Both the position numbers and the translations under genes were made by a program. A stretch of DNA of 64,000 bases, from assembly GCA_038734275.1 (NCBI GenBank), contig JAVYOO010000001.1, positions 186,001 through 250,000 of the forward strand. The letters are read 5' to 3'. Shown one piece after another: positions 1-64,000 of the stretch (the stretch's first letter is position 1; each line of letters starts with the position of its first letter). The notes under the pieces are model-generated. The model was not told the origin of the DNA. It made no database searches and saw only the letters and a program-made list of their open reading frames with translations. Origin of the DNA: Archaeoglobaceae archaeon (GTDB lineage Archaea > Halobacteriota > Archaeoglobi > Archaeoglobales > Archaeoglobaceae).

Positions 1-99
1 GAAAGACTCCTGAGAGAGTTTGAAAAAAAGCAGGAGAATTTAGTCTCTTTATGCCAAAAGTTATCCAGATGTCTTGAGAGAAATGAAGTATTTACTTAA
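1..99 (+). CDS. C-terminal end of an unidentified protein (cut by window edge)
   Basis: The first 32 codons of the window form an open frame with no start that ends at TAA 97-99, directly against the stop of the convergent Lrp gene. The peptide (ERLLREFEKKQENL..., ending in NEVFT) is rich in charged residues and probably a helix, perhaps a coiled coil. No family can be named from this tail. It could be a chance open frame, but the tail-to-tail abutment with the next gene and the protein-like composition favour a real gene end. Confidence 0.5.
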   Translation, partial: ERLLREFEKKQENLVSLCQKLSRCLERNEVFT

Positions 100-516
100 T
101 TACTTAACGACTTCGAGAATCACTGCAGGGCAAACCCTCTTTACACCACTGATTTTAGCAATTCTTTCATGAAGTTCGTTCATTTTATCGAGGGAGTCGG
201 TTATTATTTCCGCAAGAATTGTGTGATCACCAGAAGTTAGGTATAGATTGAATATTTCTTCAAAATCCTTAAGTGTGTTCATGACTTTCCACATTTGTTC
301 TGGTTCAACATCAATGCCTGTAAAAGATGCAAGCAGTCCAGTTTTTTTGTAATCTACCAGAGCACGATAGCCAATAAGTATTCTCTGGTTTTCAAGCCTC
401 TCAATTCTCTTTCTTATTGCGGTCTCACTTACGCCTAATTTTTCTGCAATCTTCAATTTCGGCATTCTTGCATCTTTTAACAGGCTGAAAATGATTTCTT
501 TATCTTTTCTGTCCAT
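100..516 (-). CDS. Lrp/AsnC family transcriptional regulator
   Basis: A 138-residue protein of normal length for the family. Residues 1-50 form a helix-turn-helix domain (IAEKLGVSETAIRKRIERLE is the recognition region), and residues about 65-138 form the alpha/beta RAM (AsnC ligand-binding and oligomerisation) domain. Such proteins bind DNA as dimers or octamers and respond to amino acids or other small effectors. The gene is divergent from the oxidative-stress operon starting at 613. The shared 96-base space holds a perfect 17-base palindrome (534-550) that overlaps this gene's own likely promoter, so autoregulation and control of the peroxiredoxin operon are reasonable inferences. The effector is unknown. 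Confidence 0.9.
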   Translation of the reverse strand: MDRKDKEIIFSLLKDARMPKLKIAEKLGVSETAIRKRIERLENQRILIGYRALVDYKKTGLLASFTGIDVEPEQMWKVMNTLKDFEEIFNLYLTSGDHTILAEIITDSLDKMNELHERIAKISGVKRVCPAVILEVVK

Positions 517-533
517 ATCAAAATTTTAGATCT

Positions 534-550
534 ATAACTTAATAAGTTAT
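534..550. promoter_or_regulatory. 17-bp palindrome, candidate Lrp operator
   Basis: ATAACTTA-A-TAAGTTAT is a perfect 8-base inverted repeat with a one-base centre. It lies between the divergent regulator (starting at 516) and the peroxiredoxin gene (starting at 613), about where the TATA region of the regulator gene should be. Size and symmetry fit an Lrp-type site. The binding protein is inferred. Confidence 0.5.
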
Positions 551-552
551 GG

Positions 553-565
553 TTCGAAATTCGAA
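553..565. promoter_or_regulatory. Paired TTCGAA palindromes, candidate operator
   Basis: Two copies of the self-complementary hexamer TTCGAA are separated by one base, 8 bases ahead of the peroxiredoxin TATA box. With the 534-550 palindrome they form a composite control region between divergent genes. Confidence 0.4.
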
Positions 566-570
566 AGAAA

Positions 571-580
571 AAGTTATATA
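571..580 (+). promoter_or_regulatory. TATA box of the peroxiredoxin operon
   Basis: AAGTTATATA is followed about 26 bases later by position 603, giving a leader of about 10 bases. That leader holds GGTGAG immediately before the ATG at 613. This supports ATG 613 as the start rather than the in-frame TTG at 601. Confidence 0.6.
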
Positions 581-612
581 TTGAGAATATACACAAATTA
601 TTGGGTGAGAGA

Positions 613-1257
613 ATGATCTTGTTAGGAGAGAAGTTCCCAGAAGTTGTGGTTAAAACAACCCATGGGGACATGAAATTGCCTGAAAACTATAAGGGAAAGT
701 GGTTTGTTTTGTTTGCACATCCAGCGGACTTTACACCAGTTTGCACAACCGAATTTGTGGCATTTCAGAAGAGATATGACCAGTTCAGAAAGCTGAACTG
801 CGAGCTTATTGGGTTAAGCATAGATCAGACATTCAGCCACATAAAGTGGGTTGAGTGGATCAAGGAGAAGCTTGGTGTAAGCATAGAATTTCCGATCATC
901 GCAGATGATGTTGGCGAAGTTTCGAAGCTACTTGGCTTAATACATTCAGCAAAGGGCACGAACACGGTTCGGTCTGTCTTCGTTGTTGATCCCAACGGCG
1001 TTGTAAGGCTAATAATCTACTATCCGCAGGAGATCGGCAGAAACATGGATGAGATCCTCAGGGCGGTGAAGGCTTTGCAGGTCAGCGACGCAAACAAAGT
1101 TGCTGTCCCAGCTAACTGGCCGAACAATGAGCTAATAGGCGACAAGGTTATAATTCCTCCCGCGAGAACCGTCAAAGATGCAATGGACAGGCTTGAGAAA
1201 ATAAAGAAGGGCGAAATCGAAGGCTACGACTGGTGGTTTGCTTTCAAAAAGCTTTAA
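613..1257 (+). CDS. Peroxiredoxin (archaeal Prx6-like, AhpC/TSA family)
   Basis: A 214-residue thiol peroxidase that reduces hydrogen peroxide and organic peroxides. The catalytic motif [12 protein letters not shown] holds the peroxidatic cysteine near residue 44. The C-terminal arm ends GYDWWFAF, where the Aeropyrum-type enzymes carry cysteines flanking the DWW segment. The only other cysteine (in LNCELIG) is not in a usual resolving position, so this looks like a one-cysteine enzyme needing an external thiol. The start is ATG 613 with GGTGAG at 604-609. It heads an operon with superoxide reductase and rubrerythrin, giving sequential removal of superoxide and peroxide in an anaerobe. Confidence 0.93.
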
Positions 1258-1278
1258 TTTAATTTTTGGTGATCCTTT

Positions 1279-1656
1279 ATGACTGAATTGCTCCAGATCT
1301 ATAAGTGTGAAATTTGCGGAAACATTGTAGAGCTTGTTCACGCTGGAAAAGGACAGCTTGTTTGCTGTGGAAGACCAATGAAACTCATAGAAGTTAAGAA
1401 AGCTGAAGAGGGCAGAGAAAAGCATTTACCCGTTGTTGAGAGAACGGGAGACAAGATCACGGTTAAAGTGGGGAGTGTTTTACATCCGATGGAGGAAAAG
1501 CACTATATTGAGTGGATCGAGCTAATCGCTGACGGTTTTGTTTACAGAAAGCATCTTAAGCCCGGGGATAAGCCTATAGCGGAGTTCTGTGTCAAAGCGG
1601 AGAAAATTTCCGCCAGAGAGTATTGCAACCTTCACGGATTATGGCAAAGTGATTGA
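1279..1656 (+). CDS. Desulfoferrodoxin / superoxide reductase
   Basis: A 125-residue cytosolic enzyme that reduces superoxide to peroxide without producing oxygen. Residues 1-38 are the desulforedoxin domain with a four-cysteine iron site (CEIC and VCCG). The rest is the neelaredoxin catalytic domain, with the glutamate/histidine ligand region EKHLP, histidines in [12 protein letters not shown] and the terminal Cys-x-x-His (CNLHG) of the square-pyramidal iron centre. All expected ligands are present. A ribosome site GGTGATC at 1267-1273 precedes ATG 1279. The stop at 1656 is 2 bases from the rubrerythrin start, so the two genes are co-transcribed. Confidence 0.95.
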
Positions 1657-1658
1657 TC

Positions 1659-2228
1659 ATGGCTACGATTGAGAATTTGGTTAAGGCTTTCATCGGAGAA
1701 AGCATGGCAAGAAACCGCTATACATTCTATGCTAAAATCGCAAAGGAAGAAGGCTACGTTTTTCTGCAGAGAGTTTTCTTGGAAACTGCTGAAAATGAGC
1801 GGGAGCATGCGAGCCAGCTTTTCAAGCTCATTCAAAAGCTTAAAAAATCCAGCTCAATCGAAGTCAAAGCGGAAGCGGACTTAACACTCGGCAATACTGT
1901 GGAGAATTTAAGATCAGCCATAAGCGGGGAACACTACGAAAATTCGGAAATGTATCCCAAATTTGCGGAAGAAGCAGAAAAAGAGGGGTATAAAGATATA
2001 GCCGAGAACTTAAGGGCTATAGCCAAGGCGGAAGAGCACCATGAGAAAAGATACCAGAGAATTTTAAATGAAATTGAAAAAGGAACGTTTTTTAAGAGAG
2101 AAAAAGACACTGTTTGGGTTTGTTTGGAATGCGGATACGTGCATATTGGCAAAGAACCCCCAGAAGAATGTCCAAGCTGTAAGCATTCGAAAGCTTACTA
2201 CGTAGCCCAAGAACTGCTTTCTCTTTAA
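1659..2228 (+). CDS. Rubrerythrin
   Basis: A 189-residue two-domain iron protein that acts as an NAD(P)H-linked peroxidase in anaerobes. The N-terminal ferritin-like four-helix bundle supplies the di-iron ligands (EEGY..., ENEREH, EHYENSE and AEEHHEK segments). The C-terminal rubredoxin-like domain has its FeS4 site in CLECGYVH and CPSCKH. ATG 1659 is preferred over the in-frame TTG 1653, which would overlap the superoxide reductase stop. It is the third gene of the oxidative-stress operon and would remove the peroxide formed by superoxide reductase. Confidence 0.95.
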   Translation: MATIENLVKAFIGESMARNRYTFYAKIAKEEGYVFLQRVFLETAENEREHASQLFKLIQKLKKSSSIEVKAEADLTLGNTVENLRSAISGEHYENSEMYPKFAEEAEKEGYKDIAENLRAIAKAEEHHEKRYQRILNEIEKGTFFKREKDTVWVCLECGYVHIGKEPPEECPSCKHSKAYYVAQELLSL

Positions 2229-2256
2229 TTTTTCAAATATTCTGCTGAGCATAAGA

Positions 2257-2264
2257 TTTATATA
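2257..2264 (+). promoter_or_regulatory. TATA box of the structured RNA
   Basis: TTTATATA lies with its centre about 26 bases before 2287, where the closing stem of the RNA candidate begins. No coding start follows on this strand, which supports a dedicated non-coding transcript. Confidence 0.55.
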
Positions 2265-2286
2265 GTTTGATGATTACAATAATATT

Positions 2287-2410
2287 GCGAGGCAAGATCG
2301 AGTCCGGCAAAAGGCTAAAGAGCTAAGTTAAAAGCTTACCAAACTGGGAAACCAGTTTGGAAGTGCTTTGCGAAGTTCTTTGGTTCGAGCTGGGCTCGAT
2401 GCCAGATCGC
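2287..2410 (+). ncRNA. Structured non-coding RNA of unknown family, about 124 nt
   Basis: The segment folds on paper into a long rod. GCGA (2287-2290) pairs with TCGC (2407-2410), and GGC with GCC. AUCGAGUCCGGC (2296-2307) pairs over 12 positions with GCUGGGCUCGAU (2389-2400), with two G-U pairs. AAAGAGCU pairs with AGUUCUUU, AAGC with GCUU, and the tip CCAAACUGG-GAAA-CCAGUUUGG (2339-2360) is a perfect 9-base-pair hairpin closed by a GNRA tetraloop. A TATA box stands 26 bases upstream and a T-run (2413-2417) just downstream. There is no open reading frame of note. I do not recognise SRP RNA, RNase P, 5S, tRNA or a standard C/D or H/ACA guide. Confidence 0.65.
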
Positions 2411-2434
2411 AGTTTTTAGCCTAAATTAAAAAAA

Positions 2435-2542
2435 TTAAGAACTTTTAGATTTGGACTTCATAGCTCGATAGAGGAAGTAAGCAAGCCCCCCGTAGAGCAC
2501 GAGGAAGCCAAAGATTGCGAAGGCGATTGCTTCAAGCGACAT
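2435..2542 (-). CDS. MetS-like small subunit of the sodium symporter
   Basis: A 35-residue peptide (start MSLEAIAFAIFGFLVLYGG, end KSKSKSS) with one membrane helix followed by a short basic cytoplasmic tail. It overlaps the 3' end of the transporter gene by 11 bases, its ATG lying within the last codons, so translation is coupled. Tiny single-helix partners of this type (MetS, required by the MetP methionine symporter of Corynebacterium) are known downstream of prokaryotic neurotransmitter:sodium symporters. The glycine-glycine step and the N-terminal helix fit that family. Identity rests on length, position and motif. Confidence 0.75.
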   Translation of the reverse strand: MSLEAIAFAIFGFLVLYGGLAYFLYRAMKSKSKSS

Positions 2543-3998
2543 CTTTACCCCTCCTTAGCGTGAGCAACGCTGAAACGAGCATTCCAACGATTATAACCGC
2601 TATGCCTGCGGTAAGAGCATCGATCGAGTAGTCGCCGTAAGGTTTCTGCAAATTGCCCCAGATGTCCAAGATCAATAGCACCGCAAGAACGAGCACTGTA
2701 GCATATTTCAGAGCCCAGTCCCACCATCTCCCGATCTTTATGTCGGAGATTGCGTTTATGTGCTCTCTTAGCGAAGAGAGCTTGAAGAACCAAGCCACAG
2801 CAACGACTTCAAGTAAGGCTACAAGCACGAGTCCGTAGTAGTTTATGAAGTGGTCTATTATGTCAAGCCAGTAAAGTCCAGCGGTAGTTGTAAAAATCAG
2901 GCTACCCAGAAAGCCAAGCACAAAGACTGTGTTTACAGCTTTTGTTCTGCTGAGCTTGAATTTGTCTATAAGTGAAGAAGTAATCGATTCCACGAGTGAG
3001 ATTGAAGAAGACAGCCCAGCGACAATCAGCGTTAAGAAGAAGATCGCAGCAACCAACTGGGGCAATCCGGGAATGAGGTTCAAAGCCTGCGGGAACACGA
3101 TGAAAGCAAGTCCAACGCCTCCAGCTACGACTTCCTGAACGCTCGTCTGCGTTGCGAATGCCATGTAGCCGAGAGTTCCAAAGACCGCAAAGCCGATCAG
3201 GAAGCTAAAAGCACTGTCTGCCAAGCCCACGATGAACGAGTTGTTTGCAATATCGCTCTTTTCTGGCAAATAGCTACCGTAGGCAATCATTATACCCATT
3301 GCAAGGCTTAGAGAGAAGAAGATCTGACCGAATGCAGCGATCCAGATTTTGTAGTCTCCTATTTTTGAGAAGTCAGGTCTCAGATACCATTCCAAGCCAT
3401 CAAGAGCGCCCGGAAGCGTTATGGCTCTGATCACGAGGATTATTGCAAGGATCCAAAGCAGGGGCATCATGATCAGATTTGCCTTTTCTATGCCCTTCTT
3501 TACCCCTCTGAATACCACGAACCAGTTAATGAGCCAGATAATCACAACTGCTACAAGAACTTCAATTGCAAACCCGCTTATAACCCATGGGGAGTCTGAA
3601 AGCTGTAAAACGTTCCCAAAGAAGTAAGATTTTGTATCCGCACCCCAAGCGAGCGTAAAGGACTTCGTGAAATATACGAGAGCCCAGCCGATAACGACAA
3701 CGTAATAGGTTGTGATTATGAACGCTGAAAGCACCGCCCACCAGCCAATCCATTCGAATTTTCTTCCAATCTGCCTCATTGCCATTGGAGCACTTGCCTT
3801 GAACTTGTGCCCGAGAGCAAATTCGACCATCAGCAAGCTGATCCCTGTAACAAAGAGAGCTATGAAGTATGGAATCAAAAATGCTCCTCCACCGTTTGCA
3901 TGTGCGAGATAGCTGAAACGCCATATATTGCCAAGACCTATAGCTGAGCCGATCGCAGCGAGAACAAATCCCGCACGTGAAGCCCAACTCTCTCTCAT
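2532..3998 (-). CDS. Sodium-dependent transporter, SNF/NSS (SLC6) family
   Basis: A 488-residue membrane protein with about 12 membrane helices. The N-terminal signature WASRAGFVLAAIGSAIGLGN followed by IWRFSY is the conserved helix 1 that holds sodium and substrate, so the fold is LeuT-like. These symporters take up amino acids such as methionine, tryptophan or tyrosine with sodium ions. The substrate cannot be read from the sequence, but the MetS-like partner gene at its 3' end hints at methionine or another hydrophobic amino acid. The start ATG 3998 fits the family's N terminus closely. The gene appears intact and stands alone apart from the small partner. Confidence 0.95.
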   Translation of the reverse strand: MRESWASRAGFVLAAIGSAIGLGNIWRFSYLAHANGGGAFLIPYFIALFVTGISLLMVEFALGHKFKASAPMAMRQIGRKFEWIGWWAVLSAFIITTYYVVVIGWALVYFTKSFTLAWGADTKSYFFGNVLQLSDSPWVISGFAIEVLVAVVIIWLINWFVVFRGVKKGIEKANLIMMPLLWILAIILVIRAITLPGALDGLEWYLRPDFSKIGDYKIWIAAFGQIFFSLSLAMGIMIAYGSYLPEKSDIANNSFIVGLADSAFSFLIGFAVFGTLGYMAFATQTSVQEVVAGGVGLAFIVFPQALNLIPGLPQLVAAIFFLTLIVAGLSSSISLVESITSSLIDKFKLSRTKAVNTVFVLGFLGSLIFTTTAGLYWLDIIDHFINYYGLVLVALLEVVAVAWFFKLSSLREHINAISDIKIGRWWDWALKYATVLVLAVLLILDIWGNLQKPYGDYSIDALTAGIAVIIVGMLVSALLTLRRGKDVA

Positions 3999-4127
3999 TC
4001 CACCACCTCTGGCTTACAAAATTAATATTGTATCCAATATAAAAAGTTTTCCATCTTAGCAATATTTTAAAATGGGGTAGCAACATTAAACGAAAGAGAT
4101 ATATTACAAATCAGCCTATTAAATAGA

Positions 4128-5348
4128 GTGTCTACGATTAAGTTTCTAGGTGGATGCGGAGAAGTAGGAAGATCAGCTGTGGCAGTGGATTCTATAGTCT
4201 TGGATTATGGAATAAAACCCTCTTCCCCACCAGAATACCCGCTTGAATTCTCGCCGAAGGCAATTCTCGTTTCTCATGCTCATTTAGATCACGTTGGATT
4301 TGCTCCGAATTTAATGTATTATGACCCAGGGGTTTATTTAACTCCACCATCGGTTGATCTGGCGAGTGTTCTGCTTCATGACTCTATAAATGTAATGCAA
4401 CCCCCTCCTTTCTCCAAAAAAGAATTGAGGCAGTTTGAGAGTAATTGTGTGGAGGTAGGGTTAAATGAACCTTTTGAAGTCTCCGGCTTTGAGGTAGAAT
4501 TCTTTAACGCCGGGCACGTGCCGGGAAGTGCTATAATTCATATCAGAGATGACGTCAGCATTCTTTACTCTGGAGACATAAAACTCGAGGATACGAGACT
4601 ACTTGAGAAGGCAGATCTTAGCTTTCCAGAGACCGATATCCTAATAGTGGAAAGCACTTATTATGGGGTAGAGCACCCAAATAGGAAAGAGCTTGAAAGA
4701 AAATTCGTGGAAAGCGTTTTGGAGACTATTGAGCATGGAGGCCATGCAATTATTCCAGCCTTTGCAGTTGGAAGAACACAGGAAGTTCTAATGATCTTGG
4801 AAAGTTATGGAATAACTCCTTACGTAGATGGACTTGGAAAGGAAGTCTTTAAGCTGTTGGAGAGATATCCGGATTATATAAAAGATCCTAAAGCTTTGAG
4901 AAAGGCTTTTAAGAATGCTGAATGGGTCGAATGGAGAAAAAGAGAAGACATTTTGCGTGAGCCAGCAGTGATTGTGACAACTGCTGGAATGCTAAATGGC
5001 GGGCCAGCAATCTTCTACATCTCAAGAATTTACGATGATCCAAAGTCTCGTTTGCTCATAACAGGCTATCAAGTAGAGGGTACAAATGGGGACATGGCTC
5101 TAAAGCATGGAATGATCAATCTGGGGACGAGAATTGTCAAGCTGAAAATGAAAGTAGAGCAGTATGACTTCTCCGCTCACGCGGATGACAAACAGCTTAA
5201 GGAATTCGTAAAGGCTGCCGTGGACAAAGGAGCCGAGATTGTATTCACGATGCATGGCGAAAAGTGTGAAGAATTTACGGAGTGGATTAGGCAGAATATT
5301 GGTGTAGACGCATTTGCTCCTAAGAACGGCGAAGTATTCGTCGTATGA
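4128..5348 (+). CDS. Beta-CASP metallo-beta-lactamase ribonuclease, aCPSF2-like
   Basis: A 406-residue RNA-processing nuclease. The metallo-beta-lactamase signature SHAHLDHVG near residue 50 and the metal-binding segments GHVPGSA and YSGDIKLED are present. The beta-CASP part carries VESTYYG, PAFAVGRTQEVL, TTAGMLNGGP, DFSAHAD and MHGE. It lacks the N-terminal KH domains of aCPSF1, and its length fits aCPSF2. Archaeal members cut or trim RNA, some acting 5' to 3'. The start is GTG 4128. The gene overlaps the phosphoesterase gene in an ATGA junction at 5345-5348, so the two form an operon. Confidence 0.88.
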   Translation: MSTIKFLGGCGEVGRSAVAVDSIVLDYGIKPSSPPEYPLEFSPKAILVSHAHLDHVGFAPNLMYYDPGVYLTPPSVDLASVLLHDSINVMQPPPFSKKELRQFESNCVEVGLNEPFEVSGFEVEFFNAGHVPGSAIIHIRDDVSILYSGDIKLEDTRLLEKADLSFPETDILIVESTYYGVEHPNRKELERKFVESVLETIEHGGHAIIPAFAVGRTQEVLMILESYGITPYVDGLGKEVFKLLERYPDYIKDPKALRKAFKNAEWVEWRKREDILREPAVIVTTAGMLNGGPAIFYISRIYDDPKSRLLITGYQVEGTNGDMALKHGMINLGTRIVKLKMKVEQYDFSAHADDKQLKEFVKAAVDKGAEIVFTMHGEKCEEFTEWIRQNIGVDAFAPKNGEVFVV

Positions 5349-5965
5349 AGTTCCTATTACTATCGGATATTCACTCCAACGCAAAGAACCTCGAGGAGAT
5401 CCTTAAAAAGACGGATTTTGATTTTTTGCTTATAGCGGGAGACTTAACGCACTTCAGAAAGCAAGACGTTGTAGCGATAGACGAAATAATCTCAAAATAC
5501 ACTCCAGAATGCTATGCAGTCCATGGAAATTGCGACCATCGAGAGATGCTGAGCTATGAGCTAAATGCAATAAATTTCATTCATGGCAAAAGTTTGAGCT
5601 TAGATGACTTTACGATTCACGGGATTGGGGGTTCATTAAAAACGCCCTTCGGCACTCCCTCGGAATACACTGAAAAGGACTACGAGGAGATCATAAAAGG
5701 CTTCAAGTTTTCAGATTTCAACATTCTTGTTTCACACTCCCCAGCAAAGGGAATTCTCGACAGAACAAACTACGGAGAAAATATTGGAAGCGAGGCAATC
5801 AGAAATCATCTAAACCGTTTTCAGATTGCACTAACTGGACATGTACATGAAAGCTTTGGTGTCTACAGCGATAAGCCAATCGTTGTAAACCCCGGCCCCG
5901 TGAACTGGGGTAGATTTGCAATTCTCGATTTAAAATGCATGGTAGTTGAGCTAAAGAAAATATAA
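5345..5965 (+). CDS. Calcineurin-like metallophosphoesterase
   Basis: A 206-residue protein with the full set of metallophosphoesterase motifs: SDIHSN near the N terminus, GDLTHF, GNCDH around residue 60, SHSPAKG and GHVHE, ending with NPGPV. It should hydrolyse phosphate mono- or diesters with two bound metal ions. The true substrate is unknown. Its start overlaps the stop of the beta-CASP nuclease gene by 4 bases, so translation is coupled and a role in RNA or nucleotide turnover is possible but unproven. Confidence 0.88.
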   Translation: MKFLLLSDIHSNAKNLEEILKKTDFDFLLIAGDLTHFRKQDVVAIDEIISKYTPECYAVHGNCDHREMLSYELNAINFIHGKSLSLDDFTIHGIGGSLKTPFGTPSEYTEKDYEEIIKGFKFSDFNILVSHSPAKGILDRTNYGENIGSEAIRNHLNRFQIALTGHVHESFGVYSDKPIVVNPGPVNWGRFAILDLKCMVVELKKI

Positions 5966-5985
5966 ATAATCACCGCTATTTGAGT

Positions 5986-6516
5986 ATGCTCGATGTTTTG
6001 AAGAAATACGTTAAAGACGAAAATTTGATAAAGCATTGTATTGCTGTTGCTGGAATAATGCAAGAGGTTGCAAAAGAGCTTAAAGAGGATCAGGAGCTGT
6101 GGTGGAAAGTGGGATTGCTACACGACATAGATTACGAGCTATGCAACGGAGACATGAGCAAACATGGTATTTTAGCTGAGGAAATCCTTAAAAAGGAGGG
6201 TATTTTCGAAATAGCTGAGATTGTTAAAAGGCATAACCACATGCTTTTTGGAAACTATGAGAAGCCGATTGAGATAGCTTTGCAAGCTTCCGACAGCATA
6301 TCTGGGCTCATAATTGCCTGTGCTCTCGTCAAGAATGGCAAGGTTACCGAAGTAACAACTAAAACGATAAAAAAGAAGTTTAAGGAGAAAAGCTTTGCAG
6401 CGGGCTGTGATAGATCCCGTATTAAGCTGATCGAGAAAATACTACCTCTTGAGAGGTTTTTCGAGATTGCTTTAAATGGAGTTGCCAGCGTAAAAGATAA
6501 TATTGGGCTAAAATAG
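5986..6516 (+). CDS. HD domain phosphohydrolase
   Basis: A 176-residue HD-superfamily protein of the HDIG subgroup. The first histidine is in HCIAVAGIM, the HD pair in LLHDIDYE (near residue 46), and a later RHNH supplies further ligands. Such proteins hydrolyse nucleotides or other phosphate esters. ATG 5986 is preferred to TTG 5980 because TATAAATA at 5961-5968 lies about 25 bases upstream, predicting a leaderless transcript starting at the ATG. The gene therefore has its own promoter despite following the phosphoesterase by only 20 bases. Confidence 0.8.
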   Translation: MLDVLKKYVKDENLIKHCIAVAGIMQEVAKELKEDQELWWKVGLLHDIDYELCNGDMSKHGILAEEILKKEGIFEIAEIVKRHNHMLFGNYEKPIEIALQASDSISGLIIACALVKNGKVTEVTTKTIKKKFKEKSFAAGCDRSRIKLIEKILPLERFFEIALNGVASVKDNIGLK

Positions 6517-6637
6517 AATTTTAGACGCTTTTTGAAGGTTTTTCAATTTTTATTCATACCATAAAGTATATATATCCTGAGGAATTTGATAGTTAGTAGA
6601 AGATTTTAAGCCATTTCAAAATTGGGAGGTGATTTTT

Positions 6638-7748
6638 ATGCTAAACGTTGTCACTCTCTCCATATTTGAGATACTCCTCGGAATCGGCTGGGGAATAATG
6701 ATTAGTCTCTATGCCTATCATATCATCTTAAGAGATCTCGAGGAAGTATATGGCATATTAGCCCTGATTACGAGTTTGGCATCTGTTTTGTCAATCTTTA
6801 TCTCAGGTATTTTATACAACCATAGTGGAGGAAAACTTTTAATGCCCATCGCCGCTATTTCACTCTCAACTGCCTTATTGACATTATCTCACGCTGACTT
6901 CTTGTTAATTTCATTACTTCTCGGGTTATCCGCGGGCATACATGGAGTTAGTTCAGTGCTCGCAGCAAGTAACTTGGATGGAGACTACAGGAGATACTCA
7001 GCAGTCCATTCTTCTCACCTTTTGGGGTTTTCGATTGGATCTTTATTGGTCTTTTTAACACTCACAGGAGTTTTTTTAATTCCACTGGTATTAGCAATAG
7101 TTCTTGCAGGAATAATATACCCGAAATTTATTTCTCAATCCAATAAAATTGCTATAAATTCTGAAGTAAAAGGTGTTCCAAGTCTTTATTTGAACATAGT
7201 AATCTTTACTCTTCTTCGGCGTCGCAATTGGGATGTCGGCATATAATATCGACTTTTATTTAATACTGAAATACAATGCATCAGAAAAAGATGTGGCTAT
7301 GATGTTCTCCATGGCTTCGCTTATGAGCGCTCTTACTACCTTAAGCATTTTGAAATTTGTGAGAACAGATCCTAAAATACTCCATACGGTGACCATATTA
7401 GTTCAGATCGTTCTATTTACATCGATTGCTATGGCCTCAGCGATTTGGATTGCTGTGATAATTTACACAATTCGTGATGCAGTGGCAGTATTTGCTGATT
7501 CCAGTTTGGAAACTTTATTGATCGACTCAAGTAATAAAAAGAGTTTTTACGTATCAGCTTTTCAAATTGGTTGGGAAGTTTTTACAGGGTTAGGAAAATT
7601 TATAGGAAGCCACTTGGCAGTTTTAAGTCCGGATCTACCACTCTTAGTGGCTTCTATAATCCTTCTGATATATGTTGTGTTTTTTATTTACATTAACAAA
7701 CCTAACCGAAAACTTTATATAGAAATACCTATCCACCAAAGTCTGTAA
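6638..7748 (+). pseudogene. Major facilitator superfamily transporter, frameshifted
   Basis: Two membrane-rich frames together make one MFS-like carrier of about 370 residues. The first runs from ATG 6638 (strong ribosome site GGGAGGTGA at 6624-6632) and covers about six helices before ending at 7246. The second continues in another frame to 7748. Near 7212-7220 the reading changes: the downstream frame extended upstream reads TTC TTC GGC GTC GCA ATT GGG ATG (FFGVAIGM), a typical membrane-helix continuation, while the upstream frame becomes RRRNWDVG. One extra base in the pyrimidine-rich stretch ACTCTTCTTC explains this. It may be a recent mutation, a sequencing error or, less likely, programmed frameshifting. 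Confidence 0.75.
7714..7721 (+). promoter_or_regulatory. TATA box of the thermosome gene
   Basis: TTTATATA lies inside the 3' end of the broken transporter gene, preceded by the purine-rich CGAAAAC that resembles a BRE element. Transcription would start near 7743, just ahead of GGAGGTGG at 7749-7756 and ATG 7761. The chaperonin gene thus has its own strong promoter. Confidence 0.6.
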
Positions 7749-7760
7749 GGAGGTGGTTGA

Positions 7761-9416
7761 ATGGCTGTGCTTCAGGGAACACCCGTGCTTATACTTAAAG
7801 AGGGGACTCAAAGAACAGTTGGTAGAGATGCACAGAGAATGAACATTACGGCTGCGAGAATAATTGCTGAAGCCGTTAGAAGCACTCTCGGTCCAAAGGG
7901 AATGGATAAAATGCTGGTTGACAGCCTTGGAGATATAACAATCACAAACGACGGAGTCACAATCCTCAAGGAAATGGACGTAGAGCATCCAGCAGCAAAG
8001 ATGGTGATCGAAGTCGCCAAGACTCAGGACAACGAAGTCGGAGATGGAACAACAACTGCAGTGGTTATCGCGGGAGAACTGCTGAAGAAGGCTGAAGAGC
8101 TTCTTGATCAGGAGATTCATCCGACTGTGATTGCAAGGGGATACAGAATGGCTGCAAACAAGGCAATGGAACTGCTTGAAAATATTGCAATCCAGATAAA
8201 TGTTGAAGATGAAGAAATTCTAAAGAAAGTTGCAAAGACTGCAATAACAGGCAAACATGCAGAAGTTGCGGTGGATCATCTTGCAAATCTTGTGGTCAAA
8301 GCTATAAGGAGAGTTGCTGAGAAGACTGAGACAGGTTATAAGGTTGATGAAGACAATATAAAGCTCGAGAAACGCTATGGTGGTAGCGTTAAAGACACCC
8401 AGCTCATTGAAGGCATTGTAATCGACAAAGAAGTAGTTCATCCAGGAATGCCCAAGAGGGTGAAGAACGCAAAGATTGCAGTCCTTAAAGCCTCCTTAGA
8501 AGTAAAAGAGACCGAAACTGACGCAGAAATCCGAATTACTGATCCTGAACAGTTGCAGAGATTCATTGAACAGGAGGAGAAGATGCTCAAAGACATGGTA
8601 GACAAGATTGCAAACGCGGGAGCAAATGTTGTGTTCTGCCAGAAGGGTATAGATGATCTTGCCCAGTATTATCTGGCAAAGGCCGGAATTCTTGCAGTAA
8701 GGAGAGTGAAGCAGAGCGATATAGAAAAGATTGCAAAAGCAACTGGAGCAAAGATTCTCACAGATCTGAGAGAGATAAGCCCGGCAGATCTTGGTGAAGC
8801 TGAGCTTGTCGAGGAGAGAAAGGTTGGCGACGAGAAAATGGTCTTCATTGAGGGTTGCAAGAATCCAAAGGCTGTAACGATATTGATCAGAGGTGGAACC
8901 GAGCACGTTGTGGATGAAGTCGAGAGGAGCATGACCGATGCTGTAAAGGTTACAAAGGCTGCAGTTGAGAGTGGTAAGATCGTTGCTGGTGGTGGAGCAC
9001 CAGAAATGGAGCTAAGCCTTAGACTCAAACAGTGGGCTCCAAGCATTGGCGGTAGAGAACAGCTCGCAATTGAGGCATTTGCAACCGCGCTGGAAGTAAT
9101 TCCAAGGTCTCTTGCAGAAAATGCAGGTTTGGATCCCATTGACATGCTTGTAGAACTTAGAAAATTGCATGAGGCAGGAAAAGTCAGATATGGCGTTGAC
9201 GTATTCAAAGGAAAACCGGCAGATATGTTCGAAGCAGGCGTTGTGGAACCGCTGAAGGTCAAGAAGCAGGCAATCAGCGGTGCTACTGAAGTTGCGATCA
9301 TGATCCTGAGGATTGACGATGTAATTGCATCTAAGGGCACAGAGAGCAAGACGGGCACTGGAGAGAGCAGTAAGAGCGAAGAAGAAGAGGAGTCTGAATC
9401 CTCTTCTGAGGACTGA
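7761..9416 (+). CDS. Thermosome subunit (group II chaperonin)
   Basis: A 551-residue cytosolic ATP-dependent folding machine subunit, of standard length. It shows the equatorial ATP-site motifs [20 protein letters not shown] and GDGTTTAVV, the apical domain in the middle and [10 protein letters not shown] in the returning intermediate/equatorial part. The tail is a glutamate/serine-rich stretch that ends [12 protein letters not shown]. Two or three paralogues usually form a double ring of eight or nine subunits. Only one is in this window. It has its own promoter and a strong ribosome site, in line with high and heat-inducible expression. Confidence 0.98.
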
Positions 9417-9446
9417 ACGTTTAAACGACTTTTTTAAAAATTTTTA
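9417..9446. terminator. T-rich convergent terminator region
   Basis: Between the converging thermosome and dITPase genes the sequence GACTTTTTTAAAAATTTTTAT gives T-runs on both strands, which fits archaeal oligo-T termination in both directions. Confidence 0.5.
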
Positions 9447-9986
9447 TCAAATTCCTTTAAGTGTTCTAAAAAACTTTTCGAGTGCTCTTCTTCTGTGAGA
9501 TACCAGATTTTTTTCTTCTCCCATTTCTGCAAACGTTTTATTGCCGTAAAGAAAAATTGGATCAAATCCAAAGCCTTTATCGCCTCTAATTTCTGTCGCT
9601 ATCTCTCCTTCGACAATTCCTTCAAAAGTCATTACTTTTGTCCCGTCAAAGTAAGCAACGACTGCTTTAAAGTATGCTTTTCTGTTTGGAATTCCAGTCA
9701 TTAGCTTTAATATTCCCTTATTGCCGATTGTTTTGAAAACATAGCTTGAATATGGCCCGGGGAATCCATTAAGAGCTTCTATAAAAAGTCCGCTGTCCTC
9801 AATGAAGAAGGGCTCTTTTATCTCTTTTGCAAGCTGTTCTGCACTTCTTTTTGCTATTATCTCAAGTTCTAAACCCTGAGGTTCTTCATACTCCATTTTA
9901 AGCCATTCTATCTCAATTGAAAACTTCTCGGCAAGGCTTTTTGCTTCTCTAAATTTACCTTCGTTTGAAGTTATGAATTTCATCAT
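9447..9986 (-). CDS. XTP/dITP diphosphatase (RdgB/HAM1 family)
   Basis: A 179-residue house-cleaning pyrophosphatase that removes dITP, XTP and other deaminated purine nucleotides. It has the N-terminal [10 protein letters not shown] nucleotide motif, [20 protein letters not shown] in the middle and GFGFDPIF and SHRRRAL near the end, all hallmarks of the family. Length is normal. Two adjacent ATG codons (9986 and 9983) could serve as start. It is convergent with the thermosome gene. Confidence 0.95.
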
Positions 9987-10078
9987 TACTGCTTCTGAGA
10001 GCAGTTAATAAGTTTTGATCTCTGCGGACAAAATAATTTTATACAGAGATAATCTATATTTTGATAGAGTGATCAGAA

Positions 10079-10804
10079 ATGGTCTCTGTAGACTATGTTG
10101 TAATTGGCGCCGGATACGCAGGACTTCACTGTGCAAAGAAACTCCTTGAAAAGGGATTTGAGATACTTGTATTTGATATGCGTTGCCCTGGTGGGGAACT
10201 CGAGGTTTTTTCAAGGCTTAGTAGCTTTGCGGAGAGATATTCAAAATATATTGAGGAAATAAATGAATTAAAGAAAGAGATAAGTGTTGACTTTGGAACT
10301 GTCATTAAATCAAAGCCCGTGATTGTTAACTCAAAGAATGGGCTTAAACGTTTTGAAGCGAGAAGAGCAATTCTTTGTAGTGGGGCGGTTGATTCAGCAC
10401 CGGTTCGACTAAATGTTTTAAGGAAGAAAATGTCCGGGATTTATACACTTGACCAGTCGCTTCGAATTCTTGCAGAAGATAAAAAACTTGGAGAAAAGAT
10501 TCTGATTGCAGGTAAACGGGAAGCTATTGTTGATTTAATGGAAATGCAACTCGAAGAGATGGGATACGAATTTGATTTTGTTGAGGCAGGGGAGGATCTC
10601 GAAATTATGGGAACAGAAAGAATCAATTCGATTAAGGTAAATGGAGAGGAATACAAATGTGATACGCTCATATTTTACAATGGAAGGGAGCCTTTCAATC
10701 CTTTGAAACTTAAAGGAACACCGGTAGGCAATGTTGCTGTGTGCAGTTATGATTACTCAAAGGTAGAGGAGAACGTAAAGAATTTTCTTGCAAAAATTCA
10801 ATAG
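10079..10804 (+). CDS. FAD/NAD-binding oxidoreductase-like protein
   Basis: A 241-residue protein opening with a Rossmann dinucleotide-binding motif (VVIGAGYAGLHCAKKL, VFDMR) and a CPGGE segment soon after. The middle (LCSGAVDSAPVR; LRILAEDKKLGEKILIAG) resembles small thioredoxin-reductase or nitrite-reductase-like flavoproteins. It is shorter than typical two-domain enzymes and lacks a clear C-terminal GD FAD motif, so the exact reaction is unknown. TTTTATAC at 10037-10044 may be its promoter. It precedes the beta-oxidation fusion gene by about 60 bases on the same strand, so a link to fatty-acid oxidation is possible but only by position. Confidence 0.7.
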   Translation: MVSVDYVVIGAGYAGLHCAKKLLEKGFEILVFDMRCPGGELEVFSRLSSFAERYSKYIEEINELKKEISVDFGTVIKSKPVIVNSKNGLKRFEARRAILCSGAVDSAPVRLNVLRKKMSGIYTLDQSLRILAEDKKLGEKILIAGKREAIVDLMEMQLEEMGYEFDFVEAGEDLEIMGTERINSIKVNGEEYKCDTLIFYNGREPFNPLKLKGTPVGNVAVCSYDYSKVEENVKNFLAKIQ

Positions 10805-10862
10805 GATTGATAGGAATAGAAAGATTTTTTAATTGACTTATTGGTTTCATATCGGTGGTAGG

Positions 10863-12815
10863 ATGGAAATCAAAAAGATAGCTGTTCTTGGTGCAGGGGA
10901 CATGGGCCACGGAATTGCTGAAGTTAGCGCAATAGCAGGCTATGAAGTGTGGATGAGGGACATAAAGAAAGAGTTCATCGATAGAGGGATGGAAAGAATT
11001 AAACAGAGCCTCGCAAAACTCCAAGAGAAGGGCAAGATTGAAAGTGCAGAAAGCGTTTTGGCAAGAATTCATCCTACCCTGGATCTGGCTGAAGCGGTAA
11101 GAGATGCAGATCTTGTGATCGAAGCTGTTCCAGAGGTCTTTGAGATCAAAACACAGGTTTTCGCTGAATGCGACAAACTTGCAAAGCCAGAGTGCATATT
11201 TGCGAGCAACACTTCAACAATGAGGATAACGGACCTTGCAAAAGCCACAAAGAGGGAGGACAAGTTCATAGGACTTCACTTCTTTAACCCGGTAGTTCTA
11301 ATGAAACTTGTTGAAGTCATAAAAGGAGAGAAGACAAGTGATGAAACTGTAAAAATCTGCGTGGAATATGTTAAGAAAATTGGAAAGGAGCCTGTGATTG
11401 TCCGCAAAGACGTTCCGGGCTTCATAGTAAACAGGGTTCAAGCTCCTGCTGGAGCGTTGTTGATGTCAATTATCGAAAAAGGAATCGCTACACCGGAGGA
11501 AGTTGACGCTGCAGTTAAGAGAATGGGTCTGCCAATGGGTCCATTCGAATTGATGGACTTCACCGGTGTCGATGTGTTCTATCATGCAAGCAAGTATTAT
11601 GCGAGGACTATCAGCCCCGATTATGAGCCACCAAAAATCCTCGAAGAGATGGTAAAAGCTAACAAACTTGGAAAGAAGACTGGAGTAGGCTGGTATGACT
11701 GGAGTAAGGGTAGGCCAGAGATAGATTTGAGCAAGGCAACTGATAAGATCAGCCCACTCGACTTTACAATGGTTGAGATAAATGAGGCTGTTAAGCTGGT
11801 CGAGATGGGTGTTGCAGACCCAGAAGATATTGATAAAGCCATGAAATTGGGTTTAAATCGTCCATTTGGACCATTTGAGCTGGTTAAATCGCTTGATGAG
11901 GATCAGCTGTTAAATAGGCTAAATGAGCTTGCAAACATGTTTGGGAAGAAAATATTTGAGCCTGCACAAACAATAAAAGAGAAGAGGGTGAAGCAGATGG
12001 TGGAGAAAGAAGAAAAAACTGAGCAGGTTGGGGAGTTTAAGACGATAAAAATAGAGAGACTCGGAGACGGAATAACGAAGCTGATATTGAACAGACCGGA
12101 GCGATTGAATACGATTTCAGTTGAACTATTGGAAGAACTTGATAAGGCAATCTCCATGCTCTGGAACGATGAGCAGACAAGAGTAATCATCTTAACGGGT
12201 GCCGGAACAAAGGCATTCTCTGCTGGAGCGGATTTGTCGTCTCCGATATTCCATCCGTTCGACTTCGTGGAGCACAACAGAAAAGGCGAAAGAATATTCA
12301 GAAAGCTTGGAGAAATTCCAAAGCCTGTAATTGCTGCAATCAATGGCTATGCACTTGGTGGTGGATTTGAAATTGCAATGAACTGCGATATCAGGCTTGC
12401 AAAGAGATCCGCAATTCTTGGATTGCCTGAAGTGGGACTGGGCATAATCCCCGGATGGAGCGGGACTCAGAGACTGGCGAAGCTTGTAGGAATCAGCAGG
12501 GCAATGCAGTTGGCTTTAACTGGTGAGAGGATCACGGCTGAAGAAGCTGAAAGATGGGGCATCGTAAACAAAGTCTTCGATGATGATAAGTTCGAAGAAG
12601 AAGTTCTGAAGTATGCTAAGAACATTGTCGAGAGATGTGCTCCGATTTCGATGGCACTCATAAAGAGGCTCATCAACAAGGGTGCTGAAGTCCCAATGGA
12701 TGTGGGTATGGAATGGGAGTGCACAGCCTGCGGTGTTGCATTTGCAACGGATGACATGAAAGAGGGTATATCTGCGTTCTTCAGCAAAGAAAAGCCAAAG
12801 TTCAAGGGTAGATAA
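10863..12815 (+). CDS. 3-hydroxyacyl-CoA dehydrogenase / enoyl-CoA hydratase fusion
   Basis: A 650-residue bifunctional enzyme. Residues 1-390 form 3-hydroxyacyl-CoA dehydrogenase, with the NAD motif VLGAGDMGHGIAE, ASNTST, LHFFNPV and two C-terminal helical repeats with GLPMGPFELMD and GLNRPFGPFEL. Residues about 400-650 form a crotonase domain with the oxyanion-hole segments AFSAGADLS and GYALGGGFEIA and the catalytic glutamates in the FEIA and LPEVGLGIIPG regions. Order and size match archaeal crotonyl-CoA hydratase/3-hydroxybutyryl-CoA dehydrogenase proteins. It should perform two steps of fatty-acid beta-oxidation or the reverse. ATG 10863, preceded by GGTGG, is chosen over an upstream in-frame ATG at 10833. 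Confidence 0.95.
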   Translation: MEIKKIAVLGAGDMGHGIAEVSAIAGYEVWMRDIKKEFIDRGMERIKQSLAKLQEKGKIESAESVLARIHPTLDLAEAVRDADLVIEAVPEVFEIKTQVFAECDKLAKPECIFASNTSTMRITDLAKATKREDKFIGLHFFNPVVLMKLVEVIKGEKTSDETVKICVEYVKKIGKEPVIVRKDVPGFIVNRVQAPAGALLMSIIEKGIATPEEVDAAVKRMGLPMGPFELMDFTGVDVFYHASKYYARTISPDYEPPKILEEMVKANKLGKKTGVGWYDWSKGRPEIDLSKATDKISPLDFTMVEINEAVKLVEMGVADPEDIDKAMKLGLNRPFGPFELVKSLDEDQLLNRLNELANMFGKKIFEPAQTIKEKRVKQMVEKEEKTEQVGEFKTIKIERLGDGITKLILNRPERLNTISVELLEELDKAISMLWNDEQTRVIILTGAGTKAFSAGADLSSPIFHPFDFVEHNRKGERIFRKLGEIPKPVIAAINGYALGGGFEIAMNCDIRLAKRSAILGLPEVGLGIIPGWSGTQRLAKLVGISRAMQLALTGERITAEEAERWGIVNKVFDDDKFEEEVLKYAKNIVERCAPISMALIKRLINKGAEVPMDVGMEWECTACGVAFATDDMKEGISAFFSKEKPKFKGR

Positions 12816-12826
12816 ATTTTAATTTT

Positions 12827-13204
12827 TTATTTTATTATATCTACAAAAACTTTTTCTCCCTCTTTTACCCTCTTCAATCTGCTGGAGTCTTCGAGAATTT
12901 TGCCTATCACGTTTACAGCACTTGCAGGACGGATTTTATCATCGCTAATTGGAGTTTTTCCAAAGAACAAACAAATTGCTTTTCCGGGGATCCAATAAGC
13001 CACATCACCAACTTCCACTATTTCTCTGCTGTTTTCTGCAACTTTACACTCAATCCCGGTTTCAAAGTAGATCTCATCCCCCCACCGATGTGCGAACGCT
13101 ACAAGGGGTAGAACCTTGGCTATTGCTTTGATTGTTTCCGGAGCCAAACCTTCGTAGAGCTCTGCAGTGCATTCCACACTTTCAAACCTGAATCTAAGTT
13201 TCAT
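12827..13204 (-). CDS. Cyclophilin-like fold protein (Cyclophil_like family)
   Basis: A 125-residue protein of the small family typified by Thermotoga TM1367. The diagnostic run is GDVAYWIPGKAICLFFGKTPISD near residues 67-90, together with HRWGDEIYFET. The fold resembles cyclophilin, but prolyl isomerase activity is not established for the family. It is convergent with the beta-oxidation fusion gene and lies downstream of the flavoprotein gene on the same strand. Function unknown. Confidence 0.8.
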   Translation of the reverse strand: MKLRFRFESVECTAELYEGLAPETIKAIAKVLPLVAFAHRWGDEIYFETGIECKVAENSREIVEVGDVAYWIPGKAICLFFGKTPISDDKIRPASAVNVIGKILEDSSRLKRVKEGEKVFVDIIK

Positions 13205-13227
13205 ATCTCAAGTTAAAACCCAGGTTT

Positions 13228-14451
13228 TTATGATTTTTCAAACCCAAAATCCTTCTTTATCTGTTCTGCAACTTCTTTTCCTGCTTTAAGGCTTCCATTC
13301 ATGCTTCTTTCTGGATAGTTTGGTTTTGAAGTCATTCCAGCTATGTAAAATCCATCGTAAACCCTATATGGAGTAATTTTCCTGATAAAGCCTTTTTCGT
13401 AAATGGGAGAGCTGTATTTCGCTTTGAATACTCTGATCCAATTGACGTCTCTTTCTGTGATTCCAAATCTTCTTAAGTCCCCAAAAAATAGTTTCTGAAT
13501 TTCAGAATCCGATTTAGTAAAGAGCCAGCCATCTGGTGTGGAATAGCTTGCCAAATAGATTAGATTTTCACCATAATCTTCAAATGGCATGAAGTTGGTG
13601 TGTTCAATTATTGCCCCAAAATTAGCCTTATCGACGTTAACCCAATAAATATCCGAGAGACTCCTTTTCAAAGACAATAATGCGCAAACAGAGCTCTGAT
13701 AACTTATTTCTGACAATCCAAACTTTTTTGTAAACTCACCAAGCTCTGGGAGTGGTGCAGTAAAAATAACTGCATCAAAATCTTCACCATTCACATTCCA
13801 TTTGCTTTCGAGCTTTATTTTACTCGCTTCCGTCACGATTTCCAAATCCTCAGTCATTTTTTCTATAAGCTGATAGAATCCATGTCTTAGATAGCCAATT
13901 TCTTCTCCTTTGAGCTTTCTGTTACTCCTTATAGCAACTCTTGCAAGAAGCCATGCGTAGCTCACTTTTTCAGCATTATCTCCAAACTTGGCTTTTAGCA
14001 TAGGCATAAAAAAATTATTTAAAAGATTAGCACTAAATTTCTTCTTTAGAGCTGAGATAACTGAAATGTCGTCAAAATCCTCATAATTTAGTTTTTTACT
14101 CCTCATTGTGAACATTGCAAGCCTGAGCTTGTCCAAGAGAGACATATGAGGATATTTCAGGATCTCAAGAGGGGTGCTGAGCGAATAAATTCGGTCATGA
14201 ACAGCAAAACCGACCTTTACAGTCTTCCATGTGAGCTTTGAACTTAGTCCGAGTTTTTTTATTACTCTCAAAAGCTCCGAATCGGATCTAAAAAGGTGGT
14301 GGTAAAACTTCTCAATACAGTAACCATTACAAAAACTCGATAAAAGTCCCCCAATTTCATTTTTTTCAAAAACTTTGATTTTTGCATACTCCTTTAGCTC
14401 GTTTGCAACTCTTAAGCCTGTAAGCCCAGCGCCAATTACTGCTATTTTCAT
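13228..14451 (-). CDS. FAD-dependent amine oxidase / protoporphyrinogen oxidase-like protein
   Basis: A 407-residue flavoprotein beginning with the FAD Rossmann motif IAVIGAGLTGLRVANEL and a second motif FEKNEIGGLLSS. YCIEKFYHHLF near residue 48 is typical of archaeal and bacterial NAD(P)/FAD oxidoreductases annotated as amine oxidase, phytoene-desaturase or protoporphyrinogen-oxidase-like. The C terminus GFYIAGMTSKPNYPERSMNGSLKAGKEVA is the usual FAD-closing segment. Its substrate cannot be named. The start is placed at 14451 because CTTTTAAATT (14471-14480 on this strand) predicts transcription starting there, giving a leaderless mRNA. Confidence 0.8.
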   Translation of the reverse strand: MKIAVIGAGLTGLRVANELKEYAKIKVFEKNEIGGLLSSFCNGYCIEKFYHHLFRSDSELLRVIKKLGLSSKLTWKTVKVGFAVHDRIYSLSTPLEILKYPHMSLLDKLRLAMFTMRSKKLNYEDFDDISVISALKKKFSANLLNNFFMPMLKAKFGDNAEKVSYAWLLARVAIRSNRKLKGEEIGYLRHGFYQLIEKMTEDLEIVTEASKIKLESKWNVNGEDFDAVIFTAPLPELGEFTKKFGLSEISYQSSVCALLSLKRSLSDIYWVNVDKANFGAIIEHTNFMPFEDYGENLIYLASYSTPDGWLFTKSDSEIQKLFFGDLRRFGITERDVNWIRVFKAKYSSPIYEKGFIRKITPYRVYDGFYIAGMTSKPNYPERSMNGSLKAGKEVAEQIKKDFGFEKS

Positions 14452-14549
14452 GAAACTCATGTAGCGGGATAATTTAAAAGATTTTCAGCAGAGATTTGCT
14501 ATAAACTGCACCGATACAATTAAATTATCTGAAAACAGTTAAAATTAAA

Positions 14550-14564
14550 TACCAGGAGCTGGTA
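14550..14564. promoter_or_regulatory. Inverted repeat TACCAG-GAG-CTGGTA before the RecA-like gene
   Basis: A perfect 6-base inverted repeat with a three-base centre, 20 bases ahead of ATG 14584. It could be an operator, or a hairpin that masks the GGAG in its centre. Nothing else of note lies between the two divergent genes here. Confidence 0.35.
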
Positions 14565-14583
14565 TGATATAATAGTGATAGTA

Positions 14584-15297
14584 ATGATGGAGCAGAAGTT
14601 ACTCCTCAAAAAGAATGCTGTTCCAACAGGTATAGCTCTTCTGGATAAGAGATTAGATGGCGGGTTACCCGCTGGAAGCTTTGTGTGTCTTTACGCAGAC
14701 CCAATTGCGATGCCTGAAGCTTTTCTTTATCAATTTGCTTCTGTTAACAATAGTATATATCTCACAACGAATCGCCCGGCCAAATTTATCCTCAGAGATA
14801 TGCAGTTGATGAGACTTGACACTAAAAATGTTCGCTTTATAGATGTTTTCTCGCAATACTACCTTAACGAGTATGGACAGTTCATAGTGGAGGACAGATA
14901 TAGAAACAAGGAAATTTTCGACTTCGTTTCTGAAAGTCTGAATCATGGTAGCGATAAGAATGCCGCAATAATAGTGGACTCCATATCTTTTTTCCTGAAT
15001 TTGGATGTTGAGTGGGGATTAAAGGACTGGTTGCTTAACAAGCTCTACACGATATCAAAGGATTCAGAAAAAGTCGTCTATGTTTACCTTATAAAAAATG
15101 TGCATCCTCTTCCCGTGGTTTACAAGGTGTTGGACCTTTCTGATGTCGTCATAAATGTTGAATCGGAGAGGATTGGAGAAAGGATAGTTTCCAAATTTGC
15201 GTTACCAAAGATAAGAGGCGGAAAACCGATAAACGAGTTCTTCAGATTTTACGTGGAAGAAGGTGTTCAGGTGGACACATCGAGAGATATCGCCTGA
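14584..15297 (+). CDS. RecA/KaiC superfamily protein with degenerate nucleotide site
   Basis: A 237-residue protein with the general layout of the archaeal RAD55/KaiC-like family: GIALLDKRLDGGLPAGSF at the N terminus, then a P-loop position that reads ADPIAMPEAF and lacks the GxxGxGKT residues, and a hydrophobic Walker B strand AAIIVDSISFFL near residue 130. Archaeoglobus genomes hold many such proteins, some labelled HTR-like. The missing Walker A lysine implies no normal ATP hydrolysis, so a regulatory or partner role is likely. It precedes an ABC exporter operon on the same strand by about 40 bases. Confidence 0.75.
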   Translation: MMEQKLLLKKNAVPTGIALLDKRLDGGLPAGSFVCLYADPIAMPEAFLYQFASVNNSIYLTTNRPAKFILRDMQLMRLDTKNVRFIDVFSQYYLNEYGQFIVEDRYRNKEIFDFVSESLNHGSDKNAAIIVDSISFFLNLDVEWGLKDWLLNKLYTISKDSEKVVYVYLIKNVHPLPVVYKVLDLSDVVINVESERIGERIVSKFALPKIRGGKPINEFFRFYVEEGVQVDTSRDIA

Positions 15298-15334
15298 TTG
15301 CAAAAAATTTAAACCCTTTTCGCAATTTTTTGAT

Positions 15335-16243
15335 GTGCATGCGATTGTATGCGAGGACGTGTGGATGGTATATCGATCATTGTTCTCCGAGAAAATTGCG
15401 CTGAGTGGGATTAATCTTAAAATTCCAAAAAATAGGATTTTTGGTCTTCTTGGTCCAAATGGCGCTGGTAAAACAACGTTGATATCTTTAATGGCTACTC
15501 TGCTTAGACAAACAAGGGGAAGAATTGAGGTTCTCGGATACGACACAGTAAAGGATTTCAAAGAAATAAGAAAGAGAATCAATGTTGCAAGTGGAAATCC
15601 AAACCTTATTTGGAGTCTTACGGTTTACGAGAATTTGAGGTATTATTCACTTTTATATGGCTTGAATGATAAAAAAGCAATTGAGCAACTGATTAAAGAA
15701 TTTGAGCTTGAGGAGTTTAGGAATGTGGAATTCAACAGGCTCTCAACGGGAAACAAGCAAAAATTGATTTTAGCAAGAGCTTTTGTGAATGATCCTGAGC
15801 TTGTTTTTCTTGACGAGCCAACAAAGGGACTTGACCCGCCTGTAGCAAAGAGGCTAAGAGAAAAAATACAATCTCTGCAAAGAGACCTTGGGATAACAAT
15901 TGTTTTAACAACGCATTACATGTCCGAAGCGGAAATGCTTTGCGATCGAATTGCTTTCATAAATAGGGGAAAAATTGTTGCTGAGGGAACCAAGGAGGAG
16001 CTTAAAAGAATGCTGAAAATGAAGGACAAAATAACGATAGAAGTCGATGCAAAAGTGCCCGAGATAAAGCTTGACGGTGTTTTCATGGTTGAAAGGGATG
16101 GAAATCTAATCTCTTTCTATGTTGATTCTGCTGAAAGCAGACTCTGGGATATTGCAAGCGAGGTTGCTAAGTTTGGCAGGATAAAGAACATATCAGTAAA
16201 GGAAGTCGATCTTGAGGATGTCTTCAATGAACTTGCGAAATGA
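15335..16243 (+). CDS. ABC transporter ATP-binding protein (ABC-2 exporter type)
   Basis: A 302-residue ATPase with Walker A LLGPNGAGKTTL, signature LSTGNKQKLILARA, Walker B LVFLDEPTKGLDP and switch histidine VLTTHYMSE, followed by a C-terminal regulatory tail of about 80 residues. The full frame extends upstream, but a TTTAAA box at 15308-15313 predicts transcription starting near 15335, and the in-frame GTG there gives a leaderless start 12 residues ahead of the usual VYRSLFSEKIAL opening. It works with the permease encoded next. The cargo is unknown; drugs, lipids or peptides are typical. Confidence 0.9.
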   Translation: MHAIVCEDVWMVYRSLFSEKIALSGINLKIPKNRIFGLLGPNGAGKTTLISLMATLLRQTRGRIEVLGYDTVKDFKEIRKRINVASGNPNLIWSLTVYENLRYYSLLYGLNDKKAIEQLIKEFELEEFRNVEFNRLSTGNKQKLILARAFVNDPELVFLDEPTKGLDPPVAKRLREKIQSLQRDLGITIVLTTHYMSEAEMLCDRIAFINRGKIVAEGTKEELKRMLKMKDKITIEVDAKVPEIKLDGVFMVERDGNLISFYVDSAESRLWDIASEVAKFGRIKNISVKEVDLEDVFNELAK

Positions 16244-17018
16244 AATTTACAAGACTTTGGGATTTACATATCGAAACTTTATAATAACCAAACGGAATTT
16301 CTTTACTCTCTTTGAGACTTTATTCTGGCCAGTAATAGGCTTGCTGTCCGTAGGATTAATGGGTGCCTACCTGAACCTTGAAGAGAATTACTTGGCATTC
16401 ATTCTGATTGGTGCAGTAACGCTTAGCGTTCTTCAGGTTTCACAGCTTGATGTGGCCTATGTTCTTCTTTTTGACATATGGAGCAAAAGTCTGCGTTATA
16501 CCTTCGTTACACCAATATCGATCTTTAACATGTTATTTGGTGCTTGGCTATTCGGAGTTCTGAGAGGATTTATTGCATTTCTGATACTCGTTATTTGTAG
16601 CGAATTGCTTTTTGGTCTTAACTTGCTAATCCAGCCAGCAGGAGTTCTTTTATTCCTTTTTGGGATCTTTTTGAGTGCGATGATTATCGGGACTTTAACC
16701 TGCTCCTTACTTTTGATATTTGGTTATAGAGCAGAGGTAGCTGCATGGACTTTAACGGCAATCTTCATGCTTCTCTGCGGAATTTACTATCCAGTAGCTT
16801 TGTTGCCTCCCGGAGTGCGAGAAGTAGCCTACATGATCCCACTTACGCATTTCTTGGAGTTTTATAGAAGCTTTTACAACTTTCCACCGAGTTCAAGCAG
16901 TCCAGCATTTTTTGGTTTTCTCCTAAGTTTCTTGCTTCTGTTCTTCCTGTTTTTAGTCCTCGTCTGGGCATTGGATAGGGCAAGAAGAAGAGGGACAATT
17001 ACGCAGTTTTCTGAATGA
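16227..17018 (+). CDS. ABC-2 type transporter permease
   Basis: A 263-residue integral membrane protein with about six helices, the second half showing the ABC-2 signature region with YYPVALLPPGVREVAYMIPLTHFLE. Its ATG at 16227 lies inside the last codons of the ATPase gene (17-base overlap), so the two are translationally coupled and form one exporter. A more upstream in-frame start would only lengthen the overlap. Substrate unknown. Confidence 0.88.
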   Translation: MNLRNEIYKTLGFTYRNFIITKRNFFTLFETLFWPVIGLLSVGLMGAYLNLEENYLAFILIGAVTLSVLQVSQLDVAYVLLFDIWSKSLRYTFVTPISIFNMLFGAWLFGVLRGFIAFLILVICSELLFGLNLLIQPAGVLLFLFGIFLSAMIIGTLTCSLLLIFGYRAEVAAWTLTAIFMLLCGIYYPVALLPPGVREVAYMIPLTHFLEFYRSFYNFPPSSSSPAFFGFLLSFLLLFFLFLVLVWALDRARRRGTITQFSE

Positions 17019-17064
17019 ATGATTTCAGGATAAATCTTTTAAGATAAAAAGAAACTTTTAGTTT

Positions 17065-17340
17065 ATGAAGGAGAAGAGATGTGCTAACTGTAACAAATGG
17101 TCGCCGCACAGTTTTTACTCTTTTGTTGGTTACTGCTACGAAAAGAAAGAAATGAGTCTCTTCGAGTCTTTTTGTGGACTCTTCGTTGAGCTTAAACTTG
17201 AAGAGGGATTCTATTGGTGTAAGACTTGTAGGAGCATCGTTGAGTTTGAAGACGTTAAAGAGCACATAAGCAAGGAACACAGCATTTTCAGGAAGACATT
17301 CCTTGATCAGGACTACAGAGAGGAAATCTATGAAGGTTGA
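17065..17340 (+). CDS. Small zinc-finger-like protein
   Basis: A 91-residue protein with Cys-x-x-Cys at CANC (residue 6), further cysteines in GYCYE and SFCG, a second pair CKTC (residue 52) and EHISKEHS, where His-x4-His follows. The pattern suggests one or two zinc sites, the latter like a C2H2 finger. I know no named family. CTTTTAAGAT at 17036-17045 lies about 25 bases ahead of ATG 17065, so it probably starts a leaderless transcript. It overlaps the oxidoreductase alpha gene by 11 bases and so heads that operon; regulation or assembly of the enzyme is a guess from position. Confidence 0.7.
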   Translation: MKEKRCANCNKWSPHSFYSFVGYCYEKKEMSLFESFCGLFVELKLEEGFYWCKTCRSIVEFEDVKEHISKEHSIFRKTFLDQDYREEIYEG

Positions 17341-19090
17341 TCTAAGCTTCGCAATCGGCGGTTTTCAAGGAGGCGGAATCGAGTCTGCAGGACAGATTGC
17401 TTTAAGGGCTTTTGTTTTAAAAGGTTACGAAGTTTTCGGTAGCAGAGAGTTCCATAGTAACATTATTGGAGCTCACAGCTATTTTCACATAAGAGTTGGT
17501 GGCAAGGCTTTGAAATTGCCGCTGAATGCACTCATTGCACTCGATGCGGAGAGCATTTTTACTCACCTTCAAAATTTGGGAGATGGAGCTTTATTGGTTT
17601 GTGACGAACACAGCCTGAAAACGAAAGTTTCAGAAATTCCTTCGATGAGTAGAAGTTTAAAGAAGAGAATTGAGCAAGCCCATGGCGATCTCACTCTTGA
17701 AAAAATCTTGGCAAATTACAAAATCAGAGTAGTTGCCATTTCGATGAAGGATTTGCTGAAAGAATTGATCGCTGGAGGGCAATCTTTGTCAATATCAAGG
17801 GTTCTGAATGTAATGGGAACTTCTGTTGGGCTTTATCTTCTTGGCTTGGACAAGGAAACGATAAAAAAAGCTATAGAGAAGCAATTTACTGACTCTCAGA
17901 CTAATCTGAGGGCAATGGAGATGGCAATCAAAGAGGTTGAAGAATTAGATAGAAAGGAGTTGCCTGATGGTAAAAAGGAGGATAAGCTAATTTTGAGTGG
18001 AAATGAAGCGGTTGCAATGGCAAAAATTTCTTCCGGGCTTGAGTTTTTGAGCTTTTACCCTATAACTCCCGCGACTGACGAATCTCTTTATATCGAAAAA
18101 AATGGCAAAGCAATAACGATTCAGGCTGAAGACGAGATCTCTGCCATAGCCATGGCATTGGGAGCAAGTCTTGCTGGTTTAAGAGCTTCAACTTCAACCA
18201 GTGGCCCAGGATTTAGCCTTATGAATGAAATGATAAGTTTTGCAGTCCAAGCAGAGATTCCAATAGTCATAACCCTCTGGATGAGGGCTTCGCCAAGCAC
18301 AGGAATTGCAACTCGAACATCTCAACAGGATCTGCTTCATTCAATTTTTTCCGGGCATGGGGATACTCAGAAAGTGGTCATCGCATCGGGAGATCACAGG
18401 GAGGCTATTGAAGACACTATAAAAGCTTTTGAGCTTGCAGAGGAATTTCAGATTCCTGTAATTCATTTGCTTGACAAGTTCATCGCTTCAAGCATAACCG
18501 CGATTGATAAAACCGCTTTCAGGAATTTGCCAAATAGAAAATTTAATGGAGAATCTGAAGGTTATCTTCGTTACAAACTTACAGAAGACGGGATAAGCCC
18601 ATTTTTACCAGTTGGAAGAGCAACGATGATTGTTAGTAGTCTCGAGCACGATGAATATGGATTTGCAACCGAAGATCCTGTTGATCGGGAAAAGATGATG
18701 CTAAAGAGAATTAGGAAGTTTGAAAAGCTTGCAAAAAGCGTTTCTAAAGAAAGTTATTGTGTTTATGGAGAAAAAGAAGCAGAAATAACTTTAGTCTCCT
18801 TTGGTTCAACTAAGAACGCGATATTGGAGGCAATTGAAGAGCTCGATGTTTCTACAAAATTTATCCAGCTCAGAATTCTAAATCCATTTCCAGATCTCTC
18901 TAAAGAGATGGTCGGAAAAGTAATCTGTATCGAATCAAATGCCGGACAGCTCTCTTTTCTGCTAAGGGGCAGAGTAGATGGCATTGTCAGAAAGCTAAAT
19001 GCAAGACCGATTTACGTGAACGAAGTCGTAAAAGCAGTCAAGGATTTCTTAAGTGGAAAGAAAGAGGTGATAATGAGTGAAGGAGTATGA
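17330..19090 (+). CDS. 2-oxoacid:ferredoxin oxidoreductase, fused gamma-alpha subunit
   Basis: A 586-residue subunit of the CoA-dependent enzyme that oxidises 2-oxoglutarate or another 2-oxoacid to acyl-CoA with ferredoxin as acceptor. Residues 1-190 are the gamma domain (GGFQGGGIESAGQIALRAF) and residues about 210-580 the alpha domain with FYPITPATDE and TSGPGFSLMNE. This gamma-alpha fusion is the usual Kor/2-oxoacid layout in many archaea. ATG 17330, which overlaps the preceding small gene by 11 bases, fits the family's N terminus. The substrate is not determined by sequence. Confidence 0.92.
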   Translation: MKVDLSFAIGGFQGGGIESAGQIALRAFVLKGYEVFGSREFHSNIIGAHSYFHIRVGGKALKLPLNALIALDAESIFTHLQNLGDGALLVCDEHSLKTKVSEIPSMSRSLKKRIEQAHGDLTLEKILANYKIRVVAISMKDLLKELIAGGQSLSISRVLNVMGTSVGLYLLGLDKETIKKAIEKQFTDSQTNLRAMEMAIKEVEELDRKELPDGKKEDKLILSGNEAVAMAKISSGLEFLSFYPITPATDESLYIEKNGKAITIQAEDEISAIAMALGASLAGLRASTSTSGPGFSLMNEMISFAVQAEIPIVITLWMRASPSTGIATRTSQQDLLHSIFSGHGDTQKVVIASGDHREAIEDTIKAFELAEEFQIPVIHLLDKFIASSITAIDKTAFRNLPNRKFNGESEGYLRYKLTEDGISPFLPVGRATMIVSSLEHDEYGFATEDPVDREKMMLKRIRKFEKLAKSVSKESYCVYGEKEAEITLVSFGSTKNAILEAIEELDVSTKFIQLRILNPFPDLSKEMVGKVICIESNAGQLSFLLRGRVDGIVRKLNARPIYVNEVVKAVKDFLSGKKEVIMSEGV

Positions 19091-19874
19091 TTACAAAACA
19101 GACGCATGGGTTCAGTGGTGTCCTGGTTGTGGGAATTATGGTGTTCTAAGTGCATTGAGAAAAGCTTTGGCAGAGCTTAAAATAGATCCAAAGAAGCTCG
19201 TAATTGTCAGCGGAATTGGTTGTTCTTCGAGAATCGTATATTATATTCGTGGTAGTAATGTTCACACAGTCCATGGTAGAGCAATTCCCGTGGCTTCTGG
19301 GATAAAGCTTGCAAATCCCGGGCTTACAGTTTTAGTAGCTGGAGGAGACGGAGATATTCTTGGCATAGGAGCGGGGCACTTTGTTGCTTTGGGCAGGAGA
19401 AATATCGATCTTAAGGTTTTAATTCACGATAATGCAGTTTACGGGCTTACAAAAGGACAGGCCGGGCCAACTTTACCTTCAGGGGTTAAATTGAGAGCCA
19501 TGAACTATGCAAATATTCATGAAGCTGTCAACCCTTTGCTTTTAGCGCTTGCCTCAGGTTATGCATTCATAGCAAGAGCTTTTGCCTACCATGTGAAAGA
19601 ACTCAAAGAGATTATAAAGGAAGCAATCCTGCATAGGGGCTCTGCGGTGGTCGATATCTTACAGCCATGCGTTACCTACAACGATTTGATGACAAGGGAA
19701 TGGTTCGAGAAGCGTATTTATTATCTTGAATCGCCTCCTAATGAATCTGAGCTACTCCAAAGAATGAAAGAAGTGGATCGAATCCCGCTGGGAGTGTTTT
19801 ATAAGGCCGAAAAAGAGACCTTTGATCAGAAAATGGCCCTGATGGTCGGAAAGAACAAAGATCTCAAGACCTGA
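19077..19874 (+). CDS. 2-oxoacid:ferredoxin oxidoreductase, beta subunit
   Basis: A 265-residue subunit carrying thiamine diphosphate and an iron-sulfur cluster. WCPGCGNYGVL near residue 14, IGCSS near residue 49 and PCVTYND near residue 198 supply the cluster cysteines. GGDGDILGIGAGHF and the following DNAVYGLTKGQ form the thiamine site. It starts at GTG 19077, overlapping the alpha gene by 14 bases, and partners it. Its last 11 bases overlap the convergent adenine deaminase gene. Confidence 0.95.
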   Translation: MKEYDYKTDAWVQWCPGCGNYGVLSALRKALAELKIDPKKLVIVSGIGCSSRIVYYIRGSNVHTVHGRAIPVASGIKLANPGLTVLVAGGDGDILGIGAGHFVALGRRNIDLKVLIHDNAVYGLTKGQAGPTLPSGVKLRAMNYANIHEAVNPLLLALASGYAFIARAFAYHVKELKEIIKEAILHRGSAVVDILQPCVTYNDLMTREWFEKRIYYLESPPNESELLQRMKEVDRIPLGVFYKAEKETFDQKMALMVGKNKDLKT

Positions 19875-21537
19875 TCACTGGCTCCACGACTGCAAATTTC
19901 TCCACATCAACAAGCCCAAGATCTGTGAGCTTAAGCTTCGGAATGACTGGTAAAGCTATAAACGACAGCGTAATTATCGGTGATTTTAGCTTACAGCCCA
20001 ATTTTCTCAATTTCTTTTCGATTTCTTTGAGTCTTTCAGCAACAATTTCAGCCTTTTCGTCGCTCATAATCCCGGCAATTTTCAAAGGTAACTCGTAAAA
20101 TTCATTATCATAAACAACTATACCCCCACCAATTTCGATGAGCCTATTGACCGCTTTGCAGATCTCCACATCGCTCGCTCCGATTGCGACGATGTTGTGG
20201 GCATCGTGGGCAATGCTTTGAGCTAAAGCACCCTTTTTCAATCCAAAACCCCTGACATAGGCTTTTCCAACGTTTCCTGTTCCTCTGTGCCTTTCAACAA
20301 CTACCGCCTTTAGAATATCTTTGCTCACTTCGATCCCATCAACGTTCTCAACGCCCTCTCCTGTTATGATCTCGCCATCTATGATCTCTATGATCCTTGC
20401 CAAACCGTTGGGAATTGCTATGTCTGATTCAGAGATCTTTTTGGCTTTTACAGTTTTCTTTGCATCTTCGGGATACTCAAATCTTGTGAATACTGGTTCT
20501 TTCCCCCCAACAAAGACCTTCTTCACTTCAAGTCTTCGCAGATCCTTAACCAGAGCAATATCAGCAAACCTCCCCGGAGCAATTAGACCAGCATTTATGC
20601 CAAAATACTCTGCAGGATTTATGGTTACAGCTTGAAGAGCCTTGAATTCATCAACTCCTTCTGCAATAGCCTTCCTTAGGGCACTGTCGAGATATCCCTC
20701 GCTTAGCAAATCCAAAACACTTCTGTCGCCATCGGTGACAAGCATTACTGCTCTATTTCCAAGAATAGTCTTCAAATTTCTGAGATTTTTCGCAGCAGAC
20801 CCTTCCCTTACCATAACTCTCATTCCAAGTCTTAATTTTTCCTTTGCCTCTTCTAAAGTAGTGCTTTCATGGTCTGACATGATCCCGGCAGAGACATAGG
20901 CATTTAGAGCCTTATCCGATAATTTTGGACAGTGTCCATCAACAATTTCTGCTCTCTCTATCTTCTCGAGCAATTCGTCTTCGCAATTCAAAACTCCGGG
21001 ATAGTTCATCACCTCTGCAAGTCCTATTACTTTATCGAGCTTGAGAAGCTCTTCCACGTCTTCTGCCGTAATAGTGCCTCCAGGAGTCTCAAGTGGTGAA
21101 GAAGGCACACAGGATGGTATCATGCAGTAGAATCTTATCGGAGTGTTTTTTGCTTCTTCAAGAAGATAAACGATCCCCTTTTTTCCAAGAACGTTTGCAA
21201 TTTCATGAGGATCTGCCACAATGCAAGTATTTCCGCGTGGAACAACAAGTCTTGCAAATTCCGAGAGTGTTAAAAGGCTCATCTCGATGTGAGTGTGGGC
21301 ATCTATCAGTCCAGGAATTGCATAAAGTCCCTTAGCATCGATTTCTCTTAAACCATCGTATTTTCCAATTCCAGCAATCCTGTCACCACAGATTGCTATG
21401 TCCGAGTTGTAGATCTCTTCAGTTAGAACATTTACAATTTCGGCAGATTTTATAACAAGATCCGCCTTTTCTTCACCCTTTGCAACCTTTACTATTCTTT
21501 TTATTTCATTCTTCGATAATTTCTCTGACCTCCTCAT
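19864..21537 (-). CDS. ade: Adenine deaminase
   Basis: A 557-residue amidohydrolase that converts adenine to hypoxanthine and ammonia in purine salvage. DAHTHIEMSLLT holds the metal-binding HxH of the amidohydrolase family. DPHEIANV, DGHCPKLS, SDHEST and the C-terminal adenine-deaminase region with SIAHDAHNIVAIG are all present, and the length is normal. It overlaps the phosphoribosyltransferase gene by 32 bases, forming a two-gene salvage operon in which hypoxanthine made here could be turned into IMP. Confidence 0.95.
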   Translation of the reverse strand: MRRSEKLSKNEIKRIVKVAKGEEKADLVIKSAEIVNVLTEEIYNSDIAICGDRIAGIGKYDGLREIDAKGLYAIPGLIDAHTHIEMSLLTLSEFARLVVPRGNTCIVADPHEIANVLGKKGIVYLLEEAKNTPIRFYCMIPSCVPSSPLETPGGTITAEDVEELLKLDKVIGLAEVMNYPGVLNCEDELLEKIERAEIVDGHCPKLSDKALNAYVSAGIMSDHESTTLEEAKEKLRLGMRVMVREGSAAKNLRNLKTILGNRAVMLVTDGDRSVLDLLSEGYLDSALRKAIAEGVDEFKALQAVTINPAEYFGINAGLIAPGRFADIALVKDLRRLEVKKVFVGGKEPVFTRFEYPEDAKKTVKAKKISESDIAIPNGLARIIEIIDGEIITGEGVENVDGIEVSKDILKAVVVERHRGTGNVGKAYVRGFGLKKGALAQSIAHDAHNIVAIGASDVEICKAVNRLIEIGGGIVVYDNEFYELPLKIAGIMSDEKAEIVAERLKEIEKKLRKLGCKLKSPIITLSFIALPVIPKLKLTDLGLVDVEKFAVVEPVIRS

Positions 21538-22090
21538 AGCTAAGCTTTAAGCCGTAATCCTCAAGGATGCGAATAGCTTCCTCTAAACTTTTTGCTTTTC
21601 CAGAAATTAATCCCTTAACGTCCTCTTTTAAACTCCAAGGATAAACAATCCATTTCCACCCTTCCATTTCGGATGCATAATAATCGGGAATGAACTTAGA
21701 AGTCTTTTTATAATCAATTACGGCTATTCTGATCTCTTTTGGCAGCAAACTCTTTACATGATCTTTTACAATCTTTATCGTCTCACCTGTGTCTGCAACG
21801 TCGTCAACGATCAAAACATTTTTTCCTTCGAGATTGACATTAAGTGGTTGAGTGATTTTCGCTTCGCCGGTTATAGTAGCAACCATTCCCCAGTGCTCCG
21901 TCTTTACACTGTATAACTCTCTCACTTCTAAAAGATCAGCAAGAATCCTTGCAGGAACCCAACCACCACGAGCAACCGCGACTATTACGTCAACTTTGTA
22001 TCCATTCGCTCTGATCTTTTTTGCAAGTTGTTTGCAAAGCTGGCAAATATCATTCCAGTTGTAGAGATGACACTTGAACATTGCGAACAT
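21506..22090 (-). CDS. Phosphoribosyltransferase (purine type)
   Basis: A 194-residue type I phosphoribosyltransferase. The PRPP loop VLIVDDVADTGET lies near residues 90-103, and AVARGGWVPARILADLL near residue 40 forms the pyrophosphate loop. It resembles archaeal hypoxanthine/guanine/xanthine enzymes more than APRT or OPRT. It is upstream of adenine deaminase in the same operon, which makes a hypoxanthine or xanthine substrate likely. Start at ATG 22090 or the in-frame ATG at 22081. Confidence 0.88.
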   Translation of the reverse strand: MFAMFKCHLYNWNDICQLCKQLAKKIRANGYKVDVIVAVARGGWVPARILADLLEVRELYSVKTEHWGMVATITGEAKITQPLNVNLEGKNVLIVDDVADTGETIKIVKDHVKSLLPKEIRIAVIDYKKTSKFIPDYYASEMEGWKWIVYPWSLKEDVKGLISGKAKSLEEAIRILEDYGLKLSYEEVREIIEE

Positions 22091-22195
22091 TTTTGAGGGG
22101 GAGAATTAAATTTTTCGGTAACCAAATGGACTGTATCATTCTACTTGAATTAATATTTTTAGAAAAAATTATAAGTAAGCTGACAGAGTTTATAT

Positions 22196-22702
22196 GTGGC
22201 ACTCACAATTCAGCTACCCAAATTTGAAACCGTAGTGGTGAAGGATCGAAAAGGCGAAGAAATCACGATCAGACAGTATGACCATTCTATGGATCGGGAT
22301 AAACTCCTTGAAATGTATCTGAACTATGACCCTCAATTTCGCTGTTTGGGATTGCCACCCATAAATAAGGAGGCAATAAAAAGCTGGGTAGATTATTTGG
22401 GAACTAATGGATTTGCGATCGTTGCTGAAAAAAATGGAAAGATTGTTGGACATCTCGTAATAGTTCCATCGGAAAAGAATGAGGTTGATTTAACGATTTT
22501 CATTCATCAGGATTATCAAAATCGTGGGCTGGGACAAGAGATGATGAAGTTGATAATAGAGTTTTGCAAGAAAGCAGGTTTCAATGCGATCACACTCGTG
22601 ACGGAAAGAAAAAATGAAAGAGCAATTCACGTATACAGAAAGCTTGGATTTGAGATCGTAGCTCCCTATTACGAATACGATATGCGTCTCCAACTCAGGT
22701 GA
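22196..22702 (+). CDS. GNAT family N-acetyltransferase
   Basis: A 168-residue acetyl-CoA-dependent transferase. The acetyl-CoA pyrophosphate loop is [13 protein letters not shown] near residues 107-119, after the beta-4 strand [11 protein letters not shown], and the C-terminal [19 protein letters not shown] is classic for the family. The substrate is unknown. A TTATAAG box at 22168-22174 predicts transcription beginning at about the GTG start (22196), so it is leaderless. Its end overlaps the convergent amidase gene by 8 bases. Confidence 0.88.
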
Positions 22703-24056
22703 TCTTTGGCTTAACTTTCTGCCACGGTGCTATATCTTGGAAAGCTTTCGAGATCCTGAGGACACCCAAGTCGTCGAATTTTCTGCCAATGATCTGCATT
22801 CCGATTGGTAAACCATCTTTGCTGAATCCCGCTGGAATTGATGCCGCTGGAAGCCCAGTGAAGTTGAATGGATACGTGAAGGGCATCCAGCCTATCGGGG
22901 TTGTGGGTTGCCCAGCAATGTCCTCTGGATTCAACCTTCCGAGTTCAAATGGCTTTACTGCGGTGGTTGGTGTAACAAGGTAGTCGTATTTTTCGAAAAT
23001 CTCACGCAAAGCTTTCCAAAGTTCCATTTTTCTTTCTTCGATTTTTATGTAGTCTCTATAGCTAAAAGATTGTGCAATATCGAGAAATCCAAGATATGGT
23101 GGAAACGCGACCTTTTTCCATTCTTCAATCTTATCCGCCAGAAATGAAGTGAATTCGAGCACGACTTTCAAAGTTAACTCCATTTCGAGGCATGGTGTGT
23201 TAACTTCAACTTCTTCAACTTCTCCAACCTTTTCAAGCTTGAAAACCGCTTTCCTTACAACCTCCTCAACTTCAGGATCAACTGTTGCGTAGCCCAAATT
23301 CGGTGAAAAAGCTATTCTAACGCCATCCACAGGATCGCTTAAGCTCTTAAAGTAGCTTTTTCCATCATCGGGCAATGAGTTAACATCACGCAGATCGAAG
23401 CCTTTGACAAAATCGAGCAGAAAGGCAGTATCTTCGACAAAATTTGTCAGAAAACCCTCGCTTACCATTCCAACGAACACTGGCATTTGAGGATACCATG
23501 GAATTCTGCCTGTGGTCGGCTTCAGCCCATAGAGAGAGCAGAAAGATGCAGGAATCCTTATGCTTCCTCCACCATCGTTCCCAGTTGCAACTGGAACCAT
23601 GCCCGCAGCAACCGCAGCAGCACTGCCACCGCTTGAACCGCCAACTGTCCTATTTAGATCCCATGGGTTTCTTGTTGCACCAAATAGCGGGTTGTCGGTG
23701 TAGGCTATAAGCCCGAATTCAGGCATGTTGGTTTTGCCAATCACAACCGCCCCCGCTTTTTTCAGTCTTTCTACGAAAACCGCATCTTCCTTTGGCACAT
23801 AGTTCTCGAGCAGTTTTGAGCCGTAAGTTGTTCTTATTCCCTTAGTGTCCGTGTTGTCCTTTACAGCAATTGGCAAACCCGCCAAAGGCTTATCTTTTGC
23901 CATTTTGGCTTCTTCAACTGCTTTTGGATTTAAAGTCACAAATGCGTTTATTTTCGGATTCAATTCCTTAATTTTTTCAAAATAGATTTCAACGAGCTCA
24001 GAAGCTTTTATTTCTCCACCTTTAAGCTTTTCAATCAATTCAGGAATAGTTTCCAT
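22695..24056 (-). CDS. Amidase, amidase-signature family
   Basis: A 453-residue serine amidase with the Ser-cisSer-Lys triad: [15 protein letters not shown] carries the lysine, and [20 protein letters not shown] with [15 protein letters not shown] carries the serines. It hydrolyses amides. The family includes GatA, but the C-terminal half ([22 protein letters not shown]) points to a stand-alone amidase rather than the aminoacyl-tRNA amidotransferase subunit. ATG 24056 preceded by GGTGATG is preferred over an upstream start at 24104. No gatB or gatC lies nearby. Confidence 0.9.
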
Positions 24057-24113
24057 AACATCACCTTCAATAATTGAGTAGAAATACTTTAAAACTTTTC
24101 GCAAACTGCAAGT

Positions 24114-25535
24114 ATGCTTTCAAAGATCGAGGCAGAAGTTCTGCGCAATGCGGAAGTGGGAAAGGTTTACAGCTTAGATGAGCTTGCAAGCCTTACAAAG
24201 ATGAGTAGAGATGCAGTGATGAAGGCGGTTTTTCTTTTGCAGGAAAAAGGATTTTTGGAAGTATCTGAAGTGAAAAAGATCAGATATAAAATTACTGAAG
24301 AAGGAAGAAGGTATCTCAAAGAGGGTTTTCCAGAAGAGAAGCTTTTGAAATTGCTTTCTGAGACCGATGAAGTCGAAAGACTGAAGTCGGCACTTGGGGA
24401 TGAATTTCAGATCGCAGTTGGATGGCTGAAAAGGAGGAATGTTTTAGAACTAAAAGGAGGTAAAATAAGACTAATTAGCAAGCCAGAATTGGCTGAAAAA
24501 AGGGCGTTGGAGAGAGTTGATAAAGGAGAGGAAATCGACAGAGAATTGCTTAAACTTCTTGAAAGGCGAAAGCTTATCGAAAAGGTTGAAGAGAAGACTT
24601 TTCAGGTTAAAATTCTCAAAAAAGTTGAATTCGACTTTAAAGAGACAATTTCTGATCTAACACCAGAGCAAATAATTACTGGAAGTTGGAGAAGTAAGAA
24701 ATTCATTAGATACGACATTAAAATCCCCTCTGCAGAAATCTATGGTGGTAAGAGCCATCCTTACGAAAGAATTATCAGGGAGTGCAGAAAGATCTTTTTA
24801 GACATGGGGTTCAAAGAGATCAAGGGCAATTACGTTCAGCTTGCCTTCTGGAACTTCGACGCCCTTTTCCAGCCCCAGGATCATCCCGCAAGGGACATGC
24901 AGGATACATTTTACTTGGACAGATATGAGGAAATTGACTACGAAAAAGTTTCAAATGTGAAGGAAACCCACGAGAATGGCTGGATCACGGGATCTACTGG
25001 CTGGAAAGGGGTTTGGGATTTGAAGAAGGCTCAGCAGTTGGTTTTGAGAACGCATACGACCGCAGTAACTATAAAATACTTGGCAAAAAATCCAGAGCCA
25101 CCGCAAAAGGCTTTCTGCATCGACAGGGTTTATCGCAGAGAGAGCATTGACGCAACGCATCTTCCAGAATTTGACCAACTCGAAGGAGTTGTGCTTGACA
25201 GAGATGTTGGCTTCAAGCATCTCTTGGGCTTACTTAAGACTTTCTTTACAAAGATGGGCTTCGAAGACGTTCGCTTCCGCCCAGGATATTTCCCGTACAC
25301 AGAGCCAAGCGTTGAGCCCGAAGTCTACGTGGAGGGACTTGGCTGGATTGAGCTTGGCGGAGCAGGAGTTTTCCGAAAAGAGGTCACAGAACCACTGGGT
25401 ATCAAAGGCAAAGTGCTTGCATGGGGTCTTGGAATTGGTAGGCTTGCAATGCTTAGAATTGGTCTAAAAGATCTTAGAAAATTGTATTTGCCGGACATAA
25501 ACTGGCTTAGGAGCTTTCCAGTTGTTAAAAAATAG
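24114..25535 (+). CDS. pheS: Phenylalanyl-tRNA synthetase alpha subunit
   Basis: A 473-residue class II synthetase subunit. The N-terminal 80 residues are winged-helix modules ([20 protein letters not shown]) typical of archaeal and eukaryotic PheS. The catalytic core has motif 2 ([19 protein letters not shown]) and motif 3 ([14 protein letters not shown]), with the preceding PYTEPSVEP and ELGGAGVFR. It attaches phenylalanine to tRNA as an alpha2-beta2 enzyme. The beta gene is not adjacent here. It is divergent from the amidase gene. Confidence 0.97.
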
Positions 25536-25570
25536 TTGTTAATGTTTATTACTTAAATTTATTTTCGAGC

Positions 25571-25584
25571 AAGATTTAAATCTT
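25571..25584 (+). promoter_or_regulatory. Palindromic TATA element of the alba gene
   Basis: AAGATTTAAATCTT is a perfect 14-base palindrome that also contains the TATA-like TTTAAAT. Transcription would start near 25600-25605, just ahead of GGGGGTGAT (25602-25610) and ATG 25614. The symmetry could let a dimeric regulator compete with TBP. Confidence 0.45.
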
Positions 25585-25613
25585 GAGAGTCCATTGCGTT
25601 AGGGGGTGATCGA

Positions 25614-25883
25614 ATGGCTGAGAATGTCGTCTTGGTAGGCAAAAAGCCAGTGATGAACTATGTGCTTGCAACAATAACTCAGCTCAATGAAGGGGCGAAG
25701 GAGGTTGTTATTAAGGCTCGTGGTAGGGCGATAAGCAGGGCGGTAGATGTTGCGGAGATAGTTAGGAACAGATTCGTTCCTGGACTTAAGATTAAGGGGA
25801 TCAAGATTGACACGGAGGAACTTGAATCTCAAGATGGAAAGAAAATGAACGTTTCTACAATTGAGATTACAATTTGCAAGTAG
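25614..25883 (+). CDS. albA: Alba, DNA/RNA-binding chromatin protein
   Basis: An 89-residue protein of standard Alba length. The start [15 protein letters not shown] contains the conserved GKKPVMNY segment, with the lysine usually acetylated in Sulfolobus Alba, and the family core [21 protein letters not shown] follows. It coats DNA and RNA as a dimer. A strong purine-rich ribosome site and own promoter fit an abundant protein. Confidence 0.97.
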
Positions 25884-25917
25884 AAAATTTTTTAAATTTT
25901 TCAAATAAATCGTTGCT

Positions 25918-26889
25918 GTGAAGGTCGGATATCTCTGCACGTTTACTCCAAAGGAGATCATACATTCAGCAGGATTCCTGCCATATCGAGTTTTTGCCAC
26001 TGAAAGTCCAATAACACTGGCCTCAGGATACATTCAAAGCTATGCTTGCTCGCAGGCAAGAGGGGCACTTGAGTGCGCTTTGAACGGTGATTTTTACGCA
26101 TTCGTTTTTACAAGGTGTTGCGACACTCTCATGAGATTAACAGACATTTTTGAATTCGTCGGGAAGAGAGTTCATAACATAGAGTTTCCCACTAAGATTG
26201 GAAATATTGATTATTACGTTAAAGAGCTAAAAGAATTCCTCGCAGTTTTGAAGGAATGGGGAGGGGATGTGAGCTTTGAGAGTCTTCTGGAGAGCATCAA
26301 ACTTTATCGAGAGCTTGAAGAGAAACTTAAAAAGCTTTTTACATTGGCACCCGATTACGAGACAGTAATAAAAGTTCAGCAGATCGACGTTAAAGATGCA
26401 ATAAAGCTTGTAGACGAAAAATTGAAGTCTGCCAAAAAATGGGGGAATAAGCCTAAAGTCCTGATAACTGGTAGTGTTTGTCCATACCTAAAGGTTTACG
26501 ATTTGTTCCGGGAAGCGGGTTTTTCCATAAAAGATGACATTTGCACAGGAAGTAGATTTTTTGAATTCAATTATCCGAGCTTTGAACCCGAAGATCTTGA
26601 TAGTGCTTTGAGGTTCATTGCGGAAAAATACTTCTACAAGTCTCCATGCCCGACAAAGCACTACTCGAACGACAGAAGATTCGATTACGTTTTAAAGCTT
26701 GCTGAGGATTGCGATGCGGTTGTATTTTTGCTTGTAAAGTTCTGCGAACCACATTTCTTTGATTATCCACAGCTTAAAGAAAAACTGGAGCAAATGGGAA
26801 AAAAGGTTGCTTTAATCGAGCTTGAATTTCCAGTTGTCTCGACTGAGCAAATACGCACGAGAATAGAAGCTCTCAGGGAGGTGATCTGA
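25918..26889 (+). CDS. 2-hydroxyacyl-CoA dehydratase D-component family subunit (HgdB/BcrC-like)
   Basis: A 323-residue subunit of the radical dehydratase/reductase family that includes 2-hydroxyglutaryl-CoA, 2-hydroxyisocaproyl-CoA and phenyllactyl-CoA dehydratases and benzoyl-CoA reductase. Conserved traits are the N-terminal PYRVFA region, YACSQARGALECAL, FTRCCDTLMR with cysteines for a [4Fe-4S] cluster, VLITGSVCPY and LVKFCEPHFFDYP. The GTG start at 25918 follows a TTTTTAAATTT element, so it is probably leaderless. It forms an operon with a second subunit and the activator. Confidence 0.88.
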   Translation: MKVGYLCTFTPKEIIHSAGFLPYRVFATESPITLASGYIQSYACSQARGALECALNGDFYAFVFTRCCDTLMRLTDIFEFVGKRVHNIEFPTKIGNIDYYVKELKEFLAVLKEWGGDVSFESLLESIKLYRELEEKLKKLFTLAPDYETVIKVQQIDVKDAIKLVDEKLKSAKKWGNKPKVLITGSVCPYLKVYDLFREAGFSIKDDICTGSRFFEFNYPSFEPEDLDSALRFIAEKYFYKSPCPTKHYSNDRRFDYVLKLAEDCDAVVFLLVKFCEPHFFDYPQLKEKLEQMGKKVALIELEFPVVSTEQIRTRIEALREVI

Positions 26890-28056
26890 TTGAGAAGGCT
26901 CGAGATCTCAGAAAAAATGCGGGAACTGATGACTGGCTACTACATGGCAGGTATGCAGGCAGATTGCAACGCTTGGATCACGAGCGGTGCCCCTGTAGAA
27001 TTGTTGCATGCCTTTGACGTTTATCCAGTTTATCCTGAAAACCACGGTGCATTAATAGGTGCGACAAAATTCGGTGGATATTACTGCGAGTTCGCAGAAA
27101 AAAAGGGATTTTCGAGGGATCTTTGCTCCTATGCGAGATGCGACATTGGTTGTGTTTTTGCTGGCACAAGTCCAATTGGCGGATTGCCAAAGCCCACATT
27201 TCTATTTGCCTGCAATAACATCTGCAATACCGTCGTTAAGTGGTATCAGGTGCTTAGCAGAATCTTCAAGGTCCCATTATTCGTTCTGGACATGCCCTTT
27301 ATCAGAAAGGAGCTAAAGGAACATCATTTGAGATACGTTGAGGAGCAGCTATACGATTTTATAAAATTTGTGGAAAAGATAACAGATAGAAAGCTTGATG
27401 ATGCGAAGCTAAGAGATGTAGTTTTGAAATCAATGGAAGCGGTTGAGCTTTATTCGGAATGTCTTAGAATGGCAAGCAATAGACCATCGCCAATGACTTG
27501 TTTTGACGCATTCGTGAATATGGCTCCAATCGTTTGTTTGCGTGGAACAGATCATGCAGTCGCTTTTTATAAGGAAATGAAGCAAGAACTTGAAGAAAGA
27601 GTTAAGAAGGGAATTTCTGCAATTGATAACGAAGAAATCAGGCTTCTTTGGGACAATATTCCGGTGTGGTATAGGCTTAAATGGTTCGGAGAGTTTTTTG
27701 AGAAAAGAAATGCCTGTCTCGTTGCAGATACATACACAAATGCGTGGTCTGGATTTAAGGTTGTAAGGGGTAGCGATGTTATTTCTGGAATTGCAGAAGT
27801 TTACACAGTCTCTTATCTAAACATCGGCATGGATATGATGGTCGATATCATAAATCGCCTTATAGAGATTTACGATGTTGACGGGGTTGTAATGCACTCG
27901 AACAGAAGTTGTAAGCCTTATTCTTTTGGGCAGTATGAAATCCAGAAAAAGCTTAGTGTTCCATCGGTGATCATTGAAGCGGACATGGTCGATGAGAGAG
28001 TTTTCAGCGAGGCTCAAGTTGTGACGAGACTTGAGGCTTTTCTTGAGATGCTATGA
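26890..28056 (+). CDS. 2-hydroxyacyl-CoA dehydratase D-component family, larger subunit
   Basis: A 388-residue paralogous subunit of the same enzyme. AWITSGAPVELLHAFDVYPVYPENH near the N terminus, LCSYARCDIGC and FLFACNNIC supply cluster cysteines, and the C-terminal SNRSCKPYSFGQYEIQK with IEADMVDER is typical. The start is TTG 26890, supported by GGGAGGTGATC at 26877-26887. It begins right after the stop of the first subunit. Together with the activator it should dehydrate (R)-2-hydroxyacyl-CoA, probably in amino-acid degradation; an aromatic-ring reductase role is the alternative. Confidence 0.88.
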   Translation: MRRLEISEKMRELMTGYYMAGMQADCNAWITSGAPVELLHAFDVYPVYPENHGALIGATKFGGYYCEFAEKKGFSRDLCSYARCDIGCVFAGTSPIGGLPKPTFLFACNNICNTVVKWYQVLSRIFKVPLFVLDMPFIRKELKEHHLRYVEEQLYDFIKFVEKITDRKLDDAKLRDVVLKSMEAVELYSECLRMASNRPSPMTCFDAFVNMAPIVCLRGTDHAVAFYKEMKQELEERVKKGISAIDNEEIRLLWDNIPVWYRLKWFGEFFEKRNACLVADTYTNAWSGFKVVRGSDVISGIAEVYTVSYLNIGMDMMVDIINRLIEIYDVDGVVMHSNRSCKPYSFGQYEIQKKLSVPSVIIEADMVDERVFSEAQVVTRLEAFLEML

Positions 28057-28814
28057 TTTCCGCAGGAATAGATCTTGGCTCGATTACTGCGAAATGTGTC
28101 ATTTTGAACAACAGCAAAATTTTGAGCTACAAAATTATGAAGGTAAAACCAAATCTTGAAGCTACCGCAAAGGAAATTTTTGAAGAAACGCTGAGATCTG
28201 CAGGAGTTAAAAAGGACGAGATTAGCAGAATTGTAGCAACTGGATATGGCAGAAACATGGTAAGCTTTGCAGACAAAAAGATCACAGAGATCAGCTGTCA
28301 TGCAGTTGGAGCAAGCTTTTTGATTCCACAAACAGGCACCGTGATAGACATAGGCGGGCAGGACAGCAAGGTAATCGCAGTTGAGAATGGAAAGGTTTTG
28401 GATTTTGTGATGAACGACAAATGTGCTGCAGGAACGGGGAGATTTGTGGAAGTGATGGCAAATGCTTTGGGGTTGAAAATTGAAGAAATTGGCAGTCTTG
28501 CCTTAAAAGCAACGAATAAGGTTCGGATATCCTCGACTTGCACCGTTTTTGCAGAATCGGAGGTTATAAGCTATCTTTCAGCTGGAGAGAAACTTGAAAA
28601 CATAATCGCTGGTGTTTGCGATGCAATTGCGAGCAGAATTGTGGCGATGGTCAATAGAGTTGGACTCAGAAAAGAAGTTGTTCTCACTGGCGGTGTTGCC
28701 AAGAATTTGGGTGTGAGGAGAGCAATTGAAGAAAAGCTTGGTGTGGTAGTTATAGTTCCAGAAGAACCGCAGATCATCGGAGCCCTTGGAGCGGCGGTTA
28801 TAGGGACGAGATAA
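28053..28814 (+). CDS. 2-hydroxyacyl-CoA dehydratase activator ATPase (HgdC/BadF family)
   Basis: A 253-residue ASKHA-fold ATPase that drives a single electron into the dehydratase using ATP. GIDLGSITAKCVIL is the phosphate-1 loop. CAAGTGRF near residue 128 and TCTVFAESEV supply the two cysteines that, in the homodimer, hold one bridging [4Fe-4S] cluster. TGGVAKN is the adenosine-site motif. The length is that of activators of the dehydratase branch. ATG 28053 overlaps the previous stop by four bases, so the three genes form one translationally coupled operon. Confidence 0.93.
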   Translation: MISAGIDLGSITAKCVILNNSKILSYKIMKVKPNLEATAKEIFEETLRSAGVKKDEISRIVATGYGRNMVSFADKKITEISCHAVGASFLIPQTGTVIDIGGQDSKVIAVENGKVLDFVMNDKCAAGTGRFVEVMANALGLKIEEIGSLALKATNKVRISSTCTVFAESEVISYLSAGEKLENIIAGVCDAIASRIVAMVNRVGLRKEVVLTGGVAKNLGVRRAIEEKLGVVVIVPEEPQIIGALGAAVIGTR

Positions 28815-28884
28815 TTTAAAAATGGGTTGAATTAGCCACTTAAATTTTTGCGACATCTTTTTAAGTAGTTATTCCAATTATTAA

Positions 28885-29556
28885 ATGATGAAAATTTCGA
28901 CGGGAATAGAAGGACTTGACAAACTAATGATGGGCGGTTTCCTCAAGGGAAGAGCTTACTATATCAAAGGGGAAAGTGGAACTGGCAGAACAACTCTGGG
29001 GCTTCAATTCCTTATTGAGGGGGCAAAGAAAGGTGAAAGGGTTCTTTTCATAACCCTTACGGAGAGTGCAGAATATATAAAGGAGAACTCAAAAAATTTG
29101 TTCCTCGAGATCGAGGGCATCGACTTTCTGGATTTGACTCCAAGTTCTGAATATTACAGAAGTGCATACGACATATTTCATCCCGGCGAAGTAGAGAGGG
29201 AGAGAATTTTTGAAGAGACCACGAGAAAAGTGGAAGAAATAAAGCCTCAAAGGGTATTCATAGACTCAATATCGGAGTTCAGAAGACTCGTGCCCAATGC
29301 CTTCGTTCATAAAAGGCAGGTCATTTCATTCATAAAATTTCTGAATTCCATCGGCGCGACGGTGCTTTTCACCTCCGAAACGACTCAGGAGACACCAGAT
29401 CAGGATCTGGAATTCATTGCGGATGGGATCGTTGAGTTAAAGAGAGACGAAGAAGGACTGAAAATTGCAGTTAGGAAAACAAGGGGCAGTGATTTCGTTC
29501 CTGGCTGGCACAGGATGGAGATAGGGGAGGAAGGAATAAAAATATGTTTATTTTAG
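28885..29556 (+). CDS. RAD55/KaiC-like RecA superfamily ATPase
   Basis: A 223-residue single-domain ATPase with intact Walker A (GESGTGRTTLGLQF near residue 33) and Walker B strand RVFIDSISEF near residue 130. The opening STGIEGLDKLMMGGFLKGRAY is the KaiC/GvpD-like signature. Archaeal members take part in signalling, gas-vesicle or motility regulation. The gene is separated by three bases from the sensor-like gene that follows, so the two are very likely functional partners. ATG 28885 or 28888 could start it. Confidence 0.85.
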   Translation: MMKISTGIEGLDKLMMGGFLKGRAYYIKGESGTGRTTLGLQFLIEGAKKGERVLFITLTESAEYIKENSKNLFLEIEGIDFLDLTPSSEYYRSAYDIFHPGEVERERIFEETTRKVEEIKPQRVFIDSISEFRRLVPNAFVHKRQVISFIKFLNSIGATVLFTSETTQETPDQDLEFIADGIVELKRDEEGLKIAVRKTRGSDFVPGWHRMEIGEEGIKICLF

Positions 29557-29559
29557 GGA

Positions 29560-30888
29560 ATGAAACCAAAAATAAGAATTGAAATCTTTGGTAAGGCAAA
29601 TAGAAAGCTTTTGGAGGAATTTCTATCTGAAAAGTATGAAATCTCCGAAGCAGAATTTGATCTGCTAATCATTGATGAACTTACGCTGAAAATGAAGATG
29701 GAAGAGGTTGAAAAAATACGTTCTGGGACTTTTCATCCAGTTTTACTCGTAGCAAAGGAGAGAGTTGAGGAAGAGGTTTGGGGACTTGTAGATGAGGTTA
29801 TAAGGATCCCAATCCAGAAGTCTGAACTCCTGAAAAGGGTTGAAGCCCTCTTAAGGACAAGAATGCAGGCTATAGAGCTGGAAAAACATTCAAAAATGCT
29901 TGAGCTCGAGCTTGGGGTTCTCTTTGAGTCTATAGGAAATCCTGTTTTGGTTTTATCTCCAAATTTTGAGATAATCTACGCTAATAGAAAAACAAAGGAG
30001 CTTCTTGAAGCAATCGGGATAAGTGATCCCGTGGGATTGAAATGCCATAAGGTATTCCACGGAAAAGATGAGCCAGTAGAATTTTGTCCAGTGAATGCGA
30101 TGCTAAAAAGTGGAAAAACAGAAACAAGGGAAATGGAAGTCCCCATTCTTGGTGGGAGCTTTGTTGTCACCACTACACCAATTTTCGAAGATGGTAAGCT
30201 GAAGAAGATCATCCACATTGCAGTCGATGTAACACCGTTAAGAGAAGCTGAAAAAGAGATAAGATCTTTATTTTCTGAAGTTTCAAGGCTTAATGAGCTT
30301 TTGAGAGTTATATACAGAGTTAACAGGCAGATGGTAAGGAGAAAAGATTTCGGAGAAGTAATTTCAGATGTAGTTAGAGAATTGAATAAATTGGGAGAGT
30401 GCTTTTTTACACTTGATAAAGATCGAGAATGCGTCAGGAAAGCTATTGAGAGAAAAGAGATTGTAAGAGAGCATTCTGAGGATTGCAGATTTTATCAGGA
30501 GCATAAGGAAAAGCAAGTGATAGTATACCCTATTCAGATCAACTCAGAAGTTGGAGCCTTGTTTTTTATCACTGAAAGGCTTCGAGAGAGTGAATTTGAG
30601 CTGATTAAAACCCTAATGGGCGACATTGAGTTTGTAAAAGAGAAGTTAAGACTTGAAGATGAAAAAACAAGGCTATTAGAACAGCTCCAAAGAAACATAA
30701 ATGAGATAGCATATCTCGTTGACGGAATAAGAAATCCACTGGCAGCTATTTTCGCCTATATGGAACTTTCTGCAGACGATAAGCTTAGAGAGAAAGTTCA
30801 TAAACAGGTTTTGAGAATAGATGAGGTTATTTCAAGACTTGATAGGGTTTGGGCCGAGTCTGAAAAAGTTAAAAATTTTATAAAATAA
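29560..30888 (+). CDS. REC-like/PAS/GAF sensor protein with degenerate histidine-kinase H-box
   Basis: A 442-residue cytosolic protein. Residues 1-110 resemble a receiver domain with acidic DLLIIDE at the phosphoacceptor strand and a terminal VIRIPIQKSELLKRVEALL helix. Residues about 115-230 form a PAS domain with an unusual pair of cysteines in CHKVFHGKDEPVEFCP. A GAF-like region covers about 250-370. The end, VDGIRNPLAAIFAYMEL, looks like the dimerisation helix of histidine kinases, but an aspartate stands where the phosphorylated histidine belongs, and no ATP-binding domain follows. It may sense a ligand and act on the ATPase encoded just upstream. Confidence 0.75.
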   Translation: MKPKIRIEIFGKANRKLLEEFLSEKYEISEAEFDLLIIDELTLKMKMEEVEKIRSGTFHPVLLVAKERVEEEVWGLVDEVIRIPIQKSELLKRVEALLRTRMQAIELEKHSKMLELELGVLFESIGNPVLVLSPNFEIIYANRKTKELLEAIGISDPVGLKCHKVFHGKDEPVEFCPVNAMLKSGKTETREMEVPILGGSFVVTTTPIFEDGKLKKIIHIAVDVTPLREAEKEIRSLFSEVSRLNELLRVIYRVNRQMVRRKDFGEVISDVVRELNKLGECFFTLDKDRECVRKAIERKEIVREHSEDCRFYQEHKEKQVIVYPIQINSEVGALFFITERLRESEFELIKTLMGDIEFVKEKLRLEDEKTRLLEQLQRNINEIAYLVDGIRNPLAAIFAYMELSADDKLREKVHKQVLRIDEVISRLDRVWAESEKVKNFIK

Positions 30889-31011
30889 ATGGAAACATAT
30901 AAATACATAATAATTTCCATGAGCTTGATTAAAACCTTGCTAACTAAGTTGAGCTTAACTTAAGAACAAACCGAATAAAAACCTATATACATCACTTCTG
31001 TATGGGAATAG

Positions 31012-31806
31012 ATGAAAATAGGCACTTCTGTCTGGTTCGGGCATCGACCTTTTGAAGCCAAATTTGAAGAACTGCTTAATATGGGATTTGATTACTTTGA
31101 AATATCCCTCGATTATCCATTTCCAGAAAGGGCAGATGAACTTGAGAAGGCTTTAAAGGATTATGGAGTTCAACCCGCTTTCCATGCTCCCCTTGACATG
31201 CTTCTCGCTTGTCCGAGGGATGAAGTATTTAGAGCATCGATGAAGGTGCTTGAAAATTGCTTGAAATTTGCAGAGAAATTTGAAACTCTTTATTTCAACT
31301 TTCATGCGATGCACTTCTCACCAACTTTCATCTTTCCAGAAGTTCGCAAAGACGGGATCAGAAACATTGAAAAGGCGATAAATTTCGCCGTCGAATACAG
31401 CAAGAATGCGGGTTTCGAGGTTTGCTTGGAAAACGATCAGTTTTTCATGGAGGAATTCGTGCTTGGAGACGTTAAGCTAACCCTTGACATCGGACACTTT
31501 GCAATCGACTCCCATCGTCTTGGGCAGGACTACAGAGAAGCCCTAAGGAATTTCGCAGAGAAATACAGAAGCAGAATAATCGCCTTGCATGTTCACGACT
31601 TCAGCTTTGCTACGATGTCAGACCATTTACCTTTGGGCACTGGTGAACTCGATGCCAACTTACTTAAATGGCTAATTGAAAAGCTAAAACCGAAATTCGC
31701 TCTCTTGGAGATCTTCTGGAAGAACATGAAGTTCAGCATGAACTTTGCAGATTCTAAAGATCTCGAGAAAAGTCTTGAGTTTTTGAAGTCAATAGAAAAA
31801 GCTTGA
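31012..31806 (+). CDS. Sugar phosphate isomerase/epimerase (TIM-barrel AP-endonuclease family 2 fold)
   Basis: A 264-residue xylose-isomerase-like TIM barrel. MGFDYFEISLDYP, FHAPLDM, ENDQFF, LDIGHFAIDSH and HVHDFS supply the metal-binding glutamate, aspartate and histidines expected of the family, which includes sugar isomerases and endonuclease IV. The substrate is unknown. CCTATATACAT around 30982 is a plausible TATA box ahead of ATG 31012. Confidence 0.82.
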   Translation: MKIGTSVWFGHRPFEAKFEELLNMGFDYFEISLDYPFPERADELEKALKDYGVQPAFHAPLDMLLACPRDEVFRASMKVLENCLKFAEKFETLYFNFHAMHFSPTFIFPEVRKDGIRNIEKAINFAVEYSKNAGFEVCLENDQFFMEEFVLGDVKLTLDIGHFAIDSHRLGQDYREALRNFAEKYRSRIIALHVHDFSFATMSDHLPLGTGELDANLLKWLIEKLKPKFALLEIFWKNMKFSMNFADSKDLEKSLEFLKSIEKA

Positions 31807-32017
31807 GACTCTCATGAAAATGTAATAAGATACAGATTACTAAGGAGAGGCGAGTGAAATGATGCTATAAAAAGACTTGAAGCCTTAAAGAAGGTATTAA
31901 AGTCGTAAAAGCTCTGTATCGGTGTAATTTTCTCATAGGGGCTCATAAGATGGCGATTAAAATAAATGGCTGTGCCCAATACATCAAAAGCCTTTTTGTG
32001 TTCAATTTTATTAATAG
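31807..32017 (+). other. Intergenic stretch with possible decayed coding remnant
   Basis: No intact gene. Two stretches read like broken protein on the plus strand: NDAIKRLEALKKVLKS ending at TAA near 31910, and in another frame EGIKVVKALYRCNFLIGAHK continuing to about 32010. They could join by one frameshift near 31890. It lies immediately 3' of tRNA-Asp, a common integration point, so a leftover of an inserted element is possible. Weak evidence. Confidence 0.25.
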
Positions 32018-32092
32018 CGCCCGGGCCGGGATTTGAACCCGGGGCGTGGGCTCGACAGGCCCACATGTTGGGCCGGACTACACCACCCGGGC
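32018..32092 (-). tRNA. tRNA-Asp (anticodon GTC)
   Basis: Read on the minus strand: the acceptor GCCCGGG (from 32092) pairs with CCCGGGC plus discriminator G (32018). The D arm carries TGGTGTAGTCCGG, the anticodon arm is TGGGC-CTGTCGA-GCCCA with GTC in the loop, and the T arm is CCGGG-TTCAAAT-CCCGG. Length is 75 nt, all stems are complete, there is no intron, and CCA is not encoded. Confidence 0.97.
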
Positions 32093-32145
32093 TTGAAGCC
32101 ATTAAGGCTGAAGATTTTTAAATTTTTGCAAATCCTCTAATGACA

Positions 32146-33798
32146 TCACTCATGAGTATAGATCGCAATTACCTCTTCGTTAACCTTTTCGATTTTGCAG
32201 AAACCAAATCTTTCGAACTGCACTACCTTGCCCAACTCCTTTTCCACACCTTTTTCGACATATCCTTCCCATGTTCTCTCTCCAATAACCTTACATTTCT
32301 TTGTTTGACTTTTTGGAAGCCAGTGAATTATATTTTTTCCTTTTTTAGCTTCCAAAAGTTCATAACTGACGAATTCAGCTTTTTCGTTTAAAATAACGTT
32401 GCAAAAGTCTTTTAATCTAACATTTTCGCCTTTGAGTTTTTCGAAGTCTTCTTTGGCAATGAAAACTCTCTTTTCACCCATTAACCTTCTTTTCTCTTTT
32501 GAATTTGGGTTTAGTGGTATTTCAACGACTCTCTCTTCAGGTAGCCCACTAATTTCTATTTCAACTGGTTCTGAGACAAAGAAATATCGATTCGCAATTG
32601 GGTCTATGATTTTTCTGTTTTCTGCATATAGACTTCTCATACTTACATTTACTTCACTCTCGCTAAGCCCGAGAGCTAAATAGAATCTTCTTATAGCTTC
32701 TGCAGTAATTCCACGCCTCCTTAAAGCTCTTACAGTTGGCAATCTTGGATCATCCCATCCGCTGTAATTCCCTGCTTCTATTTCTCTTCTTATAAGCGAA
32801 GTTGATAACTTTCCAAACTCTAAAACGTTCACCCTTCCCCAGTGAATCGTAATCGGATACTTCCAGCCAAAGTATTCATAAATATATCGCTGTCTTAGCT
32901 CTGAATCGCGCAAATCCTTTCCTCTCAGTATATGGGTTGTTTTGCAGAGATAGTCCTCTATCGCTGATTCAAAGTCAAGCATCGGATAAACACAGTATTT
33001 ATCTCCAACTAAAGGGTGGGGTGTATAAATGATCCTGAAAGCAACCCAATCCCTTACTGCAGGATCTTTATGTGTTATGTCTGTTTTGATTCTCAATACG
33101 ACTTCTCCTTCTTTGTAAGCACCTTCAAGCATTTTTTCCCAGACCTCCAAATTGTCTTCGACTGCTGAATTTCTGTGAGGGCAGGGGATTCCATTATCGC
33201 GATATTTCTTGAATTCTTCTTTTTTGCAGAAACAAGTATAAGCTCCACCCAGCTCAATCAGCTTTTTTGCATACTCGTAATAGAGAGATATTCGCTTTGA
33301 TGCGTAAATTATCTCATCCGGTTTATAACCAAGCCATTCAAAATCTTCTATATACCAATCATATGCTTCCAAAATTGGTCTTTTAGTCTTTGGATCGGTG
33401 TCGTCGAATCTCAATATGTATTTGCCGCGGTATTCCTTACAGTATTCCCCGTTTATGATTATTCCTCTTGCAGAACCAAGTGTGGGTGGGCCGTTGGGAT
33501 TTGGAGCAAATCTCATTACAACTTTTCCAACCTCCGCTTCTGGCAATGGAGGCAATTTCAGTTCTTTTTCCTCTTTTTTCTTCTCCTCAGAAGAATACTT
33601 GCTTATAAGTTCTTTTCTTTCTAACTCGCTTAAACTCTCAAACTCTCTTATGCAATCCTTTACTAATTGAATCACTTCCTTAATCTTTAATTTTAACTCC
33701 GGATTTTCAGCGATTACCTTGCCTATGACAGCCTTTTCATCGGGTTTTCCGTATTTTGCAGAATTTATGGCAATGTATTTCATTATGATTTCCTTCAC
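32146..33798 (-). CDS. gltX: Glutamyl-tRNA synthetase (archaeal non-discriminating type)
   Basis: A 550-residue class I synthetase. The N-terminal helical extension of about 90 residues is typical of archaeal enzymes. The catalytic Rossmann domain opens with MRFAPNPNGPPTLGSARG, where the HIGH motif is strongly altered (TLGS), then RFDDTDPKTKRP, LDFESAIEDYL, and a KMSKS-equivalent KLSTS. The C-terminal half is a beta-barrel anticodon-binding region, as in archaeal/GlnRS-type enzymes. The GTG start at 33798 matches a TATA box TTTTTTTATA (33821-33830, this strand) that predicts transcription from this point; ATG 33783 is the alternative. Confidence 0.93.
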   Translation of the reverse strand: MKEIIMKYIAINSAKYGKPDEKAVIGKVIAENPELKLKIKEVIQLVKDCIREFESLSELERKELISKYSSEEKKKEEKELKLPPLPEAEVGKVVMRFAPNPNGPPTLGSARGIIINGEYCKEYRGKYILRFDDTDPKTKRPILEAYDWYIEDFEWLGYKPDEIIYASKRISLYYEYAKKLIELGGAYTCFCKKEEFKKYRDNGIPCPHRNSAVEDNLEVWEKMLEGAYKEGEVVLRIKTDITHKDPAVRDWVAFRIIYTPHPLVGDKYCVYPMLDFESAIEDYLCKTTHILRGKDLRDSELRQRYIYEYFGWKYPITIHWGRVNVLEFGKLSTSLIRREIEAGNYSGWDDPRLPTVRALRRRGITAEAIRRFYLALGLSESEVNVSMRSLYAENRKIIDPIANRYFFVSEPVEIEISGLPEERVVEIPLNPNSKEKRRLMGEKRVFIAKEDFEKLKGENVRLKDFCNVILNEKAEFVSYELLEAKKGKNIIHWLPKSQTKKCKVIGERTWEGYVEKGVEKELGKVVQFERFGFCKIEKVNEEVIAIYTHE

Positions 33799-33903
33799 GG
33801 CTCAGTTTTACTTTCACAGGTATAAAAAAACTTCTGCAATTGGCTAAGTAGCGATGTTTCAAAAAAGATGTTTTAAATATCTTATCAATTTTCTTTCCTT
33901 GCT

Positions 33904-34842
33904 ATGATCATAGCCTTTGTTGGGTATCCTCTCTCAGGTAAAAGCACAGCCGGAGAAGTTGCAAAGGAATTTGGAATTCCCGTAGTAACCATGGGAGATG
34001 TGGTAAGAGAGGAAGCCATTAATCGAGGATTAGAGCCGAATTCAAAAAATCTTGGAAAAATAGCGAGTGAGTTGAGGGAGAGAGAGGGAATGGATGCTAT
34101 AGCAAAGAGATGTATTCCTAAAATTAAGGCTCTTGGTCCTGTAGTTCTTGTAGATGGTATAAGGGGTATTGCAGAGGTTGAGACGTTCAAGAGAGCTTTT
34201 GATGACTTTATTTTAATAGCAATTGAGTGTCCATTGGAAATTAGATTTGGGAGAGCATTACAAAGAGGGAGAAGCGATGACGTCTTTAAAATAGAGGACC
34301 TAATAGAGAGAGATAGAAGAGAGGAGGCTTGGGGGCTGAGAGAAGCGATGGAAGTAGCAGATTTTACGATTGAGAACACCCGAGACATTGAAGAATTTAA
34401 AGAGAAGGTTAGAGCTATCTTAAAGAAACTTCTCAGTGTGGAGGTGGAAATAGAGACGGAGATACATCCAACAGAAGAAGATGAGAAAGTTGTTAATGCG
34501 ATTAAAAAACTATTTCCGGATGCGAAGATTAGAATCGAGAATGGAAAACTATTTGCGATTGCAAGAGATTTGGGTAGGTTTAGAGACCTCTTAAGAAGAC
34601 AGAAAATACTTGATACCGCAAGAGCAGAGCTACTAAAAAATAGGTCGGGCAATAGAGTAGTAATATATCTGAACAAACAAACAGCAACAGTTTCAAAAAT
34701 AAATTTCTGTGAAGAAAATGCAGTTCTTTCGCCTATTCGGGTAACTTTTAGACTGATAGGGACGTCTTTTCAGAGATTTCTTGATTATTTAGCTCCAGAA
34801 ACAAAAGACGGGAAACCAGTAAAAGAAATAGAGGAGCTATGA
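33904..34842 (+). CDS. UPF0200/UPF0201 fusion: P-loop kinase-like ATPase plus RNA-binding-like domain
   Basis: A 312-residue two-domain protein. Residues 1-175 are a P-loop nucleotide/dephospho-CoA-kinase-like ATPase (VGYPLSGKSTAGE; DGIRG; LQRGRSDD). Residues about 178-312 are the small archaeal domain UPF0201, related to ribosomal L5-type RNA binding (IHPTEEDEKVVNAIKKLFP; LARDLGRFRDLLRRQKILDTAR has the first residue I). The same fusion is known from Archaeoglobus, which supports the organism guess. Function is uncertain; neighbours include phosphopantetheine adenylyltransferase. ATG 34839 of the next gene overlaps its stop. Confidence 0.88.
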   Translation: MIIAFVGYPLSGKSTAGEVAKEFGIPVVTMGDVVREEAINRGLEPNSKNLGKIASELREREGMDAIAKRCIPKIKALGPVVLVDGIRGIAEVETFKRAFDDFILIAIECPLEIRFGRALQRGRSDDVFKIEDLIERDRREEAWGLREAMEVADFTIENTRDIEEFKEKVRAILKKLLSVEVEIETEIHPTEEDEKVVNAIKKLFPDAKIRIENGKLFAIARDLGRFRDLLRRQKILDTARAELLKNRSGNRVVIYLNKQTATVSKINFCEENAVLSPIRVTFRLIGTSFQRFLDYLAPETKDGKPVKEIEEL

Positions 34843-35333
34843 ATCCCATACACCGAATTCTGCTAACAACTGATGGGTCCGTTACAACGATAATCGAAGC
34901 CTTTACGCAGAAAAACGTTGAAATTGAAACCGTTGAACAGAAAATAATTCCTGCAAATGCTGATATTGCCAGATCTCTTAAAATTTCTGAAGGAGACGAT
35001 GTTAATTACAGAGTTGTTTACCTGAAGGCAGATGGAGAAATTTATGCAAAAGCGATCTCATATACACCATTAAAAAGACTCGAAAATAGTTTTAGAGAAG
35101 ACCTAATGCGTGCTGATATTCCAATAGGCAAAATCCTGAAGAAACATAACATTGAGGCTAGGCGAGAGATAAACTGGGGAAAGATTATTTTTGACAACGA
35201 ACTCGCTAAGGAATTTGGAGTTTCAAAACCAATGTTCTTAGTAAGAAACTACCATATAATTCACAAAGGGGAAATTCTGATTAACATCACGGAGTATTTC
35301 CCGATGGAAAAATTCGAGTTTTCTGAACCTTGA
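34839..35333 (+). CDS. Chorismate pyruvate-lyase-like protein (DUF98 family)
   Basis: A 164-residue member of the DUF98/chorismate lyase family, recognised by the opening HRILLTTDGSVTTIIEAF and the strands VNYRVVYLKADGEIYAKAIS, with the closing KGEILINITEYFP. Family members split chorismate to 4-hydroxybenzoate and pyruvate. In methanogens and relatives 4-hydroxybenzoate is thought to feed methanopterin synthesis, a coenzyme Archaeoglobus also uses. The ATGA overlap with the preceding fusion gene shows a two-gene operon. Confidence 0.78.
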   Translation: MNPIHRILLTTDGSVTTIIEAFTQKNVEIETVEQKIIPANADIARSLKISEGDDVNYRVVYLKADGEIYAKAISYTPLKRLENSFREDLMRADIPIGKILKKHNIEARREINWGKIIFDNELAKEFGVSKPMFLVRNYHIIHKGEILINITEYFPMEKFEFSEP

Positions 35334-35338
35334 TTAAT

Positions 35339-35791
35339 TCAGGTTCTATTTTTAAGTTCTTGGAGTAAATCGTAAGCGTTTTTCACTCGCTTTTTCATAA
35401 GCAATGCGATTAAAGAGGTCGCAATTGTTAGAATTGTGGAAAACAAGAGGGAGAATTTGAAGATGAATTCAATCTCTTCCGAAGCTAAAAGTTTTCGGTT
35501 TACTGCAAAATACCAGGAAATCCCAAAAAGGGTCAGAAAAAGGATTATCCACAATACTGGATGCATTTTGGAGGCTACATCGAGTTTGGATATCAAAATG
35601 ATCCCAACAATCATCACAAGAGTCAACAAAAACGGCAAAAAGTAGAATCCAGTCTGAAAAGCGTTTTTTGCAGCTGTATAACTAAAGAGGATGAGTAGGG
35701 AGAAAATTAAGGTTAAAATCCACAACGAAAATACGGTGATTACTGAATACTTTTTAGATCCAATAAACTTCAGCATAATACGCGTTAACAT
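35339..35791 (-). CDS. Small membrane protein, four helices, unknown family
   Basis: A 150-residue protein with four clear hydrophobic segments (about residues 16-36, 48-68, 78-98 and 115-137) separated by short charged loops, ending KKRVKNAYDLLQELKNRT in the cytoplasm. I recognise no family. It is convergent with the chorismate-lyase-like gene and lies downstream of PPAT on the same strand, separated by 22 bases. Confidence 0.6.
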   Translation of the reverse strand: MLTRIMLKFIGSKKYSVITVFSLWILTLIFSLLILFSYTAAKNAFQTGFYFLPFLLTLVMIVGIILISKLDVASKMHPVLWIILFLTLFGISWYFAVNRKLLASEEIEFIFKFSLLFSTILTIATSLIALLMKKRVKNAYDLLQELKNRT

Positions 35792-35813
35792 TGGAATAAA
35801 TAAATTTTCGGTC

Positions 35814-36260
35814 TCAGATCATTCTACCGTATCTGTCGATTTCTCCTCTTTTTATTCTTGTTGCTGAAATCGGCTTTCCGTCTTCTGCAAGAACCCAATC
35901 GACTTTAATGATCTTTATTTCCTTTTTTCCCATCTCTAATCGCTTTTCATTTATTTTCAAAGCCATTTCAAGCGTTTCTGGAGAAACCACAATCACTTCG
36001 AAGTCGTTATCGAGTGTTTTTCCGAATGGATTGGATATCATGACTATCTCTGGCTCAAAACCATATTTTCTGACAATAAACTGTCTCACGTTTTCGGCTC
36101 TTATTTCAAAGGGAAGAACACATCGAACTCTTTTTCTTGCCATTTCATCACTTGTAATGCCGATGACCACATCTTTTCCACCAAGCTGGACTGCGCAGTC
36201 GATGAGCTTTTTGTGACCTTCATGCAGAGGTTCGAACGTTCCACCGAGCACAACTTTCAC
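35814..36260 (-). CDS. coaD: Phosphopantetheine adenylyltransferase, archaeal type
   Basis: A 148-residue nucleotidyltransferase for the fourth step of coenzyme A synthesis: ATP plus 4'-phosphopantetheine gives dephospho-CoA. The N-terminal GGTFEPLHEGHKKLI contains the T/HxGH catalytic motif, and the C-terminal PISATRIKRGEID corresponds to the ISSTxIR motif. Length and motifs match the archaeal/eukaryotic family rather than bacterial CoaD. Confidence 0.93.
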   Translation of the reverse strand: MKVVLGGTFEPLHEGHKKLIDCAVQLGGKDVVIGITSDEMARKRVRCVLPFEIRAENVRQFIVRKYGFEPEIVMISNPFGKTLDNDFEVIVVSPETLEMALKINEKRLEMGKKEIKIIKVDWVLAEDGKPISATRIKRGEIDRYGRMI

Positions 36261-36312
36261 AAAAAATTCAGAGCAGAAGAAAATAAAAATTTTTTTATTT
36301 ATACATATATGT

Positions 36313-37365
36313 TTAAAAATTATAATTTTTATAGCATCTCAATTTTTCACCGATTGCAACTGCGTTTAGGCATCGATTGCATGAAACACAGTCGCTCCTT
36401 ATCCAGTGTCTTGGAAGATAAGGGTCCCGAATCAGAGGTCTCGACATTGCAATCAAATCTACGCTTTCGAGAAGCTTTTCAGCAACTTCAATACTCCTTA
36501 TTCCGCCTACAGCGATCACAGGCACAGAAACTTCTTTTTTAATCTCAATTGCAAACTTTGCAAAATATGCTTCACCACTTTTTTGCACCTTCTGGCTAAC
36601 CACATTGTATCTGTAATGGTAAGTAGACTCATACATACCTCCACTAACCTCTATTGCGCTGACAAAGTCGTTCAATCTTTTTGCAATCTTTATCGAATCT
36701 TGAAGCTCAAGACCTCCAGGAACGAAGTCATGTGCATTCATTTTAACAAGTATTGGGATTTTACTTTTCTCTCTAACTCTTTCGATAATTTCAAGGACAA
36801 CTCTAACTCCATCACCATATTCGTCTTTCCTTCTATTTGTGTGGGGCGATAGAAATTCACTCAGTAGATAACCATGAGCGCAATGTAGCTGAACAGCATC
36901 AAATCCCGCCCTCTCAGCCCTGAGCACGGCATTTTTGAAATCCTCTATTATTTTTTCGATTTCCTCTTTTGTAAGTTCTCTTGGCATCACATCGATTGAT
37001 GGATCGTAAACTGCGGATGGGGCAACTGGGGGAGATATAAGTGTCTGCCTTCCTGCGTGGGCTATTTGAGCCACAAAGCACACGTCCTTATCAACTCTTT
37101 TTACCTCGAATACAAGTCTTTTAAGACCTTCTATAAACTCATCCCTGCTAATTCCAGTCATTTTTGGCATCGCTTTTCCATTATCGCTTACAAACATGAA
37201 ACCAGTGATAATCATTCCTGTTCCGCCTTCAGCCAGTTTTTTGTAGAGATCTATGAGTTCCTGAGTTACGAACCTGTTTTCAGCCATAGCTTCCGCTGTT
37301 GCTGAGCGAACGATTCTATTTTTTAGCTTAAGATCATCAGTTTCCAATTCACTAAAAACTTTCAC
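36313..37365 (-). CDS. NADH:flavin oxidoreductase, Old Yellow Enzyme family
   Basis: A 350-residue FMN-dependent TIM-barrel enzyme. It shows FVAQIAHAGRQTL, QLHCAHGYLLSEFLSPHTNRR (catalytic histidine pair), KMNAHDF and VIAVGGIRS. At the C terminus CVSCNRCL and a last CYKN resemble the [4Fe-4S] cysteines of 2,4-dienoyl-CoA reductase-type enzymes, but the FAD/NADH domain that would follow is absent, so a partner must deliver electrons. The substrate is unknown. Confidence 0.88.
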   Translation of the reverse strand: MKVFSELETDDLKLKNRIVRSATAEAMAENRFVTQELIDLYKKLAEGGTGMIITGFMFVSDNGKAMPKMTGISRDEFIEGLKRLVFEVKRVDKDVCFVAQIAHAGRQTLISPPVAPSAVYDPSIDVMPRELTKEEIEKIIEDFKNAVLRAERAGFDAVQLHCAHGYLLSEFLSPHTNRRKDEYGDGVRVVLEIIERVREKSKIPILVKMNAHDFVPGGLELQDSIKIAKRLNDFVSAIEVSGGMYESTYHYRYNVVSQKVQKSGEAYFAKFAIEIKKEVSVPVIAVGGIRSIEVAEKLLESVDLIAMSRPLIRDPYLPRHWIRSDCVSCNRCLNAVAIGEKLRCYKNYNF

Positions 37366-37410
37366 AGATAACCTCTATATGCTTAATTTAAATAAATTTT
37401 TAAAAATAAA

Positions 37411-38136
37411 TTAGTCTCTAAACTTTTGCAGTTTCTTGAGTAATTCGATGTCTCCCTGAGCATCCCCTGCACAAGTTGCGATTATTCCGTCCACCAATCC
37501 ATCCAGCTTTTCAGCAACTTTCTCTACATCTTCCATTTTTGCAGTAACTGGCCAGCCAATAACCTTGAGAATCTCTGCATTTTTAGGTGTTCCGACAAGG
37601 AAATAGGCATATAATGGCTTCTTCAATTTTCTGCACTCTTTTGAAACTTCTTCAAGCATAGGTAAAACTTTTTCTTCTGTTCTCATGAAGAATATAAAAT
37701 CCCATGGCGCTCTAACTCGCTCTATAAGCTCATCGGCAGATTTTCTTGCGGAGATCAGACATCCAAGCTTTAGATTCTTAATTTTCACAGTATTTCTCAG
37801 GAAATCTCTTGCCTCTTCTGAAGATTTGAGCATTTTTATTGGCTCACCATACTTGGGAATGTCCCCCATGGTCAAAACAATTCCATCCAATCCTACCGCC
37901 TCAGATGCCAATGCCAGTCCTCCAACTTCCACAGGGCCTTTGTAGTGCAGAATGAATATAGGTATAACTATTTTTTCAGGATATTTCGTCTTTAAAACAC
38001 ATCCAACAGCAATTCCGCTTGGTGCAGGCATTCCTGCAGCGCTGTCAGTTACATTCCAGCCATCGACAAGGTCTTTAGTTTCTTCTGCAAGCTTCAAAAA
38101 TTTTCTTGTTGGAACAAACTCGTGCAGTATTTTCAT
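37411..38136 (-). CDS. Methylenetetrahydrofolate reductase-like TIM-barrel protein
   Basis: A 241-residue protein resembling the shortened MetF/MTHFR fold. DGWNVTDSAAGMPAPS corresponds to the early flavin-binding strand and GLDGIVLTMGDIPKYGEP to the LxxTGDxP segment, followed by LGCLISARKSADELIERV. Usual MTHFRs are about 290 residues. Archaeoglobus uses tetrahydromethanopterin, whose reductase (Mer) is unrelated, so the substrate of this protein is open; methylotrophic or methionine-related roles are possible. It has a ribosome site GGGGAGG about 8 bases ahead of ATG 38136. Confidence 0.65.
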   Translation of the reverse strand: MKILHEFVPTRKFLKLAEETKDLVDGWNVTDSAAGMPAPSGIAVGCVLKTKYPEKIVIPIFILHYKGPVEVGGLALASEAVGLDGIVLTMGDIPKYGEPIKMLKSSEEARDFLRNTVKIKNLKLGCLISARKSADELIERVRAPWDFIFFMRTEEKVLPMLEEVSKECRKLKKPLYAYFLVGTPKNAEILKVIGWPVTAKMEDVEKVAEKLDGLVDGIIATCAGDAQGDIELLKKLQKFRD

Positions 38137-38270
38137 CTATATCAACCTCCCCGTTAAATTTAAACAGTAGCATCTATTTAAGATTTTTCTTTTTAATAAT
38201 TCAGTCTGTGAATGAATTCGGCAGTTAATCTATTTCACAAAAATTTTTATACCTCCTTTCATTGGAAAGG

Positions 38271-39119
38271 ATGATGTTTTTGTCTCTACTGGTATCAATT
38301 TCCTGTTTGGTGTTCATAATTGGAGTATTTTACCGAATTGCCAAACTTTTGGATCGAACTCATGTGCGATGCGAACTTTATCCGAATCCTTTTTATTTCC
38401 ATAGTCATCGAGATTGCGGAGAAATTAAAGATAGAAAGCGATTTTTTATAATTCTAAGAGCAATAGCTTCTATAGCTATTCTTAATAGAAAAAAAATGTC
38501 GCTTCAGCCAAAACACTGGTTTGTAACATTTGTATTCCATTTGGGCATATTTCTTCACATCCTTTGGATTTTTATATTAGGTCTTTATGTATTTACAGGA
38601 AATCTGATAATCTTTGAGGGCTTTTTCATCTTTTCGATCTTGGGCTTTCTTGGATTGGTTTTGATGTCTTTTTTTGCCAATTATCTGCTAATAAGGAAGC
38701 TTCGAGCTCCAATTCGAAATTACGTTCCAATGGAAGACTATACCATTCTTTTTCTTGTTATATTGATGTCGAGTTCTGGAATCTTGGCATTTTTTGAAGT
38801 TGACTTAGACCACATGGCAACAGTGCTAAAAGCGTTGTTAACTCAATCCCCTCTCCCTGAAATCCCACCGCTGGAATTTTTGCACCTTCTTTCTTTTTCA
38901 ATTCTCATTCTAATTCTACCATTTACAAGGATTACTCACTACATTGCAGTGTGGTTTACTCATCTTGTTCTCTGGGATAATAGATCTGCAGAAAGACTCG
39001 AACCAAGGCTAAGCGAAACTCTAAAGAGGTCTCGAGTTAAGTGGTGTGCAGATCATCTAAATCCTGATATAAGCTGGGAAGAGGAATTAAAATGGACGAA
39101 CTTTAAAGTGGGAAAATGA
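38271..39119 (+). CDS. Heme b membrane subunit, DsrM/HmeC (nitrate reductase gamma-like) family
   Basis: A 283-residue membrane protein with five or six helices. FHLGIFLHILWIF and FLHLLSFSILILILPFTRITHYIAVWF hold histidines placed as b-type heme ligands, as in DsrM, HmeC and NarI. It would oxidise menaquinol and pass electrons to the iron-sulfur partner encoded next, with which it overlaps by 4 bases. The N-terminal loop RCELYPNPFYFHSHRDCGE is cysteine-containing and cytoplasmic by its charges. ATG 38271, within GGAAAGGATG, is preferred to the upstream TTG at 38262. Confidence 0.8.
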   Translation: MMFLSLLVSISCLVFIIGVFYRIAKLLDRTHVRCELYPNPFYFHSHRDCGEIKDRKRFFIILRAIASIAILNRKKMSLQPKHWFVTFVFHLGIFLHILWIFILGLYVFTGNLIIFEGFFIFSILGFLGLVLMSFFANYLLIRKLRAPIRNYVPMEDYTILFLVILMSSSGILAFFEVDLDHMATVLKALLTQSPLPEIPPLEFLHLLSFSILILILPFTRITHYIAVWFTHLVLWDNRSAERLEPRLSETLKRSRVKWCADHLNPDISWEEELKWTNFKVGK

Positions 39120-40687
39120 AAAAAGAAGTTAGAATTTCTGATATCGCAAAGAGGGCGGGGTTGCTAATTGAATTAAGTCCTGAGGAATTAATTGAGCTTC
39201 CAAAGCCCTACGATTCAATATCAGAAAGCTTGAGCTCACCATTGACAACTAAGGATTACGCCTTTGATCTCGACGGTTTCGTTGCAATTGATCTTGAATG
39301 GAGACCCAAAAACGAATTAGAGGAGGGAGAACTGATCTTAAAATTTAAGAATGGATTGCAAAAACTTTTAGATAAGGAAGCAAACTGGACTTTTCTTTAC
39401 CCGCTTATTCTCTCACTCGAATACTGCACTCGATGCAAATCCTGCTCATCAGCCTGTCACGTCTATCTTGCTTCTGGTAAGAATGAAATTTATCGTCCAA
39501 CCTATCGTTCCGAAGTTTTCAGGAGAATTGTAAATAGCTATAGGGGAAAGCTGAAATCGAAATTCTTTGGCGGTATAGAAATTAACGCAAAGACCCTATT
39601 GAGGTTGGCAGAACTTGCATATAGGTGCAATCTCTGCAGACGTTGTACGCAATTTTGTCCGATTGGAATCGATAATGGACTAATAGCGAGAGAAATAAGA
39701 AAGATTTTTGCCCAGGAGCTTGGAATTGCCCCAAAGGCATTGCATTCTCATGGCTCGGTAAAGCATTTGCGAAATGGATCTTCGACCGGACTTACTTCTG
39801 ATGGATTCAGGGACATTATTAAATTCATAGAGGATGAAATTTTTGAGGTAACAGGAAAAAGAATAAAAATACCTGTTGATGAAAAAGGATCTGAAATACT
39901 GCTTATACACAATGCTGGCAATTATCTGAGCAGAACTGAAAACATAATGGCCTTTGCAGTAATATTTGAAGAAGCAGGTTTAGAATGGACGCTGAGCAGT
40001 GAATCGGTTGGCTACGATGCTGTAAACTATGGGGCATGGTATGATGATATTCAGCTTGGAAGAATTGCACTTAGACATGCAGAAATAGCAATGAAACTCG
40101 AAGTCAAAAAAATCGTCATTGGTGAATGTGGACACGCCCATAAGGCATTGATGGCTTTTGCAGATAGAATGCTACCTCGAGACTATAGAATACCGCGAGA
40201 AAGCTGTATCCCCCTATTGTGGGACCTGGTAAAGAAAAAATTAAATCTTGATCCAACAAAAAACAATTTTCCTGTCACTTTGCACGACCCATGCAACATT
40301 GTTAGGAATTTGGGAATAGTAGAACCACAGAGAAAAATTCTGCAAAAAATTTGTCCACAATTTAGAGAGATGGAGCCAAGCGGAATTTATAATTACTGTT
40401 GTGGTGGTGGTGGGGGACTAGCCGTAATAAATTCCCTAAACTTTCCGGAATTTAGAACCAAAATTTCTTCCAGAGTTAAGTTTTCCCAGATACTCAGGGC
40501 TTTTGAAGATTCCATTAATTCTGACGTGAATAAGTTCGTATGTGCTCCATGCAGTAACTGCAGATCAACTCTGAGGGATCTATTTGAAAAATATAATGTG
40601 GAAGAGAAGTGTCGTATTCATGAATGTGGCTTAGCGGAACTTATAGCAAACGCAATGGTGGATTTAAGAATCCCGCTGAATGGATAA
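39116..40687 (+). CDS. CCG-domain iron-sulfur protein, DsrK/HmeD/HdrD family
   Basis: A 523-residue cytoplasmic subunit. Two [4Fe-4S] ferredoxin motifs (CTRCKSCSSACH and CNLCRRCTQFCP) lie at about residues 103-185. The heterodisulfide-reductase-type CCG domain follows, with CNIVRNLG, YCCGGGGGL and CAPCSNCRSTL. Together with the heme b subunit upstream it makes a minimal two-gene quinol:disulfide (or DsrC-type thiol) oxidoreductase, part of anaerobic respiration in Archaeoglobus-like archaea. Other Dsr/Hme subunits are not next to it. Confidence 0.88.
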   Translation: MKKEVRISDIAKRAGLLIELSPEELIELPKPYDSISESLSSPLTTKDYAFDLDGFVAIDLEWRPKNELEEGELILKFKNGLQKLLDKEANWTFLYPLILSLEYCTRCKSCSSACHVYLASGKNEIYRPTYRSEVFRRIVNSYRGKLKSKFFGGIEINAKTLLRLAELAYRCNLCRRCTQFCPIGIDNGLIAREIRKIFAQELGIAPKALHSHGSVKHLRNGSSTGLTSDGFRDIIKFIEDEIFEVTGKRIKIPVDEKGSEILLIHNAGNYLSRTENIMAFAVIFEEAGLEWTLSSESVGYDAVNYGAWYDDIQLGRIALRHAEIAMKLEVKKIVIGECGHAHKALMAFADRMLPRDYRIPRESCIPLLWDLVKKKLNLDPTKNNFPVTLHDPCNIVRNLGIVEPQRKILQKICPQFREMEPSGIYNYCCGGGGGLAVINSLNFPEFRTKISSRVKFSQILRAFEDSINSDVNKFVCAPCSNCRSTLRDLFEKYNVEEKCRIHECGLAELIANAMVDLRIPLNG

Positions 40688-41318
40688 ATTGATAGTATTA
40701 AAGGTGCCCAAAACTTCTTTATGCATTCACAGCAATTTTATCTTTGTGACAACTCCAGATATCTACAGTTTCCAGCTCCTCGTAACGCTGGTAAGTGCTT
40801 TAGGAGTCTCGTTTGTCCTTAAGGACTATGTAGCGAGTGCTATCGCTGGACTCATCTTCAGAAAAGTGAAGCACATAAGACCAAATACGAGAATAAAGGT
40901 GATGGTGAACCCGGTGATAAAGGGAGACGTTGTTGACATTGGCTGGTTTAGAACAACTTTGAGAGAAGTTGGCGATGGGGAAAGGCTTCCAAGTGTTCAT
41001 ACTGGTAGAATTCTGAAGCTTCCAAACTTCTTCCTATTTAACAATCCCCTCGTGATCTATGGGGAAACGATCACAGACGAAGTCGTTGCCTACATAGAAG
41101 CCAAGAGATTTAACCCCTCATGTATTGAGCTAATGCGGAAAGCAATCGAAGAGGAAGGGCATAAGGTTGTTGAGGTAGGCGTTTTTCAGAAGGAAAACTA
41201 CTTCATAGTCCACGGGATCTTTGAGAGCGATATAAGCGAGATGACAGATGTCAGGAGCAAAATTCTACTCAACTTCTTTAAGAAAGTAGAGGAAGCTTCA
41301 AAAAAGGCTGGAAGCTAA
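40680..41318 (+). CDS. MscS-like small membrane protein
   Basis: A 212-residue protein. After about 30 residues comes one membrane helix (SFQLLVTLVSALGVSFVL), then DYVASAIAGLIFRK, which resembles the pore-lining turn of MscS, and a beta-domain-like stretch RIKVMVNPVIKGDVVDIGWFRTTLRE ending in PNFFLFNNPLVIYG. Channels of this family release solutes on osmotic shock, but here the usual preceding helices are missing, so it is a reduced member. Its ATG overlaps the CCG protein gene by 8 bases and so belongs to the same operon. Confidence 0.65.
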   Translation: MDKLIVLKVPKTSLCIHSNFIFVTTPDIYSFQLLVTLVSALGVSFVLKDYVASAIAGLIFRKVKHIRPNTRIKVMVNPVIKGDVVDIGWFRTTLREVGDGERLPSVHTGRILKLPNFFLFNNPLVIYGETITDEVVAYIEAKRFNPSCIELMRKAIEEEGHKVVEVGVFQKENYFIVHGIFESDISEMTDVRSKILLNFFKKVEEASKKAGS

Positions 41319-42577
41319 AATTTTCTGTCCTTCTTTTTCATCTCAGGATAAAGGATCTCTTTTACAGAGTCGAGGAATCCCGAGTAAATGTGGGCATCAA
41401 CTGCAAAGTGAGCATAGCTGTAATCGCTAAAACCTGTCAGTTCGGCGACGTATTTTGTAAGCAGAGCAAATCCAAACATGTTTGCGTGCATCGCTCCATA
41501 AGCGTCGTTTGATCGCATGTAAAAGACTCCTCTAAGTTTTCCTCTATTGTTTAGAAACTGATAACCTCTAAGGCATGGTGGGTCGTTGCTAAGCAGATCC
41601 CATGGTCTTGAAATTCCAACGTAGCAATCTCTTCTGCATTTGTCCTCCTTAAGCTTTCTTATGGCTTCAAATAGCTGATCAACCTTTATGGGATCCTTAG
41701 TGCAAAATCTGGCCCTCTCTGCATACGTATATTCTTCCCCCTCCTTTAAAATGCTTTTCTCAACTCTCTCGAGCAATTTTTCTGCACAGATAACGTATTC
41801 GTGTGCGTAATCGATGCCATATCTCTCAGTGAAAGGAGCCTTGTCATGAAGTTTGTTCTCCTCAGGCTTTTTAACCTCTACAAAGAATCTATGGATGAAC
41901 TTGCTCGTCTTCTGCCCTTCAAACATGTCCCACTCAGTCTCTTTGGTTTTTCCATGGTTGTAAATGACTTCGAGAGCGGAATGCCATGCTGAGGAAATGT
42001 AGTCCTCAACCAAATGTGTTCCGAGCTCAGTATAACCGAAGATTTCCTCTTTTTGTTCTGAAATCAATTTTGCTTTGTTGAGATCCCTCTCGTAAATATG
42101 TGGAATACCTATAAGCATTCCAATACTCCCTGAGGGTAACTCAGCCCTATCCGCAACAGATTTTAAAGCGTAGCATAGAAATCGGAAGTTTGGTTCAAAG
42201 TAATTAAAACAGTCAAGTGAACGGATATAAGCAGTAAGATGCAATTTTTCATCGAATAGGAATGATATTTCAGTAATTGCTGGGGGATTTGGAGAGAAAG
42301 AGTCTTGTGGTCTCCAGATTGGGATTGAGACCCTTCTTGTGAATCTTTTTTCTTTTAGCTTTCTGCCTGCAAGTTCAATTACTTCCAAAAACCTGCTCAA
42401 GTATGTTTCTCCAAAGTAATCCCTTGAAACTTCAGGATTATCAGAATTTTCAACAACCAAAAAGCTTGGACCTGCACTTAAGTAGTTCCCGAATCTTGAT
42501 TTGCATAGAGACCCATTTTCAATTATTTTTGCGATAATAGCACTTCTCGCTCCTTCCCAATCCTTAGAAACAATCAT
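41315..42577 (-). CDS. Tandem thymidylate synthase (ThyA-like) with one degenerate domain
   Basis: A 420-residue protein built from two ThyA-like halves. The C-terminal half has paired arginines R315-R316, the nucleophile C335 in NDPPC, RSND (R355, D358), N366 and AHIY (H396, Y398), all positions of the ThyA active site, with leucine after the cysteine instead of histidine. The N-terminal half repeats the pattern (R81-R82, W88, R119-S120, D122, N130, H160-Y162) but has alanine (A100) in place of the cysteine. It should methylate dUMP, or a related pyrimidine nucleotide, as an internal pseudo-dimer with one active site. The cofactor would be a methylene-pterin. Confidence 0.75.
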   Translation of the reverse strand: MIVSKDWEGARSAIIAKIIENGSLCKSRFGNYLSAGPSFLVVENSDNPEVSRDYFGETYLSRFLEVIELAGRKLKEKRFTRRVSIPIWRPQDSFSPNPPAITEISFLFDEKLHLTAYIRSLDCFNYFEPNFRFLCYALKSVADRAELPSGSIGMLIGIPHIYERDLNKAKLISEQKEEIFGYTELGTHLVEDYISSAWHSALEVIYNHGKTKETEWDMFEGQKTSKFIHRFFVEVKKPEENKLHDKAPFTERYGIDYAHEYVICAEKLLERVEKSILKEGEEYTYAERARFCTKDPIKVDQLFEAIRKLKEDKCRRDCYVGISRPWDLLSNDPPCLRGYQFLNNRGKLRGVFYMRSNDAYGAMHANMFGFALLTKYVAELTGFSDYSYAHFAVDAHIYSGFLDSVKEILYPEMKKKDRKF

Positions 42578-42599
42578 CCAATTAAGTAAAAAAATTGAT

Positions 42600-43349
42600 T
42601 TAAATCTTTATCCACTGACAGGCATTGTTTACGCATGCACATCTCATCTGGCTGTGCTCATAGCATTCCCTCCACTCGCAAGTGGTGACGATCGGTTGCT
42701 CAAAAATGGATCTGCAAACCTGCCCTGAACAGCTGTCTTGAGTGCAATCTTTATCGCTGTTGCATTTGCCAAACGTAGACCAGCCACAGAATTCAACACC
42801 CTTCTTTTCAAGCTTAACAGCTTCTCCCGAAAGGCTGACGAATTCAACTCCAAGATCTGTGGCGTTGAAGATCTTCACTTCCTTCTGGCAAAGACATCTT
42901 AGCAACTGTCCATCGTAGTCTTTTTCGATCACTCTGTAAACTTCTCCCCTTTCAACCTTAACCTCATCGCTTCCGCAGTTTACTGTGACGTAGGCTCTGA
43001 TCATTCTTGCTTGGGAGTCATAAACGTAGTAGTTCTGATACCCGCGGGTTAAATCTGAGCAATTACCAACTTCAAACTGCAACTTAGCCCATTTCTGACC
43101 GCATTCTCCTCTAAAGAAAGCCCATTCGTCGCATTCAGTTCCATCTGGAAAAATACAGATTCCAGCCTGCCCTTGGGGTGTTGATTCGATTCTATAGCTA
43201 TAGCCCAGATCCTTGCAGTAAACCGCTGCAGGGTTGGGGGTTCCTAAGGCATCCGGGGAGCTTTCTTTACTTTCAAAACTCAGCTTCAATATTGTAGCGC
43301 TCGAAATTGCTACAATCAGAATCACCAGACTCAATAACACCCTGTTCAT
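42600..43349 (-). CDS. Exported cysteine-rich protein: DUF333 plus eight-cysteine cluster
   Basis: A 249-residue protein with an N-terminal signal or anchor helix (residues 5-22). GTPNPAAVYCKDLGYSYRIE to ECDEWAFFRGECG is the small DUF333 domain known from bacterial YoaF/putative hemolysin proteins. The C-terminal 65 residues contain the spaced cysteines CGWSTFGKC, DCTQDSC, VCRS, CEWREC and CACVNNAC of the archaeal eight-cysteine-cluster domain, probably disulfide-bonded outside the cell. Function is unknown; a surface or protease-inhibitor-like role is conceivable. It is divergent from the ABC exporter at 43458. Confidence 0.78.
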   Translation of the reverse strand: MNRVLLSLVILIVAISSATILKLSFESKESSPDALGTPNPAAVYCKDLGYSYRIESTPQGQAGICIFPDGTECDEWAFFRGECGQKWAKLQFEVGNCSDLTRGYQNYYVYDSQARMIRAYVTVNCGSDEVKVERGEVYRVIEKDYDGQLLRCLCQKEVKIFNATDLGVEFVSLSGEAVKLEKKGVEFCGWSTFGKCNSDKDCTQDSCSGQVCRSIFEQPIVTTCEWRECYEHSQMRCACVNNACQWIKI

Positions 43350-43457
43350 GAAATTTGCTTGCTAAAAAGATATTTATGCCTATTTTATTTGGAATATAAA
43401 ATAAATTATAAAGATGAATTTAGAAAAATTTTCAAAACTCGAAGCATATCTTCAAAT

Positions 43458-44204
43458 GTGATAGAACTTTACGATGTCAGAAAGAGTTTTGGAAATGCAG
43501 AAGTGATAAAAGGCATCAGCTTAAAGGTTCATGGAGAAATCTACGGGCTTCTCGGTCCGAATGGGAGCGGTAAAACTACTTTAATGAAAATCGTTGGTGG
43601 AATTCTAAAGCCATCAGGCGGAAGTGTTTTTGTTGAGGGGATTGATGTTGTAAAAAACCCGATAAAGGTTAAGGAAATAATTGGCTTTGTCCCGGAAACT
43701 CCTGTTTTATATGAGAGTCTTACAGTCTCGGAACTCTTGAATCTCGTGGGAAAGATAAGGGGCTTGAAGAAAGAGGAATTAGAGGAAAGAGTCGCCAATT
43801 TTGCAAAAGCATTTGAGATCGAAGAATTCATGGACTCGCTGATCGCAACGCTTAGCTTCGGAAACAGGCAAAAAGTTGCAATAATCTCTGCTTTGCTTCA
43901 CAATCCGAGAGTTTTGATTCTCGACGAGGTCATGAACGGACTTGACGTTAAATCAGCCAAAATTCTCAGAGAGCTACTTTTCAGATTTCGAAATGAGGGA
44001 AAAAGCATTCTGTTCTCTACACACATAATGCCATTCGCAGAAATACTTTGCGACCGTGTTGGGGTAATACATGAAGGCAGAATAGTCGCTGAAGGGAAAG
44101 TAAGCGAATTAAAGGATTTTGCACGGGTTAAAGACCTTGAAGATGTCTTCTTAAAACTTACGAGAGGTGAAGACGTATCAGAGCTAATTTCCGCCTTGAT
44201 GTAA
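43458..44204 (+). CDS. ABC transporter ATP-binding protein (ABC-2 exporter type)
   Basis: A 248-residue ATPase with Walker A LLGPNGSGKTTL, Q-loop region FVPETPVLYESLTVSE, signature LSFGNRQKVAI, Walker B RVLILDEVMNGLD and switch histidine FSTHIMPF. GTG 43458 places the start two residues ahead of ELYDVRKSFGNAEVI, the family's normal beginning; the frame is open further upstream but has no good start. Note the valine-methionine after the Walker B glutamate where proline-threonine is usual. It pairs with the membrane protein encoded 44 bases later. Confidence 0.88.
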   Translation: MIELYDVRKSFGNAEVIKGISLKVHGEIYGLLGPNGSGKTTLMKIVGGILKPSGGSVFVEGIDVVKNPIKVKEIIGFVPETPVLYESLTVSELLNLVGKIRGLKKEELEERVANFAKAFEIEEFMDSLIATLSFGNRQKVAIISALLHNPRVLILDEVMNGLDVKSAKILRELLFRFRNEGKSILFSTHIMPFAEILCDRVGVIHEGRIVAEGKVSELKDFARVKDLEDVFLKLTRGEDVSELISALM

Positions 44205-44248
44205 CTCAAAGCCTTGTTTCTGCACTTTACAAAGAAGCTCACTTTCAG

Positions 44249-45625
44249 ATGATGAAAAGGAACCCTGGAATTTCTGAAGAAGCTTTACTGAAGAGAATAA
44301 GGAAGTTTAACATTAAAAGGAGCTTTATAATGCTTTTTTCTGTCTTTTTATTCCTTGGGATCCTCATAGTCTTTTCTTATCCAGATATTAGTTCTCTGAA
44401 GCTATCTTTTGCTCTATTCTTGTTTTTATCTTCGATCTTTATGACTTCAGTAAGCTTACAACAAACAACCGCTGCGGGAGTTTTCGAACCTTTAAGAGTT
44501 TTACCAGTTTCTGGAATTGAAAAGCATATCTCAATACTTTTTCTTATCGATTCGCTTGCGATCTTGGGGATTGCGGTCCCATCTGTAGTTTTTATGGCGT
44601 TTCAAGACGCGTTATACTCTATCGTTTACTTCTTCTGGCTAATTTTTGCCATTTTATTCGGGCACACGGTTGGAATGGCTTTCTTGGCTATTTTTGGTGT
44701 TACACTTGCCCGAAGAAGAGGATTCATTTCCAAAGCACTTTTTGGGGCGTTCATATTGGTTCTGATCCTGATAATGATACCTGAATTTATGGGATCTGGG
44801 ATTTTTGGGGAGATTTTGGAACTATCAGGCGATTATTATTTCTTGTATCCCTTTACGGTTCTTTGCGACTCATTTAAGAGCTTTATTTTTTTAGTGCTAT
44901 ACTCAGCAATTCTGATTCCAATCAACGTTAAAATCTCTAAAAAAGGAGTCAATGCGCTGTTTGAACCAAAGTTCGAGAAGACTTCAAAGACAAAATTTAA
45001 AGTTTTAAGAGGTGGAAAAACCTTTACATTGGTTATGAAGGATTTAAAGCTCATCTATCGGCACCCTTCTGGACTATTGGGGATTCTTCTCCCCTTTCTG
45101 ATTACCGCTCCACAAGTTTTCGTAATGGGCAGTATAAGCGGTGGAAATTCTGTAGTAATTCAGGCTGTAGCAACAGTTTCCCTATTCGCACCTATAATCC
45201 TTGGACTTATAACGAGGGGCGAAGGCAAAGAAATCGATTTTCTGCGAACCCTTCCGCTTTCCAAGAAGGATTTCATGCTCGGAAAGTTTTTAACAACAAG
45301 CCTAATAATCTGCACAGCTTCAATGGTGCTTATGTCTATTTCATACATCTTTGGAGCATCCCTTATGGCTTTTACAATTGCATTCTCGATTCCTTTAACA
45401 ATTTCTGCCTTTAGCGCACTGTATCTATTCAACTATAAGGGCGATGAGGTAGGAATTCCCGAGATGGGACTTCGAAGAATGGCAGTTCTGTTTATTCTAT
45501 GCATAATCCTTATGGCTCTCCTGATGACACCAATGCAGATCTTAACGAACCCTGTTGGATATGCGATGACATTTTTCTTTTCATTGATACTTTTGGTGAT
45601 TATGTTTCGTAAGATGAGAAATTAG
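44249..45625 (+). CDS. ABC-2 type permease, large
   Basis: A 458-residue membrane protein with about 12 helices in two groups divided by a cytoplasmic loop (KISKKGVNALFEPKFEKTSK). Hydrophobic segments start at about residue 25. It follows the exporter ATPase gene and is its likely membrane partner. Two adjacent ATG codons (44249, 44252) begin the frame. Substrate unknown. Confidence 0.8.
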   Translation: MMKRNPGISEEALLKRIRKFNIKRSFIMLFSVFLFLGILIVFSYPDISSLKLSFALFLFLSSIFMTSVSLQQTTAAGVFEPLRVLPVSGIEKHISILFLIDSLAILGIAVPSVVFMAFQDALYSIVYFFWLIFAILFGHTVGMAFLAIFGVTLARRRGFISKALFGAFILVLILIMIPEFMGSGIFGEILELSGDYYFLYPFTVLCDSFKSFIFLVLYSAILIPINVKISKKGVNALFEPKFEKTSKTKFKVLRGGKTFTLVMKDLKLIYRHPSGLLGILLPFLITAPQVFVMGSISGGNSVVIQAVATVSLFAPIILGLITRGEGKEIDFLRTLPLSKKDFMLGKFLTTSLIICTASMVLMSISYIFGASLMAFTIAFSIPLTISAFSALYLFNYKGDEVGIPEMGLRRMAVLFILCIILMALLMTPMQILTNPVGYAMTFFFSLILLVIMFRKMRN

Positions 45626-45672
45626 AAAAACCTATATTTTAAAACGTAGCTGGGCAGGTAAAAGGTGATAAT

Positions 45673-47361
45673 GTGATCGAGTGCGACATCGCCATTGTCG
45701 GCACTGGGCTTGCGGGTATGCGGGCGGGAGTTGCAATAGCTGAGAAAAGCAGAAAGGTCTATGTTGCTCTTATATCTAAAACTTATCCGATCAGATGTCA
45801 CAGCGTATGTGCTGAAGGCGGAAGTGCAGCAGTGCTAAGAGAAGGCGACAGCTTTGAGCTTCATGAGTGGGACACGGTAAAGGGAAGCGACTTCTTGGCA
45901 GATCAGGATGCGGTTGAGTTCTTTGTGAGGGAATGCCCCAAAGAAATTATAAGACTTGAAAACTGGGGATGTCCTTGGAGCAGAACTGCGGACGGAAAAA
46001 TCGCTCAGAGAGCCTTTGGTGGGCAGAGTTTTCCAAGAACTGTTTTCGCTGCGGACAGAACTGGTTTTCATGAAGTCCATACGCTTTACGAAAGACTGCT
46101 GAGCTACGAAAATGTTGAATTCTTCAACGAGTTCTTTTTGACAAATTTGGCAATAGCAGATGGCAGAATTCAGGGGATCTCAGCAATAGATCTCAAAAAT
46201 GGAGATCTTGAGTTTTTCAAAGCCAAAGCGGTGATCCTTGCAACAGGTGGGGCGGGAAGGCTTTACGGATTTACGACTTACAGCCATCAGGTTACTGGAG
46301 ATGGGATTGCAATTGCCTATCGTTGTGGAATTCCATTAAAGGACATGGAGTTCATGCAGTTTCATCCAACAGGCTTAATTCCGTCGGGAATACTAATGAC
46401 CGAGGCTTGCAGAGGAGAAGGGGGCTATTTGAGAAATCGACTTGGAGAGCGCTTCATGCAGAAATACGCCCCGGAGAAGATGGAATTGGCTCCCAGAGAC
46501 GTGGTTGCAAGGGCAATGTGGAAAGAAATAATAGAGGGACGGGGATTTGAAAGCGAGCATGGTCCATACATCGCTCTCGATCTAACCCATCTTGGTGAGG
46601 AGAAGATCGAAGAAAGGCTACCGATGATAAGAGAGGCTGCGATCAAGTTTGCTGGCGTTGATCCAGTTGAAGAGCCAATTCCAGTTAAGCCAGTCCAGCA
46701 CTACACGATGGGGGGCATTCATACAAATATGTTCACGGAAACTCCAGTAAAGGGCTTGTTTGCAGTCGGGGAATGTGCCTGCATAAGCATTCACGGAGCA
46801 AACAGACTGGGGAGCAACTCGACAGTTGAATGCCTTGTTTTCGGCAGAGTTGCTGGAGAGATGGCTTTGAAGTTTGCCGAAAATGCCAAAGAACCAGAGA
46901 TCCCAAAGAATTTTATAAAAGAGGAAGAGAGCAGAATATACGATAAAATTGGCAAGGGTGATGAGAATCCGCATGCGATCAAGAAGAGGCTGAACGAAGT
47001 AATGGACACCCATCTGTGGATCTTCAGAACAGGTGAGGGCTTAAAGGAGGCTTTGCGGGAAATAAGAGAGCTTAAAAGAAGATATGAGCGGGTAGCGATT
47101 TCAGACAGCTCAAGAAAGTTCAATGTCGCCCTGCTTTCAACGCTTGAAGTCGGCTATCTGCTTGATCTGGCTGAAGTGGTTGCAATGGGCGCTTTGCTAA
47201 GGACTGAGAGCAGAGGTGCGCATTACCGCTTGGATCATCCAGCGAGAGACGATGAGCACTGGTTAAAGCACACCCTTGCTTACTACACTGGCAAGGAGCC
47301 AAGATTCGAATATCTGCCAGTCACGATCACGAAGTGGAAGCCTGTGGAGAGGAAGTATTGA
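45673..47361 (+). CDS. sdhA: Succinate dehydrogenase flavoprotein subunit
   Basis: A 562-residue FAD protein that oxidises succinate to fumarate. IVGTGLAGMRAG is the FAD Rossmann motif, RCHSVCAEGGSAAV contains the histidine that binds FAD covalently, QFHPTGL, TEACRGEGGYLRN and HYTMGGIHTN are the active-site segments, and IHGANRLGSNS lies near residue 376. Length is standard. GTG 45673 is preceded by GGTGATAAT. First gene of an sdhABCD operon. Confidence 0.96.
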   Translation: MIECDIAIVGTGLAGMRAGVAIAEKSRKVYVALISKTYPIRCHSVCAEGGSAAVLREGDSFELHEWDTVKGSDFLADQDAVEFFVRECPKEIIRLENWGCPWSRTADGKIAQRAFGGQSFPRTVFAADRTGFHEVHTLYERLLSYENVEFFNEFFLTNLAIADGRIQGISAIDLKNGDLEFFKAKAVILATGGAGRLYGFTTYSHQVTGDGIAIAYRCGIPLKDMEFMQFHPTGLIPSGILMTEACRGEGGYLRNRLGERFMQKYAPEKMELAPRDVVARAMWKEIIEGRGFESEHGPYIALDLTHLGEEKIEERLPMIREAAIKFAGVDPVEEPIPVKPVQHYTMGGIHTNMFTETPVKGLFAVGECACISIHGANRLGSNSTVECLVFGRVAGEMALKFAENAKEPEIPKNFIKEEESRIYDKIGKGDENPHAIKKRLNEVMDTHLWIFRTGEGLKEALREIRELKRRYERVAISDSSRKFNVALLSTLEVGYLLDLAEVVAMGALLRTESRGAHYRLDHPARDDEHWLKHTLAYYTGKEPRFEYLPVTITKWKPVERKY

Positions 47362-47370
47362 GGTGAAAGC

Positions 47371-48051
47371 ATGAAGTTTAAAATAAAAAGATTTAATGAA
47401 AAAAATGGAAGCTACTGGCAAACTTTTGAAGTGCCTGTGAGGACTGCAATGACCGTTCTCGATGGGCTATTTTACATAAGAGAAAATCTTGACAACAGCC
47501 TTGCTTTCAGAGCTTCATGCAGAATGGGAATCTGCGGGAGCTGTGCGGTGAAAATCAACGGCAAACCAAGGCTTGCGTGCGAAACCCAGCTTTCAAAGTT
47601 CAAAGAAGTTAAGATTGAGCCACTTGACAACTTTGCGGTTATAAAAGATCTGGTTACCGAATTCGAGGGCTTCTTTGCAAAGCACAAGAAGGTGAAGCCC
47701 TATCTTATTAACCCGAAGATCAGCTACGAGAATCCCGTGGAGCAGATTCAGACTCCAAAGCAGTTAAAAGCTTATTACGATTTCACTCTCTGCATAAAAT
47801 GCGGAGCCTGCTACTCCGTTTGCCCTGCGGGAGCAACTCTCGAGAGCTATCTTGGTCCAGCGGCACTCGCTTCTGCATACAGATTCAATGCGGACAGCAG
47901 AGACCATGGCAAAGAGGAGCGTTTGAAAATAGTTTCTCAGCCTAATGGCGTTTGGCGATGTCACTCAGCGATGGAGTGCAGTGAAGTTTGCCCGAAGCAA
48001 ATTGAGCCCGCAAAAGCCATTCAGTTGCTAAGAAGGGCAACGCTGAGGTGA
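47371..48051 (+). CDS. sdhB: Succinate dehydrogenase iron-sulfur subunit
   Basis: A 226-residue electron-transfer subunit. CRMGICGSCAVKINGKPRLAC binds the [2Fe-2S] cluster, CIKCGACYSVCP one [4Fe-4S], and CHSAMECSEVCPK the third cluster. It carries electrons from the flavoprotein to the membrane pair SdhC/SdhD and on to menaquinone. GAGGTGA precedes ATG 47371. Confidence 0.96.
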   Translation: MKFKIKRFNEKNGSYWQTFEVPVRTAMTVLDGLFYIRENLDNSLAFRASCRMGICGSCAVKINGKPRLACETQLSKFKEVKIEPLDNFAVIKDLVTEFEGFFAKHKKVKPYLINPKISYENPVEQIQTPKQLKAYYDFTLCIKCGACYSVCPAGATLESYLGPAALASAYRFNADSRDHGKEERLKIVSQPNGVWRCHSAMECSEVCPKQIEPAKAIQLLRRATLR

Positions 48052-48056
48052 GAAAA

Positions 48057-48419
48057 ATGCGAATACTTGGCTGGTTCAAATATCGCTCCCCATTCGGGAT
48101 GACCTTCATGTTCCAGCGAATAACTGGGCTAATTCTGCTATTCTATCTCTGTCTGCATTTGGCTTACCTTACCTCGCTTCAGGAAAAAGAGCTTTACGAG
48201 TTCTTCACGAGCATTACCGTGTCTAAGCAGTTCTTCATATTCGACTCATTGCTGATCCTATGCGGTGTCTTCCACGGGCTGAATGGGCTTCGAATAATAA
48301 TTCACGAGCTTGGCTTTGCTCATGAACACAGAAGAGTTGTGCTCATAATCACTGGACTCTTGGCAGTGGTTGCATGGCTTTATGGAAGCTATATAATGTT
48401 CCTTGCAATAGGTGATTGA
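48057..48419 (+). CDS. sdhC: Succinate dehydrogenase membrane subunit C (heme b)
   Basis: A 120-residue protein with three membrane helices. The N-terminal GMTFMFQRITGLILLFYLCLHL resembles the SdhC signature with a heme-binding histidine, and FHGLNGLRIIIHELG is the second-helix motif. ATG 48057 with GAGGTG at 48045-48050 (overlapping the sdhB stop) is preferred to GTG 48048. Confidence 0.88.
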   Translation: MRILGWFKYRSPFGMTFMFQRITGLILLFYLCLHLAYLTSLQEKELYEFFTSITVSKQFFIFDSLLILCGVFHGLNGLRIIIHELGFAHEHRRVVLIITGLLAVVAWLYGSYIMFLAIGD

Positions 48420-48420
48420 A

Positions 48421-48750
48421 ATGCGTGGCTTTGAGCCAATAGCTTGGGTTTTGCAGGCGATAACTGGGATTGCGATGGTCTTTCTGATCACTGTGCACTT
48501 CTTTGCAACTCACTCAGCACACGACTTGCTAAGCTACGAAAGTGCGGTAGAGAGGCTTAAGAGCTTTGATTACAAGCTCTTCTATGCGTTACTGCTTATT
48601 GTTGTCTCATTCCACGCCTTCAACGGCTTGAGAGCGGTAATTTTGGACACAGAAGGGGGAATGAAAAGAAAAAGGCTTGTTAACGTCTCAATAGCGATGC
48701 TGGCAATCTTAGCCATAGCTTACGGGCTCTTTTTGCTCATGAGATTTTAA
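48421..48750 (+). CDS. sdhD: Succinate dehydrogenase membrane subunit D
   Basis: A 109-residue three-helix membrane protein, related in layout to SdhC (WVLQAITGIAMVFLITVHF; FHAFNGLRAVILD). It completes the quinone-reducing anchor. ATG 48421 follows GGTGATT and the sdhC stop by one base. Confidence 0.87.
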   Translation: MRGFEPIAWVLQAITGIAMVFLITVHFFATHSAHDLLSYESAVERLKSFDYKLFYALLLIVVSFHAFNGLRAVILDTEGGMKRKRLVNVSIAMLAILAIAYGLFLLMRF

Positions 48751-48792
48751 TCTTATATAAAAATTTATAAACAAGGACCTTAATCTTAATTC

Positions 48793-49350
48793 ATGAAATT
48801 GATCATCCACGCCCTTCTCGGAATTGCGTTGGGCGTGATTTCTGCTTATATTATGATTAGCTTGGCGCCAGAATTTCTCTGGGTTCACAATGGAGTTTGG
48901 AAAACTTCCCTTGTGGCTGGCAGTGAGAAAGCGGATCCATATACGAAGGCGATAGTGGCAAAGAATTATCTTTATGTTCTAAACAAATCTGAAGCTATTT
49001 ACTTCATAGCGGACAGCGATGGTGAGCGGAAGCTTGATAGAAGCTGTGATTACAAAATTGTCGGCAAAGATCTGCCAGCAAGATGGTGGAGCATTACAGT
49101 TTATGGAGAAGATAACTTTCTGATACCGAACGAGCACAAAATTTACTCTATAACATCTGCAAACGTTGTAAAAAACGGAGATTTATGGGAAGTTTACATT
49201 TCAAAGGATCCTAAGGGCAAAAACTGGATCCCGCTACGGGGAGAGGGGAATTTTTACATAACTTTAAGACTTTACAATCCCGAAAAGATCGTTTATGATA
49301 AGATTGCAGAAATCGAGCTTCCAAAAATAATGAAGGAGGTGTGCAGATGA
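48793..49350 (+). CDS. DUF1214 domain protein, membrane-anchored
   Basis: A 185-residue protein. Residues 4-26 form an N-terminal membrane helix. The outside part matches DUF1214: VWKTS, KADPYTKAIVAKNYLYVLNK, SEAIYFIADSDGERKLD, LPARWWSITVYGED, and KGKNWIPLRGEGNFYITLRLY. The domain is a beta-sandwich-like module often found after or next to DUF1254; its role is unknown. It overlaps the DUF1254 gene by four bases. It follows the sdh operon after 42 bases but has TATATAAAA-like sequence (48754-48765) ahead of it, so it may be transcribed separately. Confidence 0.8.
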   Translation: MKLIIHALLGIALGVISAYIMISLAPEFLWVHNGVWKTSLVAGSEKADPYTKAIVAKNYLYVLNKSEAIYFIADSDGERKLDRSCDYKIVGKDLPARWWSITVYGEDNFLIPNEHKIYSITSANVVKNGDLWEVYISKDPKGKNWIPLRGEGNFYITLRLYNPEKIVYDKIAEIELPKIMKEVCR

Positions 49351-49862
49351 GCAAAGTAAAGGGATTTGCCATATTGGCTGTCTTTGCAGTCCTCAGCCAC
49401 ATCGCTTTCATCTATGCTTATCCTTACATCGTCGTAACATCGAACTATTTTGCCAGCAAAGGAGAGGTAAAAGTTAACGAAGTTTACTATCAGCAACCCG
49501 TAGATGAGAACTTTAAGAAAGTTGTAATGCCGAGCCCCGATATACTTTATTCTGCATGTGTTTACGACATCAGCAAATCCGATTTGCTCATCGAGGCAAG
49601 AGTTCCGAATTTTACCTACTGGTCTGCTTCATTTTATGCAATGAGCACGGACAACTACTTCACGATCAACGACAGAATGGTGAGCGATAATATCACTCTG
49701 ATTCTTACGACCAACAAAAGCTGTAAGAAAGAAAACTGCGTTATTTCGCCAAGTGATAGGGGCATAGTAATCTTCCGCATTTTCATTCCAGATAAGTCTC
49801 TTCTAAGCGAGCTTGAAGAGTATCAGAAGTCGATAAAGTGCAGATCTTTCGTGGCTGAGTAG
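49347..49862 (+). CDS. DUF1254 domain protein, membrane-anchored
   Basis: A 171-residue partner of the preceding gene, with an N-terminal helix (residues 6-27) and an outside region whose DILYSACVYDISKSDLLIEARVP, YWSASFYAMSTDNYFTIND and SPSDRGIVIFRIFIPD match DUF1254. ATG 49347 with GGAGGTG at 49335-49341 is the start; the junction with DUF1214 is ATGA. Separate, adjacent DUF1214 and DUF1254 genes are also seen in some bacteria. Function unknown. Confidence 0.78.
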   Translation: MSKVKGFAILAVFAVLSHIAFIYAYPYIVVTSNYFASKGEVKVNEVYYQQPVDENFKKVVMPSPDILYSACVYDISKSDLLIEARVPNFTYWSASFYAMSTDNYFTINDRMVSDNITLILTTNKSCKKENCVISPSDRGIVIFRIFIPDKSLLSELEEYQKSIKCRSFVAE

Positions 49863-50410
49863 TCCTTTTGATTTCTTGATTTTTTAGTGTTTAATTTTAT
49901 ATTACAGAGTATCTGGTAATATGAGCTTATTTGAATTTCATACTAAGTAAGACCAAATTGCCACTTAACACCAAGTAGCAGTCAAAGAGCCTGTGGAGCC
50001 TTATAAAAATCCCGATTTCAGCTTTAAATTCTATTAAATTTTTCTTTTCAGCAAAGAACTTTTATCATAACTTTAGCCAATCAAAATCCACAGAAGATTT
50101 GCAAACTCAATCAAAAGCCAAAAATAAAAATCCGCATCCTTAAAATTTACTCGATTTATATTCAGAATTCATCATATACACTGCACAGTAATAAGGCTTC
50201 AGCATAGACTAAGATTTTTATAGAACAAAATTCTGGCTGAATTGATTTTTATTCGAAATTTTTTGTTTTCAATTGTCGTTAGCAGAAATCAACAATCTTA
50301 TATGATCACTGCATCCCCTTTTTAAACCCCCATGCAATTTTGAGGTCTGCAGTTGGTGTTACTGATAGTGAACAGAAAAGCTTATATTTTTTGAATTTGC
50401 AGTATTTTTA
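49863..50410 (+). other. AT-rich non-coding stretch, candidate CRISPR leader
   Basis: About 550 bases without a credible gene on either strand, strongly AT-rich, with many A and T runs. It ends at a TATA box and a single CRISPR-like repeat (50417-50453). Position, length and composition fit an archaeal CRISPR leader. It separates the DUF1254 gene from the type III operon. Confidence 0.5.
50381..50390 (+). promoter_or_regulatory. TATA box ahead of the solitary CRISPR repeat
   Basis: CTTATATTTT, preceded by GAAAAG resembling a BRE, sits about 26 bases before position 50411, six bases upstream of the repeat. It would drive transcription of the repeat and the following 70 bases. Confidence 0.5.
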
Positions 50411-50416
50411 GGTAGG

Positions 50417-50453
50417 GTAACAATCCCTAAACCCTGAAAACGGGTATTGAAAG
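50417..50453 (+). CRISPR. Solitary 37-nt CRISPR-like repeat
   Basis: The unit starts GTAACAATCCCTAAACCC and ends in CGGGTATTGAAAG. It has the hallmarks of an archaeal CRISPR repeat: a small stem ACCC/GGGT with a seven-base loop (TGAAAAC), followed by the eight-base ATTGAAAG end that becomes the crRNA 5' handle. No second copy occurs in the window. It follows an AT-rich leader and promoter and abuts the 3' end of the type III effector operon. Confidence 0.6.
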
Positions 50454-50519
50454 ATGCTTCTCAGCACAAATCGGGCAAACCCGTTCATTCTGTTAAACTT
50501 ATTTGCATTTTAAAAGAGC

Positions 50520-50525
50520 TTTTTT
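50520..50525 (+). terminator. T-run ending the repeat-containing transcript
   Basis: AAAAGAGCTTTTTT at 50512-50525 gives a short A/T inverted repeat followed by six T residues on the plus strand, just before the end of the convergent cas gene. It would define a transcript of about 115 nt from 50411. Confidence 0.35.
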
Positions 50526-50529
50526 GCTA

Positions 50530-51186
50530 TTATCGACTCGTTGAAAGATAGAGCAGAATTGAAAGGTTCTTTATTAGAGAACCCAAAGTTTTTACATCTT
50601 CTATCAGTTTTTCGTTAAAGACTTCAAGAATCTGCTCAATTATTGAATTTTCCGACGAATTTTCGTCTGATTCCTCTTTCTCAGTGAATTTGATTGAACT
50701 CAGATACTTCAAAATTTCGGATATCCTTTTGTAAACTCTAATAAAGTCCTCCCATATAAATGCTTTTAAATCTACTTCAGTTCCACCATGTGAGAGGGGA
50801 GATTTGTTTCTGAGATTTTTTATTTTTGTAACGTCTTGATCCCCCAAAAAGAATGATTTTGCAAATTTTTTAGCCTTCTCGTCTTCCATTTGTTTATCTG
50901 CTAAACTCTCGATCAGGATCTTGAAAGTTTTAACCCCCGTAGTCTCTATTCGATCAATTGTAGAAGATAGCAGGTTTAGTGCGAGAAGTTTCTCATTGGC
51001 TCCAAACCTGATTGCAGAATGTAAATAGAGCCAAATAGCTTTTAAAATTTCCTCTAAGATCTCTCTAAGCTTCGAATTTTCGATGTATTCGATATCTGAA
51101 AATATATTACGAAACTGACTTAAAGACCCCGAGATTCTGGCTATTTCTTCTAAAAAGGTCTGAGAAAATTCGCCCCATCTTAGCAT
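50530..51186 (-). CDS. Helical CRISPR-associated protein with HEPN-like Rx6H motif
   Basis: A 218-residue, mostly helical protein, last in the type III operon. RNKSPLSH near residues 125-132 gives an Arg-x6-His pattern with following glycines, as in HEPN ribonucleases. There is no CARF domain in front of it, and upstream sequence is a broken gene, so it is either a stand-alone HEPN protein or a truncated CARF-HEPN effector. ATG 51186 has only a weak ribosome site (CTGAAGA). Family not recognised. Confidence 0.55.
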   Translation of the reverse strand: MLRWGEFSQTFLEEIARISGSLSQFRNIFSDIEYIENSKLREILEEILKAIWLYLHSAIRFGANEKLLALNLLSSTIDRIETTGVKTFKILIESLADKQMEDEKAKKFAKSFFLGDQDVTKIKNLRNKSPLSHGGTEVDLKAFIWEDFIRVYKRISEILKYLSSIKFTEKEESDENSSENSIIEQILEVFNEKLIEDVKTLGSLIKNLSILLYLSTSR

Positions 51187-51217
51187 TCTTCAGCTTTTCA
51201 GCGACCTCTTTCAATAC

Positions 51218-51560
51218 TCAAAACTCCTCAAAAATCTTTTCTGGCCTTTTTCCAAAGAATTCTGCATTTAGGAAACATTTAAGAAGTGTTTTGAGTTTTC
51301 TGACCTTCTCATTATCAATAATAAGTTCATTCAGATGAATTTCATCAGCCTTAAGGGAAGAAATAAAATCAAGAACTGGTATATTTTCGATCCAGGTTAG
51401 CCTCTTTGGCTCAAGAACAAGAATTTCGACTTTACTAAATTCTTTTGAATTGATTTCTTCGATTTTAATCTATATTGCTCGAATCAATTATTTTTCCATC
51501 TTCGATAGAAAAATCCCTATCGTCCGCTTTTATTCGAGCAAATGCTTTGCGTTGTTCCAT
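51218..51560 (-). pseudogene. Small CRISPR-associated gene, frameshifted
   Basis: An ATG at 51560, overlapping the end of the preceding small-subunit gene, opens 31 codons (MEQRKAFARIKADDRDF to DSSNID) and stops at 51465. A second frame continues from about 51469 as KIEEINSKEF... for 83 codons to TGA 51218-51220. Removing one T in GATTAAAATC (51463-51472 region) joins them into a 113-residue protein ending KRPEKIFEEF. Both halves look like real coding sequence. I recognise no family; Csx19-like accessory proteins of type III-D are one possibility by position and size. Confidence 0.5.
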
Positions 51561-51862
51561 TTCACATAAAGATCGCAAAACTTCTTCAAATCTTTGCCAC
51601 CAACTTTTATTATCTCTTCAGCAATTCTTTCGGCGATCTGGATACACTCATTCTTGTTCTTTGCTCTCTCAAAGGCTCTTTCATCGATCATTGCAGAGAT
51701 CAGGTGCTCCTTTAACACAACTTTTTTATCCTCGTTGTAAATCAAATCGTAGTAAGCGTTTCTAATCGCAGTCTCAACAGCTTTCTGCAATCTTTTTGCA
51801 ATCTCCTGATCTTTCGTCATTCTTGGTAAATTCTTATGAAATCTCCTAACTTCCTCGAGCAT
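51530..51862 (-). CDS. Small helical CRISPR protein, Cas11 (Csm2/Cmr5)-like
   Basis: A 110-residue all-helical protein (MLEEVRRFHKNL, RLQKAVETAIRNAYYDLI, IAERIAEEIIKVGGKDLKKFCDLY). Size and position between RAMP genes fit a type III small subunit, although it could be another accessory. ATG 51862, preceded by GGTGTC and one base after the stop of the upstream RAMP gene, is chosen over a farther in-frame start at 51901. There is a second small helical protein in the same operon (54169-54510). Confidence 0.55.
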   Translation of the reverse strand: MLEEVRRFHKNLPRMTKDQEIAKRLQKAVETAIRNAYYDLIYNEDKKVVLKEHLISAMIDERAFERAKNKNECIQIAERIAEEIIKVGGKDLKKFCDLYVKWNNAKHLLE

Positions 51863-51863
51863 A

Positions 51864-52649
51864 TCAGACACCTGCAAAAATAACTTTGCTGAACTTCGCA
51901 ATTCGATCGCTAAACTTCTTACTAAACTCCCCTATGAAGTCTTTAGCGTTTAGTTCTCTCTTTTTCAGTTCAAGTCCATCAAAAGAAAGCTCATAAAGTT
52001 TGATTTCAACTGGAAACATTTGTCCAAAGCCTTGCGGTTTAGCGTAACCTAATTTAAGAACAGCATTTTCAATTCCAAACCCCATAGCCATTATTAGTCC
52101 GCCAAGCTCTATAGGTTTTAGATTGTAGCCAACAACTTTGCCCTTAAGCGGTGTTCCAGCGGGTATGCATTCCATGAGCCCATATCTATTTGTTGGTGGA
52201 GCCCTTCGGGTGTAAAACTTGATTTGCCCCCTTCTCCCCTTTTGTGGTCTCCATTGCCTTAGAACCTCAACCTCTCTAAGCTCTAATTTTTCTGGAAGCA
52301 GATCGGAAAAGAATACCTTGGAAATTGCAGCCTTTACTCTTGTCGCCCCGAATAAATTTGATGTCATCTCAGCACTTCCACATAAGGCTAAGAAATTTCT
52401 CGATATCGCTCCCTTGAAGCTCGATCCCGGGATAACCGCTTTGCCTTTAGAATCCCTGTAATGCAGAAGCAAAATTTCGAGCCCTTTCTCTTTTTTAATA
52501 ACTTTTTTCAACCCGCTGGAGATATGCAGATTTGTTTTGAGCTTGAAAGCTGGCTCAAGCAAAAAGACGTTCTCAAACTTCTTCCTACTATCTGGCGAAA
52601 CTACAGTGCGGAGGGTTGAATCTACTGGCACGAAGTCGCAGTAGCTCAT
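51864..52649 (-). CDS. Cas7-like RAMP protein (type III), no catalytic Asp loop seen
   Basis: A 261-residue RAMP-fold subunit. LKTNLHISSGLKK, IPGSSFKGAISRNF (the S-x-x-K-G element that contacts crRNA in Cas7 proteins) and the glycine-rich GYAKPQGFGQMF near residue 210 identify it. Between strands 1 and 2 there is no aspartate in the place where the target-cutting residue of Csm3/Cmr4 lies, so it may be a capping subunit of the Csm5/Cmr6 kind. Four-base overlap with the next RAMP gene upstream. Confidence 0.75.
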   Translation of the reverse strand: MSYCDFVPVDSTLRTVVSPDSRKKFENVFLLEPAFKLKTNLHISSGLKKVIKKEKGLEILLLHYRDSKGKAVIPGSSFKGAISRNFLALCGSAEMTSNLFGATRVKAAISKVFFSDLLPEKLELREVEVLRQWRPQKGRRGQIKFYTRRAPPTNRYGLMECIPAGTPLKGKVVGYNLKPIELGGLIMAMGFGIENAVLKLGYAKPQGFGQMFPVEIKLYELSFDGLELKKRELNAKDFIGEFSKKFSDRIAKFSKVIFAGV

Positions 52650-53458
52650 AGTTTCACCATTCTAAGCATTGAATCAAAGAATTTAGCAACCTCCTCTCCT
52701 TTGAGACGGATTTCAACTCCAAAGAAAGTGCTGTTCTCAATTATATCTGCTTTGAAAACATTTTTCGCAATTTCAACGTCTGAGTTCACTTTCTTAACTC
52801 TTAATGAATCGAATTTTTCTGGAATGAGATTTTTAACTTCGAATTCCTGACTAAGATCCTTCAGATCCCTTCCGGGAAAGATGAGGCGAAGTTCATCAAG
52901 CTCAATTGCAACCTCTCCATAGCCACGACTCTTAAAACCACCGAGTCTTGCAATTCCAAGGTTCATAAGATCCATTACCGGCTTTAACAGAGCCAAAGCC
53001 TTTGGATGTAGATTTCTTGCAGAGAATATCTTACCCTCGAAGATCGTTCCGTCCGTTACGCATTCAACGTCAAATAGATTTCTAACCCCTCCAGTCTCGG
53101 GATTTATCGCTATGTGCTTTCTCTCGATGACCTTCCCAGTTTTATCTTTTACTGGAATCTCGTGGAACAGTATTGCAGAGGCATGGTCTCTTTCCTCAGC
53201 CCCTCCAAAAATTTCATTCAGCAATTCATTCGCCTCTCTTTCTTTCATCTTTGCAAGAAGTATCTTCTCTAAATTCCCCCTAAAAAATCCCTTGATACTC
53301 GAACCCGGAATTATGGGCTCACCTTTTGAATTCTTTATAACAGGTAGATCCGAGGTTACAACACTGAACTCCTTTCCCGCTCCGACTCTAATGGGGCTTA
53401 CCGCTTTTAGCTTCCCCACTGCGGTTGTTATTAAAGAATAATTGCTGAAGTCTCCCAT
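52646..53458 (-). CDS. Cas7 (Csm3-like) RAMP protein
   Basis: A 270-residue backbone subunit. VSPIRVGAGKEF, then SDLPVIKN with an aspartate in the catalytic loop position of Csm3, then IPGSSIKGFFR and the glycine loop GGFKSRGYGEVA near residue 168. It should bind the crRNA and cut target RNA. It starts directly after the stop of the previous RAMP gene and overlaps the next one by four bases. Confidence 0.82.
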   Translation of the reverse strand: MGDFSNYSLITTAVGKLKAVSPIRVGAGKEFSVVTSDLPVIKNSKGEPIIPGSSIKGFFRGNLEKILLAKMKEREANELLNEIFGGAEERDHASAILFHEIPVKDKTGKVIERKHIAINPETGGVRNLFDVECVTDGTIFEGKIFSARNLHPKALALLKPVMDLMNLGIARLGGFKSRGYGEVAIELDELRLIFPGRDLKDLSQEFEVKNLIPEKFDSLRVKKVNSDVEIAKNVFKADIIENSTFFGVEIRLKGEEVAKFFDSMLRMVKL

Positions 53459-54184
53459 TTATTTCACCTCCTCTGCCTGCCCTATTGCAAGCCCCTCAGC
53501 CGTGTAGCGCAAAATCTTTTCAATTTTAAGCTCGCACAACCCGTAGCCCCTCGATCTCATTCCGCCAACGTGAATTTCGAGCCCATTCTTTAGAGTTTTG
53601 CAAAAAACCTCGTTGAAAAACCTGTTCACATCTTCGTAATCTTCTGAAAGCTCATCAAAGACGATTTTGAACTTGAATATTCCTTCAACAAATTCAACAG
53701 TAAAAAGCTTCCCCTTCTCAGCCCTGTCCTTTTTTGGATTTATCCTAACATGTGTTCTACTTCCGGTTTTGAAGTCTATTGGTTCTGCATCGGTTATTTT
53801 CAAAGGCGAGGCAAGTCCAGATATTCCAAAGAATTTTTCGAGAGTTCCAAGCTTTTCTTTAACGTTCCTTATTTTTTCAACTTCAGAGCACTTTGCAAAA
53901 TCTCTTTCGAACTTTTCAAGCTCTTCTTGGAGAACTTTGAACCATTCGAACTTACTTAATGCTCCAGATCTTGCAAGTCTGTAGAAGTGCGCCCTTAGAA
54001 CACCCCTTATGCTCGAACCCGGTATCACGGGGATCTCCCTCTCTTCTCCATTTTCTTTTCTTTTAACCTTCACAATCGGATTATCCACTCCAAACCCCAA
54101 GGTCTTTTCCGAACCGACATGGAGCGGAGAAAGAGTTTTCAAACTGCATTCGAGCACGTTTCTCGCCTTTAGAGCTTCGTGCAT
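53459..54184 (-). CDS. Cas7 (Csm3-like) RAMP protein
   Basis: A 241-residue backbone subunit with LSPLHVGSEKTLGFGVDNPIV (the VDNP aspartate is at the catalytic position), IPGSSIRGVLRAHFY and the glycine loop GGMRSRGYGLCE near residue 216. It overlaps the preceding small-subunit gene by 16 bases. With the neighbouring 270-residue paralogue it shows that the backbone is made from different Cas7 types rather than one repeated protein, as in type III-D. Confidence 0.82.
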   Translation of the reverse strand: MHEALKARNVLECSLKTLSPLHVGSEKTLGFGVDNPIVKVKRKENGEEREIPVIPGSSIRGVLRAHFYRLARSGALSKFEWFKVLQEELEKFERDFAKCSEVEKIRNVKEKLGTLEKFFGISGLASPLKITDAEPIDFKTGSRTHVRINPKKDRAEKGKLFTVEFVEGIFKFKIVFDELSEDYEDVNRFFNEVFCKTLKNGLEIHVGGMRSRGYGLCELKIEKILRYTAEGLAIGQAEEVK

Positions 54185-54510
54185 AGATCTTCACCCAGCT
54201 TAAGCTTAATGTGGTAGAGCTTGATTGTATACTCAAAAACACCTTTCAACGTATCTTTCCAGTTATCGCCAAGCCCTTCAGTGAGCTCTCTCAGCTTTTT
54301 GAAAAACTTTATATTGTCTTCTCCTTCCTTCCTCGCAACCACATATCCGACGGAGATCAAGTATTCGTCCTTGCTATTTACTTCATCCAACATCTCGAGA
54401 GCTTTTCTCAAAAAACTCCTTGTAACCTTTCCCCCTTCTTCTTCTTTTTCGACCACTTCTATACCCTCCAAAAGTTTACAAGCTTCCTTAACTTTATCAA
54501 TCCCACTCAC
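54169..54510 (-). CDS. Small subunit Cas11 (Csm2-like)
   Basis: A 113-residue helical protein (VKEACKLLEGIEVVEKEEEGG; SFLRKALEMLDEV; KFFKKLRELTEGLGDNWKD; FEYTIKLYHIKLKLGE). Length, helical content and place between Csx10-like and Cas7 genes match type III small subunits that line the target RNA. ATGA-type overlap with the Csx10-like gene. Confidence 0.6.
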   Translation of the reverse strand: MSGIDKVKEACKLLEGIEVVEKEEEGGKVTRSFLRKALEMLDEVNSKDEYLISVGYVVARKEGEDNIKFFKKLRELTEGLGDNWKDTLKGVFEYTIKLYHIKLKLGEDLCTKL

Positions 54511-55628
54511 GATCTCCCACCTCCATTCAAAACGCTAAACTCATAATGCACAGGATGGTTGAAATAAAGCCAGTCAAACCATGGCTGGCTTAAAATCTTT
54601 AACTCCTGTTTAGCAAGCTCCTCAGCCATCTTCTCTGGATCTCTTGCATAGAAAACTCCTGCTGAGCCCGAACTAATTGTGTCTGCTATTATGAAGTATC
54701 CTTTGTCTTTTCTCTCATATCTCAAGCTTCTTCTAATCCGCTCTAACCTGAAAACGATCTCGAGGTCCAGCTTTTGAGTCCCATCCGTCAGATAGGTGTA
54801 AGTGCCGTAGTATTCGTTTATTTTCTCACCAAAAAGTTTGTAAATTTTTTCGAACCCCTCTCTTATCTCTTTTGCTCTTTTTTCGATGAACTTATTTTCG
54901 TCGTATTTTTCCACTATTTTTAGCCTTACTAACCCCATTCCACGTGATTTCCATGCTCCAATCTTTATTTCTCCATTAAATATGTCAGCGAGGTCTTTCT
55001 CACAGAATACGAGAAACCTGAATTTTTGTTCGTCTTTTATTGCAGTGAAACCATAAAGCATATTTTCTTTCGAAGACTTCAGTTTCTCATCTATTGCTAC
55101 CCTTGTAAATTGCATCAGGGTAACATTCTTGAATTCTTTTCCGTTAAAAGTCGCCAAACTCTTTTTATATCTCTCCTTTCTAACTTCTTCAATCTTTTCC
55201 AGATTTGCTTTTCCGCTCCAGAATAGCCTCTCCAGAAACAAATAAAGGAGTTGATCTTTCTTTGCTTCTTTCCCAGCTTTTTGTCTCGACTCACATGCGC
55301 TTTGTAGTTCAGGGATTCCCGGGGATTTTGAATCCCATTCCCCAACAACAGCATTCGTTAACTTTAGTTCTTTATTTATCCAGATTTTTCTGTAATCGCA
55401 ATTCTCTGGACAATTTGAACATTCAGGTATTTTGTTTGGACTTTCTAAGTTTTTACAGTTTCCAAGGTTGTTTCTCACATTTTCGAAAATGGACTTTCTT
55501 GCAAGAGCTCCCGCTATGGATGAAGCGGGTATATATTTAGCGGTCTCGAAAAATTTCGTTTTTCCTTTTTTTGCAACTATAACAACTGGTTCGAGGGTCT
55601 CGAGTTCAACCAAAAAAACACCTTTCAT
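54507..55628 (-). CDS. Csx10-like RAMP protein (Cas5 group, type III-D)
   Basis: A 373-residue protein. YIPASSIAGALARK near residue 32 and GAWKSRGMGLVRLK near residue 225 are RAMP motifs, and the overall size and second RAMP-like part (LDLEIVFRLERIRRSL; ISSGSAGVFY) fit Csx10, the Cas5-type subunit that holds the crRNA 5' handle in type III-D. Residues about 57-78 contain six cysteines (CKN, CSNCPENC among them), a likely zinc site. Overlaps both neighbours by four bases. Confidence 0.75.
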   Translation of the reverse strand: MKGVFLVELETLEPVVIVAKKGKTKFFETAKYIPASSIAGALARKSIFENVRNNLGNCKNLESPNKIPECSNCPENCDYRKIWINKELKLTNAVVGEWDSKSPGIPELQSACESRQKAGKEAKKDQLLYLFLERLFWSGKANLEKIEEVRKERYKKSLATFNGKEFKNVTLMQFTRVAIDEKLKSSKENMLYGFTAIKDEQKFRFLVFCEKDLADIFNGEIKIGAWKSRGMGLVRLKIVEKYDENKFIEKRAKEIREGFEKIYKLFGEKINEYYGTYTYLTDGTQKLDLEIVFRLERIRRSLRYERKDKGYFIIADTISSGSAGVFYARDPEKMAEELAKQELKILSQPWFDWLYFNHPVHYEFSVLNGGGRS

Positions 55629-56158
55629 ACTTTTACCTCCACAAATTTCTTAAAATTCTCATCAATCTCCACGTCCTCTATTAAACCCATTCCTTTCGAG
55701 CCAAATCCGCCAATTGTGTCATATCTCAAATAATTTAGTCCATAGTAAAGGATTTTTGCCTCTTCTCTTGTTATCTTTATCAAAGGGCGTAAGATGAACT
55801 TTATTTCTTCGATTTCTAAAAAGCTGTAGGAGAAAAGATGTCCGTGCTTTACAGAACCCAGTAATGGATCTATCTTTATCCCATGTCTAACGTTTTTCTC
55901 AGATTTCTCGTTCTGGTTTAATAGCAACACTTGAACCTTGCCCTCAAAGTCATCTTTACCAAATATCTCACTTTCCTCAGCATTTTTCAAGTTAAGGGAA
56001 TTGAGAGCTTTTTTTACTGCCTTTCTTAACAACCCCCTAATACTACTTGCGGTGTATTTTAAAGGAACAGAACCGAGATCCACGTCCTCTTGTATGCCTC
56101 CAACTCTGAACTTTCTAACTTTTAACGAAACATTGATATCTTTTACCCAGAAATCCAT
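55625..56158 (-). CDS. Small Cas7-like RAMP protein
   Basis: A 177-residue RAMP subunit: FRVGGIQEDVDLGSVPLKYT, ASSIRGLLRKAV near residue 40 and the glycine loop GGFGSKGMGLIE near residue 152. Aspartates in EDVDLGS could act like the Csm3 catalytic residue. ATG 56158, preceded by GGTGATT and lying two bases after the cas10 stop, is favoured over a GTG nine bases earlier. Confidence 0.75.
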   Translation of the reverse strand: MDFWVKDINVSLKVRKFRVGGIQEDVDLGSVPLKYTASSIRGLLRKAVKKALNSLNLKNAEESEIFGKDDFEGKVQVLLLNQNEKSEKNVRHGIKIDPLLGSVKHGHLFSYSFLEIEEIKFILRPLIKITREEAKILYYGLNYLRYDTIGGFGSKGMGLIEDVEIDENFKKFVEVKV

Positions 56159-56159
56159 T

Positions 56160-58766
56160 TTAATCACCTAATAAAATTTTCTTAATCTTTTTTCTTAAAT
56201 TCTCGTCTCTTACGTTCTTCTCAATTTTCTCTGTCAGAACTCTAACACTTTCAGCGATGTCCAAGTGTTTATAGCTGAACTTATCTTTTATCTCGAATTT
56301 TTCATGAATCTCGTATAGTCTCTCCAAAGCTTTGAATTCATCACTTTCTTTGTCTGTTCTAGCCATTTTGAAGAGAAGGTTTATACAGGCATCTGTAATC
56401 GAACGCGGTTTCTCTTTTCCAAAGACTCTTTTTATCCAATTTGGCGAAATACCTTTTTCGACGAAGAATTTGAGATGCTCCATATAACAAATGAACTCTT
56501 TTCCATTCATTGGAAAAGAAGTGAACTTTTCATGGGACTCAGATCCTTCTTCACATGATTTTTGCTCTGGTTTTCTCTCTAAAGCTTCGATCTCCCCTTT
56601 TGTGGGTATTTGATTGAACTTCTGCAAGTAGATGTAAATTTCAGAGCCAAACTTCTTTAAAGTTGCCTCTTCCTTTGACTTCTCCTTTGCCTTCTTTACC
56701 ATCTCATTGATAACGTCTATAGTAGACTTGATCGGAATTCTGTTCTTACAGATCACAACACCCATCGAAACACCCAAAGGGAAAATGGATAATCTTTGGT
56801 TATCCTCTTTTTCATATCTCTCCTTTCTCTCTCCGAGCAATTTTTGAACGCTCTCTCTGAATTTTTTAAGGAATATGAAAACAAATGCGGAGTCCATTAA
56901 TACTAAGAAGTCATCCCCACCAATAAAGACTACGTCAAATGGTATTTCAAGCTGATATTTGCTTTTCTCACTTTTTTCTCCTACAATGACGCCCAAGATC
57001 TCCATTTCTTTCAGCAAAATCTCGATAAATCCTTCAACAATTGAGTCTTCTATCACCTTTTCGAACAGTTCTGAGATCTCTCTGAAAATGGCGGGAGAAG
57101 ACGCGCTTTCTTTTATCTTTCCAAAGTTATCACCATCTCCTTTAATAAATGCAATATCATAATTTCCCTCATTATCCTCTCCAGTCGGTGAAAAATGCTG
57201 TCTCCCTAAGTAGTCCCAAGTTTCAACAAGCTTAAAAGTTATCCCCTTCACACCTTTGTAATACAGTTCAGATAATACATTTGCATTCTTAACTCTATCT
57301 TCGAGTTTTTTGGTCAGTTTTTTCCAGAATTCGTTTTCAGGACGAGGTTCTATTTTCTGACTTTCCAAATCCAAGTAGAATAAAAGAGCTTCTCTTGTTC
57401 TCTTTTGCTCTTCGAGAACAATTTTACATCGTTCGCAAATTTGAAATTCTTCATCAAATTCTTTCCAGATTTGAGTGCTTGGATACTCATAACAGCATCG
57501 ACAAATTTCTCCGACCGGTATCGAAACCGTTTCTCCAAAAATCTCTTCTGCTTCAAGAAAACACAATGTTCTCGATACACAAGAACCAAAGTTCCTTTTG
57601 TGAACTAAATTTGACTCTTGAAGAACTTGGGGACCGTATTTTAATTCGTTTAACTCATATTCAAAGAACTCCTTAGGCGGAATTTTTGGGCTTGCTACTC
57701 GAGTCCTTCCCTTGAATTTGCGGTTAATTTCATTCTTGAGCTCTCTATAATAGCTGGCGGGAACGATTGCAAGTAGCGAACCGCCTTTTGCATAGATCAC
57801 GCACTCAGGACAAAAAGTATCCTTTAAATAATCTCGAACTTCGATAAGAACGTTTTCAAGTAAAGAACTTGCTCCAGAAACGTATTTTCTGAAGTCAGAA
57901 GCGGTAACGAATTTCTGAATTCCTGCAGTTTCTAAGCATAAAAGCCCGATCTTGGGCTCAACACCAAAAACTTCTTTAGGATTGAAAACTATTCTGTCAA
58001 TCTCTTGCTGGATTTTCTCCACGTCTACAGGGATAATTCGAATTTCACTGACTTTATCTCTCTTTCCCTTTAAGTAGTCTATAAGTTCTCCCAGATTCCT
58101 TTTATCATCTTCACTCAGAACTTGGTTGAGTTTACTTAAAAGCCATTCACAGCACAGAGCAGACTCTTCATTTCTTTCAATAAGGATAGCCCTATCTACA
58201 ACCGAAACTTTATCTGCTAACGCAACTACCCATTCCAGTTTTGTTTTCGGTTTGTATTCATCATCCAAACTTTCTCTGTAATGGTGTCTTGATGCACATT
58301 CTGCAATGTCTTTTGCAACTTCCTCAAAGCCCGCATTTTTCAGTAGTTCTTCAGCACTTTCACGGGTTCTCTTGTAATGCCCCTCGGGAGGATGCTTCCC
58401 TATGTCGTGCAAGAGTGATGCACATCTAACCACTTCTACAAGCCCTTTTTCGTCTTTAAGCATCTCTGAAATTTTTCCATTGTATTCTGCGCTGAAATCA
58501 ATACCTTTTCTTTTTAAATCCAGTGCAATCGCAACCGCAATTGCGGAACTCAGCAAAGCATGGTCGTAAAGGCTTGAGAAAAACCCTGGAAATCTTGTAT
58601 CTGCAGGCAAGTCATAGAATTCACTCATAGCATCCAGAAGCCAGTTGTTGAACTCTTTAAGACCTTCAAAACGTCTTTTGGAATTTAGAAGCACTTGCTT
58701 AATTCTCTGGAAAGCCGCATAGTTAGATCTTAAAACTTCCAGAGTAATTGGATCAACTCTTAACAT
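56160..58766 (-). CDS. cas10: Cas10 with HD nuclease and GGDD cyclase motifs
   Basis: An 868-residue large subunit of the type III complex. H-D at residues 120-121 (CASLLHDIGKHPPEGH) with other HD-domain histidines (YDHALLSS, SRHHYRE) predicts a DNA-cutting HD domain. A zinc finger lies near 420-446 (CRCCYE; CERC). FIGGDDFLVL near residue 615 is the palm motif that makes cyclic oligoadenylates. A C-terminal helical domain follows. Both activities appear intact. GAGGGGAT precedes ATG 58766, and TTTATTAAG (58798-58806 on this strand) is a good TATA box for the whole operon. Confidence 0.93.
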   Translation of the reverse strand: MLRVDPITLEVLRSNYAAFQRIKQVLLNSKRRFEGLKEFNNWLLDAMSEFYDLPADTRFPGFFSSLYDHALLSSAIAVAIALDLKRKGIDFSAEYNGKISEMLKDEKGLVEVVRCASLLHDIGKHPPEGHYKRTRESAEELLKNAGFEEVAKDIAECASRHHYRESLDDEYKPKTKLEWVVALADKVSVVDRAILIERNEESALCCEWLLSKLNQVLSEDDKRNLGELIDYLKGKRDKVSEIRIIPVDVEKIQQEIDRIVFNPKEVFGVEPKIGLLCLETAGIQKFVTASDFRKYVSGASSLLENVLIEVRDYLKDTFCPECVIYAKGGSLLAIVPASYYRELKNEINRKFKGRTRVASPKIPPKEFFEYELNELKYGPQVLQESNLVHKRNFGSCVSRTLCFLEAEEIFGETVSIPVGEICRCCYEYPSTQIWKEFDEEFQICERCKIVLEEQKRTREALLFYLDLESQKIEPRPENEFWKKLTKKLEDRVKNANVLSELYYKGVKGITFKLVETWDYLGRQHFSPTGEDNEGNYDIAFIKGDGDNFGKIKESASSPAIFREISELFEKVIEDSIVEGFIEILLKEMEILGVIVGEKSEKSKYQLEIPFDVVFIGGDDFLVLMDSAFVFIFLKKFRESVQKLLGERKERYEKEDNQRLSIFPLGVSMGVVICKNRIPIKSTIDVINEMVKKAKEKSKEEATLKKFGSEIYIYLQKFNQIPTKGEIEALERKPEQKSCEEGSESHEKFTSFPMNGKEFICYMEHLKFFVEKGISPNWIKRVFGKEKPRSITDACINLLFKMARTDKESDEFKALERLYEIHEKFEIKDKFSYKHLDIAESVRVLTEKIEKNVRDENLRKKIKKILLGD

Positions 58767-58898
58767 CCAATCCCCTCAAATCTCTATTGAAAAATACCTT
58801 AATAAATTTTTCTTTTGCTAACAAATGTATTCCTATGTAGAGTAAATAGTAAGTAAAAAAGTTTATTATTTCAAATTAATCTTTAGTTTGGTGAAAAA
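58767..58898. promoter_or_regulatory. Divergent promoter region, cas10 operon versus CARF genes
   Basis: Between the divergent starts lie two TATA-like elements: TTTATTAAG on the minus strand (58798-58806) and TTTATTAT on the plus strand (58862-58869), each about 26 bases from a plausible start. The central AGTAAATAGTAAGTAAA has repeated AGTAA units that could bind the winged-helix protein encoded at 58899. Confidence 0.5.
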
Positions 58899-59645
58899 AT
58901 GAAAACCGCAATCATTTCACCTTTAGGCTTAAGCCCGCCAGTGATAACAACTTTTGTTGAAGGGATCGGTGAAAATATCAGCGACCTTGTCGTGCTAACC
59001 ACTGAAAATGAAGACGTAAAGGCAGGCTACGAATTGGTTAGAATTGGATTGAGACAAAAATATCCCAAAACAAGGCTTCATGAAGTAACTCTGCCATTTG
59101 AAGACGTAAATACTACTGAAGAAAACCTACGCTTCATGTCGATCTGTGCAAAGATAATAAGAGAAGAACGAGAACGTTATAAGTGCGATAAGATCTTGCT
59201 AAACGTCGCAGGCGGTAGAAAGAACATGTGCATAACACTATCTTTGCTCGGTCAGCTCATGGCTGTTGACGGAGTCTACCATGTTGTTAGCAGAGATGTG
59301 AAGATCGTGAATCAGCTACTCGAAAACCTTAGGGAAGATATAAAGAGAATTTATAAAGCAAGAACTGATGAAGAGAAGCTCAAAATTTACAAAGAAAGAG
59401 AAAGACACTTCAACAGCCTTCTTTTTCCCGAAAGGAAAGAATATGACATAATAAGGATTCCAACTCTGCCTTACCCAAGAGAATACCTTGCAAAGCTCGT
59501 GAATGCAACCCTTCAGGATCTAAATATTTTGTCGAACGAAGAAAAGCAAATGCTCGAAGCTCACGGTATTGTTGAAAAGTTAGGCGGAAAATTTAGAGTC
59601 ACAGAGTATGGGAAGAGGTTCATGGAGGTGTTGTTGGGGAAATGA
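58899..59645 (+). CDS. CARF-winged-helix CRISPR protein (Csx14/Csa3-like)
   Basis: A 248-residue protein. The N-terminal two thirds are a CARF domain: SPLGLSPPVITTFVEG, LVVLTTENEDVKAGYEL and the ligand-loop motif LNVAGGRKNM near residue 101. The last 60 residues read as a winged helix (LNILSNEEKQMLEAHGIVE, KFRVTEYGKRFMEV). CARF domains bind cyclic oligoadenylate made by Cas10, so this is probably a second-messenger-responsive regulator, or a ring nuclease with a DNA-binding tail. It is divergent from cas10 and overlaps csx1 by four bases. Confidence 0.82.
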   Translation: MKTAIISPLGLSPPVITTFVEGIGENISDLVVLTTENEDVKAGYELVRIGLRQKYPKTRLHEVTLPFEDVNTTEENLRFMSICAKIIREERERYKCDKILLNVAGGRKNMCITLSLLGQLMAVDGVYHVVSRDVKIVNQLLENLREDIKRIYKARTDEEKLKIYKERERHFNSLLFPERKEYDIIRIPTLPYPREYLAKLVNATLQDLNILSNEEKQMLEAHGIVEKLGGKFRVTEYGKRFMEVLLGK

Positions 59646-60892
59646 TTCTGCAAGTGATCGGTTATCTAGCACCTTATAATGAAGTAAACTATAGAATCCA
59701 GGACTCTCTTTACAAAACTCCTTTTTCTTCACATGCACTTCAACAACACTTTGGTGAGGAAGTTTTAATTTTCGCTCCGAAAAGTTTGATTGAGGAATAC
59801 TATGAAAATGATCCAAAGCTTTTAGAAGATAAAATCAGAGAAAAGAAAAATAATTTTGATCATTTCGAGTTAGCCATCATCCCATCGATTGGAGAATACG
59901 AGTTTAAAGATCGAAAGGTGGAATACAAAAACAACTTTGATAATATAGTTATAGCAATCTTATTGCATTTGCTTAAAAAGAACCCCGAGAGAGTCTTGAT
60001 GGATGTAAGCACCGGACAAAATGTTTATGTTTTCGCTTTAATCGAAGCAGTTCGCAGATACGCTACTTACAGACAGCTTGAGAAAATCCTTCAAGGTTCA
60101 GATTTTATTCCGAGAATTGCCACTTATCAGCCAATTTTAAGAAATATTAAAGAAGTAAAAATCGAAATAGGTGATTTTCCCACGAGACCTTTCTTTTCTC
60201 TACCCCAAGCGGATCCAGATAAGTTATGCAAAACTGGAGATAGGGAAGTAAAGAGAGAAGCAGGAGAAATCGGAAAGAAATACCATACCCTCAAATCAGC
60301 TTTCAGACTCCTCCAAAAAGAGGTCACGATTGGCTTTAACGCCGTCCGTTATAACACGCCATTAGCTTTTTATGAGCTCCTTAAATTTGACGCAAATGCA
60401 GATGAAATAGAAATAGGATTTTCAAAACTTGCACACGAATTCCTTGAAAACGAAATTCCAATGGATTTGAAAGTATTTTCCAACATTTTGTTTTCAATTG
60501 CGATGTTCAGAAGTTTCAGAGAATTTAAATCAACACTCAATATGCCGAGCATTAATGAAATTGGCTTAAAATTTCAAAGAGTATATACAAAAGCGGACTT
60601 AGATGTAAACTGCAACTTTTTGACAAGAGAACTTGAAGAAATAAAAACGAGAGCGGAAAAAAGAAGAATGGAAATAGAACAAAAAAGGCGAGTTTCACTT
60701 TTGGAACTTTACAAAAGAGAAACTTGTGAGGGTGACGAAAAGTTTGGGAGTAAGGATATCAAAAGAAACTTTTTTGCTCACAGTGGATTCCTGAAGGAAT
60801 ATACTTTTGTTACAATTGCTAATGGCGATTTTTGCCTTGAATGGGACAAAAGTAAGCATAAAGATATCGAAAATTGGCTTCTTAATCCATAA
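59642..60892 (+). CDS. csx1: Csx1 family CARF-HEPN ribonuclease
   Basis: A 416-residue effector. The N-terminal CARF part has VIGYLAPYNEVNYRI at its start and VLMDVSTGQNVYVFALIEAV near residue 120 (ligand loop). The C-terminal HEPN domain has the catalytic Arg-x4-His in IKRNFFAHSGF near residue 375. When cyclic oligoadenylate binds, such proteins degrade RNA without sequence preference. It pairs with an apparently active Cas10 cyclase. The start overlaps the previous gene in ATGA. Confidence 0.88.
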   Translation: MILQVIGYLAPYNEVNYRIQDSLYKTPFSSHALQQHFGEEVLIFAPKSLIEEYYENDPKLLEDKIREKKNNFDHFELAIIPSIGEYEFKDRKVEYKNNFDNIVIAILLHLLKKNPERVLMDVSTGQNVYVFALIEAVRRYATYRQLEKILQGSDFIPRIATYQPILRNIKEVKIEIGDFPTRPFFSLPQADPDKLCKTGDREVKREAGEIGKKYHTLKSAFRLLQKEVTIGFNAVRYNTPLAFYELLKFDANADEIEIGFSKLAHEFLENEIPMDLKVFSNILFSIAMFRSFREFKSTLNMPSINEIGLKFQRVYTKADLDVNCNFLTRELEEIKTRAEKRRMEIEQKRRVSLLELYKRETCEGDEKFGSKDIKRNFFAHSGFLKEYTFVTIANGDFCLEWDKSKHKDIENWLLNP

Positions 60893-60899
60893 ATCCGAA

Positions 60900-61718
60900 T
60901 TATACCTTAAAACGCCACTCTCTGCTTATTTCTGGAAATTCTGCAAATGCATTTCTGCTGAACAACATGATTTCTTCAAAGCTGTAATTTTTCAGAGTTC
61001 TATTGAGATTTAGCAAAAAGCATCCAGGAAGTCGGAGCTCAGCGATCTCAGAAAGTTCTATGCTAATCTTTAGAAATTCTCCAATGCTTTCTGCTCTCTC
61101 GAGATCTATTTTTTCGATTAGCTCCTTATTCTCTTTATAAATCGAAACGGGCTGTAGAAATAGCTCATCCGCAACGCTTGCAATTTCTGCAATCTTTTGC
61201 AGTTCCCTATCGTTTATTCCGGGCATGAAAACTGTTCTGATGGTAGTATGGGTTATTCCAGAACTCATTTTTACGTTTTCAACAACTCTCTCAAAAAAGT
61301 CCCGTTTCGTTATCTCGCAGTAGCCTTCTCTGCTTCCAGCGTCGAGGCTGATCATCGCGATGTCGAACTCTTCGCAGATCTTTGGAGTTAGAAGAACTCC
61401 GTTAGTCTGGAGATCAAGTCTTATTTCTCCAAACATCTCCCGTAGGGTCTTTACGATTCTAAGAACTTCTCTCTCTCCAGCAAGTAGTGGCTCACCAAAC
61501 TGCGAAATTGTTATGGCTTTCGGCTTCAAATCTCCGTAGTATCCGGGTTTTGGCAAACCTTTTGCCTTTGCAATTCTTGAATAGCAGAAAATGCAGTCCA
61601 GATTGCATTCATTTGTGATCTCATAGCTGGGATGGTGCCTTGGATTTTCAATCTCACTTATGCCTTCGCAATGCTCACAATGAAGTGGATATTTTAATTT
61701 TTTTATAAAATCTTTCAT
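60900..61718 (-). CDS. Radical SAM protein of unknown substrate
   Basis: A 272-residue radical SAM enzyme. CNLDCIFC near residue 38 is the CxxxCxxC motif, with [19 protein letters not shown] and [11 protein letters not shown] as the following barrel strands. A CEHCEG at residues 14-19 may be an extra metal site. Small stand-alone members like this are common in methanogens and Archaeoglobus. Its ATG overlaps the cofD stop by four bases, so it is co-translated with the F420 gene. Its role there is unknown. Confidence 0.83.
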
Positions 61719-62608
61719 AGCTTATCAAAAAGCTTCAAAACGAAGTCTGATAACCTTATCGCATCTTCTTTGCTTTTCATGATCGTATTTGTTGCAAATA
61801 TCTTCTCGGATACAATTTTACTGTCTGCTTCATCCACAACAAGTGCAGAAAGAAAATCCCTATAAACTTCGAAAACCCCCTTTGGCGAGACTTCAAAACC
61901 TTTAGCCCTCATAAACTTTCCGGCAGGACCGCTTACAGGATTGCTGCCAATGATTGGAGAGATAGCAATTACCTTTTTTCCCGAAAGCCTTTTTCTGAAA
62001 CCCTCTACACTCAAAATCGGCGTTATGCTTGTTATGGGATTACTTGGACCTATAAGCACTTCATCATCTTTTTCAAGCACTTTTAAAACTTCTTCTGGTA
62101 TTCGGGCTTTTTCAATTCCCTTAAAATAAATATCTACAACTTCTGGAACTCCTTTTCTTTTAACCCAGAACTCCTGAAAGTGCATCTCTCCCTCAGGAGT
62201 GACTATTGTCGTTGCAACCTCTTCATTGCACATCGGAAAAATGTCATGGCTAACTCCATAGGCTTTTGCCACAACTTTCGTAGCCTCTACAAGACTTCCG
62301 CCTCTTCTAAGCACCTCACTCCTTAAAATGTGCGTTGCTCTGTCGAGATCTCCAACTGCCATCATTTCATCATATCCGAGTTCCTTCAGTTTTTCATGGG
62401 TTCTAAAGCTATCTCCCCTAATCCCCCACCATTTTTCGTCGTCAATGATTTCCGCGAGAGCGTAAACAACCGAATCGATATCGGGGCATATTTTGTTTCC
62501 AGATATCCAGATGTCTTCTGCAGTATTAACAATTACACAAAAATCTACCAGTTCTTTTAGTCCTCTGAGCAACTTAGGAGTCCCTGTGCCTCCAGAGAGA
62601 ACGATCAT
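61715..62608 (-). CDS. cofD: 2-phospho-L-lactate transferase CofD
   Basis: A 297-residue enzyme that joins the lactyl-phosphate-type precursor to the deazaflavin Fo to make F420-0. [16 protein letters not shown] at the N terminus is the diagnostic nucleotide-binding loop, followed by [21 protein letters not shown] and [14 protein letters not shown]420 is the main hydride carrier in Archaeoglobus and methanogens. It overlaps glyS upstream and the radical SAM gene downstream by four bases each. Confidence 0.96.
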
Positions 62609-64000
62609 CTGAATATCTCTCCGAATCCCTCTATGTTCTTTTCACTGCGGATTAACTCCTTTAAAACTTTTTCAAGTTCTGAAATCTTAACCCTGATCTG
62701 CTTTGTGGTGTCCCTGTCCCTTATAGTTACAGTTTCGTCTTCAAAGGTCTGATGATCTATTGTAATGCAAAATGGGGTCCCAATTTCATCAAATCGCCTA
62801 TAACGCCTGCCAATGCTCCCCGAGTCGTCATAGTCAGTGTAGAAACCACTCTTACGCAATAAGTCCACAATCTCGAGTGCTTTTGTTATGAAGGGTTCTC
62901 TTGATAAAAGAGGCAAAACAGCAACCTCAATTGGAGCAAGTCTTCTTTTAAGCCTTAGAACTTTTCTCTCTTCCCCTTCAACAATGTCCTTGTCAAAGGA
63001 GTGCTCAAGAACGGCGTAGGTTATTCTGTCAAGCCCAAAAGACGGTTCGATTACATGAGGGATAACTCTCTCTCCTGTAACTTCTTCTTCGACTTCCTGA
63101 ATAGTGTAAAACTCCTTTCCAAGCTTTATCTTCTCACCATCAATCTCAATTTCAATCTCATCGGAGTTTATTTCAATTTTTTCGAGCGCTTCGGCAATCT
63201 TTTTAGCCTTGGATTTAAAAACAGGGCCGAGTGCACTCATCTTTGGAATGGCTTTCTTTTTCTTAACAACGATAGGTTCGGGGTATGGAACAAATATACT
63301 CATCTCTGTTTTACTAAAACTCGCATGTCTTGATAAGTCGTAATTTGTTCTGTCTGCAATTCCGACGACTTCAATCCACCCATAGCTCATCAAGACTTCT
63401 GCATCCCAGCAGTCTGTTGCGTAGTGTGCTTTTTCATCATCTTTATGCTGTCTAAAGCGGAGTTTATCATCCTTTATGCCGATTGCAATCAAAAATCTCC
63501 TTGTTTTGCCAATAAAGTATGCGAGAACTTCGTTAGCTATTATACCTTTATTCACAGCATCTCTCAGAGTTATTTTGTGGGTTTTGTCGAACTTATCAAC
63601 AAGTGTCACTAAATCATTTTCCAGTTCCCTGAATTTGGGATGTCTTTTCTCTGCTGGATGAACAAAAAACTCCAATTCAGCCTGATTGAATTCTCTAAGT
63701 CTTATGACTCCCTGTCTTGGGCTAATTTCATTCCTGAATGCTCTTCCAATTTGAGCAACCCCGAATGGAAGCTTGTCTCGGAAGTAGTTCGAAAGCCTTC
63801 TAAATGCGACAAAGATTCCCTGAGCGGTTTCGGGGCGGAGATATCCAAGCTTACCTTTTCCTGCCCCAATCTTTGTTGAGAACATTAGATTCATCAGAAA
63901 AGGTTCTCCAAAATTTCCACCGCACTCACATTTAAGACCATAAACTTCTATTGCCTCTTTAATGGTCTCTATGGATGTATCAACCTCAAGATTTAGCTTT
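62605..64000 (-). CDS. glyS: Glycyl-tRNA synthetase, archaeal type (5' end outside window)
   Basis: The 465 codons present run off the window edge; the frame is open through 64000. Class II motif 2 region ([20 protein letters not shown]), [14 protein letters not shown], and the C-terminal [14 protein letters not shown] motif 3 with [18 protein letters not shown] anticodon-domain segment identify the alpha2-type GlyRS. The upstream part within the window holds [19 protein letters not shown], also typical. First visible gene of the glyS-cofD-radical SAM operon. Confidence 0.96.

Follow-up and report, generated by a model that had tools for sequence, protein, structure and literature searches.

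A probable stand-alone gene for a circular RNA, built around a canonical bulge-helix-bulge motif, in Archaeoglobaceae

The window analyzed here, that is, the whole 64,000-nucleotide stretch of Archaeoglobaceae DNA, carries near its start a structured RNA (2287-2410, plus strand) that is probably a rare case of a stand-alone gene for a circular RNA. As modeled, the base of its rod-like fold is a canonical 3-4-3 bulge-helix-bulge (BHB), the substrate motif of the archaeal tRNA splicing endonuclease, and the mature product is probably an excised, probably circular RNA of 109 nt rather than the 124-nt transcript. What the genomes display directly is the fold with its conservation and covariation, the geometry and stability of the BHB, a conserved promoter and T-run, and genes for the endonuclease EndA and the ligase RtcB. 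We infer transcription, cleavage, and circularization from these features, and consider it likely, with some reserve, that EndA excises positions 2297-2405, that RtcB circularizes them, and that the locus is a stand-alone RNA gene built as a splicing-endonuclease cassette.

A folded rod with its own promoter

A preliminary description of the locus had proposed a structured rod with pairing ends, whose pairing would be very unlikely by chance, and both points hold. Positions 2287-2410 fold with a minimum free energy of −63.9 kcal/mol, compared with a mean of −33.9 (sd 4.0) for shuffled sequences (z −7.6), and none of the 200 shuffles reached the energy of the native sequence. From its base inward, the predicted plus-strand fold consists of the outermost GCGA helix (2287-2290/2407-2410), a central BHB helix of four pairs, GGCA/UGCC (2291-2294/2400-2403), whose 3′ strand UGCC is intact in four of five species, an 11-pair stem (2298-2308/2389-2399), a 12-pair stem with four G-U pairs (2313-2324/2374-2385), an inner stem of 4-5 pairs located inward of the latter, and a 9-pair tip hairpin closed by a GAAA loop (2339-2347/2352-2360). 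The tip hairpin and the length of the 12-pair stem had been described correctly, but that stem had been credited with only two G-U pairs, and the 8-pair stem of the same account extends to 11 pairs in our fold. We take the plus strand as the RNA strand because it folds much better than its complement (−65.5 versus −42.9) and because some G-U pairs are preserved across all five species that carry the RNA.

The promoter proposed for this gene is present and conserved in the relatives. Its TATA box TTTATATA (2257-2264, plus strand) lies about 26 nt upstream of position 2287, and 10 of the 13 positions at 2253-2265 are invariant in the five species. Between the TATA box and the start is a further promoter element, TTTGATGATTAC (2266-2277, plus strand), which is invariant at 12/12 positions in the same species, while its flanks are invariant at only 1/13 and 2/9 positions. 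Within the ten genomes of the genus, TTTGATGATTAC occurs solely at these five loci and in one copy within a gene; the second exact copy in the source genome lies inside a coding gene. With this other copy being intragenic and no other promoter copy in the ten genomes, a role as a regulon element was rejected. As TTTGATGATTAC is also not seen at the tRNA promoters of the source genome, it looks like a factor-binding site that may serve a dedicated factor; an operator or an initially melted region are possible functions. The element is unchanged even in the copy in which TATA box and rod have decayed. At the other end of the gene, the predicted trailer (2406-2417, plus strand) comprises AUCGCAG and a run of five T residues (2413-2417), a likely terminator that matches the downstream T-run noted before; a T5 run comes after the stem in each of the five species.

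In agreement with the initial impression that the RNA fits no described class, no Rfam family reached its gathering threshold. The weak sub-threshold matches (mir-488) were confined to the minus strand and were set aside as hairpin coincidences. A protein-coding origin was likewise rejected, since the alignment has gaps that are one or three bases long and each species has its reading frames broken in a different way.

The bulge-helix-bulge motif and the predicted processing

The rod base reads 5′ GCGA-GGCA-AGA-UCGAG ... CUCGA-UGCC-AGA-UCGC 3′, with 3-nt bulges on opposite strands, a 4-pair helix between them, and the polarity of archaeal introns. Two side bulges near the base, AAG and AGA, had been pointed out previously as possible protein sites. 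There are indeed two bulges, but in the best register both are AGA (2295-2297 and 2404-2406, plus strand), each invariant in the five species and separated from the other by four pairs; as for the protein, they form the two halves of a canonical BHB, the site of the splicing endonuclease. Such a motif is defined by a 4-pair helix flanked by a pair of 3-nt bulges (PMC6379350; PMC7714728), and the bulges, central helix, flanking helices, and polarity found here all agree with this substrate geometry, which is intact in four of the five species.

The motif energy of the rod (−29.7) comes close to those of the 16S (−35.6) and 23S (−39.1) motifs of the same genome and surpasses that of its tRNA-Tyr motif (−16.9). 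We judged the chance level from the 64-kb window and from random sequences: with both strands of the window considered, the next-best BHB candidate scored −13.0, and the best one in 30 random 64-kb strands −18.6. Applied to the rRNA operon of the source genome, a strict BHB search recovered the 16S motif (bulges AGA/AAA) and the 23S motif (AAA/AAG). The bulges of the rod (AGA/AGA) and of the tRNA-Tyr intron (AGU/AGA) agree with these rRNA motifs.

The source genome encodes RtcB ligase and a single protein matching the tRNA_int_endo domain, an EndA of 304 aa, which is closest to the Archaeoglobus fulgidus enzyme among PDB entries (2gjw, 1r0v; E about 1e-94). Homodimeric EndA of the A. fulgidus kind prefers the canonical BHB, a preference that fits the canonical motif at the rod base. 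Relaxed motifs are efficiently removed by only two other EndA types (PMC6379350).

In the proposed pathway, a transcript would run from 2287 to about 2417, and its leader and trailer would base-pair to one another as well as to the two ends of the body, thereby forming the canonical BHB. The leader, or 5′ exon, GCGAGGCAAG (2287-2296, plus strand) comprises the GCGA strand of the outer helix, GGCA, and the first two nucleotides of bulge 1, as delimited by the fold, the alignment, and the BHB rule for the cut site. EndA cleavage falls between the second and third bases of a BHB bulge; both AGA bulges would thus be cut, after 2296 and after 2405, to free nucleotides 2297-2405. This predicted 109-nt RNA (plus strand), supported by fold and covariation, holds the 11-, 12-, and 9-pair stems. 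Joining of its ends by RtcB would yield a circular rod capped by the 7-nt loop UGCCAGA and, opposite it, by GAAA, and with a predicted junction (2405 to 2297) at which ...GATGCCAG is followed by ATCGAGTC.... Exon joining would leave a by-product, a scrap hairpin of roughly 22 nt. Leader and trailer, or 3′ exon, are just long enough for the BHB and would be present mainly to build it.

As for the function of the circle, we can only guess at a very stable double-helical scaffold or a decoy for an RNA-binding protein, since the unpaired stretches inside the rod vary, and none is conserved to a degree that would suggest a guide. More tentatively than the processing itself, and with doubts that slightly outweigh our confidence, we suggest a dedicated circular-RNA gene, in which a promoter and an EndA cassette almost devoid of exons deliver a body that is selected as a covalently closed rod and serves hot-spring Archaeoglobi as a long-lived RNA with a regulatory or structural role.

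Distribution, covariation, and genomic neighborhood

DNA and covariance searches found the RNA in five species of a single Archaeoglobaceae genus (WYZ-LMO2), namely the source genome, where it is single-copy, and the metagenome-assembled genomes DJKA128_NP-F35_bin.22 (G001), SKYB18 (G003), JZ-3_D_bin_138 (G004), and WYZ-LMO2 (G007). Even with lax filters, no convincing copy was obtained from the remaining five genomes of the genus, of which two are 98-99% complete. Nor did a convincing one emerge from the other 285 genomes in the phylum sample (295 in total), in which two marginal matches had E values of 0.125 and 0.75, and no copies were found in viral, phage, and plasmid collections.

Covariation in relatives had been suggested as a check of the fold, and compensatory double changes indeed occur at 6 of the 46 pairs in an alignment of five sequences, two of which are nearly identical; only 4 of 500 shuffles reach that number. 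Across these five sequences, 94.3% of pair cells are standard, compared with 23-46% once the partners are slid by 1-3 columns. The BHB helices show no compensatory change in the five sequences, and their pairs hardly vary. In the BHB arms, 29/36 positions are invariant (14/17 and 15/19), compared with 43/88 in the inner rod and 1/13 to 4/20 in the flanks. The predicted excised RNA measures 109 nt in the source genome, 108 nt in SKYB18, and 107 nt in the WYZ-LMO2 genome.

Three of the four distinct sequences, which cover four species, fold with z scores of −7.3 to −11.1; the copy in the WYZ-LMO2 genome has a weak fold (−37.7 kcal/mol, z −2.6). This copy no longer forms two of the four pairs in the central BHB helix and has an altered TATA box, and it retains both AGA bulges. 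Judging from these losses and the weak rod, the gene looks decayed or dispensable in this species.

In the source genome, the RNA is flanked on one side by the peroxiredoxin-desulfoferrodoxin-rubrerythrin genes and on the other by a convergent gene for an SNF-type transporter with a small partner of 35 aa, a setting that says little about its function. The link to an oxidative-stress operon that had been drawn from this position is weakened, because the RNA of SKYB18 keeps its position by the peroxiredoxin gene although neither a desulfoferrodoxin nor a rubrerythrin gene accompanies it there. In a congener that lacks the RNA (locus L052, G009), the cluster layout differs, with a ferritin-like gene between the peroxiredoxin and desulfoferrodoxin genes. 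On the other side, the 35-aa ORF MSLEAIAFAIFGFLVLYGGLAYFLYRAMKSKSKSS (2435-2542, minus strand) is located directly downstream of the SNF transporter gene and presumably encodes the small, MetS-like membrane partner of this transporter. In two species (L045/L047 in G001; L046 in G007), a stop or frameshift breaks up the transporter match, reflecting a pseudogene or an assembly error. We also observed a low-scoring partial tRNA-Thr(CGU)-like gene (L089, G000:C1:342093-342141), present in the genome in addition to a normal tRNA-Thr(CGU) and perhaps derived from an integrated element.

Alternative readings and known systems

The fold and the promoter do not in themselves need cleavage, and in the WYZ-LMO2 genome both AGA bulges persist although the central helix is broken, as might be the case if a linear structured RNA of ~124-130 nt acted as such, for example in protein binding or regulation, and the BHB geometry were an uncut protein site or a coincidence. 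We regard this as unlikely, since the exact 3-4-3 geometry has the right polarity and an energy comparable to those of true substrates, far from chance, its purine-rich bulges resemble the genome's own substrates, and a canonical BHB left uncut in the presence of EndA would be surprising. Less probable still is a relic of a tRNA or rRNA BHB intron that has lost its host gene, a free intron with a functionless excised RNA. Confinement to one clade and decay in one species would suit such a relic, and the joined exons would give an anticodon-arm-like structure with a 5-pair stem and a 7-nt loop (GGCAAGA); however, any BHB yields this shape, and U33 is missing. Moreover, the element is closely flanked by its own conserved promoter and T-run, adjoins no tRNA half (the sole tRNA in the window is a tRNA-Asp at 32017), and has compensatory changes that keep the inner rod paired, and its joined exons have no match in the rRNA operon.

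We see very little room for a known class in disguise, even though box C/D, H/ACA, and permuted SRP RNAs occur in BHB introns or permuted genes (PMC7714728; PMC4731332). The box C motif RUGAUGA is found in none of the five copies and CUGA only in that of the WYZ-LMO2 genome. An H/ACA RNA would have an ANA box at 14-16 nt from its pseudouridylation pocket and a k-turn or k-loop above the latter; by eye, there is no such pocket or k-turn here, and the internal loops are too small and not conserved. Binding of L7Ae, for which a comparison with L7Ae-bound RNAs was advised at the outset, is not supported either, with no C/D boxes and, by eye, no k-turn GA pairs at the loops. A permuted SRP RNA was rejected on distribution: absence from near-complete congeners means that this is not a universal RNA such as SRP RNA, which occurs once per genome. 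No match to the SRP model arose in the Rfam comparison. Finally, a strong inverted repeat within an intergenic gap might be a DNA-level feature, such as a mobile element or MITE-like hairpin, but this is highly improbable for a single-copy sequence missing from the phage, plasmid, and viral collections, with a far better fold on the plus strand, conserved G-U pairs, and a promoter and T-run in place.

For the predicted circular RNA, the closest precedent by analogy is the circular permuted SRP RNA of Thermoproteus tenax, a stand-alone ncRNA gene whose TATA box likewise lies 26 nt upstream and whose short leader and trailer form a BHB (PMC4731332). EndA cutting and the circle have been demonstrated in T. 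tenax, where the universal SRP RNA in permuted form makes up the body, whereas here cleavage is predicted and the body is a short rod of no known family, limited to one genus. A BHB outside tRNA and rRNA is also shared with the 5′ UTR intron of Haloferax volcanii HVO_1309 (PMC7714728); that intron, 46 nt long and excised and circular, lies within an mRNA leader, whereas the RNA described here has a gene, promoter, and T-run to itself, and its excision is predicted. Archaeal pre-16S and pre-23S rRNA processing stems likewise contain a canonical BHB within long helices formed by their paired flanks, with the same purine-rich bulges in this genome, but they bracket 1.5-3 kb of rRNA instead of one 109-nt rod. 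The tRNA-Trp intron with its box C/D sRNA, a functional RNA that is set free as a circular BHB intron, can be likened to the predicted circle; unlike it, the RNA here has neither a host tRNA nor C/D boxes.

A literature search, with most subscription papers outside its scope, found no report of a comparable gene dedicated to a small circular RNA, and in the literature surveyed very few RNAs beyond tRNA, rRNA, and the one permuted SRP RNA are reported as products of the archaeal splicing machinery. The locus offers a compact natural cassette suited to the well-studied A. fulgidus EndA, and its combination of promoter, BHB arms, and T-run provides a search rule for further such genes. If our reading is true, the tRNA splicing pathway would be used on purpose in these archaea to make circular RNAs.
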